From the NCBI GenBank assembly GCA_015061955.1, contig SUVO01000007.1:1-64000 (forward strand): DNA of 64,000 bases. The letters are read 5' to 3'. Positions 1-64,000 of the stretch are shown one piece after another (position 1 is the first letter of the stretch; the number at the start of each line of letters is the position of its first letter). The stretch comes from Verrucomicrobiaceae bacterium (lineage in GTDB: Bacteria; Verrucomicrobiota; Verrucomicrobiia; Opitutales; Intestinicryptomonadaceae). The translations under genes were made by a program, and so were the position numbers. The notes beneath the pieces were generated by a model. It was given only the letters and a program-made list of their open reading frames with translations, did not search any database and was not told the origin of the DNA.

Positions 1-170
1 TTTTTTATTAAATAAACTCATCAAAGAAAACGTTTTGCCCTCCATTTTGGTTTTAGCTTCGACTGCAGTGCGTAGCACAGCAACGCTCGCTAAAACGCAA
101 AAGCATCGGGACAATCTCGCACGTTTTTTTATTACTGTTTCCTATGTTGGTTCTAATCTATTTTTATAAT
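1..170 (+). repeat. Intergenic repeat element R1, right-hand part
   Basis: Bases 1-31 (terminator T-tract plus inner right arm) are the same as 31752-31782, so this is the right half of the element seen complete at 31681-31873; its terminator and left arm must lie upstream of the window. It holds a type-B cassette: hairpin GTGC-GTA-GCAC at 68-78, enclosed by the longer pair GTTTTAGC / GCTAAAAC. A conserved tail follows (TCTCGCACGTTTT near 115, then TTTCCTATGTTGGTTCTAAT at 138-157, ending in TATAAT at 165-170). A TTGACT at 170-175 may be the -35 of the next gene. No coding content is seen. Confidence 0.8.
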
Positions 171-208
171 TGACTTTTGTTAGTGGGAAGGTAGCTTAAC
201 GTGTCGTT

Positions 209-1420
209 ATGAAAAAGTTTGTTTTATTCTTTTATATAGTGTGCATATATTCGTTTATTAACGCATTTGAATGTAAACCACCTGTTGTAAAAGAGGTCGT
301 TGATGGTGTTGTAAAAGGAGAAGATTTTACTGCAAAAATAAGGCGTTTCGATACAAACTTTAAAGGTGAAAATGGTTATTGTTATGTTCAATCTCGCATG
401 GCTTTTTCTCCTGAAGGCAAAGGCATTTTTACATGTTCATCGCTCGCATTAAATGGCATGGACGTTTACAGTGGTTTATTTTATTCGCTATCGAATGATT
501 TTGGAAAAACATGGGAAAGTTTTAAATCAAGCTCTACTATTAAACGTTATAAAAAACCAGACAATTCGGAGCAGATGTTTTTAGATGCAAGTCCTGTCTA
601 TCACAAAAAAACGGGCAAATTTTTAATATTTGGTGCTTCTATTTCGTATACAGGCAAAAAACACAAATCTAATCATCAAGTTACATATAGCGTTTTTGAT
701 GAATCTGTAAACGATTTTAAAACTCAAAAAATATTAAAATTACCTTACAAAATATGTAGTGCAGGTTGTGTGCAAGTTCATATTCAGGAAGATGGTTCTA
801 TTTTATTGCCTGTTTCAGTAAAAGACAATCCGAAAGATTTAACAAGTGTGGTCGTTGTTAAATGTTCATTTGATGGCGAAGAAATTAAGGTTTTAGAAGT
901 CGGCAAAAAAATAACTCACAATGTTCGTAGAGGAGTTTATGAACCTTCTATTATAAAGTCGGGCAAAGAATATTTTTTGTCGCTTCGCAACGACAAAACT
1001 GGTTTTATTGCTCGTAGTAATGACGGCTTAAATTATCAAGAAAAAGTTGCATTGCGTTTTGACGACGGTTCGCTTGTGGGCAATTACAACACGCAGACTC
1101 ACTGGCTTGAAAATGCGGGAAAGATATATCTTGTTTATACTCGAAGTGGAGCAAATAACGATCATGTCTTTCGTCATAGGGCTCCATTGTTTGTTGCCGA
1201 AGTCGACAAGCAAACACTACTTGTAAAGCGTTCTACCGAACGTGCAATTACAGCTAATCGAGGCGCCAGAATGGGAAATTTTGGTTGCATAGAAATTCAG
1301 CCTAAACGTTGGGCAGTTATTACATCGGAGTGGATGCAAGGCAAAGGTGGTTGGCGTGGTGTTATGAAATATGGTGCAAATAATTCAATTTATATGACAG
1401 AAATTCAATTTGATAAATAA
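209..1420 (+). CDS. Secreted sialidase-like (BNR/Asp-box) protein
   Basis: 403 residues with an N-terminal signal peptide (hydrophobic residues about 4-18), so exported. An Asp-box SNDFGKTWES lies near residue 100 and a degenerate one, SNDGLNYQE, near 270. Further beta-propeller-like stretches follow (QTHWLENAGKIYLVYTRSG; ARMGNFGCIEIQPKRW). This layout fits exo-alpha-sialidase or BNR-repeat families that remove terminal sugars from glycans. I do not see a clear FRIP motif, so sialidase activity is inferred, not shown; another six-bladed-propeller hydrolase is possible. The next gene starts 11 bases after the stop and is also secreted, so the two probably form a glycan-degrading operon. Confidence 0.65.
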   Translation: MKKFVLFFYIVCIYSFINAFECKPPVVKEVVDGVVKGEDFTAKIRRFDTNFKGENGYCYVQSRMAFSPEGKGIFTCSSLALNGMDVYSGLFYSLSNDFGKTWESFKSSSTIKRYKKPDNSEQMFLDASPVYHKKTGKFLIFGASISYTGKKHKSNHQVTYSVFDESVNDFKTQKILKLPYKICSAGCVQVHIQEDGSILLPVSVKDNPKDLTSVVVVKCSFDGEEIKVLEVGKKITHNVRRGVYEPSIIKSGKEYFLSLRNDKTGFIARSNDGLNYQEKVALRFDDGSLVGNYNTQTHWLENAGKIYLVYTRSGANNDHVFRHRAPLFVAEVDKQTLLVKRSTERAITANRGARMGNFGCIEIQPKRWAVITSEWMQGKGGWRGVMKYGANNSIYMTEIQFDK

Positions 1421-1430
1421 AGGAAGTTAT

Positions 1431-3230
1431 ATGAAAAGAGCATGGTATATATTATTAAGTTTATTAATTTGCGTTGGTGGGTTTGCTAAATCGCAAGTAA
1501 ATATAATTTTTGAAAACAACGACAAATCAAAAGTAGAAAAATTGTATAAACTTGAAACTATGCCAGATGGTGCACAGCGTCTGACAATTCCAGTTTGCGA
1601 TATTGAGCGTGGGATTAAGAAAGTTTCGGTTATTTCTGACGATTACCAAGCCAACAAAGGAGAAGATGGTTATTTTATTATGCCTGCTCTTATGGGGAAT
1701 CAGATTTTCTTCAAGTTCGACAACAGTAAATACCAATGTCATCAACTTCAAATGCCATTTTGGGGAGCAAAAACGCCCAAAGGTACCTATGTTGCAATCG
1801 CCAAAGGTTTAGAATTAGAATATACTCTTGTTGCTGAAACAAAAAATGGACTTCATAAAATGTATCCTCGCTACGACATTGATAAAATTGATTTCGACCC
1901 ATACGAAGATATTGTTATCGACTTTTATGACTTAGGTAAAAAAGCCACATACGTTGATATGGCAAAAGTCTATCGCAAATATCAGTTAGACAGGGGCGAA
2001 GTTAAGCCATTGCGTGAGCGTGTAAAAAATAATCCGACATTAAAATATTCTGTTGAATCGCCATTTGTACGTGTAAAACTTGCACATAATAAGCACCCGA
2101 AAGGAATAGGTGGTTTCAATTCGCCAAAGTGGGATAAAATTACACCAGAGTTGCACGTTGCTCATACTTTTGATAGTTTTATAGACATAATGCGTAAAAT
2201 GTATCAAGCCGGTGTAAAAGAAGCTGATATGTGTTTTGTTGGTTGGCAGGTTGGTGGTTTCGACGGTTATTTCCCCGACTTATTTCCAGTAGAAGAACGT
2301 CTTGGTGGCGAAGCAAAGATGCGTGAAGCTGTAAAGATTGGCAAAGAACTTGGGTATCATATGACAACCCATATAAACAATCACAATATGTATAAACGTG
2401 CAAAGGGCTGGAGCGATGAATTTGTATCGAAAAATCGCAAAGGCGAGCCACGCACTTATGTTTATTGGCCAGGTGGACAAGCGTATCATACATGTTTCCA
2501 GACAATTTGCGATCGTTATATGGACAAGGATATTGCAAAGCTCAAAGATATGGGTATGAATGCGCCTCAGCATGTTGACGTAACATCGGCTATACGTCCA
2601 TCTCCATGTTGCGATGCTCTTCATCCAAATAATCGCAAACAGCAAGCGCAACATCAAATACGCTTGGGCGAAAAATATCGCAAAAATTTTGGTGGCTTTA
2701 CATCGGAAGCAGGTTTTGATCATTGTGCAAAAGTTCTCGATTATGCGCTCTATACAAGTACAGCATCAAAGGGTAAAGCTTTTGTTGAAGCAACCGAAAA
2801 GCGTTTGAAACGTAAAATGAACAATCCACCTATGGTTGAATTTGAAATTTTGCCATTGTGGCAGATTGTGTATCATGGCATAATCTTGAGTAATGTTGAT
2901 TGGTATACAATAGATTGCTATCTAAAACCAAAGGGACACAAATTGCGTCTGAAGTTTATCGAGTGTGGTGGGCGTCCAACTTTCTATTGGACAAAATATA
3001 AAAAGCAATCTGACATAGATGGCATTGCCGAAGCCTATCGTGAGTATGTACCAATGCGTTATTTGCAGTATGAGTTCATGGATAGGCACGAAGAAATTGC
3101 AAAAAATGTTTTCTTAACAGGATATTCTGATGGTAGTGAAGTTGTTGTAAACTACACCAAAAAGCCTTTTGAATATAAAGGTCAAGTTGTTGAAGCTCGC
3201 GATTATAGATTGTTTAAGCCTTCAAAATAA
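1431..3230 (+). CDS. Secreted glycosidase-like TIM-barrel protein, family uncertain
   Basis: 599 residues from the ATG at 1431, preceded by AGGAAG at 1421-1426; a TTG at 1410 would overlap the previous gene and is less likely. Signal peptide MKRAWYILLSLLICVGG. The N-terminal third looks like a beta-sandwich. The centre has barrel-like segments with conserved acidic and aromatic residues (ADMCFVGWQVGGFDGYFPD; MTTHINNHNMY; FGGFTSEAGFDH). This resembles DUF5696-type or GH101-like putative glycosidases, but I cannot fix a family or the catalytic pair. It follows the sialidase-like gene by 10 bases and ends before an intrinsic terminator. A role in host or dietary glycan use is inference. Confidence 0.55.
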   Translation: MKRAWYILLSLLICVGGFAKSQVNIIFENNDKSKVEKLYKLETMPDGAQRLTIPVCDIERGIKKVSVISDDYQANKGEDGYFIMPALMGNQIFFKFDNSKYQCHQLQMPFWGAKTPKGTYVAIAKGLELEYTLVAETKNGLHKMYPRYDIDKIDFDPYEDIVIDFYDLGKKATYVDMAKVYRKYQLDRGEVKPLRERVKNNPTLKYSVESPFVRVKLAHNKHPKGIGGFNSPKWDKITPELHVAHTFDSFIDIMRKMYQAGVKEADMCFVGWQVGGFDGYFPDLFPVEERLGGEAKMREAVKIGKELGYHMTTHINNHNMYKRAKGWSDEFVSKNRKGEPRTYVYWPGGQAYHTCFQTICDRYMDKDIAKLKDMGMNAPQHVDVTSAIRPSPCCDALHPNNRKQQAQHQIRLGEKYRKNFGGFTSEAGFDHCAKVLDYALYTSTASKGKAFVEATEKRLKRKMNNPPMVEFEILPLWQIVYHGIILSNVDWYTIDCYLKPKGHKLRLKFIECGGRPTFYWTKYKKQSDIDGIAEAYREYVPMRYLQYEFMDRHEEIAKNVFLTGYSDGSEVVVNYTKKPFEYKGQVVEARDYRLFKPSK

Positions 3231-3253
3231 AATTGAATATAGGATGCTTTTTG

Positions 3254-3286
3254 TGACGTTAGTTTGTTGCTAACGTCATTTTTTTT
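3254..3286 (+). terminator. Intrinsic terminator after the glycosidase-like gene
   Basis: Perfect 9-bp stem TGACGTTAG / CTAACGTCA with a 7-base loop, followed by eight T. It separates the glycan genes from the B12 island. Confidence 0.85.
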
Positions 3287-3362
3287 ATTGACTTTTGTTT
3301 TTTGTAGTAGTTTTCTTGTGTTGTTCTTTTAAATGGGCTATGCCCAAAATATAATTGCGATG

Positions 3363-3531
3363 TTTTTTGCCAAACGGAAGTTCCGTGAAGTATTTTTATG
3401 CTAATTCGGACGCTGTCGCGCATCTGTAATTCCTGAAAGAGCATTCATCTTGCCACTGTCAAATTCGACGGGAAGGTGTGAGTGCTGGATTTCATAAATC
3501 CTATATGGATAAGCCAGAAGACGTGGTAAAA
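3363..3531 (+). promoter_or_regulatory. Cobalamin riboswitch 1
   Basis: The B12 box AGCCAGAAGAC is at 3512-3522, preceded by the conserved core parts CTGTAAT (3424), GCCACTG (3452) and GGGAAGGTG (3470). A closing P1 stem can be drawn between TTTTTGCC (3364-3371) and GGTAAAAA (3524-3531). Adenosyl- or methylcobalamin binding is expected to repress the downstream genes. The stretch 3532-3696 carries the expression platform, including CTTGCCTGCGAAGTTCTCG and a distal AACACG / CGTGTT pair, and ends with AAGGAG just before the next start. Target: the PEP-CTERM gene and BtuB-like receptor that follow. Confidence 0.93.
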
Positions 3532-3696
3532 AGCCTTGCCTGCGAAGTTCTCGCGTAAAAGAAGTTCGAGGTGCATTAGTGAGTTTTTTTAACACGTTTA
3601 TTTAGGGTTGTTGTGCGTGTTTTATAGAAATCTCCTTAATTGCGTTTTGCACTCTTTTTGTAAGAACTTTGCAAAACAAATCAATAAGGAGATAAT

Positions 3697-4644
3697 ATGA
3701 AAAGTAAAAATATAGTTGTCGCGTTAACGACATTATTTGCATTAACTACGTTGAATGCGTCTACTGGTGTGTTCGATTTTGAAACGCTTTCAGGAGATGC
3801 TCAAGCGTGGATTGAAGGCGAAGGCAATGGTAATACTTGTACTCAAGCCACACCTCATTGGTTAGATTGGGGTACATACGGTGGTATGACTTGGAATACT
3901 ACATCTAATACTGGAATTAATGGGTATCTTACATCGGGTGGTTTTCTTGGTGGAGTAATATCTAATTCTAAATCAAATACAGGCAGTGATTATTCTTCCG
4001 ACCTCAATACAGTCGCTGGTGGGGGTTCTGGTGGAAGCTCTAACTATGCTATGATGTTCCTAATGGAAATGGTATCTGAACAAGTTGTACCTACAACAGA
4101 AGTTATAAATGGTATTACGTTTGATACTGTTTATCGCTCAGGTAGAACACAAGTTGCATCTCAATCATTCCTTTTAGATGCAGGACAGGATGCTTTGAAA
4201 TTTACATCAATAGATTTATGTCTGAATGTTTACACAAATAATGGTTTGTTAAATGGTGATAGTTTTCAAACTGGTGGAACGTTAACAGATACTCCTAATA
4301 GTTTTTATTCTGTACGCATTTATGGTGTAGATGAAAATATGCAAGTTATAACCGACAATTATGTCGACCACTTCTTAGCATATAACAATGGCGAAGATAT
4401 ATTGCTTCAGAATACTTGGGAAAGTGTTTCGTTAAATTCTTTAAATAATGGCGAAGCAGTTTATGGATTAAGTTTTGAAGTTATGACCAACTTCGGTACT
4501 CAGTGGGGCATGACTCCTTCTGCGATGGTTGCAGTAGACAACATTACATATACAACTGCTGTTCCAGAACCAGCAGAGTGGGCTACTATCTTTGGGGGTA
4601 TTGCATTAGCTTTTGTAGTTTTAAGAAACCGAGTTAAAAAATAA
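3697..4644 (+). CDS. PEP-CTERM surface protein, B12-riboswitch controlled (DUF4465-like)
   Basis: 315 residues; signal peptide (residues 1-21), then a secreted all-beta-looking domain (GGGSGGSSNYAMMF; FYSVRIYGVDENMQV; TPSAMVAVDNITY) whose pattern resembles DUF4465-type surface proteins. The C-terminus is a PEP-CTERM sorting signal: VPEPAEW, a hydrophobic helix, then a basic tail RNRVKK, so it is expected to be processed by an exosortase (none in this window). RBS AAGGAG sits 7 bases before the ATG. It is the first gene after riboswitch 1 and directly precedes a TonB-dependent receptor. A role in binding or handing over corrinoids at the surface, as BtuG/BtuH do in Bacteroides, is inference from context. 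Confidence 0.75.
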   Translation: MKSKNIVVALTTLFALTTLNASTGVFDFETLSGDAQAWIEGEGNGNTCTQATPHWLDWGTYGGMTWNTTSNTGINGYLTSGGFLGGVISNSKSNTGSDYSSDLNTVAGGGSGGSSNYAMMFLMEMVSEQVVPTTEVINGITFDTVYRSGRTQVASQSFLLDAGQDALKFTSIDLCLNVYTNNGLLNGDSFQTGGTLTDTPNSFYSVRIYGVDENMQVITDNYVDHFLAYNNGEDILLQNTWESVSLNSLNNGEAVYGLSFEVMTNFGTQWGMTPSAMVAVDNITYTTAVPEPAEWATIFGGIALAFVVLRNRVKK

Positions 4645-4650
4645 ACCAGA

Positions 4651-4681
4651 TACGGAACGTTCGGTAAACGGGCGTTCCGTA
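4651..4681 (+). promoter_or_regulatory. Intercistronic hairpin without T-tract
   Basis: Stem TACGGAACG / CGTTCCGTA, 9 bp with a 13-base loop, 10 bases before the receptor ATG. There is no T-run, so it is more likely an RNA-stability or processing structure that sets the ratio of the abundant surface protein to the receptor than a terminator. Confidence 0.6.
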
Positions 4682-4691
4682 CACTATTGTT

Positions 4692-6722
4692 ATGAAAATT
4701 TTTTTAACGTTTGTTTTTGTAATTGCATTTGCTTGTTCTTATGCAAACGAAAATAATTCAGCTGTCGAAGGAATTTTAGATGATGTCGAAGTTGTTGAAT
4801 CACGCTTTGATGAAATGCAATTAGCATTGCCAAACAACGCTACTTTTATTACTTCGCAAGAGATATCTGAAAATGGGATAAATAGCGTGCCTGAAATTTT
4901 GTCGCAGAAAACTACAATCAGAGCTTTGACATATTCGGGAAATCCAAACGATGCCAATTTGTCGATGCGTGGTTTTGGCGAAAATTGCCAGTTGCGTGTT
5001 GCCATTGTTGTAGATGGTGTTCGCTATAATAGAGCCGATATGGCTAATATTCCGTGGCTTACTATCCCTATGGGAAACATCGAAAATATAGAACTTTTGC
5101 GAGGTGCCAATAGTGCCAGATATGGTAATAATGCAGTTGCTGGTGTAGTAAGTATTAAAACAAAAGATATTTCTAAAGACGATACTTTAGAAGTTTCGGG
5201 TATGTATGGTTCGTGGGGTACATATTCGGCAAATGCTTATGGTTCAGTTTCGTATGGAGATAGCTTCGCTACCGTAAATGCTCGCAGATATTATACCGAT
5301 GGTTATAGAGATTTCTCGGAGAGCTGGGCAAACAATTATGGTGGAAGTGTTGGTTATTTTATCAACGAAAATAACTCATTCACTTTGAAGGGCGTTTACA
5401 GCGATTCTTATTCGGAATATGCAAATCCTGTTTCGCGTGAAGAAATGAAAAATAATCCACGCCATGCTACAAGTGCAACTACAATTTATGAATGCGAATC
5501 TTATACAGTATCAGCCAACTTTGAACGCGATAGTGCTTTGAGTAAGGGCTTTTCAAATTTATCGGTCAATACGTACGATAGAATAATTTCAAAAGATAGA
5601 ACAAACAATCAATACGATATAACTTTTTCAACCGAATACGAAATCGAAGTTCATCAAGATTGGCGAGCTTACTTTGGTGCAGAAGCACAGTATGCCGATA
5701 TTTCAGTGGAAAAAACAACTAATGCAACTTTCTTAGGGAATAAACTTACCTATATGGGTGAGGATTCTGCAATCGATAGAATAAATTTTGGTTTACACGC
5801 TGGTGCAATTTATAACATAACTGAAAGCCTTTCTGTCGATGCGTGTTTGCGTTTTGATATGGCAAAAACTTCGGCAGATTATATCGAGAAAAAACATAGA
5901 TTGTCGTTTACTGCACCATACTACGAAATTTATACAGATTCTAAAAATTCATATAATGAAGATGTTTGGCAGAAAGGTTTTGCCGGAGGTATTTCGCTCA
6001 ATTATAAAATAGATAAACGCTCGAGTGTTTATGCAAAATTCGATCAGCTTTTCAGATACCCTTCAACCGATGAAATTGCTCTTTATCAAGGTTGGGGTGG
6101 TGCCGCAGATATGATTAAATTTAATCCCGATTTGAAACCAGAAATAGGACAGAATTTTGAAATTGGGTATAAATTTTTAGGCGAAAATCTGACAGTAAAT
6201 TCAAGTATTTATGCCCTGTTTTTACACGATGAAATTATGTATTTCCCATCGCCAACGCCAAATGGAACAACGGTAAACGATAATGTTCCCGATACAATGC
6301 GATTAGGTGCCGATATTTACGCATCGTACGAGATACCTTGGTGTGGTGTGTATAGTGGTCTTTCGCTCATAGATGCTCGCTTTATTGCGGGAAAATTCAA
6401 TGGCAACGATATTCCGTTTGTCCCTCATTTTAATGGTTTTGTTGGTGGTTTTGTGCGTCCACACGAGAGTGTTAAATTAACGGCACAATTCAATTATTCG
6501 GGCAATCAATATCCCATGTCTGATTTATCGAATACCGAGCCTAAAGTGCCATCGTGGTGTACGGTTGATTTGCGTGCAAATGTTAAGTTTTGCGATTACG
6601 CAAACGCTTATTTCGGCGTAGATAACGTGTTTGATGAACGCTATACATTGGCTGCAGTTTATTCAAGTTATTATCCAGCAAATGGAAGAATGTTCAAAGT
6701 AGGTCTAAATTTAAAATTCTAA
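4692..6722 (+). CDS. btuB: TonB-dependent outer-membrane receptor, probable corrinoid transporter (BtuB-like)
   Basis: 676 residues. Signal peptide (1-18), TonB-box-like region (DDVEVVESRFDEM, about 31-43), plug domain (about 45-160, with LSMRGFGENCQLRVAIVVDG and IENIELLRGANSARYGNNA), then a 22-strand-type beta barrel ending in the aromatic terminus FKVGLNLKF. Length and domain order fit BtuB/CirA-family receptors. It is the second gene behind cobalamin riboswitch 1, which makes B12 or another corrinoid the best substrate guess. The TonB/ExbBD energisers and BtuCDF are not in the window. The next gene starts 4 bases after the stop. The symbol is by context and class, not proven orthology. Confidence 0.8.
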   Translation: MKIFLTFVFVIAFACSYANENNSAVEGILDDVEVVESRFDEMQLALPNNATFITSQEISENGINSVPEILSQKTTIRALTYSGNPNDANLSMRGFGENCQLRVAIVVDGVRYNRADMANIPWLTIPMGNIENIELLRGANSARYGNNAVAGVVSIKTKDISKDDTLEVSGMYGSWGTYSANAYGSVSYGDSFATVNARRYYTDGYRDFSESWANNYGGSVGYFINENNSFTLKGVYSDSYSEYANPVSREEMKNNPRHATSATTIYECESYTVSANFERDSALSKGFSNLSVNTYDRIISKDRTNNQYDITFSTEYEIEVHQDWRAYFGAEAQYADISVEKTTNATFLGNKLTYMGEDSAIDRINFGLHAGAIYNITESLSVDACLRFDMAKTSADYIEKKHRLSFTAPYYEIYTDSKNSYNEDVWQKGFAGGISLNYKIDKRSSVYAKFDQLFRYPSTDEIALYQGWGGAADMIKFNPDLKPEIGQNFEIGYKFLGENLTVNSSIYALFLHDEIMYFPSPTPNGTTVNDNVPDTMRLGADIYASYEIPWCGVYSGLSLIDARFIAGKFNGNDIPFVPHFNGFVGGFVRPHESVKLTAQFNYSGNQYPMSDLSNTEPKVPSWCTVDLRANVKFCDYANAYFGVDNVFDERYTLAAVYSSYYPANGRMFKVGLNLKF

Positions 6723-6726
6723 AATT

Positions 6727-7701
6727 ATGAAAAAAATATCAATACTAATAATGTCGGTTGCATCGTTGTATGCACAAGGAAACAACTACTCATATTTTAC
6801 AAAAGATGTCGATTCTTCTTTTGCAGGTAATATTATTGCACCCAATGGAGAAACCATAACGTATATTTCACCTATAAATGCTATCCAATTTGGTGGAAAT
6901 AGTGCGTCGAATGGCAATGTTGCAGTTGCCTACAACAGCTCTGAAATCAAGGCTTGGGCAAGTGGATACTCTAATTACAATGTTGGCACAATAGAAAATA
7001 AAGTCGACGACAAATGGAAAACTCCACAAAATGTCATAGGTGCTATCACAAAAGTTGAGCCTACCGAAAAAGTGTGTACCTTGGGTAATGGTGGGAGCAT
7101 AACGTTGTTTTTTGAAAGTGGAATTTCAAATGGCAATGGCGCTGATTTTGCAGTTTTTGAAAATGGATTTGACGAAAATTATTTAGAGCTTGGTTTTGTT
7201 GAGGTATCGAGTAATGGTGTCGATTTTGTACGTTTCCCAAACTTCTATTTAGGCAACGATAGAGTTTATGAATGGCTTTATATGGGGAATTGTGATGTTC
7301 TTCCAACCGATGTTTATAATTTGGCATCAAAGTACGAGTGTGGTTATGGTCATGGTTTTGATTTACAAGAATTAGTGTATGCTTATGAGTATATCAATAG
7401 TGGCAACTGTTCTTTTGATAGTGAATATGTCGATGCCTTTTTGTTGGCGTATTCAAATATCGATATAAACAATATAAGCCATGTTAGAATAGTTGATGTT
7501 TATGGCGACGGTACAACTACTGATAGCGTTGGTCATGTAATATTCGATCCTACTGGTAATCAGGTAAGTTCCCCTGGGGTAGATTTACAAGGTGTAGCTG
7601 TTTTAAATGTAGCAACAGTTCCAGAGCCATCAGAATGTGCTTTAATTTTAGGATGCGTTGTATTGTTGTTTGGTTTTATAAAACGCAGATTGCACAGATA
7701 A
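6727..7701 (+). CDS. PEP-CTERM cell-surface protein in the B12 island
   Basis: 324 residues; signal peptide (1-16). It has the recognisable surface-protein pattern GGSITLFFESGISNGNGADF, AVFENGF, FVEVSSNGVDFVRFPN and ISHVRIVDVYGDG, followed by a late D-x-x-G-x-x-(V/I)xDP segment. This pattern is common in envelope proteins coded next to B12 receptors. A PEP-CTERM tail closes it: VPEPSE, hydrophobic helix, basic end KRRLHR. It sits between the two TonB receptors, 4 bases after the first and just before riboswitch 2, so it is most likely co-transcribed with receptor 1. Ligand binding is inferred only from context. Confidence 0.72.
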   Translation: MKKISILIMSVASLYAQGNNYSYFTKDVDSSFAGNIIAPNGETITYISPINAIQFGGNSASNGNVAVAYNSSEIKAWASGYSNYNVGTIENKVDDKWKTPQNVIGAITKVEPTEKVCTLGNGGSITLFFESGISNGNGADFAVFENGFDENYLELGFVEVSSNGVDFVRFPNFYLGNDRVYEWLYMGNCDVLPTDVYNLASKYECGYGHGFDLQELVYAYEYINSGNCSFDSEYVDAFLLAYSNIDINNISHVRIVDVYGDGTTTDSVGHVIFDPTGNQVSSPGVDLQGVAVLNVATVPEPSECALILGCVVLLFGFIKRRLHR

Positions 7702-7752
7702 TGTTTGACAAATTTCAATAAATTATAGATTCTTTCCTTGTTCTTTAATTTT

Positions 7753-7911
7753 ACATTCCTTACTCAAACGGAAACCTTGTGAAAATCAAGTGCGGTCTCG
7801 CCGCTGTAATTTTCAAAGACAATCTACTAAGCCACTGTTGAAAAATGGGAAGGCAGATTGTTGCTAAGCTACCTTAGATGAAATGAGCCAGAAGACGTGT
7901 GTGTAGGAAGT
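7753..7911 (+). promoter_or_regulatory. Cobalamin riboswitch 2
   Basis: B12 box AGCCAGAAGAC at 7886-7896, with upstream core elements GGTCTCGCCGCTGTAAT (7794-7810), GCCACTGTTG (7831) and TGGGAAGGC (7846); P1 can form between TTCCT (7756) and AGGAA (7905). A possible promoter TTGACA at 7705-7710 with a weak -10 17 bases on lies just inside the intergenic space, so this unit is probably transcribed separately from the receptor-1 operon. The expression platform (7912-8041) shares a TTCTCG...AAAAG...TTTCG stretch with riboswitch 1. Target: the second TonB receptor. Confidence 0.93.
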
Positions 7912-8041
7912 CCAATAAAATTCTCGAGAAAAGGATTTTCGGACATCTTTTAGTTTTCGCTTACGGGCGTATTTCTGTATAGAAGTTTAAAGGTCTATTT
8001 TCTTGAGGTTAATCCAAATCGAAGTAATGAGGAAAAAGACC

Positions 8042-10060
8042 ATGTTTTTATCATCAAACAAATTTAAATTTACAAGTTTGTGCTTATTTGTGGGGGCATC
8101 ATTGTTCGCCGATGAACAAGTTTCAAATTCTGTAAACGAGCTTTCGCCAGTTGAAGTAACTGCAATGCGTTTTTCCGATTCGTTGTACGAGTCGCCAGTG
8201 AACGCAACAAATATAACTGCCGAGCAAATTTCTGATAGCAATCTTTCAAGCACTGCTCAAGTTTTAAATCGCTATTCCGATGTTTACATACGCAATATGG
8301 GTGGTGGTTCGTTTTTAGGACAACCATCAATGCGAGGTTTCGGTGTTAATAGTCAATCGCGTGTGCTTGTCCTTTTAGACGGACAGCGTTTGAATAATAT
8401 AGATATTGCTGGTATAAACTGGGGGCAAATCCAAGTAAACGATATCGACAATATCGAAGTTCTCTATGGTGCTCAAACTGCCACATATGGAAATTATGCT
8501 GAAAGTGGTATTATAAAAATTACCACAAAAAAATGGGGTAAAAATGGTGGAACATTTGGGGCTACATACGGTGAGTATGGCGAATATTCTTTCTACGGAA
8601 CTGCTAATTATTCAACCGATGATTACTATGTATCGGCAGGGGCAAATTATTTTCACGATAGTGGATATTTTGCAAACTCGCTTAATTGGAATAAGTCGGC
8701 AACTATAAGTGCAGGGCTTAAGTTAGATACAAAAAACGAGCTTGGTTTATATGTGAATGTTGGCAATATGTTTATATCGTGGCCAGGATATATAAATGCT
8801 ACAACTTCAGAAGAGTTGAAAAAATTGTATCCAAATAATCTCTATCATAACGAGCAAGACCGTGTTGATTATTTAACAGTTTCTACTTCGTGGGAAAACA
8901 AAACTGCTTTTGGCGAGGGATCGGCACATCTGGGCTTGAACATTCGCGATAAAGATGTTGATTGGATTGGCGACAGAATTGTGAATTCTACACTCTGGAC
9001 TGTTTCGTTCGACCCTAAGTATCGTGTATATTGTGGTAGCGAAGACGAAAGTTATGTGGAAGGTGGTTTAGATTTTTATTTCGACCAACTCGATATTCAC
9101 GCAGGACAAGGCTCGTGGTCGCCTCCGTATTCAACAGATATAAATCGCATTACATTATCGCCATGGGCTGGGGCAAAAGCTCAGTTAGATGATACATTTT
9201 CGTTGATTGGTTCTGTTAGATACGAAGGTGTAATTAACGATGTTCAAAGTAATGTTTCTTCGGGATATGCCCCATATAAGGTTGATGATAACGAGGTCGT
9301 AAATGGCTTGGCAGCTCAAATTGGGGTTAATGCAAAACTCAATGAACACTGGAACGTATATGCACGTTTCGACCAAATTTATCACTATCCGTCAATCGAC
9401 GAACGATACAGCATTTGGGGATATGGTTCAAGCTATACAGTAGATTTAGACCCAGAACATGGGCAGAATTACGAAATAGGTACAAACTTCTCAAAAGGTG
9501 GCTTTACTTTTAATGCAAGCTTATTCTATACACATCTCAACGATGAAATTGCTTACGATGGAACAATATACTCTAACAAAAATATTGGCGATACAAATCG
9601 TTATGGTTCGCAGGTTCGCTTGGGGTATAATTATGAAAAGCTTTTTGGCGCATTTACATCGTGGGCGTTTGTCGATGCAAAATATGCGTCAGGACCATAT
9701 GAAGATGAAAAGGTTGCTATTATACCTGATATAACTTCAAAATCGGGTGTATGGGTAAGACCAATCGAATACGTTATGGTTGAGCTTAACTTTATATGGA
9801 ATAGCTCTCAGTATAAAGAGGGATATACTGATTTAGGTCAACCAACCGATAAAATCCCCGAAAACTATTCGTTGGATTTAATGGTAAATGTTTATCCGTG
9901 CGATTATGCAAGAATTTTCTTTGGAGTATCTAATTTGACAAATCATATGAATTGCTCGTACGCATCAACGTATTTAGATTATATGTCGGGGCAATCGATG
10001 ACTTCGTGGTATGTTGAAGCAGGCAGAACTATCCGTTGTGGCGTGGAATTTAAGTTCTAA
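8042..10060 (+). CDS. TonB-dependent outer-membrane receptor, second B12-riboswitch target
   Basis: 672 residues from the ATG at 8042, chosen because GAGGA lies 9 bases upstream and it gives a clean signal peptide MFLSSNKFKFTSLCLFVGASLFA; in-frame starts at 8003 (TTG) and 8027 are possible. TonB box LSPVEVTAM near residue 35, plug with SMRGFGVNSQSRVLVLLDGQR and IDNIEVLYGAQTATYGN, then a beta barrel ending in the aromatic VEFKF. It is related to but clearly diverged from the receptor at 4692. Directly behind riboswitch 2, so corrinoid uptake is the likely role, perhaps with different corrinoid preference from receptor 1. Confidence 0.8.
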   Translation: MFLSSNKFKFTSLCLFVGASLFADEQVSNSVNELSPVEVTAMRFSDSLYESPVNATNITAEQISDSNLSSTAQVLNRYSDVYIRNMGGGSFLGQPSMRGFGVNSQSRVLVLLDGQRLNNIDIAGINWGQIQVNDIDNIEVLYGAQTATYGNYAESGIIKITTKKWGKNGGTFGATYGEYGEYSFYGTANYSTDDYYVSAGANYFHDSGYFANSLNWNKSATISAGLKLDTKNELGLYVNVGNMFISWPGYINATTSEELKKLYPNNLYHNEQDRVDYLTVSTSWENKTAFGEGSAHLGLNIRDKDVDWIGDRIVNSTLWTVSFDPKYRVYCGSEDESYVEGGLDFYFDQLDIHAGQGSWSPPYSTDINRITLSPWAGAKAQLDDTFSLIGSVRYEGVINDVQSNVSSGYAPYKVDDNEVVNGLAAQIGVNAKLNEHWNVYARFDQIYHYPSIDERYSIWGYGSSYTVDLDPEHGQNYEIGTNFSKGGFTFNASLFYTHLNDEIAYDGTIYSNKNIGDTNRYGSQVRLGYNYEKLFGAFTSWAFVDAKYASGPYEDEKVAIIPDITSKSGVWVRPIEYVMVELNFIWNSSQYKEGYTDLGQPTDKIPENYSLDLMVNVYPCDYARIFFGVSNLTNHMNCSYASTYLDYMSGQSMTSWYVEAGRTIRCGVEFKF

Positions 10061-10096
10061 AAATAAAGCACTATACATTTTATTCATTAAACTAAC

Positions 10097-10124
10097 AAAA
10101 AATGCTACATTGTAGCATTTTTGT
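10097..10124. terminator. Bidirectional intrinsic terminator
   Basis: AAATGCTACA / TGTAGCATTT stem with A and T runs on both sides, between the convergent receptor and helicase genes; it can serve both strands. Confidence 0.85.
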
Positions 10125-10128
10125 TGGT

Positions 10129-11643
10129 TTAGTTTGATACAAAGTTTTTGCGAATACGTTTTTGTTTTTGTGGTCGCATAGGCTTTTGTGTTTTTGTTTT
10201 TTGCTGAAATGCAGGTTTGTTTTGTTTACCAAAAGAATTTTGTTTTTGAGGTTTTGCAAAGCTTTTTTGTGGCGATTTCGAGCGTTGTTTGTTGTCGAAT
10301 TTTTTGCCTTTCTTAGATGGTGAACCAGCGTTGAATTTTGGTTTTTCCATATAGACTGATGGTCTGCGTTCGCCATACAAAATTTCTGCCGAAAACTCTT
10401 TATCTTTTATTTTGCGTGGCTGTTGTTGTGGATTTTTCTTAGCCATTTTTGCACGGAAAGCTCTGTTTTTCTTTATCAATTCAAAAACGTTTTCCGAATG
10501 ATATTGAGTGTTTGTGTAAAGAGGAATATCTAATTTGATAAACTTTTCGATTGCAGAAAAATCTTGGATATTGTCGCGAGTACACAACGATACTGCTTCG
10601 CCCGATGCTTCTGCCCGAGCTGTTCGACCTATGCGATGCACATAAGTTTCAACTTCATCTGGCAAGTCGTAATTTACAACCATATTCATATTTTTTACGT
10701 CGATACCTCGTGCTGCTATATCGGTTGCCACAAGTACACGAATGTTGTGATCTTTAAATTTTCCCAACGCACGCTGACGTGCCGATTGCGATTTATCGCC
10801 ATGAATTGCATCTGCCGAAATTCCACTTTTGCTCAAACGTTTTGCAAGCTTACTTGCACCATGTTTTGTTCTGCAAAATACAAGTGCCAAAAAATCTTTT
10901 TCATCGGCATGGGGCAATAACAGTTCTGTCAAGAAGTTGTATTTGTCTAAGCTTTCGAGCATAGCAACTTTTTGGTCGATTTTCTCAACGGTTGGTTTGT
11001 CGGGGTCGATTGAAATTTTTAGTGGGTTTATCACAATCGAGCGTGCTAATTTCTCAATTTCTTCCGACATAGTTGCAGAAAATAACAGTGATTGTCTTTT
11101 GTTTGGTAATTGCGAGCATATCTTGCGAATATCAGGTAAGAAGCCCATGTCGAGCATTCTGTCGGCTTCATCTAATACTAAATATTCAACGCCATCGAAC
11201 GACAATTTTTTCTGATTGAACAGGTCTAACAAACGCCCAGGGGTAGCAACTAATATATCTACACCAATCGACAACGCTCTGATTTGTGGTTTTAACGAAA
11301 CTCCACCATACGCCTTGCAATACGACAAATTAAGGTGCTTGCCGTACATCGAAATGTTTGCGCCTATCTGTTCTGCAAGCTCGCGAGTCGGCGTTAAGAT
11401 TAACGCACGAAATTGTAGTGGACGTGGAAAATTACCCGACGTTTCAAGCTTTTGCATAATGGGCAGGGCGAATGCTGCCGTTTTGCCAGTGCCAGTTTGG
11501 GCACATCCAAATATATCTCTGCCTTGTAAAATTGCAGGAATTGCACGTTGTTGGATAGGCGACGGCTTTTGATAGTTTGCATCGCGAATTGATTTTAAAA
11601 TGTTTTCGGAAAGTCCGAGTTGCGAAAATTGTTCAATACTCAT
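10129..11643 (-). CDS. rhlE: DEAD-box ATP-dependent RNA helicase (RhlE type)
   Basis: 504 residues. Q motif around 25-32, Walker A GTGKT at 51-55, PTRELA at 85-90, TPGR at 134-137, DEAD at 158-161, SAT at 189-191, and in domain 2 VATDIAARGIDV and HRIGRTARA. The last 110 residues are a lysine/glutamine-rich basic tail typical of RhlE-like helicases that act on ribosome assembly or mRNA decay. All catalytic motifs are intact. It is monocistronic and convergent with the B12 receptor. The exact subfamily (RhlE rather than CsdA/SrmB) is judged from the short core and basic tail. Confidence 0.9.
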   Translation of the reverse strand: MSIEQFSQLGLSENILKSIRDANYQKPSPIQQRAIPAILQGRDIFGCAQTGTGKTAAFALPIMQKLETSGNFPRPLQFRALILTPTRELAEQIGANISMYGKHLNLSYCKAYGGVSLKPQIRALSIGVDILVATPGRLLDLFNQKKLSFDGVEYLVLDEADRMLDMGFLPDIRKICSQLPNKRQSLLFSATMSEEIEKLARSIVINPLKISIDPDKPTVEKIDQKVAMLESLDKYNFLTELLLPHADEKDFLALVFCRTKHGASKLAKRLSKSGISADAIHGDKSQSARQRALGKFKDHNIRVLVATDIAARGIDVKNMNMVVNYDLPDEVETYVHRIGRTARAEASGEAVSLCTRDNIQDFSAIEKFIKLDIPLYTNTQYHSENVFELIKKNRAFRAKMAKKNPQQQPRKIKDKEFSAEILYGERRPSVYMEKPKFNAGSPSKKGKKFDNKQRSKSPQKSFAKPQKQNSFGKQNKPAFQQKTKTQKPMRPQKQKRIRKNFVSN

Positions 11644-11725
11644 TCTATTTACAGAATTTACTAATATCAGAATTCTTCAAGCCAAAAAATCTTGTAATTT
11701 TTTTTGAGCATGCAATATTTATTGT

Positions 11726-12817
11726 ATGGATTTTTCTGCACCTATTACACCTTTTATGCCTTTAGTGGACAATCGTTTTTTGTTGTCGGCAAATGCTGAC
11801 GATAACAAAGGCGTGGGGTTTGCTGATATTTGTAAGAATGCTGAGCTATTTTCTTCGGGGCGCGACGCTTTGTTAAGAGCTATAAAATTGGCTTTAGATA
11901 ATGGTAGCGATAATTCAGGCAGATCTAGAAAAATTTTTCTACCTCGTTATTTTTGCCCTTGGGTGATAAAGTCGGTTTTGTCTCAACACTGTGTTAGAGT
12001 AGATTTTTTTGACGATTTACCAACACAACAATCGCCAGATTTTTCAACTTTAAAGGCTAAGGCTGGCGATATTGTTGTTGCTGTCAATTATTTTGGAGTT
12101 CGCAATTTTTCGGTTTGGGCAGATTGGCACAAGTTAAATTCCGATGTTATTTTAATTGCCGATTTTTCGCATGCGCCTTTTTCAAAGCAAATAGAAAATT
12201 CTACTGCAAATTATGTGTTTGCGTCGTTGCGTAAAACTCTTCCTTTGTGCGATGGTGGTTATTTGTTTGGCGATTTTCAGCCAAATAAAATGTATTGTAA
12301 GTGTGGAGAGGGGTGCGAATTTTCATCGGCTTACATATATTCTTCGGCGCTTGCTCAAATAGACTACCAATTAGCTCGTGATTTCTATTATAATGCCGAA
12401 ATGCGTTTAAATGCCAAGCGAAACATATCGAGAATGAGCTTTTATGCTTATAATTCTCTAATGCGTTTAGATTTGTTAAAGCTTTGGGAAACAAGAAGAT
12501 ATGTGCAAAATGTCTTTTTGGAAAGCTTGCCTAAAACATCTAAATTTTATGTATTAGAAAATTTAGATATAAACTCAAATACATTTGATTTATTTTGCCC
12601 AACATTGTTTTTTGAGAGTGTTTCTATTCGAGATAAAGCATATGCCGAGCTTGCAAAGACGGGTATTTTGCCTTCTATCTACTGGGGAGCAAAATTTATT
12701 GATGGTAACGTAGCAAAAGAAGAGTCTTCAAGAATAATGACTATTCCTTTAGACTTCCGTCATACTCAAACCGATGCAATTAAAGTTGCAAATATTTTAA
12801 AAGATGCCTGTAAATAA
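11726..12817 (+). CDS. DegT/DnrJ/EryC1-like PLP-dependent protein
   Basis: 363 residues. The N-terminal part has the SGRDALLRAI helix expected at the cofactor phosphate, an acid-containing strand IADFSHAP near residue 150, and SLRKTLPLCDGGYLFG near 170, where the Lys after the Ser fits the Schiff-base lysine of sugar aminotransferases (usual pattern S-x-x-K followed by Gly-rich). The length fits the family. Such enzymes make amino sugars for envelope glycans, but no nucleotide-sugar gene is adjacent, so the substrate is unknown. Divergent from the helicase and convergent with uvrC through a shared terminator. Confidence 0.65.
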   Translation: MDFSAPITPFMPLVDNRFLLSANADDNKGVGFADICKNAELFSSGRDALLRAIKLALDNGSDNSGRSRKIFLPRYFCPWVIKSVLSQHCVRVDFFDDLPTQQSPDFSTLKAKAGDIVVAVNYFGVRNFSVWADWHKLNSDVILIADFSHAPFSKQIENSTANYVFASLRKTLPLCDGGYLFGDFQPNKMYCKCGEGCEFSSAYIYSSALAQIDYQLARDFYYNAEMRLNAKRNISRMSFYAYNSLMRLDLLKLWETRRYVQNVFLESLPKTSKFYVLENLDINSNTFDLFCPTLFFESVSIRDKAYAELAKTGILPSIYWGAKFIDGNVAKEESSRIMTIPLDFRHTQTDAIKVANILKDACK

Positions 12818-12847
12818 AAATACAATACCAAAATGGTATTGTATTTT
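12817..12847. terminator. Bidirectional intrinsic terminator
   Basis: A long stem AAATACAATACC / GGTATTGTATTT between the convergent PLP gene and the uvrC-gluQ fusion; A/T runs on both flanks. Confidence 0.85.
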
Positions 12848-12868
12848 GCTGTTTGTAAAATTGCATGT

Positions 12869-15184
12869 TTATTCTTTCTTTAAATTGTTTCTTATTAGCC
12901 ATTTATTGCTGTTGGCTTTAGATAGAGAAGATTTAGAAATTTTTTCTCCGTCCTCATCTTTTAATAATTTACAATGATAAAATTCTGGAATATCCCAATT
13001 CATTGTATTGTAAATCAGGATTTGCCGAGCAGTCGACAATAGTAAATCTTCACCACGCACAACTTCTGTTATTTGCATATCGTGGTCATCGGCAACTACT
13101 GCAAGTTCGTACGATGGTTCCCCCGACTTTCTCCACACCAAGAAGTCACCAAAATCTTCTCCTGCAACAAAAGTATGTTCTCCTGAATTATTATCTATAA
13201 ATGTTATTGTTTCACCATCGGGAACTTTAAAACGCCAATTAACCAAACGGAAATCTGGAATGTTTTCAGCATCAAAATCTAAATTTCTCAATTCAGGTGG
13301 AAAAATAGGTTCCGTTTCGCAAAAAGAGAATATGCGCGCAGGGAATTTTGAAATGCTTTTTATATCTTTGCGAGACTCCATAGAAGGATAGACTACTTTT
13401 TTAGTAATCAATTCTTGCATTATTTGCCAATAGAAATTTGTTCGCTTGCTTTGTTGATAAGGTGCGTATTTTCCACCTATATTATAGCCCTCATTACAGA
13501 CGATATTTATTGATTCAATATCTTTAATTGCTTCATCTATAAATTGTTGCGTACATCTTTGTGAATCGATGTCTTCGATTCTTAGAATTAAATCTCCATT
13601 ATTTTTTTTAGCTCTGTTGTAGGCAGTTTTGAAAGTTTTTGCATGCCCTAAATGTAATAAGCCAGATGGCGTTGGTGCTATACGACCTCTGTATTTTTGA
13701 ACAGAATCGGGGAAATGTGCATCTAAAAAGTTTCGTAAGGCACATGCAGTTTCAAAACCAATACCTTTAACTTGTTGAAATTGCTTTATTGTAGCCTTCT
13801 TTATTTTATCGAGCGAGCCAAAGTGATTTAGAAGTGCAATTTTACGAGTTTCACCAAAGTTTTTGAAATCATCTAAAATGCTTTCTCTTATTTTCTTAGA
13901 TCGTAAATCAGCATTGTAATTATTTGCAAATCGGTGGGCTTCATCGCGTACGCGTTGCAGAAGTTTTAGACCTTCGTTAGAGCGTGGCAATTTTAGTTCA
14001 GAAAAATCGCTTAAAACTATTATTTCTTCCTTTTCGGCAAGTCCTATTATAAATGGTTCGGGAATTCCTGCTTCATCGAAGGCTTTCATTGCCGAGAAAA
14101 CTTGTCCTCTACCACCATCAATAAGTACAATATCGGGCATTGGTTTGTTTTCTTCCTTTAGACGTTTATAACGTCGGCCTACAACTTCTTTCATCGAGCG
14201 ATAGTCATCGTTGCCTTCAAACGATTTTATTTTAAATCTTCTATATTTGTTTTTTTCAGGCTCGCCATTTTCGAAGTGAACCATAGATGCTACGCAAAAG
14301 CTACCTGATATATGCGATATATCGAAACATTCAATAGTATTTGCACTTTGGATTTTCAAAATTTCGCAAAGTGCTTGCATCGCTGTTTCGGCTACTTCTT
14401 TAGATGTTTTAGATAAATTGTAAGTTATTTTAGCTCTGGCATTTGCTTTAGATGTTTCTTTTATGGCATCAATAATATCTCTATATTTTTTTGCCTTTTC
14501 AAACTCTAAATTAGCTGATGCTGTATTCATTTTTTCTTCAGCATCTTTTATACTTTGTTTATCTCTACCTTTTAGGTAGTCTAATGCTTTTTGTACACGT
14601 TCTAAATATTCTTCTTTGGTTACAATATTAGGAAATTTTGAAATTTCACTACGCGCATCGTTATAGAGCATCCAAGTATTATCGGGAAGTTTTTTTGGCG
14701 ATGCTTCGTAAGTTATTATACCAAAGGCTTTTTTTAATTCTTTTAATGCTGTTTGTATTGCTTTAGTATTTAAATAGGGGCCAAAGTATAATGAATTGTC
14801 TTCTTTACGATTACGTTCAAAGGTGAATTTAGGTAAATCTAAATACATTTCTACTCTTAAAAGCAGATAGTTTTTATCGTCTTTTTCGAGAGTATTTATG
14901 CGTGGTTTCCACTCTTTTATGAGTTTGTTTTCCAGTATTTTAGCTTCACCTTCATTCCTTGTTATTTGATAATCGATATCTGCTACAATTTCTCTTAATT
15001 GGCTGAGTTTGGCATTATATGCTTCGAATTTTCGCTTGAAATAATTTGAAGCACGTTTTTTTAGATTTTTTGCTTTTCCTATATATATAACACTTCCGAA
15101 TGCGTCTCTCATAATGTAGACCCCACTCTTATTTGGAAATGTTTTATTAACTTTTTCCCTTAGCTTAGAAATTATATCACTCAT
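12869..15184 (-). CDS. uvrC: UvrC excinuclease subunit fused to a GluQRS-type tRNA synthetase-like domain
   Basis: 771 residues, about 160 longer than usual UvrC. Residues 1-497 are UvrC: GIY-YIG nuclease (GVYIMRD...VIYIGKAKNLKKR, about 20-45), UVR motif (about 205-240), RNase H-like nuclease with ECFDISHISG, IVLIDGGRGQ and DEAHRFA (the Asp/Asp/His set), and helix-hairpin-helix (KGIGFETACALRNFL, about 470-490). From residue 498 (bases 13693 down to 12872) a second enzyme begins: RGRIAPTPSGLLHLGHA (HIGH-type), LRIEDIDSQRC, and KISKS (KMSKS-type), as in glutamyl-Q tRNA(Asp) synthetase. The Cys cluster normally between GIY-YIG and UVR is absent, and the GluQ zinc cysteines are replaced. Downstream of mutS by 15 bases. 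Confidence 0.9.
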   Translation of the reverse strand: MSDIISKLREKVNKTFPNKSGVYIMRDAFGSVIYIGKAKNLKKRASNYFKRKFEAYNAKLSQLREIVADIDYQITRNEGEAKILENKLIKEWKPRINTLEKDDKNYLLLRVEMYLDLPKFTFERNRKEDNSLYFGPYLNTKAIQTALKELKKAFGIITYEASPKKLPDNTWMLYNDARSEISKFPNIVTKEEYLERVQKALDYLKGRDKQSIKDAEEKMNTASANLEFEKAKKYRDIIDAIKETSKANARAKITYNLSKTSKEVAETAMQALCEILKIQSANTIECFDISHISGSFCVASMVHFENGEPEKNKYRRFKIKSFEGNDDYRSMKEVVGRRYKRLKEENKPMPDIVLIDGGRGQVFSAMKAFDEAGIPEPFIIGLAEKEEIIVLSDFSELKLPRSNEGLKLLQRVRDEAHRFANNYNADLRSKKIRESILDDFKNFGETRKIALLNHFGSLDKIKKATIKQFQQVKGIGFETACALRNFLDAHFPDSVQKYRGRIAPTPSGLLHLGHAKTFKTAYNRAKKNNGDLILRIEDIDSQRCTQQFIDEAIKDIESINIVCNEGYNIGGKYAPYQQSKRTNFYWQIMQELITKKVVYPSMESRKDIKSISKFPARIFSFCETEPIFPPELRNLDFDAENIPDFRLVNWRFKVPDGETITFIDNNSGEHTFVAGEDFGDFLVWRKSGEPSYELAVVADDHDMQITEVVRGEDLLLSTARQILIYNTMNWDIPEFYHCKLLKDEDGEKISKSSLSKANSNKWLIRNNLKKE

Positions 15185-15199
15185 GTATAATTTATATGC

Positions 15200-17764
15200 T
15201 TAAAATAGAGATAATTGTTTAAAATTACTATCAGAATTATCGCTTTTTCTTTTAGATGTTTTTTGAGTTTTTCCACCCAAATTTATAACTATAGAATCGT
15301 TTTCTGTTTCTAATTCTTGTAATACATCTTTGGCGCGCTGAATAACTTTATCGGGAAGTCCAGCAAGGCGAGCAACCTGAATACCATATGATTTATCTGC
15401 TGCGCCTTTTTCTATGGTTCTTGCAAAGATGATTTCATCGTTCCATTCTTTTACACAAACTCGATAATTTACTAAGCGTGGAAGTGCTTCTTCAAGCTTT
15501 GTTATTTCGTGATAGTGTGTTGCAAAAAGTGTTTTAGGCCCTTTTTTGCCTTCGCCATGTATAAATTCAACAACAGCCCACGCAATACTCAATCCATCGT
15601 AAGTACTTGTGCCTCTGCCGATTTCGTCTAATATTATAAGCGACTTATCTGTTGCATTATTTAATATGTTGGCAGTTTCATTCATTTCTACCATAAAGGT
15701 AGAGTTTCCCCTTGAAAGTTCATCGCTTGCTCCAACACGACTGAAAATTCTATCCACAACGCCTATTGAACACTTCTTTGCTGGCACAAAACAACCAGTT
15801 TGAGCCATTAGAGTAATAAGTGCAATTTGTCGGATATAAGTAGATTTCCCAGCCATATTAGGTCCGGTAATAAGTGCAATTTGTTCGCCAGTTGACGATA
15901 AATGGGCATCGTTAGGTACAAACGACTGTGTCCGTGCCAAGCCTATTCTGTCGGTACGTAACATTTGCTCAACAACGGGATGTCTGCCTTCAATAATGTC
16001 TATGTTATCGGTAGTGTTTATATCTGGTTTACAATAATCACGTTCATTAGCCAATTCAGCCCAACCTCTATAAACGTCGATTTCAGCCAAGATATCTGCT
16101 ACCATTGTTAGTTCATCGGCAAATTTAAGAACGTTTGCAACTACATTTTGAAATAGCTCGAACTCGCGTTCTTTTGCACGTTCATCGGCTGTAAGAATTT
16201 CGCGTTCACGTTTTTTAAGTTCTTCGGTAGTATAACGTTCTGCGTTTACAGTGGTTTGTCGGCGTATATAATTATCTGGGACGAGTGCTAAGTTTGATTT
16301 TGTAACTTCGATAAAATAGCCAAATGCACCATTAAACTTAATGCGCAGATTTTTTATGCCTGTGCGTTCTTGTTCGGCTTTTTCCATATCGGCAAGCCAC
16401 GACAAGCTATTTTGGCTGAGTGCTCTAATTTCATCAAGTTCTGCATCGAAGCCTGTTTTTATTATACCTCCATCTTGAAGTTTTGCAGGCATATCTTCGT
16501 TGAGCGATGCACTCAGGAAATCCTTTAATTCTGTAAAATCTTCAATTTTTTCAGCCATCTGGGCGCACATACTTCCACCTGAAGCCAAAAGAATATCTTT
16601 AATCGGCTTAAACTGAGTTATGCTTGCCAAAATGCCGAGAACTTCGCGCGGATTACGCAATTTATTTTGCAAACGAGATAAAATTCTTTTTATATCGCGA
16701 ATTTGCGAAAGCGCATCTTCAAGTTGCGAACATTCTTCTGGCGATGAATACAACTCCCAAACAATGTTTTGTCTGCGCTTAATTTCGTCTACATCTATTG
16801 TTGGAGCACTCAGATAACTCTCTAAAAGTCTGGCACCAGCGTTGGTTTTAGTTTTGTCCATTATTGCAATTAAACTACCTTCACGCGAGCCGAGTGTAGA
16901 GCGAAAAATTTCGAGATTTTTTTGTGTGGCTGGGTCTATAAGTACGCATTTTTTACCTGAAAATCGGCGTATTGTGCGTAGATTGTGTGGTCGTTCGCGC
17001 AAGTTTTCTGTTGTATAAAATATAAGAGCGCCTGCTACGCCAGCTAATAGAGAGTTTCGTTCTATGCCGAAACCATCTAAGCTTGCCACACCCAAAGTTT
17101 CTTGAACTTGAACGCTTGCCCATTCTGGCTCAAAGCGATAATCATGCAAAAGCGTAACTGGGCGAACATCGATAATTGTTCTAAAAAGCGAGTGCCATGC
17201 CGATAATTTTGCATCGGCATTGCAGAAATCTTTAAATGTTTCTGGCAAAAGAATTTCTTTTGGATTACATGCTGAAAGTACTGGGAAAAAATCTTCGGGC
17301 GAGTCAAATTCAGCACAATAAAATTCTGCAGTACTAATATCTAACCAAGCCGAATAAAGCTTTTTAGATTTGTTGAAGCACACTGCCATTAAGAAATTAC
17401 TATGTTTACTTTCTAAGTGGTTATCGTCTAATGCAGTGCCAGCAGTTAGAATTCTACTTAAAGAACGTTTTACTAATTTTCCAGCTCGTGGAATTTCATC
17501 TTGCTCGCAAATTGCAACTTTCAGACCGGCTTTCAAAAGTTTTGGTATGTATTGGTCGGCACTATGAAAGGGAATACCAGCCATTGGATAATTGCTTCGT
17601 TTCGTTAAAGTAATACCTAATATACGCGAGCCATTTATAGCGTCGTCGTAAAACATTTCGTAAAAATCACCGAGGCGAAATAGCAAAATAGTGTCATTGG
17701 CAAGTGAATTACGCATTTGCCAATATTGCTCCATCATTGGGGTAGTTTTTTCTTTTGCAGACAT
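15200..17764 (-). CDS. mutS: DNA mismatch repair protein MutS
   Basis: 854 residues, the usual MutS length. Mismatch-recognition motif GDFYEMFYDDA near residues 32-42 (FYE), connector and lever domains, clamp, then the ATPase: Walker A GPNMAGKSTYIRQ (about 630-642), ILDEIGRGTSTYDGL (Walker B), ATHYHEITKLE (His switch). It dimerises, finds mispairs and recruits MutL. Next gene on the same strand is the uvrC fusion, so mismatch and nucleotide-excision repair are coupled in one operon. Divergent from fmdB, with about 97 bases between. Confidence 0.97.
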   Translation of the reverse strand: MSAKEKTTPMMEQYWQMRNSLANDTILLFRLGDFYEMFYDDAINGSRILGITLTKRSNYPMAGIPFHSADQYIPKLLKAGLKVAICEQDEIPRAGKLVKRSLSRILTAGTALDDNHLESKHSNFLMAVCFNKSKKLYSAWLDISTAEFYCAEFDSPEDFFPVLSACNPKEILLPETFKDFCNADAKLSAWHSLFRTIIDVRPVTLLHDYRFEPEWASVQVQETLGVASLDGFGIERNSLLAGVAGALIFYTTENLRERPHNLRTIRRFSGKKCVLIDPATQKNLEIFRSTLGSREGSLIAIMDKTKTNAGARLLESYLSAPTIDVDEIKRRQNIVWELYSSPEECSQLEDALSQIRDIKRILSRLQNKLRNPREVLGILASITQFKPIKDILLASGGSMCAQMAEKIEDFTELKDFLSASLNEDMPAKLQDGGIIKTGFDAELDEIRALSQNSLSWLADMEKAEQERTGIKNLRIKFNGAFGYFIEVTKSNLALVPDNYIRRQTTVNAERYTTEELKKREREILTADERAKEREFELFQNVVANVLKFADELTMVADILAEIDVYRGWAELANERDYCKPDINTTDNIDIIEGRHPVVEQMLRTDRIGLARTQSFVPNDAHLSSTGEQIALITGPNMAGKSTYIRQIALITLMAQTGCFVPAKKCSIGVVDRIFSRVGASDELSRGNSTFMVEMNETANILNNATDKSLIILDEIGRGTSTYDGLSIAWAVVEFIHGEGKKGPKTLFATHYHEITKLEEALPRLVNYRVCVKEWNDEIIFARTIEKGAADKSYGIQVARLAGLPDKVIQRAKDVLQELETENDSIVINLGGKTQKTSKRKSDNSDSNFKQLSLF

Positions 17765-17861
17765 TTTTTTTTGACAGACTCTTTATTTTTTTATCAAATT
17801 AATAAAATATAAAATCATAATTTTTTCAATTATTTTTAACGTAATTTGAAATTTATTTCTC

Positions 17862-18104
17862 ATGCCTATATTTGAATACAGATGTAAAAAATGTAACGAG
17901 GTTTTTGAAGTACTTGTTCGAGGCTCTCAAAAACCAGAGTGCCCAAATTGCAAAAGCAAGCGTTTAGAAAAATTAATATCAACATTCAACGCTTCTGCTC
18001 CAAAACCATCACCACGTAAACGCCGTCAATCTTGCAGTGGCGAATGTTGTAGCTCGCAAAACACAAGATGTGGAGGTTGTTGTGGTGGTTGTGGATGTGC
18101 TTAG
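17862..18104 (+). CDS. FmdB-family zinc-ribbon protein
   Basis: 80 residues: MPIFEYRCKKCNEVFEVL and CPNCKSKRL give the four-Cys zinc ribbon (C8, C11, C28, C31 approx.). A C-terminal tail extremely rich in Cys and Gly (CGGCCGGCGCA) follows. Members are small regulators of unknown mechanism. The next gene begins 4 bases after the stop. Compare the Cys-less paralogue at 19761, whose start MPIYRYI matches MPIFEYR. Confidence 0.88.
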   Translation: MPIFEYRCKKCNEVFEVLVRGSQKPECPNCKSKRLEKLISTFNASAPKPSPRKRRQSCSGECCSSQNTRCGGCCGGCGCA

Positions 18105-18108
18105 AATA

Positions 18109-19050
18109 ATGAGTGTTAAGATAAATAATATAAGAATAATCAGATATGTAATATGTACTTTTATTACATGCTTTTTTGTTTTGTCGTGTTCTACGGGTAA
18201 AAAATTACCATCGGCAAAAGATGATTTAAAACATCAACAAAAGCGTAGTCTAAATTCTTTCACGCTTGGAGAACGGAAAATTTTAGACATTATAAAACTA
18301 CAAGACGATCTTTTTGCCGATCCAAATATAAACAATATGGGTGCTTTTGCACATTCAGAACTTCAGACAAAAGCTCTACGCATTGAAGCTATGTGGCGAA
18401 CGTACTTTTTAGAGAATCCAAACGATTATTCTGCACTTATTTTATATGGGAAATTTTTGCGTAGAATTGGACAATCGGAAAAAGCTTATAATACATTTTT
18501 AAAAGCAGATAATATCGAGCCAAATATACCCGTTGTAAAACAACAGTTATCGGCATTAGAAGCAGAAGATGGACAGGTAGCGAAAGCCTTTAAGCATATA
18601 AAACAAGCTTTAGCTATGGATCCAAATAATCAAACTTATTTGACACAAACTGCATACATTTTAGTTGCGGGTAAAAATAAATTGGCAAACGGATTAGTTC
18701 TTTCAAATAAAGAGTACGATACTCTTCTAACAGACTGCTATAAGATAATCTACCAGCAAAATCCGTCAGATAAAGAAGCTAAAATTCGCTATGCACAATC
18801 TTTTTACGATTTATTTGAACCCGATTGGCAAAAAGCGTTGTCTTTATGGAATGAAATTTTAGAAGTTTCGGCTCTAAACCATGAACGACAAATGGTAAAA
18901 GCAAATATCGCCAGAGTGCTGGTAGAACTAAACAGAGATGCTGAAGCTGAAGAAATTTTAAAAAGTGTTAATGCTGAAAATCTACAACGTGCAAAACGTT
19001 TATTGCTAAAAGAGATAGAGCGTGTAAAAAACACAAACTTGAAAAAATAA
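18109..19050 (+). CDS. TPR-repeat lipoprotein
   Basis: 313 residues from the ATG at 18109; an upstream in-frame ATG at 18037 lies inside fmdB and would bury the signal, so it is rejected. Signal peptide with lipobox VLSC at about residue 28, then tetratricopeptide-like helices (NDYSALILYGKFLRRIGQSEKAYNTFLKA; KAFKHIKQALAMDPNN; PDWQKALSLWNEILE). It is probably anchored in the inner leaflet of an envelope membrane as a scaffold. Next come a membrane protease homologue and a small protein in the same direction, so an envelope-linked operon is plausible. Function unknown. Confidence 0.7.
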   Translation: MSVKINNIRIIRYVICTFITCFFVLSCSTGKKLPSAKDDLKHQQKRSLNSFTLGERKILDIIKLQDDLFADPNINNMGAFAHSELQTKALRIEAMWRTYFLENPNDYSALILYGKFLRRIGQSEKAYNTFLKADNIEPNIPVVKQQLSALEAEDGQVAKAFKHIKQALAMDPNNQTYLTQTAYILVAGKNKLANGLVLSNKEYDTLLTDCYKIIYQQNPSDKEAKIRYAQSFYDLFEPDWQKALSLWNEILEVSALNHERQMVKANIARVLVELNRDAEAEEILKSVNAENLQRAKRLLLKEIERVKNTNLKK

Positions 19051-19087
19051 AAAAATATTGTACAAATAACAGAAAATAAAAATAGAT

Positions 19088-19759
19088 ATGTCGCCAGAAA
19101 TTATTTCACAAATAAAAAGCGGAGGAATTTTATACATACTACTTGTTATCGCTATAACAATGCGAGAATTTGGTAGAGCATATGTTGCCGATAAGCTCGG
19201 TTGTGTTTTGCCACGAATGGAGGGTAGGGTAACAATAAATCCATTGGCTCATATGGATTTAATGGGTACGGTAGTATTCCCAATAATTTGTATTGCACTT
19301 TCTACTAGTACAAACTTTCCTTTGATTTTTGGTTGGGGGAAACCTGTTAGAATTCTTTTTACAAATCCAAAGACATACGTTCGCGATGACATTTTATCTA
19401 CACTGGCAGGTCCTGTTGCAAATTTAGTTATAGCGTTTATATCGTCGGTATTGTTGGCTGTGTTTTTTGCGTTCGAATTAAAAGATTACGCATTTGTTGC
19501 CCAATATTCAATTTTGATAAACGTAGTTTTGTTTGTAATAAATATGTTGCCAGTTCCACCTTTGGATGGGGGCAGAATTTTGCGATATATTGTAAAGATG
19601 TCTGATGCAACTTATATGTCGATATCGCGATATGGTATATTTATATTTTTTGCCATAATATTTTTGCCACCAACAAAGTATTTGTTTTCGCTAGTGGTGC
19701 AATTTATTGCAAATATATTTCTGATTATAGCTAATTTAATTTTAATGCTTTTTAATTAA
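19088..19759 (+). CDS. Site-2 protease (M50) homologue lacking the zinc motif
   Basis: 223 residues, 5-6 hydrophobic segments. The fold markers of the short M50 group are present: GRVTINPLAHMDLMGTVV, FGWGKPV, LAGPVANLVIA and NMLPVPPLDGGRIL (the Asp of the third ligand kept). The catalytic HExxH, however, reads R-E-F-G-R (MREFGRAYVADK), so both zinc histidines are replaced and proteolysis should be impossible. It may act as a pseudoprotease that binds or escorts membrane substrates. It ends 1 base before the next small gene. Confidence 0.8.
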   Translation: MSPEIISQIKSGGILYILLVIAITMREFGRAYVADKLGCVLPRMEGRVTINPLAHMDLMGTVVFPIICIALSTSTNFPLIFGWGKPVRILFTNPKTYVRDDILSTLAGPVANLVIAFISSVLLAVFFAFELKDYAFVAQYSILINVVLFVINMLPVPPLDGGRILRYIVKMSDATYMSISRYGIFIFFAIIFLPPTKYLFSLVVQFIANIFLIIANLILMLFN

Positions 19760-19760
19760 T

Positions 19761-20024
19761 ATGCCAATTTACAGATATATAACAATAGAACCAGATGGTT
19801 CGGAAGGCGAAGAATTTGAAGTAGAGCAATCTATTACTTCGGAACCATTGAAATTTCATCCCGAAAATAATAAGCCTGTTAAACGCATTTACGATAAACT
19901 TAATATAAATGTAGAGTATACTGCTGGAAAAGAAAAAAGCCTTTCCGATATATCTCGCATAAAGAAAGCAGGGTTTACTGTTCTTGAGAAAGATAAACTT
20001 ACTGGCAATTATTATCGTAAGTAG
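19761..20024 (+). CDS. Cys-less FmdB-like small protein
   Basis: 87 residues. The start MPIYRYI, the EFEVEQSI segment and the later PENNKPVKRIYDKLNI align by eye to the FmdB layout (MPIYEYRC..C, EFE..QS, CP.C, VKRL), but every zinc-binding Cys is missing. It is adjacent (1 base) to the pseudo-M50 gene, so these two metal-free homologues are probably co-translated. No function can be given. Confidence 0.6.
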   Translation: MPIYRYITIEPDGSEGEEFEVEQSITSEPLKFHPENNKPVKRIYDKLNINVEYTAGKEKSLSDISRIKKAGFTVLEKDKLTGNYYRK

Positions 20025-20162
20025 ACTGGGCTTTTGTTGAAAATTTTTGATGATAATGCTGTTTTTTCCGTAAAAATAGTAAATTGCTGTAAATTGACAA
20101 AAAAAAGCTTGTAATTAGATTTTTATACAGTGTAATGAAAGTTTCAATCAAAAATAACAATT

Positions 20163-21155
20163 ATGGTATCGTATAAAGAACTTGGTTTGGTTAATACGCG
20201 TGAGCTTTTTAAGAAAGCTATCGAAGGCAAATATGCTATTCCTGCGTTTAACTTTAATAATATGGAACAAATGCAAGCTATTATTCAGGCTTGCGTTGAA
20301 AAGAAGTCGCCTGTTATCTTGCAGGTTTCGAGCGGCGCTCGTAAATATGCAAATCAGACATTGCTTCGTTATATGGCACAGGGTGCTTGCGAATATGCAA
20401 AAGAACTCGGTTTGAATATTCCGATTGTTTTGCACCTCGACCATGGCGACACTTTTGAACTCTGCAAATCGTGTATCGATTTCGGTTTCTCGTCTGTTAT
20501 GATTGACGGTTCGGCTCACGCTTACGACGATAACGTTGCACTCACAAAGAAAGTTGTTGAATATGCACACGCTCACGACGTAACAGTTGAAGGCGAACTT
20601 GGTGTTCTTGCTGGTGTTGAAGATGAAGTTTCGCACGAAACTCATTCGTATACACGTCCAGAAGAAGTTGAAGACTTCGTAAGCAAAACAGGTGTTGACT
20701 CGTTGGCTATCTCGATTGGTACATCGCACGGTGCATACAAATTCAAGCCAGAACAATGCACACTCGATGCTGATGGTAAGCTTGTTCCACCACCACTCCG
20801 TTTCGATATTCTTGCTGAAATCGAAAAACGTATTCCAGGTTTCCCAATCGTATTGCACGGTTCATCATCTGTTCCACAACAGTATGTTGACATCATCAAT
20901 CAATACGGTGGTAAACTTGAAGCTGCAGTTGGTATTCCTGAAGAACAACTTCGCAAGGCTTCTGAATCGGCTGTTTGCAAAATTAACATCGACTCTGACG
21001 GTCGTTTGGCTATGACAGCTGCTGTTCGTGAAGTATTTGCAAAGAAACCTGCTGAATTCGACCCACGCAAATATCTCGGTCCAGCACGCGACGAGCTCAA
21101 AAAGCTCTATATGCACAAGGTTGAAAATGTTCTCGGTTCGGCTGGTAAAGCTTAA
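20163..21155 (+). CDS. fba: Class II fructose-1,6-bisphosphate aldolase
   Basis: 330 residues. Zinc-ligand and active-site segments are all visible: IVLHLDHGD (HxDH), VMIDGSAHAYDDN, VEGELGVLAG, ISIGTSHGAYKF, IVLHGSSSVP and INIDSDGR. It cleaves fructose-1,6-bisphosphate to DHAP and glyceraldehyde-3-phosphate in glycolysis and the reverse in gluconeogenesis; class IIB by size. Codons here are more C-ending than in neighbours, as expected for a highly expressed gene. A TTGACA at 20094-20099 may be its -35. Monocistronic, with a terminator right after. Confidence 0.95.
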   Translation: MVSYKELGLVNTRELFKKAIEGKYAIPAFNFNNMEQMQAIIQACVEKKSPVILQVSSGARKYANQTLLRYMAQGACEYAKELGLNIPIVLHLDHGDTFELCKSCIDFGFSSVMIDGSAHAYDDNVALTKKVVEYAHAHDVTVEGELGVLAGVEDEVSHETHSYTRPEEVEDFVSKTGVDSLAISIGTSHGAYKFKPEQCTLDADGKLVPPPLRFDILAEIEKRIPGFPIVLHGSSSVPQQYVDIINQYGGKLEAAVGIPEEQLRKASESAVCKINIDSDGRLAMTAAVREVFAKKPAEFDPRKYLGPARDELKKLYMHKVENVLGSAGKA

Positions 21156-21178
21156 TCAGAGGCTGTTAACTTTAAATA

Positions 21179-21208
21179 GGGCGTTGGTTTTTCCAACGTC
21201 CTTTTTTT
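21179..21208 (+). terminator. Intrinsic terminator of fba
   Basis: GGGCGTTGG / CCAACGTCC stem (one G-T wobble) with a short T loop and seven T after it. Confidence 0.88.
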
Positions 21209-21255
21209 GTGAAAAAAATTGACAATCGTTTAAAATAAAGTTTATTAGCTTAAAT

Positions 21256-22890
21256 ATGAAACGTTGCTTAGTTTTATTTTTGTTGTCGGTTTTGTCTTTT
21301 ATTACTGCTTGTAAAGAGGCAAAATTTGATGGGTATAGGGAAAATATGTTTATAATAACAGAAGATTGTTCAAACTTCTTTTTTGATCATAAAGTTGATG
21401 AGAAGGTAGCACGCAATTATATTGCATCAATCCCTGATGGAGCAGTGTCGCACATTTTTTTGTGTCCAACGGCAATGAGATTATCTTATAAATCTAAAGT
21501 ATGGGAGTCGGTGTGGGACGAGGTTGATTCGTCTATAAAGCCAGTTATAAGAGCAAAGGGCGATGTGAAATTTGATACTTGGCAGTTGTCGGCAAAGCAG
21601 TGGCACGAGCGTGGAATGAATCCTTACTTGATATGGGTTGAAGAGTGTAGAAAGAAAAATATTTCGCCTTGGTTTTCACTTCGTATGAACGATATTCACA
21701 ATGTGTCCGATTGGAACGCTACACTTACATCAAACTTTTGGCGAAGAAATCCACATCTATGGCGTATTCCGTATGGAAGAAAATTTAAGTTGTGGAATGA
21801 TTTAGCGTTCGATTATTCGCACAAAGAGGTTCGTGATAGAGCAATAGCATTGGTTGAAGAAGTTTTGCAGATGTATGATGTAGATGGTATAGAACTTGAT
21901 TGGCAACGTTTTGGTTTACATTTGAGGGCAGGTAGAGAGCAAGCTGAAGCCCATTGTTTAACTGAAGTGGTAGAACGCACGCGTACATTAACTAATAAAT
22001 ATGGAAAATTAAAGGGTAAGAAAATAGGAGTATCGGTTCGTATTCCACAAACGCCAGAATATGCAATGTTAGTTGGCATAGATGCTGTTGATTGGGCAAA
22101 GAAAGGATTAGTTGATATTATTGCTCCTGCTCCATTTTTTGGTACAACCGATTTTAGAATTTCAGTAAATGAGTGGAAAAATGCACTTGGTAAAGATGTT
22201 TCAAAAAAAGTAGATATAATTCCTAATTGCGAAATGTTTGCACTACCACGCTCGGGAGATGATCCTCGTCATGTGCCGTTGTGTCAGGCAATGTTCGATG
22301 GTTGGGCGTGTTGTATGTATTACAATGGCGCAACATCGTTGTGTGCGTTTAATCAGTTTGTAGATGGTGAAATTACTAAGAAGACAAGTGGTAGAGGTTT
22401 GTCGCCTAAGATATGTGCCGATGTACCACGTCGTCATCCACTATCGTACAGAGTAAAATTAACTCCTAATAATGATGCACGCACACAAATGCACGATTTA
22501 ATTCAATTAACTGGTAAACCTCAAAAAGATGTTTCGGTTGAAATAAATTGTGGTATATTGCCTTCGCAAGAACGCAAAGTAAGTGTTGTTGTTCTCTACG
22601 ATTCTAAAGAAAATGTTTCTGCCGATGTATCGCTAAATGGTGTAAAAGCTACTTCTGAAGTAATAGAAACAATGAATGAAGATATGGTTTATAAGCTTTT
22701 CAATGGTGATATGCGTTCATTTTCTAAAGTTCGTCCGTATCCTCCTTGGGCTGTGTTTGAGGGCAAAGTAAAAGCAACGTATTTCTTTGATTTTTCGGCA
22801 TTGAAAGCTGGTATAAATAAAGTTGAAATAAATCAAAAGCAAACGCCAAAAACAGTAAAGTGGATTGAAATAGATATAAATCCTATTTGA
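21256..22890 (+). CDS. Lipoprotein with glycosidase-like TIM-barrel (GHL10-like)
   Basis: 544 residues; signal peptide with lipobox ITAC at about residue 19. The barrel region has the pattern of family-10-type putative glycosyl hydrolases: PWFSLRMNDIHN near 145, YDVDGIELDWQRFG near 215 (acid pair at a strand end), KKIGVSVRIPQTP near 255, VDIIAPAPFFGTTDF near 285. A C-terminal beta domain follows. It probably acts on polysaccharide or peptidoglycan at the cell surface, but substrate and catalytic residues are not settled. It stands alone between the fba terminator and the attenuator. Confidence 0.6.
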   Translation: MKRCLVLFLLSVLSFITACKEAKFDGYRENMFIITEDCSNFFFDHKVDEKVARNYIASIPDGAVSHIFLCPTAMRLSYKSKVWESVWDEVDSSIKPVIRAKGDVKFDTWQLSAKQWHERGMNPYLIWVEECRKKNISPWFSLRMNDIHNVSDWNATLTSNFWRRNPHLWRIPYGRKFKLWNDLAFDYSHKEVRDRAIALVEEVLQMYDVDGIELDWQRFGLHLRAGREQAEAHCLTEVVERTRTLTNKYGKLKGKKIGVSVRIPQTPEYAMLVGIDAVDWAKKGLVDIIAPAPFFGTTDFRISVNEWKNALGKDVSKKVDIIPNCEMFALPRSGDDPRHVPLCQAMFDGWACCMYYNGATSLCAFNQFVDGEITKKTSGRGLSPKICADVPRRHPLSYRVKLTPNNDARTQMHDLIQLTGKPQKDVSVEINCGILPSQERKVSVVVLYDSKENVSADVSLNGVKATSEVIETMNEDMVYKLFNGDMRSFSKVRPYPPWAVFEGKVKATYFFDFSALKAGINKVEINQKQTPKTVKWIEIDINPI

Positions 22891-22954
22891 AAAATATTTT
22901 TTAAAAAAAAAGCTTGATTTTTCGATAAAACAGGAATCTAATCGCAAATGCAAA

Positions 22955-23017
22955 ATGAAAAATTATTCAACAAGCTACTTTTTTTACTTCTTTTTTGTCT
23001 CACTTGGCATTCGGTAA
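22955..23017 (+). CDS. Putative Phe/Tyr-rich leader peptide
   Basis: 20-codon ORF whose core reads SYFFYFFF: five Phe and two Tyr among eight codons, then VSLGIR and stop TAA at 23015-23017. The stop falls directly after the antiterminator arm GCATTCGG (23007-23014). The composition recalls the Phe leaders of pheA and pheST in Escherichia coli. No good Shine-Dalgarno fits; a promoter-like pair TTGATT (22914-22919) and TCTAAT (22937-22942) with a 17-base spacer would start the RNA only a few bases before the ATG, so it could be leaderless. An overlapping frame from 22948 (Leu-rich) runs past the terminator and is less fitting. Confidence 0.55.
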   Translation: MKNYSTSYFFYFFFVSLGIR

Positions 23018-23086
23018 GTGATAAGTGTTGCTTGTTGTTATATAAAAACCCGAATGCTAAAAAAGATTGGCATTCGGGTTTTTTAT
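23006..23086 (+). promoter_or_regulatory. Transcription attenuator with mutually exclusive hairpins
   Basis: The terminator stem is CCCGAATGC (23049-23057) with GCATTCGGG (23070-23078), followed by TTTTTT. An identical copy of the second arm, GCATTCGG, lies upstream at 23007-23014 and can pair with the first terminator arm instead (8 bp), which would block termination. The upstream arm is the end of the leader ORF, so ribosome position can decide which hairpin forms. The controlled gene is the DRE-TIM aldolase at 23120. Confidence 0.7.
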
Positions 23087-23119
23087 TTTTAATATTTTAT
23101 ACAGAAAAAGGAAATATAA

Positions 23120-24121
23120 ATGAATACAGAAAAACAAAAACAATTATCATCGGCAAGATGGATTGGATATCTTGGATACAGAAAAGAACTGCAAGTTATG
23201 GATTGCACTATTCGCGACGGGGGATTGATGAACTCTAGCCGATTTGACGATGAAGTAGTACGTGCAGTTTACGACGCATGTGGCGATGCAAATATCGACT
23301 ATATGGAAATAGGTTATAAGAATAGTAAAGAAATTTACTCTACAGACAAATTTGGTGCATGGCGTTTTTGTGCTGAAGATGATGTTCGTAGAATTATAGG
23401 TGATAATAAACGAGATGTTAAAATTGCAGTTATGGCTGATGCTGAAAAATGCGATTACAAAACAGATATCGTAAATAAAGCCGATAGTTCAATTGATGTT
23501 ATTCGTGTGGCAACATATATTCATCAAATTCCTCTCGCATTGGATATGATTAAAGATGCTACCGACAAAGGATACGAAACTACTGTAAATCTTATGGCTG
23601 TTTCTACCATTCGCGAAGCTGAACTTGACGAAGGCTTAGAAATGCTTGCTGATTCAGATGTTGGTACTATATATCTTGTTGATAGCTTTGGTTCTCTCTA
23701 TTGCGAACAGGTTCGCTACATGATGAATAAGTATCTAAAAATTGCAGGTTCTATGGGCAAACGCATTGGTATACATGCTCATAATAATTTGCAATTGGCA
23801 TTTGCTAATACCGTTGAAGCTATAAATAGTGGTGCTAATCTTGTTGATGCAACTTTGGCTGGTTTGGGCAGAGGTGCTGGTAATTGCCCATTAGAAATGT
23901 TAGTAGGTTTCTTGCATAATCCTAAATACAGAATGCGTCCACTTTTGGAATGTGTTGAAAAATACATTGAACCTATGCGTGCAAAACTTGGCTGGGGCTT
24001 CGATTATCCATATATGATGACAGGCTTCTTAAATAATCATCCACGTTCGGCTATGGAATATAACGAAAATCCAGATAAACGTGGTAAGATTGTGAACTTC
24101 TATGATGAGATAATGAAGTGA
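23120..24121 (+). CDS. DRE-TIM metallolyase / HMGL-like aldolase, substrate unknown
   Basis: 333 residues with RBS AAGGAA. The metal-binding and catalytic motifs of the 4-hydroxy-2-oxovalerate aldolase-like branch are visible: VMDCTIRDGG at about 25-34 (D-x-x-I-R-D), IHAHNNLQLAFAN at about 220-232 (HxH metal ligands) and GRGAGNCPLEML near 255. There is no C-terminal regulatory domain of isopropylmalate synthase type. It should make or break a C-C bond next to a keto acid. The upstream Phe/Tyr-rich leader and attenuator suggest a link to aromatic amino acid supply, which is an inference. It ends about 160 bases before rpsP, with only an imperfect hairpin between. Confidence 0.75.
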   Translation: MNTEKQKQLSSARWIGYLGYRKELQVMDCTIRDGGLMNSSRFDDEVVRAVYDACGDANIDYMEIGYKNSKEIYSTDKFGAWRFCAEDDVRRIIGDNKRDVKIAVMADAEKCDYKTDIVNKADSSIDVIRVATYIHQIPLALDMIKDATDKGYETTVNLMAVSTIREAELDEGLEMLADSDVGTIYLVDSFGSLYCEQVRYMMNKYLKIAGSMGKRIGIHAHNNLQLAFANTVEAINSGANLVDATLAGLGRGAGNCPLEMLVGFLHNPKYRMRPLLECVEKYIEPMRAKLGWGFDYPYMMTGFLNNHPRSAMEYNENPDKRGKIVNFYDEIMK

Positions 24122-24280
24122 AATAAGAACGCGGAAGGCGCTTAATCTCATTTTTTTAGCAAAAATGGAATATTTTTTAGTATTCTTTTTGCGTTTTGTA
24201 AAAAAAATGAAAAAAGCGTTTGACAATCTCTATGTATTGTATTTCATAGATGGTTTAAATTTCTAAAGAATAATATAAAT

Positions 24281-24538
24281 ATGGCACTTAAAATCAGATT
24301 ACAAAGACACGGCTCAACTCACGACCCTAAGTACAGAGTTGTTGTTGCTGAAAGTTCAGCACGTCGCGACGGTAAGTTTGTTGAAACACTCGGAATGTAC
24401 AATCCGAGCCCAAAAGGCAAGGACATTCCTTTCAGTATTAATCTCGAACGCGCAGATTATTGGCTCAGCGTAGGTGCTCAGCCAACTGATACAGCTAAAG
24501 CTCTTATCAAGAAGGCAAGAGCTGCTGTTCAGGCATAG
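24281..24538 (+). CDS. rpsP: Ribosomal protein bS16
   Basis: 85 residues beginning MALKIRLQRHGSTHDPKYRVVVA, the standard bS16 N-terminus with the conserved FVETLGMYNPSP segment. It is part of the 30S body. First gene of the rpsP-trmD-rplS set; a TTGACA at 24220-24225 is a possible -35. Usually rimM lies between rpsP and trmD, and it is absent here. Confidence 0.97.
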   Translation: MALKIRLQRHGSTHDPKYRVVVAESSARRDGKFVETLGMYNPSPKGKDIPFSINLERADYWLSVGAQPTDTAKALIKKARAAVQA

Positions 24539-24558
24539 TCTGCTTTATTACTAATTGC

Positions 24559-24600
24559 AAACCCGCTGACGACACATTCGCTTGGTCGCAACGGGTTTTT
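24559..24600 (+). terminator. Attenuating terminator between rpsP and trmD
   Basis: AAACCCG / CGGGTTT outer stem with an inner CGAC / GTCG, then five T. It lies 20 bases after rpsP and 8 before trmD, where partial termination would keep the tRNA methyltransferase below ribosomal-protein level. Confidence 0.7.
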
Positions 24601-24607
24601 GTTGTAA

Positions 24608-25303
24608 ATGGACGCTTCTTTAAAGATAGACTTCCTCACGCTTTTCCCAAATATGCTTTCGGGCTTTTTGGGCGAGAGTATGCTTGCAAGAGCTCAAGAG
24701 GCTGGTATTCTTGAATTGAACGTACATAATATCAGAGACTGGTCAACGTCGAAGCACAAGAATGTTGATGATCGCCCCTTCGGAGGTGGCCCTGGTATGC
24801 TCTTGATGCCCGAACCAATCTTTGCTGCTATCGAGGAATTGCAATCTCCAGAATGTACTCGCATTTATATGTGTCCTGATGGAGAAAAACTTTCACCTCA
24901 AATTGCAGCAGAACTCGCCCAAAAAAAACATCTTATAATATTGAGTGGACATTACGAAGGTATCGACCAACGTGTACGCGATTGCGTTATTGACCGCGAA
25001 ATTTCTATCGGTGATTATGTGCTTACTAATGGCACTTTACCTGCCGCAGTTTTAGCCGACACTGTGGCTCGATACGTAAAAGGTGTTTTAGGTGAAGAAA
25101 ATTCCTTGACGTTTGACTCATTTAATGACAATCTTCTTTCTTTTCCACAATATACAAGACCAGCAAATTTTAGAGGAATGGAAGTTCCTGCAGTCTTGAT
25201 GTCGGGAAATCACGCTGAAATACAGCGTTGGCGCCGACAACAACAAGTGGAAAAAACAAAACAGCGCAGACAAGACATTTTAAAATCAAAGGAGAAACAA
25301 TGA
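24608..25303 (+). CDS. trmD: tRNA (guanine-N1)-methyltransferase TrmD
   Basis: 231 residues. SPOUT/trefoil-knot motifs are present: [53 protein letters not shown] and the late [11 protein letters not shown]. It methylates G37 of tRNAs reading CNN codons, preventing frameshifts. Its TGA overlaps the rplS ATG (ATGA), so the two are translationally coupled. Confidence 0.97.
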
Positions 25304-25656
25304 ACCAAGAGTTGTTGAAAGAAATCACAAAAGACCAAATCAAAACCGACATCGCTAACTTCAAGGTAGGCGACGGTGTTAAAGTACACGCAAAAGTACG
25401 CGAAGGCGACAAAGAACGTATTCAGATTTTTGCTGGTATCGTAATTGCAAGAAAGGGCAGCGGCATTCATGAAACTTTCACTGTTCGCCGTCTTTCTTAC
25501 GGTGAAGGCGTTGAACGCGTTTTCCCTGTAAACTCGCCAAACATTGCTAAGATTGAAGTTGACAGAGAATCTGTACCAATGCGTGCACGTCTCTACTACT
25601 TGCGCGACAGAATTGGCAAGCAAGCTTCTAAGGTTAAAGAAAAGCGTCTTGCTTAA
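25300..25656 (+). CDS. rplS: Ribosomal protein bL19
   Basis: 118 residues from the ATG at 25300, with GGAG at 25291; an in-frame start at 25228 inside trmD is rejected. The conserved [20 protein letters not shown] and [20 protein letters not shown] segments identify bL19, which lies at the 30S-50S interface. It is followed immediately by an intergenic repeat whose left arm starts in the stop codon. Confidence 0.97.
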
Positions 25657-25849
25657 ACAATGGGCGAGACCGCAAAATTGCGACAGTAATTTTTCATACA
25701 CAATAAAAGGAGTTTCTGACGAAGCTCCTTTTTTTTTGATAGACTTGCAATTTTGCTCTTTGCAAAAATACGGTTTTGTTTCACCTCACGTACATAGTAC
25801 GCTACGGTTTACAAAACGCGTCTTTTTGCTCAAGTCTCGCCCATTGTTT
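25655..25849 (+). repeat. Intergenic repeat element T1 (terminator + type-A cassette)
   Basis: A perfect 16-bp inverted repeat closes it: AAACAATGGGCGAGAC (25655-25670, starting in the rplS stop codon) and GTCTCGCCCATTGTTT (25834-25849). Inside lie an inner pair GCAAAATTGC / GCAATTTTGC around the terminator, and a type-A cassette with hairpin GTAC-ATA-GTAC at 25790-25800. The 133 bp from 25677 to about 25809 are repeated almost exactly at 25888-26022. Confidence 0.85.
25707..25737 (+). terminator. Intrinsic terminator of rpsP-trmD-rplS (first copy)
   Basis: AAGGAGTTTC / GAAGCTCCTT stem (one G-T) with loop TGAC, then nine T. A second copy sits at 25917-25949. Confidence 0.9.
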
Positions 25850-25887
25850 AATTGTGCGTCTGATGGACTCGTAAAATAAAACATCTA

Positions 25888-26022
25888 ATTGCGACAGTAA
25901 TTTTTCATACACAATAAAAGGAGTTTCTGACGAAGCTCCTTTTTTTTTTGATAAACTCGCAATTTTGCTCTTTGCAAAAATACGGTTTTGTTTCACCTCA
26001 CGTACATAGTACGCTACGGTTT
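25888..26022 (+). repeat. Second, tandem copy of the T1 core
   Basis: Near-identical repeat of 25677-25809, with period about 211. It carries its own terminator (25917-25949, T-run one longer) and the same type-A hairpin GTAC-ATA-GTAC at 26002-26012. Only a few bases differ. The outer right arm is missing in this copy. No gene lies in 25850-26061. Confidence 0.88.
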
Positions 26023-26061
26023 TGTTGAAAAAGATTTACTCTATTTGTTTTTCAATTTTTA

Positions 26062-26700
26062 TTATTTGTCTTGCTTTAGAAAATCAATTAATTCTTGAAC
26101 TGAATAAAATAATGCATCGGGCTTTTTAGTCTTAAGTGCTTCTATATCGGCACAATCTGCCCATCCAGCCGACAAAATTTGTACACCAACTTCTCTGCAA
26201 TCGTCTATATCCATAGTGGAATCGCCTACATAATAAACGTCGTCGGCTGTCAAATTTAATTCGGTGAAAATTTCTTTAAATCGTTGAGGCTTTACCGAAC
26301 CAGTTTCTCCACCCCACTTTAGTATATCAAAATATTTTTCTAATCCTAAATGCTTTAACGTTACTTCCATACTTTCTTTACTTTTGCCTGTAATCATACA
26401 TATTTTCATACCAAGTTCTTTGGCTGTATCTAAGAGATTTTTTATGTTATCGAAAGGTTGAAGATTATCGGCTTTTATAAATTTTTCGGTGGCTTTTATA
26501 TATTCAGCAAACAGAGCATCGCCTTGTGTTGAAATTTTATTTAGTAATGCTTGCTCGTGTGGACCAAAATTTGCGTATAATTCTTCTCGCGACGGAGCAA
26601 TTAAACCAAGTTTCGTGTAAGCTGTTTCTATTGCTTTAAACACTATTGGAAATGTTTCGGCTATGGTGCCATCGAAGTCTAATATTAATGCTTTTTTCAT
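26062..26700 (-). CDS. HAD-superfamily phosphatase, phosphoglycolate-phosphatase-like
   Basis: 212 residues with all HAD motifs: ILDFDGTIAET (nucleophile and acid Asp, about 7-17), MITGKSKE (motif II Ser/Thr, about 108), VKPQRF Lys (motif III, about 142), and VGDSTMDIDDCREVG (motif IV, about 163). A helical C1 cap lies between motifs I and II. This is the Gph/PGP-type group that dephosphorylates small phosphometabolites such as 2-phosphoglycolate; the exact substrate is unproven. Transcribed alone, towards the rplS repeats. Confidence 0.85.
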   Translation of the reverse strand: MKKALILDFDGTIAETFPIVFKAIETAYTKLGLIAPSREELYANFGPHEQALLNKISTQGDALFAEYIKATEKFIKADNLQPFDNIKNLLDTAKELGMKICMITGKSKESMEVTLKHLGLEKYFDILKWGGETGSVKPQRFKEIFTELNLTADDVYYVGDSTMDIDDCREVGVQILSAGWADCADIEALKTKKPDALFYSVQELIDFLKQDK

Positions 26701-26793
26701 TGTCTATCAATCAAGTCTAAATTACATAAAAAAGCGAGTTTTTATTTTATAAAATTTCTTTACAAGAATTATTTTTCCTTTTTAATTTTATCT

Positions 26794-27642
26794 ATGAAAT
26801 GTTTTTATGTAGCAATCAGTGTTATATTTTTATTTTTGTGTGGATGTAGCCATATAAATTGCAATGTTTTTGAAACGAAAAATTTAGTAGCGTATTGGGA
26901 TTTTGATGGCGACACTCCATTTACATCTAAGGGTGGTATTCAACAACATACTTTGAGCCCAGTTGGCAATATTTCATTGCGTGATGATGGTATAGTTTCG
27001 GGAAAATCTCTATATTTAGATGGTAAAAGTTATTTGTTTATTCCTTACAAAAAAACGGGAACTTTAAATGTAAAAACTAATCAAGTAACAGTGCTTGCTT
27101 GGGTGAAGAAAGACAACAATTCTAAAATTGGTTTTGTAGCTGGAATGTGGAACGAATATCAAGATGGAGGGAAGCGTCAGTATGGATTATTTGTTTCGTT
27201 GCCTTACTACAACGGTGCTGATCAAGTTTGTGGTCATATTTCAAAATTAGGTGGTCCAACCCCACCATTCCCGTATTCAATAGATTATTCTGCAAGTGCT
27301 CAAAAAGTTCCTTTTGAGGAATGGGCATTAGTTGGCTTTACATATGATGGCACTTATATTCGCTCGTACATGAATGGTGATTTTAAAGCAAGAGAATCAG
27401 AACTTATTTCGCATACAAAAGGTTTCAAGGGGTATCCTAATGGTTTGGTGCAATCTAAAAATCCGTATTATTATCCAGATGGTATAGGCGATAATGGTTC
27501 CGATTTTACCGTTGGGGCAGTTCAATTGAAAAAAGGTATGGGTAATTTTTTCAAAGGTTATATAAATTCGATAGCTGTTTTTGATAGAGCTTTGAGCGAT
27601 GTTGAAATGAAGCAAATTTATATGCGTTCATTGAAAAAATAA
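26794..27642 (+). CDS. LamG/concanavalin-like lectin-domain lipoprotein
   Basis: 282 residues; signal peptide with lipobox LCGC near residue 17. It contains the LamG-like signature: LVAYWDFDGDTPF, GKSLYLDGKSYLFIP, VTVLAWVKKDN, WALVGFTYDGTYIRSYMNGD and FFKGYINSIAVFDRALSDVEMKQIY. It is a jelly-roll domain that binds carbohydrate at the surface. No catalytic domain is attached. Followed after 14 bases by the YjdF-like gene. Confidence 0.8.
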   Translation: MKCFYVAISVIFLFLCGCSHINCNVFETKNLVAYWDFDGDTPFTSKGGIQQHTLSPVGNISLRDDGIVSGKSLYLDGKSYLFIPYKKTGTLNVKTNQVTVLAWVKKDNNSKIGFVAGMWNEYQDGGKRQYGLFVSLPYYNGADQVCGHISKLGGPTPPFPYSIDYSASAQKVPFEEWALVGFTYDGTYIRSYMNGDFKARESELISHTKGFKGYPNGLVQSKNPYYYPDGIGDNGSDFTVGAVQLKKGMGNFFKGYINSIAVFDRALSDVEMKQIYMRSLKK

Positions 27643-27656
27643 ATTTGGAGGAATTT

Positions 27657-28256
27657 ATGGAAGAGCGCAATAATTTCCCGTTATGGTTATTGGTAATTGT
27701 ATTAAGTGTTGTTGTGTGCTCGGGCGTGTGTCCGTTTGACAGAGGCGTTTGGTGGGTCGAAATTACATCGGTGTTGATTGGTTTAGTTGGGCTGATATTA
27801 ACGTACAAAATGTTTCGTTTTTCAAACATGGCGTACTTAATAGTTTCGTTATGGCTTGTTATGCATTCGATTGGTGCTAAATATTCTTTCGAGCTTGTTC
27901 CGTTTGATTATGTTACAAACTTTTTTGGTTTTGAACGCAATCACTACGATAGACTCGCCCATTTTGTAGTTGGAATGAATGCCTATGGCTTTGCCGAGTT
28001 TGTTCTACGAAAGGGGTATGTAAAAAATAAAATAATTGCGGCAATAGGTGGTGTATTGTTCATAATGGCAATTGGCAATGCGTGGGAACTTATAGAATGG
28101 TTGTACGCCGAAATTGATGGAGGCAAAGTTGGGGCGGCATTCTTGGGTTCGCAGGGCGATATTTGGGATGCTCAAAAAGATATGCTTTGTGATACATTGG
28201 GGGCAATAGTTGCTTCGTTATTATTTTTGTGTATCTACAATAAAAAGACGCCATAA
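27657..28256 (+). CDS. YjdF/DUF2238-family inner-membrane protein
   Basis: 199 residues from the ATG at 27657, preceded by TTGGAGG (27645-27651), an unusually strong Shine-Dalgarno for this window. Six hydrophobic segments with the family's charged motifs: NHYDRLAHFVVGM, GNAWELIEWLYAE and SQGDIWDAQKDMLCDTLGAI. The family is widespread, polytopic and of unknown function. It may be co-transcribed with the LamG lipoprotein. A bidirectional terminator follows. Confidence 0.85.
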   Translation: MEERNNFPLWLLVIVLSVVVCSGVCPFDRGVWWVEITSVLIGLVGLILTYKMFRFSNMAYLIVSLWLVMHSIGAKYSFELVPFDYVTNFFGFERNHYDRLAHFVVGMNAYGFAEFVLRKGYVKNKIIAAIGGVLFIMAIGNAWELIEWLYAEIDGGKVGAAFLGSQGDIWDAQKDMLCDTLGAIVASLLFLCIYNKKTP

Positions 28257-28267
28257 AATAAAACAAA

Positions 28268-28296
28268 AAAAGAAGTCTCAGAGACTTCTTTTTTGT
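28268..28296. terminator. Bidirectional intrinsic terminator
   Basis: AAAGAAGTCTC / GAGACTTCTTT, a near-perfect palindrome with A and T runs, between yjdF-like (+) and the CocE remnant (-). Confidence 0.88.
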
Positions 28297-28298
28297 TA

Positions 28299-28571
28299 TT
28301 ATGTTTCCATAATGTTTCCATAACATATATAGCCGTTATCTGTAAAATGTTTAAATCGTTTTTTAACGCTATCTAAGGTTTCTTTTTTATTTGCGTATGG
28401 AGTTCTGTAAACTACTACCGGATATTTATTAGTAGTATCGGGAGTTAAGATTGCTGTATGGAATTTTATCCCATCATCAAAAGGTATCATAAACTCTTGG
28501 GCATTCTGTGCGTATATTACTGAAGCCAAACTAACAAACAAAATATTCTTTAAGAAAAGCGATATATTCAT
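28299..28571 (-). pseudogene. Remnant of a CocE/NonD-family serine hydrolase
   Basis: 90 codons remain: a signal peptide, then FMIPFDDGIKFHTAILTP and PVVVYRTPYANK, matching the N-terminal start of CocE/NonD hydrolases (MRDGVKL...PVVLVRTPY). The reading frame stops just after GYICYGNIMET, before the catalytic Ser would appear. A short direct repeat ATGTTTCCATA / ATGTTTCCATA lies at the break (28310-28332). The rest of the about 550-residue enzyme is missing, so this is a decayed or deleted gene ending at the neighbouring terminator. Confidence 0.65.
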
Positions 28572-28763
28572 ATCTTTAATGAATATATCGCCTTTCGTGT
28601 AGTCAAGTTTATTATGTTTTTTTATGGTAGAAGATTAGGGATTTTATGCCTTTAGAGTTTATACTATCAACGCCATAATTAGTAAGAAATAATTTTATAA
28701 TTTGACATTTGGTAAAAACATAAAAAAAATGAATTAACTTTAATAACATTTTCCTTATCACTT

Positions 28764-29297
28764 ATGAAAAAATTTATTTTAACAATATTTATTACAATAT
28801 TTTCAATATTACTATCATTTGGGCAAAACATTGCCGAATTGAAGCAAAAAGCCGAACAAGGTGATGCCTGGGCTCAATATAATCTTGGAGTGTGTTATGC
28901 TAATGGCGATGGTGTAAAAAAAGACTTTAGTGAAGCAGTTAAATGGTATAGAAAAGCTGCCGAACAAGGTGATGTCGTGGCTCAATATAATCTTGGTTTG
29001 TGTTATTATAAAGGCAAAGGTATAGAAAAAGACTTTAGTGAAGCAGTTAAATGGGTTAGAAAAGCTGCCGAACAAGGTTATGCCAAGGCTCAATATAATC
29101 TTGGTGTGTGTTATGCTGTTGGCAATGGTGTAATTCAAAACAATGTAAAAGCATATGCGTGGTTACTGTTGGCATTGGAAAACGGGTTTGAAAACGCAAA
29201 AAAAGCAATGGATATTCTTGAAGAGAAAATGACCCAAGCAGAACTTGACAAAGCGTTAAAATTGATTGAAAACTATCGTAACGGTAAATTTGATTAA
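28764..29297 (+). CDS. Sel1-repeat secreted protein
   Basis: 177 residues; signal peptide (1-20), then three 36-residue Sel1-like repeats (AEQGDAWAQYNLGVCYANGD, DVVAQYNLGLCYYKGKG, YAKAQYNLGVCYAVGNG) and a degenerate last one. At DNA level the 108-base units are nearly identical, so the repeats expanded recently. Sel1 proteins are periplasmic or host-interacting scaffolds. A possible promoter TTGACA lies at 28702-28707. Region 28572-28763 shows nothing else. Confidence 0.85.
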   Translation: MKKFILTIFITIFSILLSFGQNIAELKQKAEQGDAWAQYNLGVCYANGDGVKKDFSEAVKWYRKAAEQGDVVAQYNLGLCYYKGKGIEKDFSEAVKWVRKAAEQGYAKAQYNLGVCYAVGNGVIQNNVKAYAWLLLALENGFENAKKAMDILEEKMTQAELDKALKLIENYRNGKFD

Positions 29298-29313
29298 ACT
29301 ACAATCAAGCAAC

Positions 29314-29354
29314 AAAAAAACAGCAGAAGACACGCGTTCTTTTGCTGTTTTTTT
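29314..29354 (+). terminator. Intrinsic terminator after the Sel1 gene
   Basis: AAAAACAGCA / TGCTGTTTTT stem with an irregular loop, and T-run. It abuts the 3' end of tmRNA on the other strand and can serve both. Confidence 0.8.
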
Positions 29355-29359
29355 ATATT

Positions 29360-29710
29360 TGGAGGTGAGGGGAGTTGAACCCCTGTCCTAATGACCTTCG
29401 GATATGCCGTCTACATGTGTAGTCTCGAATTATTCTTTCTCGCCAATTAGGCTCGGACAGCCATTGGCAAGGCACCTATCAGTGAGTGGCGGCGGAAGCC
29501 CCGACAGAACAACTTCAACCCCTGTTCCCGATGTCGACGCCTGACTTCATCTATCGGGAGTCGATGAGCAGACGTGCTGCGCTTAATTAAGCAGCAATAG
29601 CGTATTCTTCGCCATTTATTGTTTTTTGTGATACATTTTTACGGAGCCAAGTATCATCTCCGACACGCAGACATAAACTACAATCAACAGTCGAATTCCG
29701 GAACACCCCC
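29360..29710 (-). ncRNA. ssrA: Transfer-messenger RNA (tmRNA)
   Basis: 351 bases on the minus strand. The acceptor stem GGGGGTG (5' end at 29710) pairs with CACCTCC (29361-29367, one G-U), discriminator A at 29360, CCA not encoded. The TpsiC arm (GGGGTTCAACTCCCC) is next to the 3' end. The tag frame ends NGEEYAIAA with stop TAA at 29587-29589; the resume codon is probably the AAA or ACA before INGEE. Pseudoknot pairs such as CCCGATAG / CTATCGGG-type segments follow the tag. It rescues stalled ribosomes with SmpB (not in the window). Confidence 0.93.
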
Positions 29711-29750
29711 GAATTTAAAGTTAATCTTCTATTTATATCTTATTATGCTA

Positions 29751-29779
29751 TATAATCGAATTTTTATTTTAGAAATCAA
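29751..29779 (-). promoter_or_regulatory. Probable ssrA promoter
   Basis: On the minus strand TTGATT (29774-29779), a 17-base spacer and ATTATA (29751-29756). Transcription would start about 34 bases before the mature 5' end, which RNase P would then trim. Confidence 0.55.
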
Positions 29780-29829
29780 GTTTTATTTTAGAATTTTCTT
29801 TTTTCTTGTATTGTTCATGTTTTAAAAAC

Positions 29830-29858
29830 TTGACTTTATTATAAAAATATTGCGTAAT
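29830..29858 (+). promoter_or_regulatory. Probable promoter of the toroid gene
   Basis: TTGACT (29830-29835), 17-base spacer, CGTAAT (29853-29858), about 60 bases before the ATG at 29917. Confidence 0.5.
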
Positions 29859-29916
29859 GAAAAATCGACGTATCGTAGATTTGATAGTACACTAAGTAAA
29901 TTAATTCAATTAAGAA

Positions 29917-31680
29917 ATGCTGAATTTTTCAGAACAATGTTTAGATATGGCTCAATCTATATTGAGCAGAAATATCGGGGCAATTAATGAAGACGGCTCT
30001 ATTTCGCCTTTAGAAAATGAATCGTCTTTGGCATGCGAGCCTGGGCACGCTGCCATGGCTTTGGGGGAGTTTTATAGAGCTACTGGTTCTACTACCCTCG
30101 AAGGTAAAGATATTGTAGATTTAGTTTCTAAGTGCATTATGGCGCAGTCTAACGACGCTGAATACACTGAAGACGGTTTGGCTTATTTGTCGTTGGGCTT
30201 GTTAGCTTTTGGACCATCGAAAGACAGAAATGCTGTTTGGGATAAATTGAGCGAAGATACGCGTAAAAATCTCGAAAAACGTTTGCTTTCTCGTACCGAT
30301 TACAACGACTTTTTCCAAGTATTTAACGTAGCTAAAGCAGTTGCTCGCTTCAGTATGGGCTTGAGCAAAAAGGATGAAACTGGAAAACTTATCGACCGTT
30401 TCCTCGAACGTATCCAACAGACATCTACTGGTAATTATTTCGATGATAAAGCAGAGTCTGAAGATGTAATTGACGGTGCTTTTGATATTTTGGGCGTTGT
30501 AGCTTTTGTATTTATACGTCAATCGCTTCAACTTCATGCAAATATGCACTTGCGTGACAGAAAAATTCCTTCGTTGCGTACATTTGCTGAAAAATATTTA
30601 CGCTTGTTGCCCGATATTGTTCGTAGCGATGGTCTTGGTTGGAATTATGGCCGCAGAATTGGTGCGTATGGGCAGATGCACTGCATTTCTATGATTTTAC
30701 AAGCTATGCGTGATAACTGGATTTCTGAAGACAAAATGCCAGAATATATGGACGTTTTGCGCAGATTATTCCAGTTCTTCTTCATGACATATCTCGACCA
30801 AGAAAACGGTTATTTAGTAATTCGTGATGAACAACGCAGTGCAGAAAATTCTTGCACAACAAGAATGGCTAATTTTGATGCTGCTCGCTATTTGTGTCAA
30901 TGGGCTCGCTTGGCTAAAACTATTGGGCGCCAAATGAACACCGAAACAATTCCTGAAAAGAACATAAGCAAATATGTATCGTTCGACAATTCTAATCGCA
31001 AGGAACAGGGTGTTTTCATTTACAAAAATGTCGATACAGCTATGCATACATGTTTGCCATTAGTTGCTCCAAATGCAACTAACACTTCATCATCGTTGGC
31101 TTTCCCTCATATTCCTGGTATTTTCGACTGGCCTGCAGATAAATATTTGCCAATACTTGTTCCTGAATTGACTTTTGGTGAACATATCACAACGCCATCT
31201 TATTATGGCAAACGCTGTACAACTGGTATGGGCTTCCGAAACTCGTTCTTCTTCCGTTATGAACAGCCTGAGCTCATCACTAAAGACGGAAAAATTATCA
31301 AGGGCTTGGGCTCATGCAAAGTTTCTTGGACTTTCAGTGGAAAAAAGCTTGTTGGCGACTTCATTTATTCTGTTCAAAACCAAATTACTCTCGACAACTT
31401 CCGTTTAGTTGTTGCAATTGGTGCTCCTCACTCTGAATATCACGTTCCTATGACTTACGCAATAGGTCAGGAAGGTCAAGGGGTAAGCATTGAGAAGGAC
31501 GACTTCCAAGCAAATTGGCTCGACACTGAAATTGTATCTGAAGACCCAGCTTATCGTTCATATTGGGGCAAAATTCACTACTTACAAGTTTATGCTCGCG
31601 ACAAGGCTATGGTAATGCGTCCTGGCACGCAATATCGCATAACCATAGCATTAGAACCAGATATTGCCTTCGCCGAATAA
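29917..31680 (+). CDS. Large cytoplasmic alpha/alpha-toroid-like protein, unknown function
   Basis: 587 residues with no signal peptide. The first about 370 residues are helical with lyase-toroid flavour (LGWNYGRRIGAYGQMHCISMI near 250; ENGYLVIRDEQRSAENSCTTRMANFDAARYL near 300). The rest is beta-rich (SYYGKRCTTGMGFRNSFFFRYEQPE; GSCKVSWTFSGKKLVGDF). This architecture recalls heparinase/chondroitin-lyase-type folds, but cytosolic location and missing known catalytic motifs leave function open. Codon use is of the highly expressed type, like fba and hisG. It is followed at once by repeat R2 and lies upstream of rhaB, separated by three terminators. A sugar-related role is a guess. Confidence 0.5.
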   Translation: MLNFSEQCLDMAQSILSRNIGAINEDGSISPLENESSLACEPGHAAMALGEFYRATGSTTLEGKDIVDLVSKCIMAQSNDAEYTEDGLAYLSLGLLAFGPSKDRNAVWDKLSEDTRKNLEKRLLSRTDYNDFFQVFNVAKAVARFSMGLSKKDETGKLIDRFLERIQQTSTGNYFDDKAESEDVIDGAFDILGVVAFVFIRQSLQLHANMHLRDRKIPSLRTFAEKYLRLLPDIVRSDGLGWNYGRRIGAYGQMHCISMILQAMRDNWISEDKMPEYMDVLRRLFQFFFMTYLDQENGYLVIRDEQRSAENSCTTRMANFDAARYLCQWARLAKTIGRQMNTETIPEKNISKYVSFDNSNRKEQGVFIYKNVDTAMHTCLPLVAPNATNTSSSLAFPHIPGIFDWPADKYLPILVPELTFGEHITTPSYYGKRCTTGMGFRNSFFFRYEQPELITKDGKIIKGLGSCKVSWTFSGKKLVGDFIYSVQNQITLDNFRLVVAIGAPHSEYHVPMTYAIGQEGQGVSIEKDDFQANWLDTEIVSEDPAYRSYWGKIHYLQVYARDKAMVMRPGTQYRITIALEPDIAFAE

Positions 31681-31873
31681 AACGTGCGAGAGCTCGTTTT
31701 CTTTGATGATGAGTTTTAATTTACACTATAAGGCACTTCGTTGAAGTGCCTTTTTTTATTAAATAAACTCATCAAAGAAAACGCTTTCGGCTGTTATTTG
31801 GTTTCGTATCGCCTCACGTACATAGTACGCTACGGCTCACAAAACACAAATTCCAGCTCGAATCTCGCACGTT
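31681..31873 (+). repeat. Intergenic repeat element R2 (type-A cassette), complete
   Basis: Starts right after the upstream stop codon. Outer arms AACGTGCGAGA (31681-31691) / TCTCGCACGTT (31863-31873); inner arms CGTTTTCTTTGATGA (31695-31709) / TCATCAAAGAAAACG (31768-31782). Inside these a terminator GGCACTTC / GAAGTGCC with seven T (31732-31757). Between inner and outer right arms is the type-A cassette with GTAC-ATA-GTAC at 31818-31828. The whole forms a branched, nested palindrome. Confidence 0.85.
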
Positions 31874-31874
31874 T

Positions 31875-32128
31875 TAAACGTGCGAGGACGCACCACTTTG
31901 CGAATAAGGATTTAAATAATGATAAAGTAGGCAATGAAATTGCCTACTTTTTTTATTTAGTTTCGCAAAGTGGTGCTTGTAGCTAAAAGAGCGTCTGCTC
32001 GGGTGGGCAGTGCGTAGCACAGCTCCACCAACTCGCAAACATCTCTTTTAGCAGACACCACACACGTTTTTTATTTTCCGTTCCCATGTTTATTCTAATG
32101 CGTATGCTAATTTTTTATTTTATAATGA
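31875..32128 (+). repeat. Intergenic repeat element R3 (type-B cassette)
   Basis: Joined to R2 through a shared arm (CTCGCACGTTT-ta-AAACGTGCGAG). Inner arms CACCACTTTGCGAA / TTCGCAAAGTGGTG enclose a terminator AAAGTAGGCAAT / ATTGCCTACTTT (31924-31954). Next, GCTAAAAGAG / CTCTTTTAGC encloses the type-B cassette GTGC-GTA-GCAC (32010-32020). It ends with the conserved tail CACACGTTTTTTATT, TTCCCATGTTTATTCTAAT and TATAATGAT. The terminator half is almost identical to R5 at 53.6-53.8 kb, but the cassette differs. Confidence 0.85.
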
Positions 32129-32129
32129 T

Positions 32130-32335
32130 AAAAGGCAATTCTTCGGAATTGCCTTTTTTGTATAAGATCGCAATCGAGGCACCTCACAGCTTATGACGCA
32201 CTTTTGCATCGACTCACGACCAAAGGTCGCTCACGCTCGCAAAAGCGACGTCCTAAGCACGTGCCTCGCACGTTTTACTTCTTCCTACACATGTCGGTTC
32301 TAAGCCTGTTGCGATTTTTTATATTATAATGATTG
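32130..32335 (+). repeat. Intergenic repeat element R4 (type-C cassette)
   Basis: Begins with a terminator AAAAGGCAATTC / GAATTGCCTTTT (32130-32159) that has no gene of its own. ATCGCAA / TTGCGAT and CGAGGCAC / GTGCCTCG arms enclose the type-C cassette CTTTTGC...GACC-AAA-GGTC...GCAAAAG, with the hairpin at 32218-32228. Tail: CTCGCACGTTTT, CATGTCGGTTCTAA and TATATTATAATGAT. After it, TTGACA at 32347-32352 may be the -35 of rhaB. No coding content in 31681-32421. Confidence 0.82.
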
Positions 32336-32421
32336 TGCGATTTGGGTTGACATACCTTGCAACAAATCCTAAAAAATCTAACATTAAACCACATATTAAT
32401 TAATCACATCAAAATTGTTTT

Positions 32422-33843
32422 ATGGACAAAAAAGTATTCTTAGCAGTAGACCTTGGTGCAGGAAGTGGTCGCATTATGGCGACTATTTACAATGGCTCAA
32501 ATTTAACTCTTGAAGAAGTTTCACGTTGGGCGAGCGAACCAGTGAAAATTGGCGAAGCTTTTCATTGGGAAGTAAACAACATTTTTGCTAACATTGTTGA
32601 GGGGTTACGCAAAGCAAAGTCGATATACGGCAACGCGATTGTTTCGCTTGGTATCGACACTTGGGGCGTTGACTACGGGTTATTAGACAAAGACGGCAAG
32701 CTTTTAAATCTTCCTTACATATATCGTGATACTCGCACCGACGGCATGATGGATTCGGTTTTTAATAAGGTTTCTAAAGAAGACATCTACAAGAAAACTG
32801 GCATTCAATTTATGTTCTTCAACACGATTTTTCAAATTCGTGCAGAAGTTGAAAAGCTCAAGAATATCGACAAAGCCGACTCTTTCTTGATGATGCCCGA
32901 CTTACTTGCTTACATGCTTACTGGTGTAAAAGTAAACGAACGCACAAACGCTTCTACAACTCAATTTTACAATCCATTCAATAAAGACTGGGATTTTGAT
33001 ATTCTCGAGAAAATCGGAGCTCCAACCAAGATTTTCAAAAATGGCTTTGCTGAATGTGGTGATGTTATAGGTTCGTTGCGTCCTGAATTACAAGCCGAGC
33101 TTGGCGATATCAAGGTTGTAGCAGTTGCAAGTCATGATACTGCATCGGCTGTTGCAGCTACTCCTACACAATCAGACGTTCCTGCATATATCAACAGTGG
33201 CACATGGTCGCTTCCTGGTGTTGAGTTGCAATCGCCTATTGCTACCGATGCATCGTTTGCTGAAAATTTTACAAACGAAGTTGGTTACAATTCTACAATT
33301 CGTTTCCTCAAAAATGTTACAGGTATGTGGCTTGTCCAAAAATCGAAAGAAGTTTGGAAGGCAAACAATTGCGATATGTCGTATAAAGAACTCGAAGCAG
33401 AGGCTGAAAAAGTCGAAGCAGGCAGAACTATTTTCGACCCAGATGCTCCAGAATTCGTAATGCCTGAAAATATGCCTAAGGCTATTGCTGATCACTGCAA
33501 AGCTAAGGGCTTGAATGTTCCAGAAACTCATGGGCAGATTTTCCGTGCAATTCAAGAAAGTATTGCAAACAAGTACAAGTATGTTTTCGATACAATTGAA
33601 AAACTCAGTGGTGCAAAGATTGAAGAAATTAACATCATGGGTGGTGGTTCAAAAGATGCTATGTTAAATCAGTTTACAGCAAACGCAACGGGTAAAGTTG
33701 TAAAAGCCGGACCTACTGAATCAACTGCATTGGGTAATGCAATTATGCAGATGAAAGCTTCGGGCGATGTTGCTTCGGTTAAGGAAGGTCGGAAGATTGT
33801 TGCTGATAGTTTCGATATCAAAACATTTGTTCCTCAAAAATAA
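32422..33843 (+). CDS. rhaB: Rhamnulokinase (FGGY family)
   Basis: 473 residues. N-terminal phosphate-binding VDLGAGSGRIM (about 9-19), SLGIDTWGVDYGLLD near 75, IYRDTRTDGM near 100, MMPDLLAYMLTGVK near 155, VASHDTASAVAATP near 233 and the late MGGGSKDAMLNQFTANATGK, as in RhaB. It phosphorylates L-rhamnulose to rhamnulose-1-phosphate. No other rha genes are adjacent (rhaA, rhaD would be elsewhere). A terminator follows. Confidence 0.92.
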   Translation: MDKKVFLAVDLGAGSGRIMATIYNGSNLTLEEVSRWASEPVKIGEAFHWEVNNIFANIVEGLRKAKSIYGNAIVSLGIDTWGVDYGLLDKDGKLLNLPYIYRDTRTDGMMDSVFNKVSKEDIYKKTGIQFMFFNTIFQIRAEVEKLKNIDKADSFLMMPDLLAYMLTGVKVNERTNASTTQFYNPFNKDWDFDILEKIGAPTKIFKNGFAECGDVIGSLRPELQAELGDIKVVAVASHDTASAVAATPTQSDVPAYINSGTWSLPGVELQSPIATDASFAENFTNEVGYNSTIRFLKNVTGMWLVQKSKEVWKANNCDMSYKELEAEAEKVEAGRTIFDPDAPEFVMPENMPKAIADHCKAKGLNVPETHGQIFRAIQESIANKYKYVFDTIEKLSGAKIEEINIMGGGSKDAMLNQFTANATGKVVKAGPTESTALGNAIMQMKASGDVASVKEGRKIVADSFDIKTFVPQK

Positions 33844-33863
33844 AATAACATAATTTCTGCAAT

Positions 33864-33893
33864 AAAAAAAGAAGTGCATGCACTTCTTTTTTT
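33864..33893. terminator. Bidirectional terminator after rhaB
   Basis: AAAGAAGTGCA / TGCACTTCTTT with seven A before and T after; shared with the convergent FNT gene. Confidence 0.9.
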
Positions 33894-33917
33894 GTGATAA
33901 TTTGAAACTTTTAGATG

Positions 33918-34598
33918 TTATTGAGATTTTTTCATGTTAAATAAGATGGCCCCAACGGCATTGCCAGCTATCATTATTAATAAATAACTAAAAGTGTGCA
34001 TATCCCAACAATCTGCTGCACAAAAATAAAACATATTCGCTACGCAGTGTTCAAAGCCACATAATATGAAAACCATTACAGGTAAAATTACAAATAACCA
34101 ACTTTTTGTTTTTTTGTAGCCATCTACTGCCAAGTACATCATTACACCACATGCACATGCTAATAGAAAAATACTTAGTGGTGTATCCGAAAGTTTTGCG
34201 TTTACTATTTTACCAATTAGTGTGATTTCTTCGCCGGTATCATGCACCACACCTATTGGATGTATGGGAAAACTCCGAGTTGCTCTAAAGGCATAGCCTA
34301 TAATAGCAGTCCCAACGAAATTTCCCAAAATGATAGTAGGGTAATATAGTATGTTTTTGGTCAAATTTGTAGGAGTATCGTTTTCATCTTGAAAATTAAT
34401 GCTCAAGTAGCCAATTTTACCTGTGTATAAGTCGTAAGAACGCGCAACAACAGTTAGTAATCCGAGCGAGAACAAAAAAGAGCCAACAACTGCTGAACCA
34501 TTAAAATTAGCATTCAAGCAGCATAAGTAAACAATACCACCAAAGGCTATCATCATTCCTGCAAAAACTGCACTAATAAAGTATTTAAAATATTTCAT
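33918..34598 (-). CDS. Formate/nitrite transporter (FNT) family channel
   Basis: 226 residues, six membrane segments. FNT signatures: AGMMIAFGGIVYL (TM1), RSYDLYTGKIGYLS (the LTGxx-like Omega loop), and CGFEHCVANMFYF with the central His of the pore (compare H209 of FocA) near residue 188. It should pass formate, nitrite, hydrosulfide or a similar small anion across the inner membrane. Monocistronic. The loop with FRATRSFPIHPIGVVHDTG is long, and the substrate is not deducible. Confidence 0.85.
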   Translation of the reverse strand: MKYFKYFISAVFAGMMIAFGGIVYLCCLNANFNGSAVVGSFLFSLGLLTVVARSYDLYTGKIGYLSINFQDENDTPTNLTKNILYYPTIILGNFVGTAIIGYAFRATRSFPIHPIGVVHDTGEEITLIGKIVNAKLSDTPLSIFLLACACGVMMYLAVDGYKKTKSWLFVILPVMVFILCGFEHCVANMFYFCAADCWDMHTFSYLLIMIAGNAVGAILFNMKKSQ

Positions 34599-34671
34599 AT
34601 ACTCGATTTATCAAATGCAGTATTTCTGCTCAAGTTTATTTTTAAGAATATCGATTTTTTTTAAAAAGTGC

Positions 34672-34700
34672 TTGACGAAACTGTAAAAATGTTCGATTAT
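34672..34700 (+). promoter_or_regulatory. Probable promoter of tRNA-Gly(TCC)
   Basis: TTGACG (34672-34677), 17-base spacer, GATTAT (34695-34700), 16 bases before the tRNA. Confidence 0.65.
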
Positions 34701-34716
34701 GATTAACTATATTTAA

Positions 34717-34790
34717 GCGGGCATAGTTTAGTGGTAAAATCGCTGTCTTCCACACAGCTGATGTCAGTTCGATTCTGTCTGCCCGCACCA
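34717..34790 (+). tRNA. tRNA-Gly (anticodon TCC)
   Basis: Acceptor GCGGGCA / TGCCCGC, anticodon loop CTTCCAC (TCC), TpsiC arm GTTCGATTC; CCA encoded at 34788-34790. The discriminator base is A (34787), whereas the other Gly tRNA in this window has T. The following 140 bases before hisG contain only a loose hairpin (CTTCAA...GCGC / GCGC...TTGAAG). Confidence 0.95.
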
Positions 34791-34930
34791 ATTTCTGCGC
34801 TTCAGACGAGCGTTGATTTCAAACTTAGTCGGCTTCAAGATGTTTGCGCTTTTTTAGGCGCTTATTTTGTTTTTGAAGATAGATGCGTTTGATAGCTCGG
34901 TAATCGCAAGACAAAATAGAAAGAAATATT

Positions 34931-35809
34931 ATGGCAAATTCGCTTATCATGATGGGCTTCCCAAAGGGTAGTCTTGAAGAATCAACAATTTCTCTTTTCG
35001 GCAAAGCAGGCTGGAAGATTACAAAAAGCTCGCGCTCGTATAAGCCATCGATTGATGACCCAGAGCTCGATGGGCGTTTTGTACGTGCGCAAGAAATTAG
35101 CCGTTATGTAGAACAAGGCTTTTTCGATTGTGGCTTAACTGGTTACGACTGGATTCTTGAAAACGATAGCGATGTAGTTGAAGTTTGCGACCTCATTTAT
35201 AGCAAGGCTACTACATTGAAATCGCGTTGGGTTTTGTGTGTGAAGGAAGATTCTGATGTAAAAACAGTAAAGGATCTCGAAGGCAAACGCATTGCAACAG
35301 AGCTTGTAAATGTAACAAAGAAATTCTTGGCTGACAACGGTGTAAATGCAAATGTTGAGTTCTCGTGGGGGGCAACCGAAGTTAAGGTTCCAGACCTCGT
35401 TGATGCAATTGCAGATATTACTGAAACTGGTTCGTCGTTGCGTGCAAATAACTTGCGTATTGTTGATACAATGCTTTATACAAATACAAAGCTCATTGCT
35501 AATAAAGCATCGTGGGAAAATCCAGAAAAACGCAAGAAGATTGAGTCGATTGCAATGCTCTTGCAGGCTGCATTAGATGCAAACAATAAGGTTGGTTTGA
35601 AGATGAACTTGCCTAAGGCAAATATCTCGAAGGTAATTGCAGCACTTCCAGCATTGCGTAAACCAACAATTTCTACACTTTCAGACGAAGCTTGGGTGGC
35701 AGTAGAAACTATTGTTGACGAAAAAATAGTTCGCGAAATAGTTCCAACACTCAAAGAAAACGGAGCAGAAGGTATTGTTGAGTATCCACTCAATAAGATT
35801 ATTGCTTAG
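34931..35809 (+). CDS. hisG: ATP phosphoribosyltransferase, long form
   Basis: 292 residues. N-terminal [18 protein letters not shown], the [20 protein letters not shown] segment and [21 protein letters not shown] (phosphate loop, about 157-177) identify HisG. The C-terminal about 75 residues form the ferredoxin-like histidine-binding regulatory domain of HisG_L. It makes phosphoribosyl-ATP, the first step of histidine synthesis, under feedback by histidine. No other his genes are adjacent. Immediately followed by a terminator. Confidence 0.95.
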
Positions 35810-35827
35810 TTTTTGTGAAATGAATTT

Positions 35828-35857
35828 AAAAAGCAACTCTGTGGAGTTGCTTTTTTT
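35828..35857. terminator. Bidirectional terminator after hisG
   Basis: AAAAAGCAACTC / GAGTTGCTTTTT with TGTG loop and T-run; shared with the convergent VTT gene. Confidence 0.9.
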
Positions 35858-35874
35858 GTGTCGAAAAGATTTTG

Positions 35875-36477
35875 TTATTTAAAAAAGCGTTTAAAGAGTA
35901 ATCGGATAGCAATTATTACACATAGTAAAATAACAAAAGCTATGTATTTAGCAATTCCGTTGTCTGAAAAAGAGGCACCGAGTATATTCATAGCAATGGC
36001 AATAGAGCCTTGAATTAGTATTGCTAAAAATATGTATAATTTTAATGGAGCATTCATGCCACCTAAAATAAAATTTTGAATTGCGTAAGGAATACCTGGA
36101 ACAGCTCGAACGTAGAAGTTTAAATCGAACATATTTCTGTTTTTGTCTATCGAAAATTTTTGTTGAAGTTTTTGAGTTAGCTCTTGTGGAAAGAAGAAAT
36201 TACCTATCGCATATCCAAATAATGAGCTTATTAAAATTCCTGTTATAGAAAGAATGGCACCATATGTAATTCCAAAAGCACTACCTGCAAATAAAGTACA
36301 AAATGTTATCGGAAAACCTATTGCACAGGTTGTTGACATTATTAGTAAAAATATAACAGGGTTTGCATTGTTTTGTGCAATGTGTTTGAAAAGTTCAAAA
36401 AGTTCAATCCAGCCGTAAGATAATTGAATAATTATTATAGCTAAGCAAAGTGTAAGAATTTTTAAAAAACTTTTCAT
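35875..36477 (-). CDS. VTT/TVP38-TMEM64-family membrane protein
   Basis: 200 residues with an N-terminal anchor and four or five further membrane segments. The SNARE-associated/VTT core is visible: GFPITFCTLFAGSAFGITYGAIL, SSLFGYAIGNFFF, and FYVRAVPGIPYAIQNFILGG (the conserved R-x-x-P-x-x-P turn, near 125). Relatives (DedA, YdjX) take part in phospholipid flipping or membrane homeostasis. Transcribed alone. Confidence 0.85.
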   Translation of the reverse strand: MKSFLKILTLCLAIIIIQLSYGWIELFELFKHIAQNNANPVIFLLIMSTTCAIGFPITFCTLFAGSAFGITYGAILSITGILISSLFGYAIGNFFFPQELTQKLQQKFSIDKNRNMFDLNFYVRAVPGIPYAIQNFILGGMNAPLKLYIFLAILIQGSIAIAMNILGASFSDNGIAKYIAFVILLCVIIAIRLLFKRFFK

Positions 36478-36529
36478 TTTGTGGTATTATGTAGATGTTG
36501 ATTTTGAAAAGCAAATAATAAAAAATATA

Positions 36530-36557
36530 TTGACTATCTTTTGTACAAGTAGATAAT
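36530..36557 (+). promoter_or_regulatory. Probable promoter of tRNA-Thr(CGT)
   Basis: TTGACT (36530-36535), 16-base spacer, GATAAT (36552-36557), 16 bases before the tRNA. Confidence 0.65.
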
Positions 36558-36573
36558 TCAACGAATAATTTAA

Positions 36574-36646
36574 GCCGAAATAGCTCAGCTGGTAGAGCAA
36601 CGCTTTCGTAAAGCGTGGGTCACGAGTTCGAATCTCGTTTTCGGCT
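36574..36646 (+). tRNA. tRNA-Thr (anticodon CGT)
   Basis: Acceptor GCCGAAA / TTTCGGC, D arm GCTCAGCTGGTAGAGC, anticodon loop TTCGTAA, TpsiC arm GTTCGAATC, discriminator T; CCA not encoded. Cloverleaf is complete. Confidence 0.96.
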
Positions 36647-36730
36647 CTGAGTTTGCTCCTTCTTTTTTAACAATTGTAAAATTGTTGGATAAAGGAAAAC
36701 CAATCTAAATATTGTTTTGATGGTCAGGTT

Positions 36731-36802
36731 TTATCTTGACATAATGATTAGAATTTCAACCATCGTTCTTATCACTAGTAGGATAATTTGAATAATCTTC
36801 AT
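36731..36802 (-). CDS. 23-residue hydrophobic peptide, type I toxin-like
   Basis: ATG at 36802-36800 preceded at 7 bases by AAAGGAGGTGA (36808-36818), the strongest Shine-Dalgarno in the window, in a genome where most genes have weak ones. The peptide begins MKIIQIILLVIRTMVEIL and ends ...IIMSR, a single membrane-spanning helix with three basic residues and one acidic. Stop TAA at 36733-36731. Size, hydrophobicity and strong RBS fit type I toxins or similar membrane micropeptides. A predicted opposite-strand RNA covers its start (see 36752-36871). It lies between tRNA-Thr and glgC. Confidence 0.55.
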   Translation of the reverse strand: MKIIQIILLVIRTMVEILIIMSR

Positions 36803-36871
36803 TTTATCACCTCCTTTCTAAAGGATTAAAACAAGTCTGAAAGTCGCAAGCTTTCGGGCTTATTTTATTTA
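36752..36871 (+). ncRNA. Predicted antisense RNA to the hydrophobic peptide gene
   Basis: On the plus strand TTGATG (36717-36722), 17-base spacer, CATAAT (36740-36745) form a promoter; a hairpin AAGTCTGAAAG / CTTTCGGGCTT (36833-36861) followed by ATTTTATTT can terminate. The RNA, about 120 bases, would pair with the first 17 codons and the Shine-Dalgarno of the peptide mRNA, the usual antitoxin layout of type I systems. The same hairpin could instead end tRNA-Thr readthrough. Purely predicted. Confidence 0.35.
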
Positions 36872-36880
36872 TATAAACAC

Positions 36881-36913
36881 AAAAAAAAGCAATTCAATCG
36901 AATTGCTTTTTTT
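36881..36913. terminator. Bidirectional terminator of glgC
   Basis: AAAGCAATTC / GAATTGCTTT with loop AATC, and A and T runs. It separates glgC from the peptide locus, so the peptide needs its own promoter. Confidence 0.9.
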
Positions 36914-36931
36914 GTGAATTTATTTTGTAGG

Positions 36932-38194
36932 TTAGATAACTGTATTATCGGGAATGCGAGCATCTTTTGTCACAACCAAGACATTATCGCGAACATAAAG
37001 TCCTTCAATTTCGTCCCACTTATCAGGCTTGCCTTCTGGCGATAACACACAATTATCTCCTATACTTGCGTTTTTATCGATGATTGCATTCTTTATCTTA
37101 CAATTTTTACCTATGCCAATTTTCATACTATCGCGATTATCGAAATCGTAATCATCGGCACCCATCATCACCACGTTTTCAAGTTCAGTACCTTCGCCAA
37201 TTATAGAACGGATACCAATTACGCAACGCTTTAATGATGCTTTTTCTATAATTACACCATCGGCTATATTACAATTCTTTATTGTGCATTCTTGAATTTT
37301 TGCTCCTGGCAAGAAACGAGAGTGTGTATAGACTGTAGAACCTTTTTTGTAGAAATCAAAAGGAGGAATATCATCGGTTGTTGCAAGGTTTGCTTCAAAG
37401 AACGCTCCAACTGTACCGATGTCTTCCCAATATCCATCAAAAATATACGCACAAAGACGTTTCTTATTGAGGAAGCCTGGTATGATTTCTTTACCGAAGT
37501 CCATTTCTGTTCCCGACATTGCTTCTTCAAGAATCTTTTGCGAGAACACATATATACCCATTGATGCTAAGCAGTAGTCGCCATTAGAATCTTTTAAGCC
37601 CTTTTTGAGCTTTTCACCAATCAAGAGTGAATCGATTACTGCTTCGTCTTTTGGTTTTTCTACAAATTCTGTAATATTCAGGTTTTCATCAACACGCATA
37701 ATGCCCAAGCTTGGTGCTTCTTTACGAGGCATTGGTTTTGCTGCTATTGTGATATCGGCACCACTTGCTATATGTTTGTTTATTAGCTCGCGGAAGTCCA
37801 TCTGATAAAGTTGGTCACCTGAAAGAATTAAGTAATATGCGTCGCCCCCATGTCTATGGAAGTGGTGCATGTTTTTGCGAACAGCGTCGGCAGTACCTTG
37901 ATACCAATCACCACCAACATCTGTTTGTTCGGCTGCGAGAATGTCTACAAAGCCTTTACTGAAATTATCGAACTTATATGTTTGCTGAATGTGTTTGTGA
38001 AGTGATGCCGTATTGAATTGTGATAACAAATATATTGCACCGCAGTCCGAATTAATGCAGTTGCTAATTGGAATATCCACAAGTCGGTATTTGCCTGCAA
38101 GTGGAACTGCAGGTTTACAACGGTATTTTGTTAATGGATATAGGCGAGTTCCTCTGCCACCACCCATAATTATGCTTATGACATTTTTTAACAT
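36932..38194 (-). CDS. glgC: Glucose-1-phosphate adenylyltransferase (ADP-glucose pyrophosphorylase)
   Basis: 420 residues. N-terminal nucleotidyl-transferase with MGGGRGTRLYPLT (about 11-23), KPAVPLAGKYRLVDIPISN, WYQGTADAVRKN and LSGDQLYQMD; the sugar-phosphate segment FVEKPKDE; C-terminal left-handed beta-helix repeats. It makes ADP-glucose for glycogen. Alone, without glgA or glgB nearby. The 38195-38449 gap to the divergent esterase cluster is AT-rich and may contain both promoters (a TTGACG at 38414). Confidence 0.95.
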   Translation of the reverse strand: MLKNVISIIMGGGRGTRLYPLTKYRCKPAVPLAGKYRLVDIPISNCINSDCGAIYLLSQFNTASLHKHIQQTYKFDNFSKGFVDILAAEQTDVGGDWYQGTADAVRKNMHHFHRHGGDAYYLILSGDQLYQMDFRELINKHIASGADITIAAKPMPRKEAPSLGIMRVDENLNITEFVEKPKDEAVIDSLLIGEKLKKGLKDSNGDYCLASMGIYVFSQKILEEAMSGTEMDFGKEIIPGFLNKKRLCAYIFDGYWEDIGTVGAFFEANLATTDDIPPFDFYKKGSTVYTHSRFLPGAKIQECTIKNCNIADGVIIEKASLKRCVIGIRSIIGEGTELENVVMMGADDYDFDNRDSMKIGIGKNCKIKNAIIDKNASIGDNCVLSPEGKPDKWDEIEGLYVRDNVLVVTKDARIPDNTVI

Positions 38195-38449
38195 GGTATT
38201 ATTTTCTTTCGTTTTAAAAGAGCAACATTGTTCGTTTCAACAACAAAAACGGAACGATTAACACACAACGTACCCCTTTCAAAGTTTTATTATCTCTCTT
38301 TATTATAAAAAATCCAGCTTTTTTTTAAGTTTTTTAGATTAATTGATAATATGTATCGTAATATATTGTATAAGATTTTATTTTTTTAGTAATTTTTATA
38401 ATTTTGTTTTTTGTTGACGGATTTTTTTTAAGTGTAAAAATGAGTATAA

Positions 38450-39385
38450 ATGCAAATGAAAATATGTAAATTAGTATTGTTGGTATCTGTGCTTTCAAGT
38501 ATTTTAGCCTATGGTGGCGTAGATAATCCAAAAGGTGAGGTAATGAATGTTTGGCCAGATGGTAAAATGCCTGATAGAGCCTTTGAAAAACCAGAAATTG
38601 TACATGTACGCAAAACTGGTAACAGAATTATAAAAGGTGTGCCTACACCAACTTTAGAGATTTTCTGGTCTAAGACAGCAAAGGCAAATTCTGGATTTGT
38701 TCTCGTTTGCCCTGGGGGTGGTTATTCTATACTTTCGTATGATAACGAAGGTACTCACGTTGCCAAACGTTTAGCCGACAATGGTGTTTCAGCTGGTGTG
38801 TTAAAGTATCGAGTTCCAAAAATTCGCACCGAAGCCTTGCAAGATGCTCAGCGTGCTATTAGAATTGTCAGAACAAATGCAAAAAAATGGAATATAAATC
38901 CAGATAAAATTGTTATAATTGGGTTTTCGGCTGGTGCAAATTTGTCGGCACGAGCAAGTACATTGTATGCAGAAAATTCTTACAAGAAAATTGATGTTAT
39001 TGATGATGTTTCTCCAAAGCCGAACTTTACAGGTTTGATGTATCCTGCTTATTGTGATGAACCAACTTATCAGCGTTATTGGGGTAATAAAGCAAAGGTA
39101 GAAAGTGTTGATTTTAACAAAGATTACGAATTGTCGTCTGAATTGAAAATCGATGCACAGACACCACCAACGTTCATAATGCAAGCTCAGAACGACAAAA
39201 CGTGGATAAACGCATCAATTGCGTATTTCTTGGCTTTAAAACAGGCTAAAGTTCCTGTAAATTTGCATATCTTCGATAAGGGTGGACATGGCTTTGGTAT
39301 GGTACGTCCGAATGAGTTGATTGAGCAGTGGTTCGATTTATTTACTGCTTGGTTGAAGAAGAACGAAGTGATTGTTTCAAAGTAA
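38450..39385 (+). CDS. Secreted alpha/beta-hydrolase (esterase), first of three tandem paralogues
   Basis: 311 residues (a start at 38456 is equally possible). Signal peptide, then an esterase/BD-FAE-like fold: CPGGGYSILSYDNEG (oxyanion HGG-like turn), IGFSAGANLSARAS (G-x-S-x-G nucleophile, about 163-167), AQNDKTW (acid) and DKGGHGFGM (His). It resembles acetyl-xylan or other carbohydrate esterases. Followed after 4 bases by the second paralogue, so one operon. Substrate unknown. Confidence 0.82.
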   Translation: MQMKICKLVLLVSVLSSILAYGGVDNPKGEVMNVWPDGKMPDRAFEKPEIVHVRKTGNRIIKGVPTPTLEIFWSKTAKANSGFVLVCPGGGYSILSYDNEGTHVAKRLADNGVSAGVLKYRVPKIRTEALQDAQRAIRIVRTNAKKWNINPDKIVIIGFSAGANLSARASTLYAENSYKKIDVIDDVSPKPNFTGLMYPAYCDEPTYQRYWGNKAKVESVDFNKDYELSSELKIDAQTPPTFIMQAQNDKTWINASIAYFLALKQAKVPVNLHIFDKGGHGFGMVRPNELIEQWFDLFTAWLKKNEVIVSK

Positions 39386-39389
39386 AAAT

Positions 39390-40349
39390 ATGAAAAATTT
39401 AATAAGTTTATTTTCGTGTATTTTGTTGTTTGGTTGTGCAAGTAATAACGATGCTTGTGTATCAAAACAAGTTTCGCAAAAGCCTGAAAATATCTTGCAG
39501 TTGCACTCTAAAAATAAAGAAAAATTTATTGCATTGTGGAACGATAAAACAAACTTTGTTGAGGGCGAAACTCTTTTTAAAAATAGAAAGTATGCACTTT
39601 CAAATGTATCGAATCCTCGTATGGAGTTGTTCTTGGTTGAAAATGGTAAGAGCGATAATGGCTTTGTTATTGTTTGCCCAGGAGGTGGATACTGCTTCTT
39701 GAGTAGTATGAACGAAGGTTATAAGGTTGTTGAAAAACTCAATAAAATGGGCGTTTCAGCTTGTATATTGTGGTATAGAACAAGTAGAAACGAAGCCTTG
39801 CAAGATGCTCAGCGTGCTATTAGAATATCGCGTGCAAATGCAAAGAAGTGGAATATAAATCCAAACAAGATTGCTATAATGGGTTTTTCAGCTGGTGCAG
39901 ATTTGTCGGCAAGAGCAGGATGTAGGTTTGAAAAAAGTTATAAGGCTGTGGACAAAATTGATGAAATTTCGGCACGTCCCGATAATACAATACTAGTGTA
40001 TCCAGCTTATTGCGATATGCCAATGTACAAGTTGCGTTGGATTGAAGGTAGTATGGAAAATGTGTCTTCAAAAGATTACAATCACGATTATGAGCTTACG
40101 CCTCATTTAACCGTTTCCAAAGATACATCGCCAACGTTGATTGTACAGACTCAAGATGATAAAAATTGTACAAATTCATCTATTGCATATTTCTTAGCAT
40201 TGAAAAACGCAGGTGTAGATGCAAATATTTTCCTCTGCGATAAGGGTAGGCATAGCTATGGTATGGCTGAAGGCAAATCCAAGTTGCTAATATCGATTTG
40301 GAGTAGTGTTTTGGAAAAATATTTACAAGTAAACGAATATATAAAGTAA
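39390..40349 (+). CDS. Alpha/beta-hydrolase lipoprotein, second tandem paralogue
   Basis: 319 residues from the ATG at 39390; the TTG at 39372 overlaps the previous gene. Lipobox LFGC near residue 14, so surface or periplasm anchored. Catalytic segments CPGGGYCFLSSMNEG, MGFSAGADLSARAG, TQDDKNC and DKGRHSYGM are conserved. The middle DEISARPDNTILVYPAYCDMP parallels the two neighbours, so the three arose by duplication. This one alone is a lipoprotein, suggesting distinct location. Confidence 0.82.
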   Translation: MKNLISLFSCILLFGCASNNDACVSKQVSQKPENILQLHSKNKEKFIALWNDKTNFVEGETLFKNRKYALSNVSNPRMELFLVENGKSDNGFVIVCPGGGYCFLSSMNEGYKVVEKLNKMGVSACILWYRTSRNEALQDAQRAIRISRANAKKWNINPNKIAIMGFSAGADLSARAGCRFEKSYKAVDKIDEISARPDNTILVYPAYCDMPMYKLRWIEGSMENVSSKDYNHDYELTPHLTVSKDTSPTLIVQTQDDKNCTNSSIAYFLALKNAGVDANIFLCDKGRHSYGMAEGKSKLLISIWSSVLEKYLQVNEYIK

Positions 40350-40361
40350 AGGAAAATAAAA

Positions 40362-41306
40362 ATGAAAAATATAAAGTTTTATATAGGGGCATGTATATGC
40401 TTTTGTGCATCTATGTTGTTTGCTCAAGAACAAACAACTTACAAACAAGGTGAGATTATCGAGCTTTGGACAAAAGATACAATTCCCGACAATATAAGTG
40501 CAAAGGCTGAAACCTTAACAGGTAAAATGCACAGACGTTGGCGTCGTAACGTATCAAATCCTCGTTTGGAATTTTTTAAGGCAAATACTGGTAAAAAAAC
40601 AGGTATTGTAATAGTTTGTCCTGGTGGTGGATACGGAGGTTTGTCGGCCGATAACGAAGGATATTCCATTGCACAGTGGGTTGTTGAACATGGCATGAAT
40701 GCGGCTATTTTGTGGTACAGAGTTCCCGATAATATGAACGGAGCATTGCAAGATATTCAACGTGCTATCCGTATGATTCGTGCAAAAGCCGATAACCTCA
40801 ATGTTGATGCTGACAAAATTTGCGTGATAGGTTTTTCGGCAGGAGCAAATTTGTGTGCAAGAGCTAGCACTCGTTTTAATGTAAATGCTTACAAACCAGT
40901 TGATGCAATTGATAAGCTTTCGGCACGTCCCTCGCATACTTGCTTAATATACCCAGCTTACTGCGATGAACCAAATTACAGATCTTGCAAGCTTGTTGGC
41001 GATGGTAAAAATCAACAGTATGATGATTATAATTCAACATATAAACTTGCCGACAATTTGTTAGTTTCAAAAGATACACCACCAGCATTCATTGTGCAAA
41101 CGTTGGCTGATAAAAAGTATGTAAATTCATCAATTGCTTATTATTTGGCACTGAAAAAAGCCGAGGTTGATGCAAATTTGTTTGTTTGCGATAAAGGGCC
41201 TCATGGCTATGGTTTGGGATATAGAAATCCACAAGATTTGGTTTCTATGTGGCCACAAATTTTCGACAAATGGCTTACAATTAACAAATTTAAAGGCGAT
41301 AAATAA
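40362..41306 (+). CDS. Secreted alpha/beta-hydrolase, third tandem paralogue
   Basis: 314 residues; RBS AAGGAAA before the ATG; signal peptide ending at about residue 20. CPGGGYGGLSADNEG, IGFSAGANLCARAS, QTLADKKY and DKGPHGYGL retain nucleophile, acid and His. Closely similar in layout to the two preceding genes. Ends 3 bases before the MBL gene, so the operon continues into cytoplasmic functions. Confidence 0.82.
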   Translation: MKNIKFYIGACICFCASMLFAQEQTTYKQGEIIELWTKDTIPDNISAKAETLTGKMHRRWRRNVSNPRLEFFKANTGKKTGIVIVCPGGGYGGLSADNEGYSIAQWVVEHGMNAAILWYRVPDNMNGALQDIQRAIRMIRAKADNLNVDADKICVIGFSAGANLCARASTRFNVNAYKPVDAIDKLSARPSHTCLIYPAYCDEPNYRSCKLVGDGKNQQYDDYNSTYKLADNLLVSKDTPPAFIVQTLADKKYVNSSIAYYLALKKAEVDANLFVCDKGPHGYGLGYRNPQDLVSMWPQIFDKWLTINKFKGDK

Positions 41307-41309
41307 TTT

Positions 41310-41945
41310 ATGAAAATATACGATTTTCAATTAGGTCAGTTAGGTACAAATACATATTTGATTGTTCCTGAAAATTCCGACAGTGCAATTTTGGTAGATT
41401 GTCCATACGAAGCAGTTGAAACAATACCACATTTCTTGAAACAGATAGACAGAAAGCTTGAAGCTATTCTTCTTACGCATGGTCATTGGGATCATATTTG
41501 GGATACAGCTGAACTTGCTAAAATAACAGGTGCAAAAGTGTACGCTTCAAAATTTGGTACGCATTTGATTGAAGACGCAGATCTTCAGCGTGAGGTTTTA
41601 TTTTCAGGCGATGGCTTGCAATCGGCACATATAGACATAAAGATAAATGATGGCGACGAGTTTGAAATAGCTGGCGTTAAGATTAAATGTTTGGAAGCAT
41701 TTGGACATAGTCCAGATAGCATAGTTTACTATATAGAATCAGAAAATATTGCCTTTGTTGGTGACGTTCTCTTTGCAGGTAGCATTGGTAGAACAGATCT
41801 TTGGGAAGGCAATTATGCCCAGTTGGAAAAATCTATAAAAACAAAGCTCTATACATTGCCCAACGATACTCGTGTCTTAAACGGACATGGTCCTGAAACA
41901 TCGATTGGTGTAGAGAAAAAATCAAATTGCTTTGTAAGAGGTTAA
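41310..41945 (+). CDS. Metallo-beta-lactamase-fold hydrolase (glyoxalase II-like)
   Basis: 211 residues, cytoplasmic. Zinc ligands: THGHWDH (HxHxDH, about 55-61), FGHSPDS (His, about 132), GDVLF (Asp, about 150) and NGHGPETSIGVEK (His, about 195). This is the small GloB-like group that hydrolyses thioesters or related compounds. Follows the esterase trio by 3 bases and precedes ribD by 6. Confidence 0.88.
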   Translation: MKIYDFQLGQLGTNTYLIVPENSDSAILVDCPYEAVETIPHFLKQIDRKLEAILLTHGHWDHIWDTAELAKITGAKVYASKFGTHLIEDADLQREVLFSGDGLQSAHIDIKINDGDEFEIAGVKIKCLEAFGHSPDSIVYYIESENIAFVGDVLFAGSIGRTDLWEGNYAQLEKSIKTKLYTLPNDTRVLNGHGPETSIGVEKKSNCFVRG

Positions 41946-41951
41946 TAGCCT

Positions 41952-43052
41952 ATGGATAACCACGAGCATTTTATGCGTATGGCACTCAACGAAGCAGTGC
42001 GTGCGTGGGGAAATACTGCACCCAATCCAATGGTTGGGGCAGTGCTTGTCAAAGATGGTAAAGTGGTGGCTACGGGGTATCATCGTTGTGATGGTTTGGA
42101 TCATGCCGAAAAAGATTGTTTGCGTAAGGTCGATTTTCACGCACAAGGTTGCGATATGTATGTAACTCTTGAACCTTGCACTACTCATGGCAGAACGGGG
42201 GCATGCTCTGAAGCTATAAAAAAGGCTGGCGTAAAACGTGTTTATGTAGGATGTAAAGATCCAAATCCACTGCACGCAGGACGTGCCGAAAGCGTTTTTC
42301 AAGAAGCAAATATTTTTTGTAAATTCGGCATTTTGGAAGATGAATGTCGGGAGTTGAATTTTATTTTCAATAAAAATATAACCTCAAAACAAGCTTTGTT
42401 GGCGTTGAAATACGCAATAAGTAAAGATGGTAAAATAACAGAATGTGCAGGCCAACCAACAGCTATTACTTGCGATAAATCTCGTGAAGATGTAATGCAA
42501 TGGCGAAAGTTGTTTTCGGCAATAGGTGTAGGTTGGAGAACGGTTGTTGCTGATAATCCAAGTTTGTTGGCTCGCACTTTTAGTGGTATTAAAGCACCTA
42601 AGGCACGTTTGATTTTCGATGCGTCGTTGAGGTCAGCAGATGCCGATATTTCAAAATTTAATGTCTTTAGCGATTTATACAAAAATATTACGCGCATTGT
42701 TTGCGATTGTTCTGCTGATATTTTTAAACAAGAAATGTTGTCGGCAAAAGGTGTCGATGTAATGCGTATAAATGCTCCAAAAAATTCTTCAGAGTTTTGG
42801 ACGATTCTAAAAGAGCAACTCTATGCTCAAAAAATATGTTCGTTATATCTGGAGGGTGGCGCGAGTGTTTATAAATCGGTGTGTGAGGCTAAGGCTGTAG
42901 ACTACGTTTTTGAATATGTTGCAAATAAAACGTTTGTTGGTGGATTACGCGCATTCGATAAAAATTATTTTACAATAAATGCAGTTGAAACGCATAATAT
43001 ATGCAATGATAAATTTACAAGAGGGTATCCAGTATGGAAGCAAATACCGTAA
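41952..43052 (+). CDS. ribD: Riboflavin biosynthesis deaminase/reductase RibD
   Basis: 366 residues in two domains. Deaminase: APNPMVGAVLVKDGKVVATGYH, LDHAEKDCL (His-Ala-Glu), LEPCTTHGRTGAC (zinc cysteines), about 1-145. Reductase: LLALKYAISKDGKI, DKSREDVMQWRKLFSAIGVGWRTVVADNP, LYLEGGASVYKS. It deaminates and reduces the pyrimidine intermediate of riboflavin. It overlaps the next gene by 19 bases. Other rib genes are not nearby. Confidence 0.93.
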   Translation: MDNHEHFMRMALNEAVRAWGNTAPNPMVGAVLVKDGKVVATGYHRCDGLDHAEKDCLRKVDFHAQGCDMYVTLEPCTTHGRTGACSEAIKKAGVKRVYVGCKDPNPLHAGRAESVFQEANIFCKFGILEDECRELNFIFNKNITSKQALLALKYAISKDGKITECAGQPTAITCDKSREDVMQWRKLFSAIGVGWRTVVADNPSLLARTFSGIKAPKARLIFDASLRSADADISKFNVFSDLYKNITRIVCDCSADIFKQEMLSAKGVDVMRINAPKNSSEFWTILKEQLYAQKICSLYLEGGASVYKSVCEAKAVDYVFEYVANKTFVGGLRAFDKNYFTINAVETHNICNDKFTRGYPVWKQIP

Positions 43053-43768
43053 AAAATTATTTTGAAAATCCCTTAGTTGTTGCCGATTATTTGCGCGCAG
43101 CTGAGGAAGTTGGCTTGTGGGAGTCGGAGCGAATTGTAGTTGAAAAATACGTTCCAAAAACTGCAACAATTTTAGAACTTGGTTGTGGCGCAGGACGTAT
43201 AGCTCGAGGGCTGAGTGCAATAGGTTATCAAAATATAACTGCTACTGATTTTTCTGAAAATATGGTGCTTGCAGCATCGGAATTGGCAAAAAAATATAAC
43301 GATAACACAGTATGCAAAGTTTGCGATGCTACAAAAATTTGTTTTGCTCCGGAAAGTTTCGATGCTGTAGTATTCGGTTTCAATGGGCTAATGCAAATTC
43401 CCAAAGAGAAAAATCGCATAAAGGCAATGCGTGAAATTTACAGAGTTCTAAAACCAAATGGCGTTTTTATCTTTACTACTCACGATAGAAAATCGAAAGG
43501 CAACGAAGCCTATTGGAGTATGGAGTCTAAACAATGGATTCATGGTTGTCAAAATCCTGTATTAGATGAGTATGGTGATATTTTCTACAAAGGAGACCAT
43601 GGGAACATTTTCATACATTCGCCTGTCGATGAAGAAATAAAAGATAATTTAAATCAAGTTGGTTTTGAAATTTTATTTCAGGCAATGCGTTCCGATATAG
43701 CTCAAGAAAACGCGTTAGTAGAAGATTTTTCTGATGAATGTGTTTTTAGAGTTGTAAAAAAATCCTAA
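43034..43768 (+). CDS. Class I SAM-dependent methyltransferase, unknown substrate
   Basis: 244 residues. Motif I ILELGCGAGRIARGLS at about 45-60, motif II ITATDFSENMV (acid-containing), motif III AVVFGFNGLMQIPKEKNR. Starts within the last 19 bases of ribD, so translationally coupled. The late HDRKSKGNEAYWSMESKQW is found in small-molecule type MTases. Substrate cannot be named. Confidence 0.8.
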   Translation: MEANTVKNYFENPLVVADYLRAAEEVGLWESERIVVEKYVPKTATILELGCGAGRIARGLSAIGYQNITATDFSENMVLAASELAKKYNDNTVCKVCDATKICFAPESFDAVVFGFNGLMQIPKEKNRIKAMREIYRVLKPNGVFIFTTHDRKSKGNEAYWSMESKQWIHGCQNPVLDEYGDIFYKGDHGNIFIHSPVDEEIKDNLNQVGFEILFQAMRSDIAQENALVEDFSDECVFRVVKKS

Positions 43769-43779
43769 ATAAAAAAACT

Positions 43780-46587
43780 ATGAATATTTTAAAAAGTGTA
43801 ATTATTCTGTCTATGGTTGTAGCATCAAATGTAATGGCAAATATAAATAGTGGTTTTGTGCGTGATGAAAATCTAAAAATAGAATTTCTCGCAAACGGAC
43901 TAACTGTGGCTGTATATAAAAATGTTGAACCACCAAAGCGTTGTACAATACGATTGCTCGTTAAATCGGGTTCGTTGTTTGAAAACGATAATGAACGAGG
44001 CTTGGCACACTTTATAGAGCATATGGCGTTCAATGGTACAAAGCATTTTCCTTCGGGAGCTATGACCGAGTATTTCCAGCGTCTTGGTATGGCGTTTGGT
44101 AGCGATACAAATGCTCATACAAGTTTTACAGAAACCGTTTATAAGTTGGAATTACCAGAGGTTTCTGAGAAAATATTAGACGAAAGCTTGTTGTTGTTGC
44201 GCGATTATGCCGATGGAATGCTTTTTGAACAGTCGTTTATAGATTCTGAACGCAGTGTTATTGTTGCAGAAATGAATGCTCGCGACGACGCAAATTACAG
44301 AAAAGTTGTAAAAGAAATTGCCTCGGGATTTGAAGGTACTAAGTTTGCCGAGCGTATGCCCATTGGTATTGCCGATGTTGTTAAAAAAGCAAATAAAGCA
44401 GATTTTGAAAAATTTTATCGCGAAAATTATCGTCCAGATAATATGGTGTTGGTTGTTGTTGGCGATATAAATGAAGCTGAAATTTTCAATTTGGCTAAAA
44501 AACATTTCGGCGATTTTAAAGCTCCAAATGCCGAAGCTCGCAAGGCTGATGTAGGTGAGTTAACTGGCAAAAATGGAGGAATAGGTGGTGAAAAGTTGTC
44601 GATAAAAGTAGATGCGATGGGCGTGCCAAATCTGACAAATTCAACTGCATCGTTGTCGTTTGTGCGTCCAGTGGTGAAGTCTTTAGATAGCGTTGAAAGT
44701 AGAGCCGAAAGCGATAAACTCAACTTGTTAGGATACGTTTTAAATGCTCGTTTTCAGCGTATTGCCGATACCCCTAATTCGCCTATAAATTCAGGAGCTA
44801 GTGCGTTTTACGATTTCTGCTCAAAAGTGCTTATATTCTCAGTCTCTTGCGATGCGCCGTTGGGTAAATATGCCGATGCTACCGAGGAATTGTTCCGTCA
44901 AGTTTTGAGCATTGATACCATAACCGATGCAGAAGTTGAAAACGCAAAAAAGAAAATTTTTGATATTTTGCAAACTGCAATAAATGGTAAATCTACCCGA
45001 AAAAACAAGGCGTTGGCAGGCGAAATAACGTCGGCATTTTCCGACGGGATAACGTTTATATCGCCCGAAGAAGATATGCGTTTAACACAAAATGCGTACA
45101 AAAATTGCAATGCTAAAGAGCTTGTTGAATTGTTCAAAAAAGTTGTACAAGAAAGTAAGGTGTCGTTGTTTGTGTCGGATGCAAAGGTGGAAAAAACTCA
45201 AGAATTTGAAGCCGAAGTAAACAAGGCGTATGCTACTGCGTATAATTCAAAATATTCAGCCGATAAATTTGCAGTTTCAAAACTTATTTTTGCTGAGTAT
45301 AAAAATGTTCCTGAAATTGTTTATCGTAAAAAAATCGATAAGTTGGGTATTACGCAGATAAAATTTGCCAATGGCGTTGCGCTGAATATTAAACCTACCA
45401 AGTTTACTAAAGACGAAGTTTTGGTAAATGTTTGTATAGGTAATGGTGTGTTGTCGGTGCCTGAAAAATCGCCAGAATTTTATACTGCAGTTTCGGCAAT
45501 GGTGCTTGGAGGAACAGAATTTCAGAGTGCCGCAGAAATAAATGCTGCTATCAATCTGTTGAAAATGACAGTTCGGGCTAAGATGTCTGGTGGTTGTATA
45601 TCGGTGTTTGGCTCAAGTAATTCTCGTGATAGCCAAACAATGTTGCGATACATTGCAACTATGATTTCATCGGCTGGTTTCCGTAGCGATGCTATCGAAA
45701 ATTTGCGTAATTTGGCAGAGGCGTTCTATCGAAATGTAGAGACTGATCCAGCATCAAAATTAAAGTTCTTAACGTCTGATATTTTGAGATCGTCGAGTAT
45801 TGCGAAAATTCCTGGGAGCTTTGAAAATTTCAAGAAGTATTCAATGGCTGATTTTGCATCGTGGTTGAAACCAATCTTGCAAAATGATTATCTTGAAATA
45901 TCGGTTGTTGGTGATTTTGATGCCGAAGAAATTATAGATGTTGTTGCAAAGTCGTTTGGTGCAATGCCAAAGCGTGCTGATGCGTTGCCAAAACTCGCCG
46001 AAAAAATCGAGATGAAAAAATCGGGAACAGTCTTGAAGCAGACTTATCAGGCAACAACCGAACCACGTTCGTTGGCGTGTGTTGTGTGGAATACATCGTT
46101 TGGTAAAGATATGCGTAAAATGCGTACGGCAACAATTCTTAGTGCAATTTTAGATGATGTTTTGCGTAAAGATGTCCGTGAGGGCGAGGGTAATGTTTAT
46201 AGCCCGTTTGCATTTTATAGTAATGTGCCTTGGTTGGATTATTTTGGCTTTACGTCGGCGGCAAGTTTTGTAGAGCCAGCGTATAATGAGCAGTTGTTGA
46301 AGACACTCGATGAGTGTGGTAAAAAATTGCAAAAACAAATTACTCAAGACGAATTTGAGCGTGCAAAAATTCCAATAATAAAATCGTTGAAGACTGCAGA
46401 ACGCAATAATAAGTATTGGTTGCTTAGCGTTATGTCGCAGTCGCAAGTAGAGCCTATAATGATAGATATGGCGTTGAATAGAATTGAGTATTATAATGGG
46501 GTGTCGCTTGAAGATGTGCGCAAAATGGCAAAAGAAATCTTTGATATAGCACCAGTGTCAATTTCGGTTATGCCCGAAAAGAAATAA
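43780..46587 (+). CDS. Secreted M16-family zinc peptidase (two-domain, PqqL/insulinase type)
   Basis: 935 residues with a signal peptide (MNILKSVIILSMVVASNVMA). The inverted zinc motif HFIEH (HxxEH) lies at about 77-81 in GLAHFIEHMAFNGTKHFP, and the third ligand Glu in ERSVIVAEMNARDD near 155. The second M16 domain begins around 520. Long M16 proteins of this kind are periplasmic peptide-degrading clamshells. Follows the methyltransferase by 11 bases. Confidence 0.9.
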   Translation: MNILKSVIILSMVVASNVMANINSGFVRDENLKIEFLANGLTVAVYKNVEPPKRCTIRLLVKSGSLFENDNERGLAHFIEHMAFNGTKHFPSGAMTEYFQRLGMAFGSDTNAHTSFTETVYKLELPEVSEKILDESLLLLRDYADGMLFEQSFIDSERSVIVAEMNARDDANYRKVVKEIASGFEGTKFAERMPIGIADVVKKANKADFEKFYRENYRPDNMVLVVVGDINEAEIFNLAKKHFGDFKAPNAEARKADVGELTGKNGGIGGEKLSIKVDAMGVPNLTNSTASLSFVRPVVKSLDSVESRAESDKLNLLGYVLNARFQRIADTPNSPINSGASAFYDFCSKVLIFSVSCDAPLGKYADATEELFRQVLSIDTITDAEVENAKKKIFDILQTAINGKSTRKNKALAGEITSAFSDGITFISPEEDMRLTQNAYKNCNAKELVELFKKVVQESKVSLFVSDAKVEKTQEFEAEVNKAYATAYNSKYSADKFAVSKLIFAEYKNVPEIVYRKKIDKLGITQIKFANGVALNIKPTKFTKDEVLVNVCIGNGVLSVPEKSPEFYTAVSAMVLGGTEFQSAAEINAAINLLKMTVRAKMSGGCISVFGSSNSRDSQTMLRYIATMISSAGFRSDAIENLRNLAEAFYRNVETDPASKLKFLTSDILRSSSIAKIPGSFENFKKYSMADFASWLKPILQNDYLEISVVGDFDAEEIIDVVAKSFGAMPKRADALPKLAEKIEMKKSGTVLKQTYQATTEPRSLACVVWNTSFGKDMRKMRTATILSAILDDVLRKDVREGEGNVYSPFAFYSNVPWLDYFGFTSAASFVEPAYNEQLLKTLDECGKKLQKQITQDEFERAKIPIIKSLKTAERNNKYWLLSVMSQSQVEPIMIDMALNRIEYYNGVSLEDVRKMAKEIFDIAPVSISVMPEKK

Positions 46588-46692
46588 TATTCTAATAAAA
46601 AATACAATTTATTGTTTTTTTGGGGTTGAAAATTAGGAAAAATTTTTCAAACATGCGAATAAATTATTGAGGTAATCAATACTTTATAAAAT

Positions 46693-47598
46693 ATGGATAT
46701 GAAAAATTTAACTACATTTTTATTATTAGTAACTTCTATTATATTAGTTTGTTATAGTGTTTTTCTTAACAAAAATGACGATGAGAAAAGCACCGAAGAA
46801 CATGTATCTGTTGTTAGTTCACGAGAAAATGATGTTTCCAAATCAGCTACAACAGATATTGATTCTGTTTACAAACGGGAAGTAAATGATTTTGAAAAAA
46901 TTATAAATGATACTCGCATTACTTCTTTGGAGGTGAAAAATAAAACTATGCCTGATGCAATCGAGTATATTTGTAATGAGTTGAAAAATGATAAAAATTT
47001 AGCTCTTCCTAATAATTTTAATATTATTTTGTGCGATAGTGATATTCATGTAGGAAATGTGTCGTTGAATATAAAGTATCAATCCATAAAGTCTATGTTA
47101 GACACGTTATCAAACGAGTTTGGATATACATATTATCTAAAAAATCAAAATATTTATTTGCGTATAAAAACTTCTACATTACGTAAATTGAAAAAAACAT
47201 CAAATCCACTTAATAACATAAGTATTGGTAATATAAAAATAGAAGACCAACCTATGTCTGTTGTTGTAGAGCGTATTCAAGAAAAAATAGCAGAATCTAA
47301 AATAAAGGTAGTTTTAGCAGATAGCCATGTACATGTTGAAAATATATCATTTAATTTAGAGAATGTTTCGTTAAAAGAGATTTTGAATCTGCTAAAAAGT
47401 AAATACGGGTATTTGTATGATTTTAAAGACTCTGTAATCAATATTAGAATAGATCCAATCGTAGCAAGAAGATTAAAAGACAATATGTTGTTTCGAGAAA
47501 AACAACAAAAACAAATGCAATTCGGAAATGTGGAAACTTTGAAAAAAAAAAGAATATCAAATTATAAATACTTCCGAAGCCGATTTAACATTTGCTAA
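46693..47598 (+). CDS. STN-domain membrane-anchored protein, 5' part of a frame-split gene
   Basis: 301 residues (start at 46699 also possible). N-terminal anchor MKNLTTFLLLVTSIILVCY, then two similar repeats of about 85 residues of secretin/STN type (SLNIKYQSIKSMLDTLSNEFGYTYYLKNQNIYLRI, and SFNLENVSLKEILNLLKSK-YGYLYDFKDSVINI). The last 17 codons after the A10 tract at 47542-47551 look non-native, as the frame after one A fewer stays open and enters the next ORF. Taken together 46693-48619 would be one gene of about 641 residues. Confidence 0.7.
   Translation: MDMKNLTTFLLLVTSIILVCYSVFLNKNDDEKSTEEHVSVVSSRENDVSKSATTDIDSVYKREVNDFEKIINDTRITSLEVKNKTMPDAIEYICNELKNDKNLALPNNFNIILCDSDIHVGNVSLNIKYQSIKSMLDTLSNEFGYTYYLKNQNIYLRIKTSTLRKLKKTSNPLNNISIGNIKIEDQPMSVVVERIQEKIAESKIKVVLADSHVHVENISFNLENVSLKEILNLLKSKYGYLYDFKDSVINIRIDPIVARRLKDNMLFREKQQKQMQFGNVETLKKKRISNYKYFRSRFNIC
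47542..47551 (+). other. A10 homopolymer, probable slippage or frameshift site
   Basis: Ten A in a row between TTG and GAA. With nine A the reading frame of 46693 continues as K-K-K-E-Y-Q and without any stop into the frame of 47681. RNA polymerase slippage, phase variation or a sequencing error could each explain it. Confidence 0.75.
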
Positions 47599-47680
47599 AA
47601 ATATTGTAAAAAGCTCTAATTTTGAATTTTTAGCAAAGAAAAAGAATGCTATACCTACTACTAAAGTTCATAGAAAATAT

Positions 47681-48619
47681 ATGTTAAATATAGATATTAG
47701 TCAAAAAGTTAATAGACTATATTCTGGTGAAGATGGCTCAAACAATTCTACAAATGTACGCAAAGAAATTACTGTTACAATAAAAAGTTTTGTTCCTATT
47801 GATGTTATAGTTTGTTATTTTTGTAATGTCGGTTCAGATTATAAATCCGAAGCCCATTTAAAATATAAATACTATGTAATGTCGGTAGATAGAGATAATC
47901 CTCATGTCTTTAAGTTTGAAGATGTAACTCCGGCATATCGTAATTATTCTTATCGAAATTACCGACATACATATGGTAATGCAAAAATGCAGTCGGCAAT
48001 TTTTCTATATGAAAAAGGCACGGGAAATCTCATTGGTAAAAAAGGTACAAAAGATAATTTCTTAAAATATATGGAGGCAACCAAACGTGATGAGATGATT
48101 TCGTATGTTAAAAGTGTGAAAGAGGGTAATGGCAATACAAGAAGCAACTATTCTTCAAGTGATGGTTCCCCAACATATGGGCATAATTTTACAACCCCCG
48201 AGACATCTATACAGCGTATTCACACTAATAGTAATTCTACAATAAGAATATATAATATGCCTCTAAAAAACTTAGAGAAACCCGTAGTGATATATGGAAG
48301 TCATCTGAGAAGTGAAGATTTTTGGATATTCTCATTTTTTGTGTATGTATCAAACGGGAAAGTTGAAGTTGAAAAGAATATAAATAAACTTAGAGCTTTC
48401 TATAATCATAAGTATTTTTTAAAAGATAATAAAAATTTTGTAGATTTTGGTATTATTATTTACGATGCAAATACAAAAGAGATTGTTTATAAGAATGCAA
48501 ATAGGTCAAAAGATATAACCGATTATATGGATAAAAATTATACTAAGCAAATTGTTGAATTTATGGAACGTTATGAGACTATCTCGAGCCAAGAATATAA
48601 AAGAAGTTCGAGTTATTAG
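47681..48619 (+). CDS. 3' part of the STN-domain gene, two further repeats of unknown type
   Basis: 312 residues if started at the internal ATG at 47681, but its frame is open back to the A10 tract at 47551. It has two related domains of about 140 residues: the first ends FLYEKGTGNLIGKKGT... YMEATKRDEMISYVKS, the second FGIIIYDANTKEIVYKNAN...YMDKNYTKQIVEFMERY. No signal peptide of its own, which supports it being the C-terminal half of the preceding protein. Low-GC, less biased codons. Function unknown. Confidence 0.6.
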   Translation: MLNIDISQKVNRLYSGEDGSNNSTNVRKEITVTIKSFVPIDVIVCYFCNVGSDYKSEAHLKYKYYVMSVDRDNPHVFKFEDVTPAYRNYSYRNYRHTYGNAKMQSAIFLYEKGTGNLIGKKGTKDNFLKYMEATKRDEMISYVKSVKEGNGNTRSNYSSSDGSPTYGHNFTTPETSIQRIHTNSNSTIRIYNMPLKNLEKPVVIYGSHLRSEDFWIFSFFVYVSNGKVEVEKNINKLRAFYNHKYFLKDNKNFVDFGIIIYDANTKEIVYKNANRSKDITDYMDKNYTKQIVEFMERYETISSQEYKRSSSY

Positions 48620-48665
48620 TTCAAACGTTAGATAGTATCTGAAAATCGGAAAAATAGAAAAACTT

Positions 48666-48696
48666 AAAAAGAGATTATCTTAGTAATCTCTTTTTT
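48666..48696 (+). terminator. Intrinsic terminator
   Basis: AAAGAGATTA / TAATCTCTTT with TCTTAG loop and T-run after the split STN gene. Confidence 0.88.
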
Positions 48697-48884
48697 ATAA
48701 TAACTATAATAACAATATTATCGTTATGTTGTTTTTGTTCTATGTGATATGGTAAAATTATTTATTCAAATTTTCCTGTTGTTAAATTATAAATGAACTA
48801 CTTGCTGTAATAGTATTGGCTCAATCGAAAAATCACGTAAAAAAGAGTTGAAAAAGTGGGGGAAGTTTTTACTATTTCAAGACA

Positions 48885-49598
48885 ATGAATTTAAAATATA
48901 AACGCATTGTTTTGAAATTGAGTGGCGAGGCCCTCAAAGATGTAAAAAAAGGAGACTGTTTAGACAGTAATATCCTTAAAAACTTGGCTGTCGAGCTGAA
49001 GGCTGTTCACGAAATGGGTGTTCAGGTTTGCTTAGTTGTCGGTGGTGGAAATATCTTCCGTGGCTTAAATGGCGCTAAATCAGGTGTCGACAGAACTACG
49101 GGCGACTACATGGGTATGCTCGCAACAGTAATAAATGGTTTAGCTTTGATGAACGCATTAGAAAAAGAAGGCGTGCCTGTTCGCGTTCAAACTGCTATCC
49201 CTATGGAAAAGGTTGCAGAACCTTTCATCGTACGTCGAGCAGTGCGTCATCTCGAAAAGGGCAGAGTTGTTATATTTGTAGCTGGTACGGGCAATCCGTA
49301 TTTCTCAACCGACACCACTGCTGCTTTGCGTGCAAGCGAAATTAATGCCGACTGCATCTTGAAAGCTACAAAAGTCGATGGTATTTACGATAAAGATCCA
49401 ATGAAATTCGCCGATGCCGTTAAGTATGATAGCCTTGAATATATGGAAGCTATCGAAAAACGTTTGGCTGTTATGGATTCCACTGCATTCTCGATGTGTA
49501 TGGATAACAAAATTCCAATTGTAGTATTCGACATGTGTGGCGAAGGTAACATTCGCAAGGTTGTTGGTGGCGAGAAAATAGGTACGGTTGTATCGTAA
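48885..49598 (+). CDS. pyrH: UMP kinase
   Basis: 237 residues. VLKLSGEAL near 10-18, [13 protein letters not shown] near 47, [21 protein letters not shown] near 128 and [10 protein letters not shown] near 167 define PyrH of the amino-acid-kinase fold. It phosphorylates UMP to UDP and is normally hexameric and GTP-activated. First gene of pyrH-frr-proB-sufT. Confidence 0.96.
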
Positions 49599-49612
49599 TA
49601 AAAATAAATTTT

Positions 49613-49637
49613 TACGCCGTGCAAGTTGTACGGCGTA
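49613..49637 (+). promoter_or_regulatory. Intercistronic hairpin between pyrH and frr
   Basis: TACGCCGT / ACGGCGTA, 8-bp stem, 9-base loop, no T-run: a likely mRNA processing or stability structure rather than a stop. Confidence 0.5.
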
Positions 49638-49670
49638 TCGCGTATATTTAACAAAAAAGAAAGGTAAAAA

Positions 49671-50231
49671 ATGGATATCTCAGCAGAACTTAAAAAAACA
49701 TCTGAAGCAATGAAAAAAGCAGTTGAATACGTTGGCAAAGAATTTGAAAGCGTAAACACTGGTAAGGCTAATCCAGGTATGGTTGAAAATGTAATGGTTG
49801 AAGCTTATGGCACTATGAGCCGTTTGAAAGATATTGCCGCTATAACAACTCCAGATAGCTCTACAATTCGTGTTCAACCTTGGGACAAAAGCATTCTAAA
49901 AGATGTTGAAAAGGCAATCTTAGCTGCAAATATCGGCTTTACGCCAGCAGTTATGGGCGAAGCTGTTCGTTGCCCAATTCCAGCACTCTCGGGTGAACGT
50001 CGTGTGGAGCTTGCAAAAATTTGCTCGGAAATGGCTGAACAAGGCAGAGTTCGTGTTCGCAATATTCGTAGAGAAGTTCTCGATGCTGCAAAAAAAGCTC
50101 AGAAAGCTGGGGCTGTAACTGAAGACGACTTGAAAAAGTTTGAAAAAGAAGTTCAGAATGCAACCGACAAAAGCATAGCTGATGTAAACGCAATGCTCGC
50201 GGCTAAAGAAGCCGATTTGAAAAAAATCTAA
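49671..50231 (+). CDS. frr: Ribosome recycling factor
   Basis: 186 residues. Helical-bundle segments VNTGKANPGMVENVMVEAYG, STIRVQPWDKSILKDVEKAI, LSGERRVELAKICSEMAEQGRVRVRNIRRE and the C-terminal ATDKSIADVNAMLAAKE are diagnostic. It splits post-termination ribosomes with EF-G. RBS AAAGG before the ATG; proB starts 5 bases after the stop. Confidence 0.97.
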   Translation: MDISAELKKTSEAMKKAVEYVGKEFESVNTGKANPGMVENVMVEAYGTMSRLKDIAAITTPDSSTIRVQPWDKSILKDVEKAILAANIGFTPAVMGEAVRCPIPALSGERRVELAKICSEMAEQGRVRVRNIRREVLDAAKKAQKAGAVTEDDLKKFEKEVQNATDKSIADVNAMLAAKEADLKKI

Positions 50232-50236
50232 TCTTC

Positions 50237-51325
50237 ATGGAAAAATCTTGTAAAAAGCGCATTGTCGTAAAGCTCGGCACAGGCGTACTCACAAGCGGAG
50301 TTGGTTGTTTGGAACTCGGCAAAATGAGTGCGTTATGTGCGCAAATTGCCGATGCAAAAAAACGTGGCATCGAGGTTATTTTGGTAAGCTCGGGGGCTGT
50401 CGGCTTAGGCATGGGTAAACTCGGTTTGAAAACTCGTCCAAAGAACATTCGTAAAGTGCAGATGTGTGCTGCAGTTGGACAGAGCATTTTAATTCAAACT
50501 TGGGCAGAATTGTTTGCACCGTTTTCGATATCGGTTGCTCAAATTTTGCTGACTCGAGATGATGTTGATGTGCTTTCTCGCCATAAGTCTATTCGCGAAT
50601 TATTAGACGAAATACTCGCCGATGGCGTTGTGCCAATTATAAATGAAAACGACTGCATTAGTGCTGCTGAATTAAACTTGAAGTTCGGCGATAACGATGT
50701 TTTAAGCTCGTTGGTTGCAACGCTATCAAAAGCTGATGAACTTATGATTTTCTCGACTGCTAAAGGTCTCATCGATATGCAGGGTAGTGGTGAGGTTGTA
50801 AAAGAAGTTGCAAAAATTACTCCAGAAATTAGAGCAATGGCTGGTGGTACAATGAGTGCTACTGCTGTAGGTGGTATGATTACAAAAATAAAGGCTGCCG
50901 AGATTGCTACAAAATCTGGTTGCGATGTTTACATTGCAAGAGGTGATGCCGAAAATATTTTGACAGATATTCTAGATGGCAAAAACCCAGGAACAAAATT
51001 TTTGGCGTCGAAAAGTGCAATAAGTTCAAAAAAACGTTGGTTGGCTTATTTCGGCAAAACTATCGCAAAAATAGTTGTCGATGAAGGTGCAGTAAAAGCG
51101 TTGCGTAGTTCGGGAGGCTCGTTGTTGCCTGCTGGTGTGCGTGCTGTTTCGGGTAAGTTTGCAAAGGGCGAAATGGTAGAGATTGTAGACGAAGCATCTG
51201 GTTTTGCTGTTGCGCGTGGCTTGACTGAGGTTGAATCGGGCGAGTTAGAACAAATGCGTAAGCATGTTGGTAAGTGTGGTCATAAAGATGTTGTGGTACA
51301 TCGTGATAATTTGGCTTTGATTTAA
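50237..51325 (+). CDS. proB: Glutamate 5-kinase
   Basis: 362 residues. VVKLGTGVLTSG near 9-20, VSSGAVGLGMGKL near 50, INENDCI near 136, GDNDVLSSLVATL near 150 and a C-terminal PUA domain (about 265-350) define ProB. It starts proline synthesis from glutamate. proA is not adjacent. Ends 2 bases before sufT. Confidence 0.95.
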   Translation: MEKSCKKRIVVKLGTGVLTSGVGCLELGKMSALCAQIADAKKRGIEVILVSSGAVGLGMGKLGLKTRPKNIRKVQMCAAVGQSILIQTWAELFAPFSISVAQILLTRDDVDVLSRHKSIRELLDEILADGVVPIINENDCISAAELNLKFGDNDVLSSLVATLSKADELMIFSTAKGLIDMQGSGEVVKEVAKITPEIRAMAGGTMSATAVGGMITKIKAAEIATKSGCDVYIARGDAENILTDILDGKNPGTKFLASKSAISSKKRWLAYFGKTIAKIVVDEGAVKALRSSGGSLLPAGVRAVSGKFAKGEMVEIVDEASGFAVARGLTEVESGELEQMRKHVGKCGHKDVVVHRDNLALI

Positions 51326-51327
51326 TT

Positions 51328-51897
51328 ATGAATTCTCAAAAAATAAAACTTTCAAGAGACGTTCATGCAATGCTCATCCCATCAGGGCTTGAGGTTCTTC
51401 TGGTTGCTGGTAATGAGGTGAAAATTACTCATCACTTGGGTGGAAATTATACGGTACTTGGGGTGTTCGGAATGGCTCGTATTGAGGGGACCGATGCCGA
51501 TGCTCTTGGTATAGGTGAGTCGCCAGCTCCTGCGAAAGATTCTGTTTGTGCAAGCGCTCATAAAAAAGAATATGTTTTTGAAGAGTCGTTGCCACAGGTA
51601 TCGGTAGAAGAACTTTGGAACGTTGCCAAAACTGTTTACGATCCAGAAATTCCAGTGAATATTGTAGACTTAGGTTTGGTGTACAGAATGGAATTTTTGG
51701 GCGAGGGCAAAGTTGTTGTGGATATGACTTTGACTGCTCCTGGTTGCTCAATGGGGCCAATAATTGCTGATGATTTACGTTTGCGTTTAGAGGCGTTGCC
51801 ATCTGTACGCGAAGCTTCGGTAAATATAGTTTGGGATCCACCTTGGAATCAAGATATGATGAGCCAAGAGGCTCGTATGATTTTGGGGCTCGTTTAA
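51328..51897 (+). CDS. sufT: SufT-type Fe-S cluster assembly protein (MIP18/DUF59)
   Basis: 189 residues. N-terminal about 85-residue SufT extension (GGNYTVLGVFGMARIEG with Thr/Gly pattern) and C-terminal MIP18 domain with WNVAKTVYDPEIPVNIVDLGLVY, MTLTAPGCSMGP (Cys) and VNIVWDPPWNQDMMS. It helps maturation of Fe-S proteins. Two bases after proB, so operonic, though no suf genes are beside it. Confidence 0.92.
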   Translation: MNSQKIKLSRDVHAMLIPSGLEVLLVAGNEVKITHHLGGNYTVLGVFGMARIEGTDADALGIGESPAPAKDSVCASAHKKEYVFEESLPQVSVEELWNVAKTVYDPEIPVNIVDLGLVYRMEFLGEGKVVVDMTLTAPGCSMGPIIADDLRLRLEALPSVREASVNIVWDPPWNQDMMSQEARMILGLV

Positions 51898-51928
51898 AAA
51901 ATGTTAATTTTGAAATAAGAAAATTATT

Positions 51929-52798
51929 ATGAAAAAGTGGTCGTCAATAATTGTAGTTATGGTTGCATCTGTTGGGGTGTGGGGGCAACCATTTAAGGTA
52001 GCTGGTAGCGATATTCTTGCTCCAGTTATAGAAAAAGAAATTGTTTCACTTGCTAAGACATCGGGTATCGATGTTGAAAGTAATATGCGTGGAACTTTTT
52101 TGGCTATGCCTGAACTTAAAGAAGGTAAGTGCGATGTTGCTATAATTGCAAAGCCTCGCAACCAACGTATTCCAGATGGATTAGTAGCGTTGCCTTTAGC
52201 TTATCAAACAGCAGTTGTGATTGTAAATACGGTTAATCCAATCGAAGAAATTACAACAAAACAACTAACTGATATTTATTCAAAAAATGCAAAAGTACGT
52301 AGCGAAAATTGGTCGCAACTTGGCGTAAACGATGCTAGCTTGCGTAATATTGTAGCTGTATCAACAGCCTTTGGCGATAATTTAGTTGTAGAACTTTTTA
52401 AGGCAGAAGCTTTAGATGGATCTAATTTTGGAATATGGATAAAGATGTTACAGAAAAAATCCGATGTTATAAATGTTGTAAAAACAAATAATGCTGCAAT
52501 AGCTGTTGTAGGTAAGGCAGAAAATATTGAAATGATTAAAGTTTTGCCAGTGTCGAAGTCAGATGGTGGTAAAGCATACGCATATAAACCCGATGCAACC
52601 AGTATTTTTAACGGAGATTATCCACTAACTTTGCCATTTTATATAGTTTTTAAGAAAGAAAATCTTAAAAAAGTTAAGCCTTTATTAAAAATTTTGTTAG
52701 ATGATAAGATTGCTACGTTGCTTGATAACAGTGACTTTTATTCGGCACCAAAAAATTCTCGAAAAAAATCAATTTTTGAGCTTGACATTATCAAATAA
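51929..52798 (+). CDS. Phosphate-binding-type (PstS-like) periplasmic protein
   Basis: 289 residues, signal peptide (1-19). Periplasmic-binding-protein type II segments: KVAGSDILAPVIEKEI, SNMRGTFLAMPELKEGKCDVAIIAK, VVIVNTVNPIEEITTKQLTDIYS, YPLTLPFYIVFKKE. Typical PstS oxyanion residues are only partly clear. No ABC transporter genes follow, so it may act with a system elsewhere or be a sensor. It ends just before the tRNA-Gly promoter. Confidence 0.75.
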   Translation: MKKWSSIIVVMVASVGVWGQPFKVAGSDILAPVIEKEIVSLAKTSGIDVESNMRGTFLAMPELKEGKCDVAIIAKPRNQRIPDGLVALPLAYQTAVVIVNTVNPIEEITTKQLTDIYSKNAKVRSENWSQLGVNDASLRNIVAVSTAFGDNLVVELFKAEALDGSNFGIWIKMLQKKSDVINVVKTNNAAIAVVGKAENIEMIKVLPVSKSDGGKAYAYKPDATSIFNGDYPLTLPFYIVFKKENLKKVKPLLKILLDDKIATLLDNSDFYSAPKNSRKKSIFELDIIK

Positions 52799-52811
52799 TT
52801 TTGCACTATAT
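52782..52811 (+). promoter_or_regulatory. Probable promoter of tRNA-Gly(GCC)
   Basis: TTGACA (52782-52787), 18-base spacer, CTATAT (52806-52811). The -35 lies inside the last codons of the PstS-like gene. Confidence 0.55.
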
Positions 52812-52836
52812 GTTCTCATAATAATTTAAATCTGAT

Positions 52837-52912
52837 GCGGGCGTAGCTCAATTGGCAGAGCGCGACCTTGCCAAGGTTGAGGTTGACGGTTCGAACCCGT
52901 TCGCCCGCTCCA
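52837..52912 (+). tRNA. tRNA-Gly (anticodon GCC)
   Basis: Acceptor GCGGGCG / CGCCCGC, anticodon loop TTGCCAA, TpsiC GTTCGAACC, discriminator T, CCA encoded at 52910-52912. Confidence 0.97.
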
Positions 52913-52914
52913 GA

Positions 52915-52949
52915 TAAAAAAGGGAAGCTTGAAAAGCTTCCCTTTTTTT
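52915..52949 (+). terminator. Intrinsic terminator of tRNA-Gly(GCC)
   Basis: AAAGGGAAGCTT / AAGCTTCCCTTT with a GAA loop, then seven T. Confidence 0.9.
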
Positions 52950-53027
52950 GTATAAGTAGTTTGCGTAGTTGTCTATAAATAATAGTAAAAATTAAAAGTC
53001 CTTACTAATATTGAATAGATGATGAAT

Positions 53028-53504
53028 TTATTGCTCTGTGGTTAGTTGAGCAGTTTGTAAACGAATTGCTTTTTGTAGGCTTTCAAGAGTCATTTCAAGT
53101 TGAAGTCCAATGCGTCCACCACTGAAGATTATGGTGTCGGACAAGGTTGCAGTTTCATCTATCGTTGTGGTGAAAAATTTCTTCATACCAATAGGCGAAC
53201 AACCACCATGTACATAGCCAGTCAGGGCAAGTAAATCTTTTTGTTTTAACATTTCAATAGATTTTTCTGAAACAGCTTTTGCTGCTTTTTTTAGATCTAA
53301 ACCTTCTGCAACTGGAATAACAAAAACATAGTGCTTGCCCGTTTTACCAGTTGTAACGAGTGTCTTGAAAACTTTGTCGGGATTTTGTCCTAACTGTTGA
53401 GCAACCTCGACTCCCGATATGGCTTGCGAGCTGTCGTAAGTGTGAGTTTTGTATGAAAGTTTCATACGTTCTACAATGCGTACTGCGTTTGTTTTTTCTT
53501 GCAT
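53028..53504 (-). CDS. ybaK: YbaK-type Cys-tRNA(Pro) deacylase
   Basis: 158 residues. The editing-domain features are visible: SYKTHTYDSS, QNPDKVFKTLVTTG (Lys near 46), VHGGCSPIGMKKFF (GG-C-P-G-loop, about 97-110) and FSGGRIGLQLEM. It clears mischarged Cys-tRNA(Pro). Transcribed towards the tRNA-Gly terminator. Its upstream region is repeat R5. Confidence 0.92.
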   Translation of the reverse strand: MQEKTNAVRIVERMKLSYKTHTYDSSQAISGVEVAQQLGQNPDKVFKTLVTTGKTGKHYVFVIPVAEGLDLKKAAKAVSEKSIEMLKQKDLLALTGYVHGGCSPIGMKKFFTTTIDETATLSDTIIFSGGRIGLQLEMTLESLQKAIRLQTAQLTTEQ

Positions 53505-53573
53505 AAAATAGTTCTGCTATAAGTAAGAATAAATGTCAAATTTTTATATGTTGGAAGTGTCTCGATTGTGATC

Positions 53574-53843
53574 ACAAAAGTAGCTTTCATCATTATAATA
53601 AAAAATATTACCCTTTGATTAGGACCAACATAGGAAACAGAAATAAAAAAACGTGTGTGGTGTCTGCTAAAAACGTGCTTTTGCAAGCGTGAGCGACCTT
53701 TGGTCGTGAGTCGAAGCAAAAGTGCGATTTTAGCTACAAGCACCACTTTGCGAATTTTAATAAAAAAGTAGGCAATTTCATTGCCTACTTTACCATTATT
53801 TAAATCTTTATTCGCAAAGTGGTGCGTCCACACACGTTTTTTT
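53574..53843 (-). repeat. Intergenic repeat element R5 (type-C cassette), complete, minus orientation
   Basis: Closed by a perfect 16-bp inverted repeat AAAAAAACGTGTGTGG (53645-53660) / CCACACACGTTTTTTT (53828-53843). Inner arms GCACCACTTTGCGAA enclose a terminator GTAGGCAAT / ATTGCCTAC. The cassette is type C, GACC-TTT-GGTC on this strand (53695-53705), in a longer CTTTTGC / GCAAAAG pair. The tail (53574-53640) reads CTGTTTCCTATGTTGGTCCTAAT and TATAATGATG on the minus strand. The terminator half is near-identical to R3. No real gene in 53505-53905. Confidence 0.87.
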
Positions 53844-53905
53844 GTTAAAAGGTCTTGCAAGTTGTAAAGGTTGCTGTTGTAATGTATAAAGATTGGTTTA
53901 GAATA

Positions 53906-55567
53906 ATGCTTGAGTTTGTAAAGATTAGTAATTTGGCACTGATGAATAGTGAGACCGTGGAGTTCTCAAAAGGCTTTACAGTGCTTACTGGGGAAACAGG
54001 TGCTGGTAAAAGTGTTTTGCTTGGCGCATTGGCAATTTTAGCAGGAAATAGAGTAGGTAAAGAGGTTGTTGGTAATTATGGAGAACAGTGCGTGGTGCAG
54101 GCTCAGTTGCTGTTTGAAGATTGTAGATGCGTGAATTTGTTTCTTGAAGAAAATTCTTTGCCAGTTTGCGAAGAAAATTCGTTGGTGATATCGAGAAGTA
54201 TCTCGAAAAGTAAATCTGGACGAGTTATGATAAACGGGGCATTGACAACTTTGGCAACGTTGTCGAAACTTGGACAGTTGTGGATAGATTTTCATGGAGC
54301 GAATGAGCCTCAAAAATTATTCTCTGAAAAAAATCAGTTGAATATGCTTGATGCGTTTGCGCATAACGATGTAGAACGCGATGAGTATTTGCAAAAGTAT
54401 CGGCAGTATGCAGAAATGCTAAAAGAGATTGATGCGTTAAAAAATTCTAAAAAACTTTCTCCAGATGAAATTGAGTTTTTGCGTAAACGTATAGCTGAAA
54501 TTGAAAATTTAAATCCTTCGAAGGAGTCGATAGCAGAACTCGAGGAACAGGCAAAGCTTGCTGAGATGTCGAGCGAGATTGTTGAAACGGCTTCTGAAAT
54601 ATCTGCAACGTTGTTGTCGGAAGAAGGGGTGTCGAGTATGTTGGCATCGGCTAATAGATTGGCATCGGGATTGGCAAATGTTTCGGATAATGCAAAAAGT
54701 TTGTATGAGCGTGTTGCAAGTGCATCAATAGAAATTGCCGATATTGCACAAGAGTATGAACGTATGGCAAGAGGCTGTAATATGTCGGCAGGGCAGATTG
54801 AACAAATTCGCCGACAGATGTCGACGTGGTTGTCGTTGGGGCGTAAGTATGGTGCAAGCGTTGATGATGTGTTGTTGGCACGCGATGAAATGAAACATCG
54901 CATAGAAATGCAATCTGATATAAAGGCATCGCTTGATAAACTTGCGTTTGAGTCTGAAAAAATGTTGTTGGCGTTGCAACCATTGGCTGAAAAAGTTTAT
55001 AAAACACGTAAGAAAGCTTCTGAAAAACTTGCAAAAAGTGTTTGTGCGTTGCTCGAAAAATTAGGGTTTAAACGTCCTCGATTTGAGATTGAGCTTGCAC
55101 AAAGTAAAGAACCTTGTGTAGATTGCCAGAGTTCTTGTTCGTTCAGATTTTCGGCAAATGCAGGCTATGAGCCGTTGGAGTTAGCTAAGATTGCTTCAAG
55201 TGGTGAGTTGGCACGCGTAATGCTTTCAATAAAAACAGTGCTTGCTGAACAAGATTCAACACCAGTGCTTGTGTTCGATGAAGTTGATGCTAATGTTGGT
55301 GGAGAAATTGGTAGTGAGGTTGGTGCTCAGTTGGCAAAGCTTGCAAAAAAGCATCAAGTTTTCTGTGTAACACATTTGCCCCAAGTGGCATCGCAAGGCG
55401 ATAATCATTTGGTGGTTGTAAAAACGCAAACCGATACTTCAACATCGGTGTCGATTTCATCGCTTACAGAAAACGATGATGCTCGAGTATCAGAGATAGC
55501 CAGAATGCTCGGCGATAGAAATGCTGATACTGCAATCGAAATGGCAAAAAAACTTTTACAAAAATAG
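53906..55567 (+). CDS. recN: DNA repair protein RecN
   Basis: 553 residues from the ATG at 53906 (MLEFVKISNLALMN, the usual RecN start); earlier in-frame starts at 53855 and 53882 extend into the repeat. SMC-like: Walker A TGETGAGKSVLLGAL (about 32-46), long coiled coil (about 150-380), ABC signature ASSGELARVMLSIK, Walker B PVLVFDEVDANVGG and late CVTHLPQVAS. It acts in double-strand break repair. Ends 10 bases before ftsK. Confidence 0.95.
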   Translation: MLEFVKISNLALMNSETVEFSKGFTVLTGETGAGKSVLLGALAILAGNRVGKEVVGNYGEQCVVQAQLLFEDCRCVNLFLEENSLPVCEENSLVISRSISKSKSGRVMINGALTTLATLSKLGQLWIDFHGANEPQKLFSEKNQLNMLDAFAHNDVERDEYLQKYRQYAEMLKEIDALKNSKKLSPDEIEFLRKRIAEIENLNPSKESIAELEEQAKLAEMSSEIVETASEISATLLSEEGVSSMLASANRLASGLANVSDNAKSLYERVASASIEIADIAQEYERMARGCNMSAGQIEQIRRQMSTWLSLGRKYGASVDDVLLARDEMKHRIEMQSDIKASLDKLAFESEKMLLALQPLAEKVYKTRKKASEKLAKSVCALLEKLGFKRPRFEIELAQSKEPCVDCQSSCSFRFSANAGYEPLELAKIASSGELARVMLSIKTVLAEQDSTPVLVFDEVDANVGGEIGSEVGAQLAKLAKKHQVFCVTHLPQVASQGDNHLVVVKTQTDTSTSVSISSLTENDDARVSEIARMLGDRNADTAIEMAKKLLQK

Positions 55568-55577
55568 AAAATTTTAG

Positions 55578-58289
55578 ATGGCAAAGAAAAAACAGGTTGA
55601 AAAATTAGGTGAGGTAATTGGTAATTCACATCCAATTTTAGGGTGCGTGCTTATATTTATAGGTATAGTCTTGGGAATTTCTGTTCTTGGTTATGATGTA
55701 GGACAAGATGTTTTATTGAAACATTATTTCGAGCCATTTTTGGCATCTACCGATACTAACGGACAACATATTTGTGGCAAATTAGGTGCAACAGTATCGT
55801 TGTTTTTTATGTTGGTTTTTGGTGCAGCAACATATATGATACCTTTGTATTTGTTGTGGTTTGGTATTGGGTGTTTTCGTAGAAAAGCATATGTAATTAC
55901 AAAGTGGGAAATAGTGTCGGTAATATTGGGGATAATATCGCTTTCAGTGTTGTCGTCGGTATTTCAAGCTTCTTTAGGTTCAAGTGCTCCATTACAAAAT
56001 GCACAATTTCCTTGTGGTTGGGGAGGTAAGATAGGTTTTCTTATTTACGAAGATTGCACAAAAGTGCTCTTAGATAAAGTTGGAAATTGGCTTTTATTTG
56101 GGAGCTTGTATTTGTTTACATTAGTTGTAGTTTTTGTCGAAAGTCCAACTGAAGCCGCAAAGGAAATAGGCAATGCGATAGTTGTTTTAGGTAAATGGTT
56201 ATGGCGTGCAATATCGGTAGTAGGTATAACGTTAGTAATGTTGCCAAAGAATATAATTGTTTCAATATTCTCTCGCAAAAATAAAGATTTCGATGTTTCC
56301 GATATTCCAGTTGAAGAAGATGAAGATACTCAAGCAAAAGGTAAAACTAAAAAAGTTCAGAAGGTATCGGCTGAAGATGTATCGCAAGAAAATGAAGATG
56401 ATTTAGATTTTGATACTCCATCGTCGGAACAAATCGATATAAAAGAGTTGTCGGCTTTTGCTAATAAAATGGGTCGTACTAAAAACGACAATTCAGCACT
56501 TGTCGATGTTATAGAAATGTCGGGTGATTATGAAGAAGACAATGAGTCGGGTAATGATAATCTTGTTGAAGCTGAAGACGAAATTAATGTTGTTGATTTT
56601 TCAGATGTAGAAATAAAAATTCCAGAGCAAAAACCAGTTTCGGTTTCAAAGTCAGTTGAAGTATCGCCATCAATTGTAGAAGAAGTAAAAGTTGTAACAT
56701 CGGATGAGTCCGTTGAAACAGCAGAAGTTTCACAAGAAAAGAAAGCACCTAAAAAGAGAAATACCTCTAAATATGTTTTTCCAGCATTGAATTTGTTGGC
56801 GCATGCCGAGAAAAATGAAAAGGCTGGAGCAGAAAATTATTTGGGTCGAATGACCGAAATAATAAATGTAATAGGGCAATTTGGTGTAAGAGTTCTTCCT
56901 GGTGAAGCGTTTTCAGGTCCGGTGATAACTCGTTATGAAGTCAAGCCTGCCCCTGGGGTAAAGATTAGTAGAATTACAAATCTTGAAGACGATATTACAG
57001 CAGGTATAAAAGCAGAAAAAGTTCGTATGATAGCACCTGTTCCAGGTCGTGGAACAGTTGGTATAGAGGTGCCTAATATAAATCGTCAAAATGTGTCGAT
57101 GCGTGAAGTTTTAGAATCGAAGCAGTGGCGTAATAATTCTTACGAAATTCCTATCGCATTGGGAAAAGATGCAACCGGAGTACCTATTGTGGCTAACTTA
57201 AAAAAGATGACACACGCTCTAATTGCAGGTTCAACAAATTCAGGTAAGAGTGTTTGTATAAATACAATCATTATATCAATGCTTTATAAGATGACACCTG
57301 AAGATTTGCGATTGATTATGATTGACCCTAAAATGGTTGAGTTGCAAGGCTATAATAGTGTGCCACATATGCTCATACCAGTGGTTAGCGATGTCAAAAA
57401 AGCTGCTGCTGCACTTAAATGGCTTACTGGTGAAATGATGCGTCGATATTCTATTTTTCAGAAAATGGGCGTACGCAATATAGATGGCTTTAACGCAAAG
57501 ATTTTAAAGGATAAAGAAGAAATGGCTCGTGCTGAGGCTGAGTTTGCATCAATGTCGCCCGAAGAACGCCAAGCCAGTATTCAGGCAAGTTCTGAAATTG
57601 ATGTTGATGAAGATGTCGATATCCCAAAAGAAAAGATGCCTTATATTGTTTGCATTATCGACGAGCTTGCCGACCTTATGAGTGTTGTTGGTAAAGAAGT
57701 AGAACCATATATAGCTCGTATTACCCAGTTGGCGCGAGCAGCTGGTATTCATATGATTATCGCAACACAGCGTCCTGATGTTAAGGTTATAACGGGTAAA
57801 ATTAAAAATAACCTTCCAACGCGTATAGCATTTAAAGTTACATCGCAAATAGATAGTAGAACAATTTTGGATTGCAAAGGTGCCGAAAGTTTAATCGGAT
57901 GGGGCGATATGCTCTTTATGAACAATGGAGCTCCCGATGTAATCCGTGCGCAAGGTGCGTATTTGTCAGATGGTGAAATCGAAGCAGTTGTAGAAGCGTT
58001 GAAAGTAAATGGCGAACCTCAATATGCCGAGGAAGTTCAAGCACAAATAGATGCGTCGGATGAGGATGGCTATGAAATTGTTGAAGGTTCTGGTGGAAAA
58101 TTTAACGATTCTATGGTACCTAAAGCCATAGCTATAATTAGATCAGACGGGAAAGTAAGTATATCTTATTTGCAACGTCGTTTAGGTATTGGGTATCCAA
58201 GGGCAGCCAAGATTGTTGATGAATTGGAAGAAAAAGGTTATATAGGTCCGGATAATGGTACTGGCAAACGCGAGATACTCATAGATTAG
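55578..58289 (+). CDS. ftsK: DNA translocase FtsK/SpoIIIE
   Basis: 903 residues. Four N-terminal membrane helices (about 20-215), an acidic low-complexity linker (about 235-390), then the RecA-like motor with Walker A AGSTNSGKSVCIN (about 550), Walker B VCIIDELADLM (about 690) and ATQRPDVKVITGKIKNNLPTRIAFKV, and a C-terminal winged-helix gamma domain (ISYLQRRLGIGYPRAAKIVDELEEKGYIGP). It pumps chromosomes at the septum and activates dif recombination. Operon partner of recN. Confidence 0.96.
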   Translation: MAKKKQVEKLGEVIGNSHPILGCVLIFIGIVLGISVLGYDVGQDVLLKHYFEPFLASTDTNGQHICGKLGATVSLFFMLVFGAATYMIPLYLLWFGIGCFRRKAYVITKWEIVSVILGIISLSVLSSVFQASLGSSAPLQNAQFPCGWGGKIGFLIYEDCTKVLLDKVGNWLLFGSLYLFTLVVVFVESPTEAAKEIGNAIVVLGKWLWRAISVVGITLVMLPKNIIVSIFSRKNKDFDVSDIPVEEDEDTQAKGKTKKVQKVSAEDVSQENEDDLDFDTPSSEQIDIKELSAFANKMGRTKNDNSALVDVIEMSGDYEEDNESGNDNLVEAEDEINVVDFSDVEIKIPEQKPVSVSKSVEVSPSIVEEVKVVTSDESVETAEVSQEKKAPKKRNTSKYVFPALNLLAHAEKNEKAGAENYLGRMTEIINVIGQFGVRVLPGEAFSGPVITRYEVKPAPGVKISRITNLEDDITAGIKAEKVRMIAPVPGRGTVGIEVPNINRQNVSMREVLESKQWRNNSYEIPIALGKDATGVPIVANLKKMTHALIAGSTNSGKSVCINTIIISMLYKMTPEDLRLIMIDPKMVELQGYNSVPHMLIPVVSDVKKAAAALKWLTGEMMRRYSIFQKMGVRNIDGFNAKILKDKEEMARAEAEFASMSPEERQASIQASSEIDVDEDVDIPKEKMPYIVCIIDELADLMSVVGKEVEPYIARITQLARAAGIHMIIATQRPDVKVITGKIKNNLPTRIAFKVTSQIDSRTILDCKGAESLIGWGDMLFMNNGAPDVIRAQGAYLSDGEIEAVVEALKVNGEPQYAEEVQAQIDASDEDGYEIVEGSGGKFNDSMVPKAIAIIRSDGKVSISYLQRRLGIGYPRAAKIVDELEEKGYIGPDNGTGKREILID

Positions 58290-58357
58290 AAACATATCAA
58301 AAAAAGGCTTTACCAAACCGATATTTTTCTTTTAATAGTATAGTTTAATAATTTAAT

Positions 58358-59716
58358 ATGAAGCAAAGAACAATAGCAAAAGAGGCAACAGTAAGTGGCA
58401 AGGCTTTGCACAGTGGTGCTGAAGTGTCGCTTACAATTAAGCCAGCCCCAGAAAATACAGGTATTGTATTTAAACGTACCGATGTGTTCGGCAAACCCGA
58501 AATTAAGCCACATATATCGCTTATTTCTTCGGACCTCGTTCGCAATACAGGTGTAACTTCTGGGCATATAAAGCTTCATACAATTGAACACGTCTTGAGT
58601 TCGATGTCGGGTATGAATATCGATAACTGCATTGTAGAGATGAATGCAGGCGAGCCTCCTATTATGGATGGTTCGGCAAAGGCGTTTGTTCAAATGATTA
58701 AAGAAGCTGGTTGTGTAGAGCAGTCGGCAGAAAGCGAGGTTTTTGAACTTCGTGAGCCAGTTTCGATAACCGATGGAAATCGTTCGGTTATAGCATTGCC
58801 TTATTCAGAAGGTTTAAGAATTACTTGTACTTCGGCTGATGATAGAGGTACGCATACTCAGCATTTGTCGATTGATATAGATCCCGATTCTTTTGAAAAT
58901 GGTATTTCTTCGGCAAGAACTTTTACCGTTTACGAAGATATTGAACCACTTTTGAAAATAGGTAAAATTCAAGGTGGAAGCTTAGATTCGGCAATCGTTA
59001 TAAAGGGCGATAAAATTTTGTCGAAGGAACCATTGCGTTTTAAAGACGAGTTTGTACGTCATAAAATTTTAGATATAATTGGCGATATCGCATTGCTTGG
59101 TGTAAAGTTAAAGGCTCATATTATAGCTGTAAGAACAGGTCATTCTCTTAATGCAAAACTTACTGCCGAAATCTATAAGCAGATGCTCAAGTATAAGAGT
59201 GCCGATGTTCAAAAGGTAGAAAAGAAAACTTCAAAACAACCAAAAGAACAAGTTGTAGTTTCTACCGAAACAACGCTCGATACTCGCCGAATTTTAGATT
59301 TAATTCCACATCGTTATCCGTTCGTACTTATCGATAGGGTAGAAGATGTTATTGATGATACCGAAATTATTGCTATAAAAAATGTAACAATAAATGAACC
59401 TTATTTTCAAGGCCATTTCCCTGGAAATCCCGTTATGCCTGGGGTTCTTCAGCTGGAGGCGATGGCTCAGGCTGCTGGTATCTTGATGTTTAAACGTATG
59501 GACGGTACTGATAAACTTGCATTCTTTATGAGTGCCGATAAAGTCAAGTTCCGTAAAGCCGTAAAACCAGGTGATCAAATAAGAATACATGGCGTTATAA
59601 CTAAAAATAGAGCCAATAAAGTTATTTGTGCAAAAGTTGAATGTTCGGTTGCCGATACAGTTGTAAGTTCGGCTGAATTGATGTTCTCAATTTTAGATGT
59701 AAATGAAGCTCCATAA
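58358..59716 (+). CDS. lpxC: LpxC-FabZ bifunctional lipid A / fatty acid enzyme
   Basis: 452 residues. LpxC part about 1-280: [31 protein letters not shown] (zinc His), [28 protein letters not shown] (zinc His/Asp). FabZ part about 310-452: [14 protein letters not shown] and [26 protein letters not shown] (catalytic His and Glu). It deacetylates UDP-acyl-GlcNAc and dehydrates hydroxyacyl-ACP. This fusion is known in Bacteroidota and related phyla. lpxA follows by 12 bases. Confidence 0.96.
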
Positions 59717-59728
59717 GAAAGTGAAGTA

Positions 59729-60505
59729 ATGGCAAAAATTCATCCAACAGCAATAGTCGAAGATGGTGCAGTGTTAGCAGACGATGTTGAAGTCGGTGCT
59801 TATGCATATATTGGTAAAGACGTAAAGATTGGTGCAGGTACAATTGTTGCACATCATGCAACTGTTGAAGGCTTAACAACCATGGGCGAAAATAATCAAG
59901 TTTATCCATATGCGTTTGTAGGTGGAAAAACTCATGACTTAAAGTATGTTGGTGGAGAACCTGGTTTAGTTATTGGTAATAACAATGTTTTCCGCGAGTA
60001 CACAACAGTACACTTAGCTACAAAAGAAGGCGAAAATACTATTGTTGGTAATTTTAATAACTTCTTAGCTTATAGTCATGTTGCTCACGACTGCATAGTT
60101 GGTGATCATATTATAATGAGTTCGCATGCAGCCTTAGCAGGACACGTTGTTGTTGGCGACCACGCTGTTATTGCATGGAGTTCTGGCGCGCATCAATTCT
60201 CGCGTATTGGTAAGTATGCAATGATTAGTGCTATGACTAAACAAGTAAAAGACTTGCCTCCGTATTTCATTTCTGATGGTAATCCAGCAACGGTTTGCAC
60301 TATCAATAAAATAAATATGCAACGCAATGGCTTTACTACCGAAGAAATTGATATTGCTTATAGTGCATTTAAGCTCATCTATAAACGCAGATTATCGCGT
60401 CCGAATGCTATTGCTGAATTGAAAAGCAGAGCCGATGCATCGTCGCGTATAATTCAAGATTTGCTTGCGTTTATGGAAACACCATCGGAACGTGGTTTGG
60501 CGTAA
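59729..60505 (+). CDS. lpxA: UDP-N-acetylglucosamine acyltransferase LpxA
   Basis: 258 residues. Left-handed beta-helix hexapeptide repeats (IHPTAIVEDGAVLADDVEVG onwards), catalytic-His loop NNFLAYSHVAHDCIVGDH (His at about 114), GHVVVGDHAVIAWSSGAHQF, and a helical C-terminus. It starts lipid A synthesis by adding the 3-hydroxyacyl chain. Partner of the LpxC-FabZ fusion. Confidence 0.96.
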   Translation: MAKIHPTAIVEDGAVLADDVEVGAYAYIGKDVKIGAGTIVAHHATVEGLTTMGENNQVYPYAFVGGKTHDLKYVGGEPGLVIGNNNVFREYTTVHLATKEGENTIVGNFNNFLAYSHVAHDCIVGDHIIMSSHAALAGHVVVGDHAVIAWSSGAHQFSRIGKYAMISAMTKQVKDLPPYFISDGNPATVCTINKINMQRNGFTTEEIDIAYSAFKLIYKRRLSRPNAIAELKSRADASSRIIQDLLAFMETPSERGLA

Positions 60506-60566
60506 GAAAATAGGCAGAGGTGCTTTATTGATTTTTGCATCGCTGTGTGTTGTTGGAATTGTGTAA

Positions 60567-61124
60567 ATGAATTTAACGCAAAAGTCGCACGATGAAGTAA
60601 AGAGGTTGTTGCCTTGTGTAAATTATGCTGTTGATGCTACTGTTGGAGGTGGTAGAGATGCGTTGTTTGTTGCGTCTATTCTTGCCGATAATGGAAAAGT
60701 TTTTTGTTTTGATGTTCAAGAAAATGCAATAGAACGGTCTAAAAAATTGTTTGCCGATAATAATAGGTTGCAGTGTGCCGAGTTCTTCTTGTGTGGTCAT
60801 GAGAGTATGGCAAATGTAATTCCACAATATTTGCATGGTAAAATAAATTGCTTTTTCTTTAATCTTGGTTGGTTGCCAAACTCAGATAAAACAATATCTA
60901 CAAAAACAGCTACTACAATAAGAGCAATTCAGTCGGCTTTGGAGCTTGCCGATAAATCAGGAAGTGTGTTGAGCATACTATGTTATAAGGCACACGAAGG
61001 TGGTATGGAAGAATTTAAAAGTGTCGAAAAATTTTTGCTTGATAACAATTTTGATATAGCTCGTTATACAGATAAAAATAATGAGCTTTCGCCGGAGTTG
61101 TTTGTGGTGAAAATTGGAATGTAA
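60567..61124 (+). CDS. mnmM: MnmM/YtqB-like SAM-dependent rRNA/tRNA methyltransferase
   Basis: 185 residues. VDATVGGGRDALFVAS (motif I) at about 22-37, FCFDVQENAIERS, FFFNLGWLPNSDKTISTKTATTIRAIQSAL (the family's N-L-G-x-L-P segment) and CYKAHEGGMEE. Homologues such as YtqB methylate the wobble nm5U34 of tRNA. The exact activity is inferred from family. Follows lpxA by 61 bases. Confidence 0.82.
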   Translation: MNLTQKSHDEVKRLLPCVNYAVDATVGGGRDALFVASILADNGKVFCFDVQENAIERSKKLFADNNRLQCAEFFLCGHESMANVIPQYLHGKINCFFFNLGWLPNSDKTISTKTATTIRAIQSALELADKSGSVLSILCYKAHEGGMEEFKSVEKFLLDNNFDIARYTDKNNELSPELFVVKIGM

Positions 61125-61177
61125 AAAAATAAAAAAAAGTGTTTAAAAAATTTTAATAAGGTGCATTATATAAGATT

Positions 61178-61657
61178 ATGCAAAAACTTTTAAAATTGAT
61201 GTTAGACGGAGAAGCTCTTTCTACCGAACAAATGGGTAAAATACTCGGTTTGAGTAAGGAAGAACTCGATGAACAATTGAAACAACTTACCGATGCTGGC
61301 ATTTTGTTGGGTTGGCGTCCGGTAATAAACTCAGATGTTGAAGTTTCAAAAGTTCATGCAGCTATTGAATTGCGTATAACTCCAGAACGTGATGGTGGTT
61401 ACGATAGACTAGCACAGCGCGTAAGTAAGTTTGAAGAAGTGGATTCTTGCTTTTTGATGAGTGGCGCTTATGACTTGCTTTTGTTTGTAAAAGCCGATTC
61501 TCTAAAAGATGTGGCAAGCTTTGTTTACGAAAAATTAGCTACAATTAAAGGGGTTACATCAACTGCTACACACTTCTTCTTGAAAACTTATAAAACTCAA
61601 GGCTTTTTAATAAAAACAGAACCTCATTCAGATGATCGTCTTATATACTCGCCGTAG
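61178..61657 (+). CDS. Lrp/AsnC-family transcription regulator
   Basis: 159 residues. N-terminal helix-turn-helix (STEQMGKILGLSKEELDEQLKQLTDAGIL, about 17-45) and C-terminal RAM domain (KVHAAIELRITPERDGG; VDSCFLMSGAYDLLLFVKADSLKDVASFVYEKL). Followed 14 bases later by an aminotransferase, the same pairing as alaR-alaT (yugG-yugH) in Bacillus. It probably senses alanine or a related amino acid. Confidence 0.9.
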   Translation: MQKLLKLMLDGEALSTEQMGKILGLSKEELDEQLKQLTDAGILLGWRPVINSDVEVSKVHAAIELRITPERDGGYDRLAQRVSKFEEVDSCFLMSGAYDLLLFVKADSLKDVASFVYEKLATIKGVTSTATHFFLKTYKTQGFLIKTEPHSDDRLIYSP

Positions 61658-61671
61658 TGTAAATTTTTAAT

Positions 61672-62844
61672 ATGAATAATCCTAAAAGATTTATAGCAAA
61701 TCATGTTCTCGAATTGCCCAAATCGGGTATCAGAGAGTTTTTTGCAATTGCAGCAACAATGTCCGATGCAATATCGTTGGGCATAGGCGAACCTGATTTC
61801 GTTACGCCTTGGCATATCAGAGAAGCGGCGATTTTCGCAATAGAAAATGGCAAGACATCGTATACCGATAATCTTGGTTTGCGTTCGTTGCGTAATGAAA
61901 TTGCAAATTATGTTGGTGCAAATTATGGTATTGCTTACGATGCCTCGTGCGAAGTTTTAGTAGGTGTTGGTGTTTCGGAAGTTCTCGATTGTGTGTTGCG
62001 TGCAATTATCAACCCAGGCGACAAGGTTATGTATCACGAACCTTGCTTTGTGTCGTATGCACCAAGTATAAAGTTGGCACATGGTATTCCTGTACAGGTG
62101 AAAACTCGTCCAGAAGACCATTTTGCTTTTAATATCGACGAAGTTAAAAAATCTTGGCAACCTGGTTGTAAGGCTATTTTGTTGAACTTTCCAACAAATC
62201 CAACTGGTGGTGTGGCAGAGGCTCAGCAGTTGAAAGAGTTGGCTAAGTTTGCGCAAGAAAAAGATATGCTTGTTATCAGCGATGAAATTTATTCAGAGCT
62301 AACTTACGATGGTAAGCATGTGTCGATTGCGTCTTTCGATGGTATGAAAGAGCGTACTGTATTTTTGCATGGTTTTTCAAAAGCATTCGCTATGACAGGC
62401 TTTAGAATTGGTTATGCTTGTGCGCCAAAAGAAATTATAGAAGGTGCTATGAAGGCTCATCAATATGCTATAATGTGTGCGCCAATAGTATCGCAAGAAG
62501 CCGCAATTGAAGCGTTGCGCAATGGTAAAAAATCAATGTTGCAAATGCGCGAGCAATATCAAAACCGTCGTGATTTTATAGTTGGTAAGTTTAATGAAAT
62601 GGGTATGGATTGCCACTTGCCAAAGGGTACTTTTTATGCGTTCCCATCAATAAAAAGATTTGGAATGACTTCGATGGAATTTGCAAAATATATTCTAAAC
62701 GAAGCTAAAGTTGCAGTTGTTCCTGGTTCGGCATTCGGTGAAGATGGCGAAGGTTTTGTGCGTGCAAGCTTCTCAACAAGTTATGATAATTTAGTTGAAG
62801 CTTCTGAAAGAATGAAAAAAGCAATAGATAAATTACATGTCTAA
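61672..62844 (+). CDS. alaT: Class I/II PLP aminotransferase, probably alanine transaminase
   Basis: 390 residues. SLGIGEPDFVTP, SYTDNLGLRSLRNEIANYVG, NFPTNPTGGV (about 182-191), VISDEIYSELTY and the Schiff-base lysine in FLHGFSKAFAMTGFRIGYA (about 236). Gene pairing with an Lrp regulator points to alanine transaminase like YugH. The stop overlaps the start of der by 8 bases. Confidence 0.88.
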   Translation: MNNPKRFIANHVLELPKSGIREFFAIAATMSDAISLGIGEPDFVTPWHIREAAIFAIENGKTSYTDNLGLRSLRNEIANYVGANYGIAYDASCEVLVGVGVSEVLDCVLRAIINPGDKVMYHEPCFVSYAPSIKLAHGIPVQVKTRPEDHFAFNIDEVKKSWQPGCKAILLNFPTNPTGGVAEAQQLKELAKFAQEKDMLVISDEIYSELTYDGKHVSIASFDGMKERTVFLHGFSKAFAMTGFRIGYACAPKEIIEGAMKAHQYAIMCAPIVSQEAAIEALRNGKKSMLQMREQYQNRRDFIVGKFNEMGMDCHLPKGTFYAFPSIKRFGMTSMEFAKYILNEAKVAVVPGSAFGEDGEGFVRASFSTSYDNLVEASERMKKAIDKLHV

Positions 62845-64000
62845 TATTTCTAAAAGTATAGCGTTGGTAGGGCGTCCTAATGTTGGTAAAAGTCGATTGT
62901 TCAACAGATTAATTGGCAGACGCGTTTCGATTGTACACGATAAACCTGGTGTTACACGAGATATTGTTGTTGAAAAGCTTTCCGATTCGCTCATTTTAAT
63001 GGATACAGGTGGTATGGGGGCAACGCCAGATATGACCGAAAAAGTTATTGCCGATGCTACTAATGAGCAAGCTAATTTTGCAATTACTACTGCCGATACC
63101 ATTGTGTTTGTTGTAGATTTACAAGCTGGCTTAACTGGTTTAGATATGGAAATAGCATCGTTGTTGCGTTCTTCGGGTAAAGATGTTATTGTTGCTATAA
63201 ATAAAGTTGATGCACCACAGCATAGTCAGTTGGCGTCTGATTTCTACTCGTTAGGCTTTAAAAATACAGTTGAAGTTTCGGCAGAACATGGCAATGGTGT
63301 TGATTCTTTAGTTTCTATGTTAGAAGCAAAATACGGAGCTTTTGATACCGAAGCTAAAAATGATGGCGAAGACAGAATAAAAATCTGTGTGGCTGGGCGT
63401 CCAAATGTTGGCAAAAGTTCAATTTTAAATCGCTTGTTAGGTGAAAAACGTTTGATAGTAAGCGATGTTGCTGGTACTACTAGGGATAGTGTAAAATGCG
63501 ATATTGATGTGCCTGTAAAAGACGGTGATACTATGAAATTCCGTATGTACGATACTGCGGGATTGCGTGTAAAACGTAAAACAAATACATCGTTAGATTA
63601 TTTATCATCGTTGCGTACACACAAAGTTATAACAGCGTGCGATGTTGTGTTTTTGGTGATAGATGCTATGGAAGGCGTTTCCGAGTTAGATAAACGTTTG
63701 GCAGGCGAGATTGCTGAAGCTGGGGCATCTATAATTGTTGTTGTAAATAAGTGGGATTACGCAGTTGAAATGTTCTCGCGCTCTACTTTGGGCAACTACA
63801 AAAATATTCAAGAGTTCGGTAAAGATTTTGAAACAGCAGTGCGTCATGAATTGCCTTTGATTGGTGATTCTCGTATATATTTTGTATCGGCAAAAAATGA
63901 TACAGGTATTGATAAACTTCCTGAGGCTGCAATGCGAATTTATAAAAAGATGAATTCTGCCGTTTCAACAGGTAAGTTGAATACTGTTATTCAAAAGTTG
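62837..64000 (+). CDS. der: GTPase Der/EngA, 3' end cut by the window
   Basis: 388 codons present; full Der is about 440-490. First G domain: GRPNVGKSRLF (G1, about 11-21), MDTGG (G3) and NKVD (G4). Second: GRPNVGKSSILN (about 186), YDTAG and NKWD. The tandem GTPase layout is unique to Der, which matures the 50S subunit. The ATG at 62837 overlaps the aminotransferase stop. The KH-like C-terminus lies beyond the window. Confidence 0.95.
   Translation, partial: MSNISKSIALVGRPNVGKSRLFNRLIGRRVSIVHDKPGVTRDIVVEKLSDSLILMDTGGMGATPDMTEKVIADATNEQANFAITTADTIVFVVDLQAGLTGLDMEIASLLRSSGKDVIVAINKVDAPQHSQLASDFYSLGFKNTVEVSAEHGNGVDSLVSMLEAKYGAFDTEAKNDGEDRIKICVAGRPNVGKSSILNRLLGEKRLIVSDVAGTTRDSVKCDIDVPVKDGDTMKFRMYDTAGLRVKRKTNTSLDYLSSLRTHKVITACDVVFLVIDAMEGVSELDKRLAGEIAEAGASIIVVVNKWDYAVEMFSRSTLGNYKNIQEFGKDFETAVRHELPLIGDSRIYFVSAKNDTGIDKLPEAAMRIYKKMNSAVSTGKLNTVIQKL

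Follow-up and report, generated by a model that had tools for sequence, protein, structure and literature searches.

The locus raises two linked questions: what does the short Tyr/Phe-rich leader at 22955-23086 respond to, and what is the enzyme encoded by the gene behind it? The window (the whole stretch of 64,000 nt that was analysed, from a Verrucomicrobiaceae bacterium of the order Opitutales) had been described in an earlier note, in which a Phe/Tyr leader ORF, three pairing arms and a terminator were read from the letters alone as an attenuator in front of an HMGL-like aldolase gene; each of these elements was confirmed in the sequence (Table 1). We propose that transcription of the gene at 23120-24121 is controlled here by a ribosome-mediated attenuator responding to charged tRNA-Tyr and tRNA-Phe, and that this gene specifies a DAHP synthase. 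From the sequence comparisons presented below, we put the probability of this joint reading at roughly 0.8.

Organization of the leader region

The leader ORF ends in a TAA stop codon (23015-23017) that lies directly 3' of arm 1, and the same octamer recurs as arm 3. A search for terminator-like hairpins with a T-rich tail returned one, at 23044-23083, against 0.1 expected, and the leader RNA was predicted to fold at -46.3 kcal/mol, compared with -24.3 kcal/mol in shuffled sequences (z -6.5; none of 200 shuffles was as good). Upstream of the ORF we identified a putative sigma-70-type promoter, with a comparable hexamer pair shortly 5' of the leader start codon in several relatives. It had been passed over by a general consensus scan that requires the second hexamer to have A as its second base. 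From this promoter, transcription would be expected to start near 22949, so that only a few bases would precede the ATG of the leader ORF.

Table 1. Features of the leader region and of the gene behind it, with positions in the window
Feature	Position	Strand	Description and basis
Predicted sigma-70-type promoter	22914..22942	+	TTGATT (22914-22919), 17-nt spacer, TCTAAT (22937-22942); prediction read from sequence
Leader peptide ORF	22955..23017	+	Reads MKNYSTSYFFYFFFVSLGIR-stop; equivalent ORFs precede the homologous gene in 15 other genomes
Possible pause stem, 5' arm	22968..22975	+	CAACAAGC, just 5' of the Tyr/Phe codons; partner 23030-23037; minimum-energy fold
Regulatory codons	22976..22996	+	Tyr-Phe-Phe-Tyr-Phe-Phe-Phe; read from sequence
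Antiterminator arm 1	23007..23014	+	GCATTCGG; pairs with arm 2
Possible pause stem, 3' arm	23030..23037	+	GCTTGTTG; minimum-energy fold and stems in relatives
Intrinsic terminator	23044..23083	+	17 pairs and T-rich tail; terminator scan
Arm 2	23050..23057	+	CCGAATGC; common to antiterminator and terminator
Arm 3	23070..23077	+	GCATTCGG; 3' half of terminator stem; sequence and terminator covariation
Target gene, proposed DAHP synthase	23120..24121	+	HMGL-like DRE-TIM aldolase, 333 aa; PF00682, AlphaFold2 and fold matches

No Rfam leader family matched the leader region at its gathering score. Elsewhere in the window, two cobalamin riboswitches (3324-3544 and 7736-7918, both on the + strand) scored above the Rfam gathering score, and a tmRNA gene was found on the - strand (29359-29710, 140 bits).

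The DNA here is T-rich, and Phe and Tyr codons are correspondingly easy to come by: amongst 1272 stretches of 400 nt in the window, 71 (5.6%) contained an ORF of ≤ 60 codons with at least five Phe/Tyr per eight residues, and three (0.24%) an ORF with an unbroken Phe/Tyr run of at least five that included at least two Tyr. Given this background, the run is no more than suggestive when taken from a single sequence. It might accordingly be argued that the hairpin is a plain terminator and the Phe/Tyr run a by-product of base composition, an explanation that would also suit the more distant homologues, as outside the window's own family we found no convincing leader before them. Against this, the codons, both alternative pairings, the spacing and the stop position are kept in 16 genomes, and paralogues elsewhere in the genome share the design, leaving the plain-terminator explanation extremely unlikely.

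Conservation and covariation in relatives

The window's own family in the Opitutales (hereafter f1) provided 18 usable genomes; most of the genomes compared here are metagenome-assembled. A Tyr/Phe-rich leader precedes the homologous gene in 16 of them, and this conservation within one family removes a chance origin for the leader of the window; for the main copies in G015 and G017 no leader was seen. A further genome, G010, was excluded after no search of it had produced a match. It is a single contig of 2.3 Mb listed under the same genus, without a match even for AroB or prephenate dehydratase, and it may be misassigned or abnormally read.

Leaders of f1 relatives are exemplified by MNNISTSYFYYFFFVSLGIR, MHKVSSFYYYYFTYPTV, MNPRSEKFYYFYYTGVIR and MQNIWATYYFYFSFPNIGVR. 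Across the 16 aligned leaders, the Tyr at residue 11 is invariant, and the codons vary synonymously (TTT/TTC and TAT/TAC) with their spacing kept. The earlier note had held that relatives retaining the hairpins without the codons or the ORF would speak against attenuation; in the relatives checked, codons and spacing were both retained.

Both hairpins are likewise conserved as pairings. Over 14 aligned sequences, pairing between arms 1 and 2 held in 99.1% of cells and two pairs had changes on both sides, whereas the share of paired cells was ≤ 45% in a control in which the partner was slid along the sequence; for the terminator stem, 91.9% of cells were paired and ten showed changes on both sides. 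The antiterminator and the terminator are therefore two mutually exclusive structures with one arm in common, each with compensatory changes of its own. Moreover, in most genomes the match of arm 1 to arm 2 equals or exceeds that of arm 3 to arm 2, as would be expected if the antiterminator itself were under selection. A different arm set, CACCCG/CGGGTG, is found with the same geometry in G016 and G014. Finally, a stem between the bases 5' of the Tyr/Phe codons and those 3' of arm 1 recurs in most genomes and is a probable pause hairpin, for which the individual support is moderate. These comparisons refine the earlier reading by pointing to Tyr as the invariant signal, to covariation between arms 1 and 2 and to a possible additional pause stem upstream.

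In most relatives the gene directly 5' of the leader is carA, and in three genomes (G016, L168:2227-3393; G014; G002) the Tyr/Phe run is itself the C-terminus of the CarA ORF. The ORF of G016, confirmed as CarA by NCBIfam, ends ...GLFGYFYYYVRDILAPEK-stop, and in these genomes the end of a working housekeeping gene appears to double as the leader peptide of the attenuator. This arrangement could be taken to mean that the element belongs to carA, or merely ends transcripts arriving from it. However, carA is not upstream in the window organism or in G004, the paralogue leaders described below stand at other loci, and a terminator placed 3' of carA and 5' of the HMGL-like gene can control downstream transcription only. 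As such, we regard an assignment of the element to carA as most improbable, and the HMGL-like gene as the target of the switch.

Ribosome position and the proposed switch

The position of the ribosome was modelled in 16 genomes, with its edge assumed to lie 14 nt beyond the A-site codon. In this model, a stall anywhere tried within the Tyr/Phe run left arm 1 free in 13 genomes; in the other three a single arm 1 base was covered, and only when the ribosome was stalled on the very last codon. With a single exception, the stall cases computed were predicted to pair arm 1 with arm 2. With the ribosome at the stop codon, which is offset from arm 1 by one of three fixed values, arm 1 was wholly covered in 16/16 genomes and the terminator remained (-16 to -25 kcal/mol).

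A switch can be proposed on this basis. When Tyr or Phe is short, the ribosome would stall on the Tyr/Phe codons, leaving arm 1 free to pair with arm 2; the terminator would be blocked and the gene transcribed. When both amino acids are plentiful, a ribosome at the stop codon would cover arm 1, arm 2 would pair with arm 3, and transcription would end. The attenuation logic advanced in the earlier note is supported by the conservation across 16 genomes, by the pairings with their compensatory changes and by the geometry, and we regard it as highly probable that the attenuator is real.

Leaders of paralogous genes

A covariance model was built from 14 leaders and searched against these genomes. 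Matches with E < 1e-4 were found only before HMGL-like genes, comprising the 14 training leaders and two that had not been used in building the model, before paralogues in G015 (1.8e-7) and G008 (1.1e-5). A third paralogue leader, in G001, was found with an E-value of 0.03. Two of these paralogue leaders, in G008 (L247, G008:C13) and G001 (L248, G001:C1), are Phe-dominated (FFGFYFYF and FGFCFYFYFF), and that of G015 (L249, G015:C62) is mixed (FSFYFYY). The paralogues group with the G018 gene in a clade of their own. Their leaders suggest Tyr- and Phe-controlled isozymes, and the presence of Tyr-type and Phe-type copies is reminiscent of E. coli, which has Tyr-sensitive and Phe-sensitive DAHP synthases. 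In G004, G005 and G009 (L165, L166 and L167) a second, diverged HMGL-like copy stands in tandem behind the main copy and has no leader of its own. We found no convincing Tyr/Phe leader before aroB or the prephenate dehydratase gene in the f1 loci examined.

The target protein belongs to the DRE-TIM superfamily

PF00682 is the sole Pfam family matched by the target (89.7 bits against a cut-off of 29); the protein matches neither PF00793 (type I DAHP synthase) nor PF01474 (type II). The best NCBIfam models were those of 4-hydroxy-2-oxovalerate aldolase, all below cut-off (TIGR03217, 124.2 bits against an equivalog cut-off of 286). An AlphaFold2 model of the target (pLDDT 92.5) found its best fold match in 3DXI, followed by pyruvate-dependent 4-hydroxy-2-oxovalerate aldolases. 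The first of these, the putative aldolase BVU_2661 of Bacteroides vulgatus, is the nearest solved relative by both sequence and fold, but is only 28% identical to the target and has no assigned function.

The 4-hydroxy-2-oxovalerate aldolases (DmpG 1NVM; 4LRS, 4JN6) share the whole-barrel fold with the target (TM about 0.77), as well as the Arg/Asp and His-x-His motifs: R32, D33, H219 and H221 are invariant, so that the R-D pair and the H-x-H metal motif of DRE-TIM metallolyases are kept. They differ from it in sequence (22-26% identity), and the target has no dehydrogenase partner gene beside it. Furthermore, the catalytic His of 4-hydroxy-2-oxovalerate aldolase (HOA), which follows the RD pair by three residues, is replaced in the target by a Leu that is invariant in 35 sequences, indicating that the chemistry of the target is not simply that of HOA.

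Known DAHP synthases are missing from f1

Each of the 18 usable f1 genomes encodes just one PF00793 protein, about 268 residues long and split in two in G018, and all four of those tested were identified as KdsA (KDO8P synthase) over the curated cut-off. The type II family PF01474 was found in none of the f1 genomes, and neither was PF01959, the archaeal-type DHQ synthase; the archaeal-type alternative pathway was ruled out, as no 3-dehydroquinate synthase II was present in 31 genomes. At the same time, AroB (3-dehydroquinate synthase) was detected in 16/18 f1 genomes, and confirmed as aroB in two, and prephenate dehydratase in 17/18. Beyond DAHP synthase, the f1 pathway check covered these two enzymes. 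In other families of the order, all 12 genomes tested have larger proteins with the length and score of DAHP synthases. Thus f1 lacks any known enzyme supplying AroB with its substrate: PF01474 is missing, and the one PF00793 protein was KdsA in each of the four cases tested. The loss may have been a single evolutionary event.

One way to close this gap would be for KdsA, which is homologous to type I DAHP synthases and is the sole PF00793 protein left in f1, to double as the DAHP synthase, with the HMGL-like gene specifying an accessory enzyme. We consider this very unlikely: in f1, the proteins tested had the scores of ordinary KDO8P synthases, the Tyr/Phe switch sits on the HMGL-like gene, and a complete shikimate operon is found in G229, a genome without any PF00793 protein.

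Operons in the Dehalococcoidales

The last of these points comes from the Dehalococcoidales (Chloroflexota), the order of G068, in which 6/151 genomes have the HMGL-like gene. In G229 (L182:1-6308) it heads the operon HMGL-aroB-aroD-aroE-aroK-aroA-aroC, and G068 (L173) has the same order with a few extra genes, its aro genes being confirmed by NCBIfam. In those other genomes of the order that have a PF00793 gene beside aroB, the arrangement is DAHPS-aroB, usually then aroD. With the same operon head, and HMGL in place of DAHPS in G068 and G229, the HMGL-like gene takes the place of the DAHP synthase gene. No PF00793 or PF01474 protein was found in G229, an assembly of unstated completeness, and G068 keeps a DAHP synthase elsewhere in its genome. 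In G187, G123 and G054 the HMGL-like gene lies outside the aro operon, alongside DAHP synthases. G096 was considered as a third example of replacement and rejected, as a type II DAHP synthase is present.

Beyond these lineages the two enzymes commonly occur together. In the wider set, all 50 genomes with a homologue encode one or more PF00793 proteins as well, most of which resemble DAHP synthases in length and score, and strict complementarity across phyla was rejected on these grounds; G022, G049 and G068 likewise have both the HMGL-like gene and a DAHP synthase-type protein. It follows that the gene is frequently an additional copy, in the manner of DAHP synthase isozymes, or has other roles in some lineages. 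Apart from the aro operon, no conserved neighbours of the distant homologues were found. At two loci, one from a Verrucomicrobia and one from an Omnitrophota genome, a trpE-like gene is found close to the HMGL-like gene (L083:6188-7723 and L084:2153-3640).

The co-occurrence with DAHP synthases, together with the catabolic 4-hydroxy-2-oxovalerate aldolases being the best family models, is what favours a different assignment, namely that the attenuator is real and the HMGL-like enzyme carries out some other aromatic-linked step, with DAHP supplied by an unrecognized enzyme. In the G229 operon, however, the six other shikimate genes are present and the HMGL-like gene stands at the DAHP synthase place, so that only that step is left; independently, f1 has no known DAHP synthase and has kept AroB. 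Another step is consequently unlikely. On the evidence of two phyla, namely the absence of a known enzyme from the genomes of f1 and the operon replacement in the Dehalococcoidales, the target is likely to be a DAHP synthase of the DRE-TIM superfamily. The suggestion of the earlier note that the switch could reveal the function of this HMGL-like family has in this way yielded a specific prediction.

Comparison with known systems

The leader has the overall design of the enterobacterial pheA/pheST, trp and his attenuators, in which a leader peptide with regulatory codons is combined with an exclusive antiterminator and terminator and, possibly, a pause stem. Those attenuators differ in their targets, and the leader described here has an invariant Tyr and a predicted 5' leader of a few bases. 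Tyr/Phe control of a DAHP synthase is the expected logic, since in Corynebacterium glutamicum a Phe-Tyr-Phe leader peptide precedes aroF, which specifies a DAHP synthase (PMC4046766). The leader sequence and the phylum are different there, and the target is one of the two recognized DAHP synthases, in contrast to the unrelated PF00682 family found here. The type I (PF00793) and type II (PF01474) enzymes would share with the HMGL-like protein its proposed product and its place at the operon head. In the literature searched (mainly open access, without preprints), we found no report linking HMGL-like, DRE-TIM or 4-hydroxy-2-oxovalerate aldolase proteins to DAHP synthase.

If the target is a DAHP synthase, its relatives lead us to favour, by a modest degree, pyruvate as the three-carbon substrate. 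An engineered KDPGal aldolase is reportedly able to replace DAHP synthase by joining pyruvate to erythrose 4-phosphate; here too the shikimate pathway would be entered from pyruvate, although that enzyme is a laboratory construct from another aldolase family. A wider proposal, for which we see the chances as evenly divided, is that the HMGL-like proteins make up a third, DRE-TIM family of DAHP synthases that use pyruvate in place of phosphoenolpyruvate, that would have replaced the classical enzyme at least twice (in f1 and in a Dehalococcoidales lineage), and that in the Opitutales would comprise Tyr- and Phe-regulated isozymes, each with its own attenuator.

The attenuator belongs to a known kind of regulation, whilst the enzyme would add a new family to those catalysing a known reaction, with an RNA switch used to point to its identity. 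DAHP synthase catalyses the first step of the pathway from which aromatic amino acids, folates and quinones are supplied. If the proposal is true, a third family would fill a pathway gap in uncultured genomes that are otherwise scored as auxotrophs, and a widespread aldolase family without an assigned function would gain one; should pyruvate be the substrate, it would also represent a natural form of a shortcut otherwise known to us only from engineered systems.
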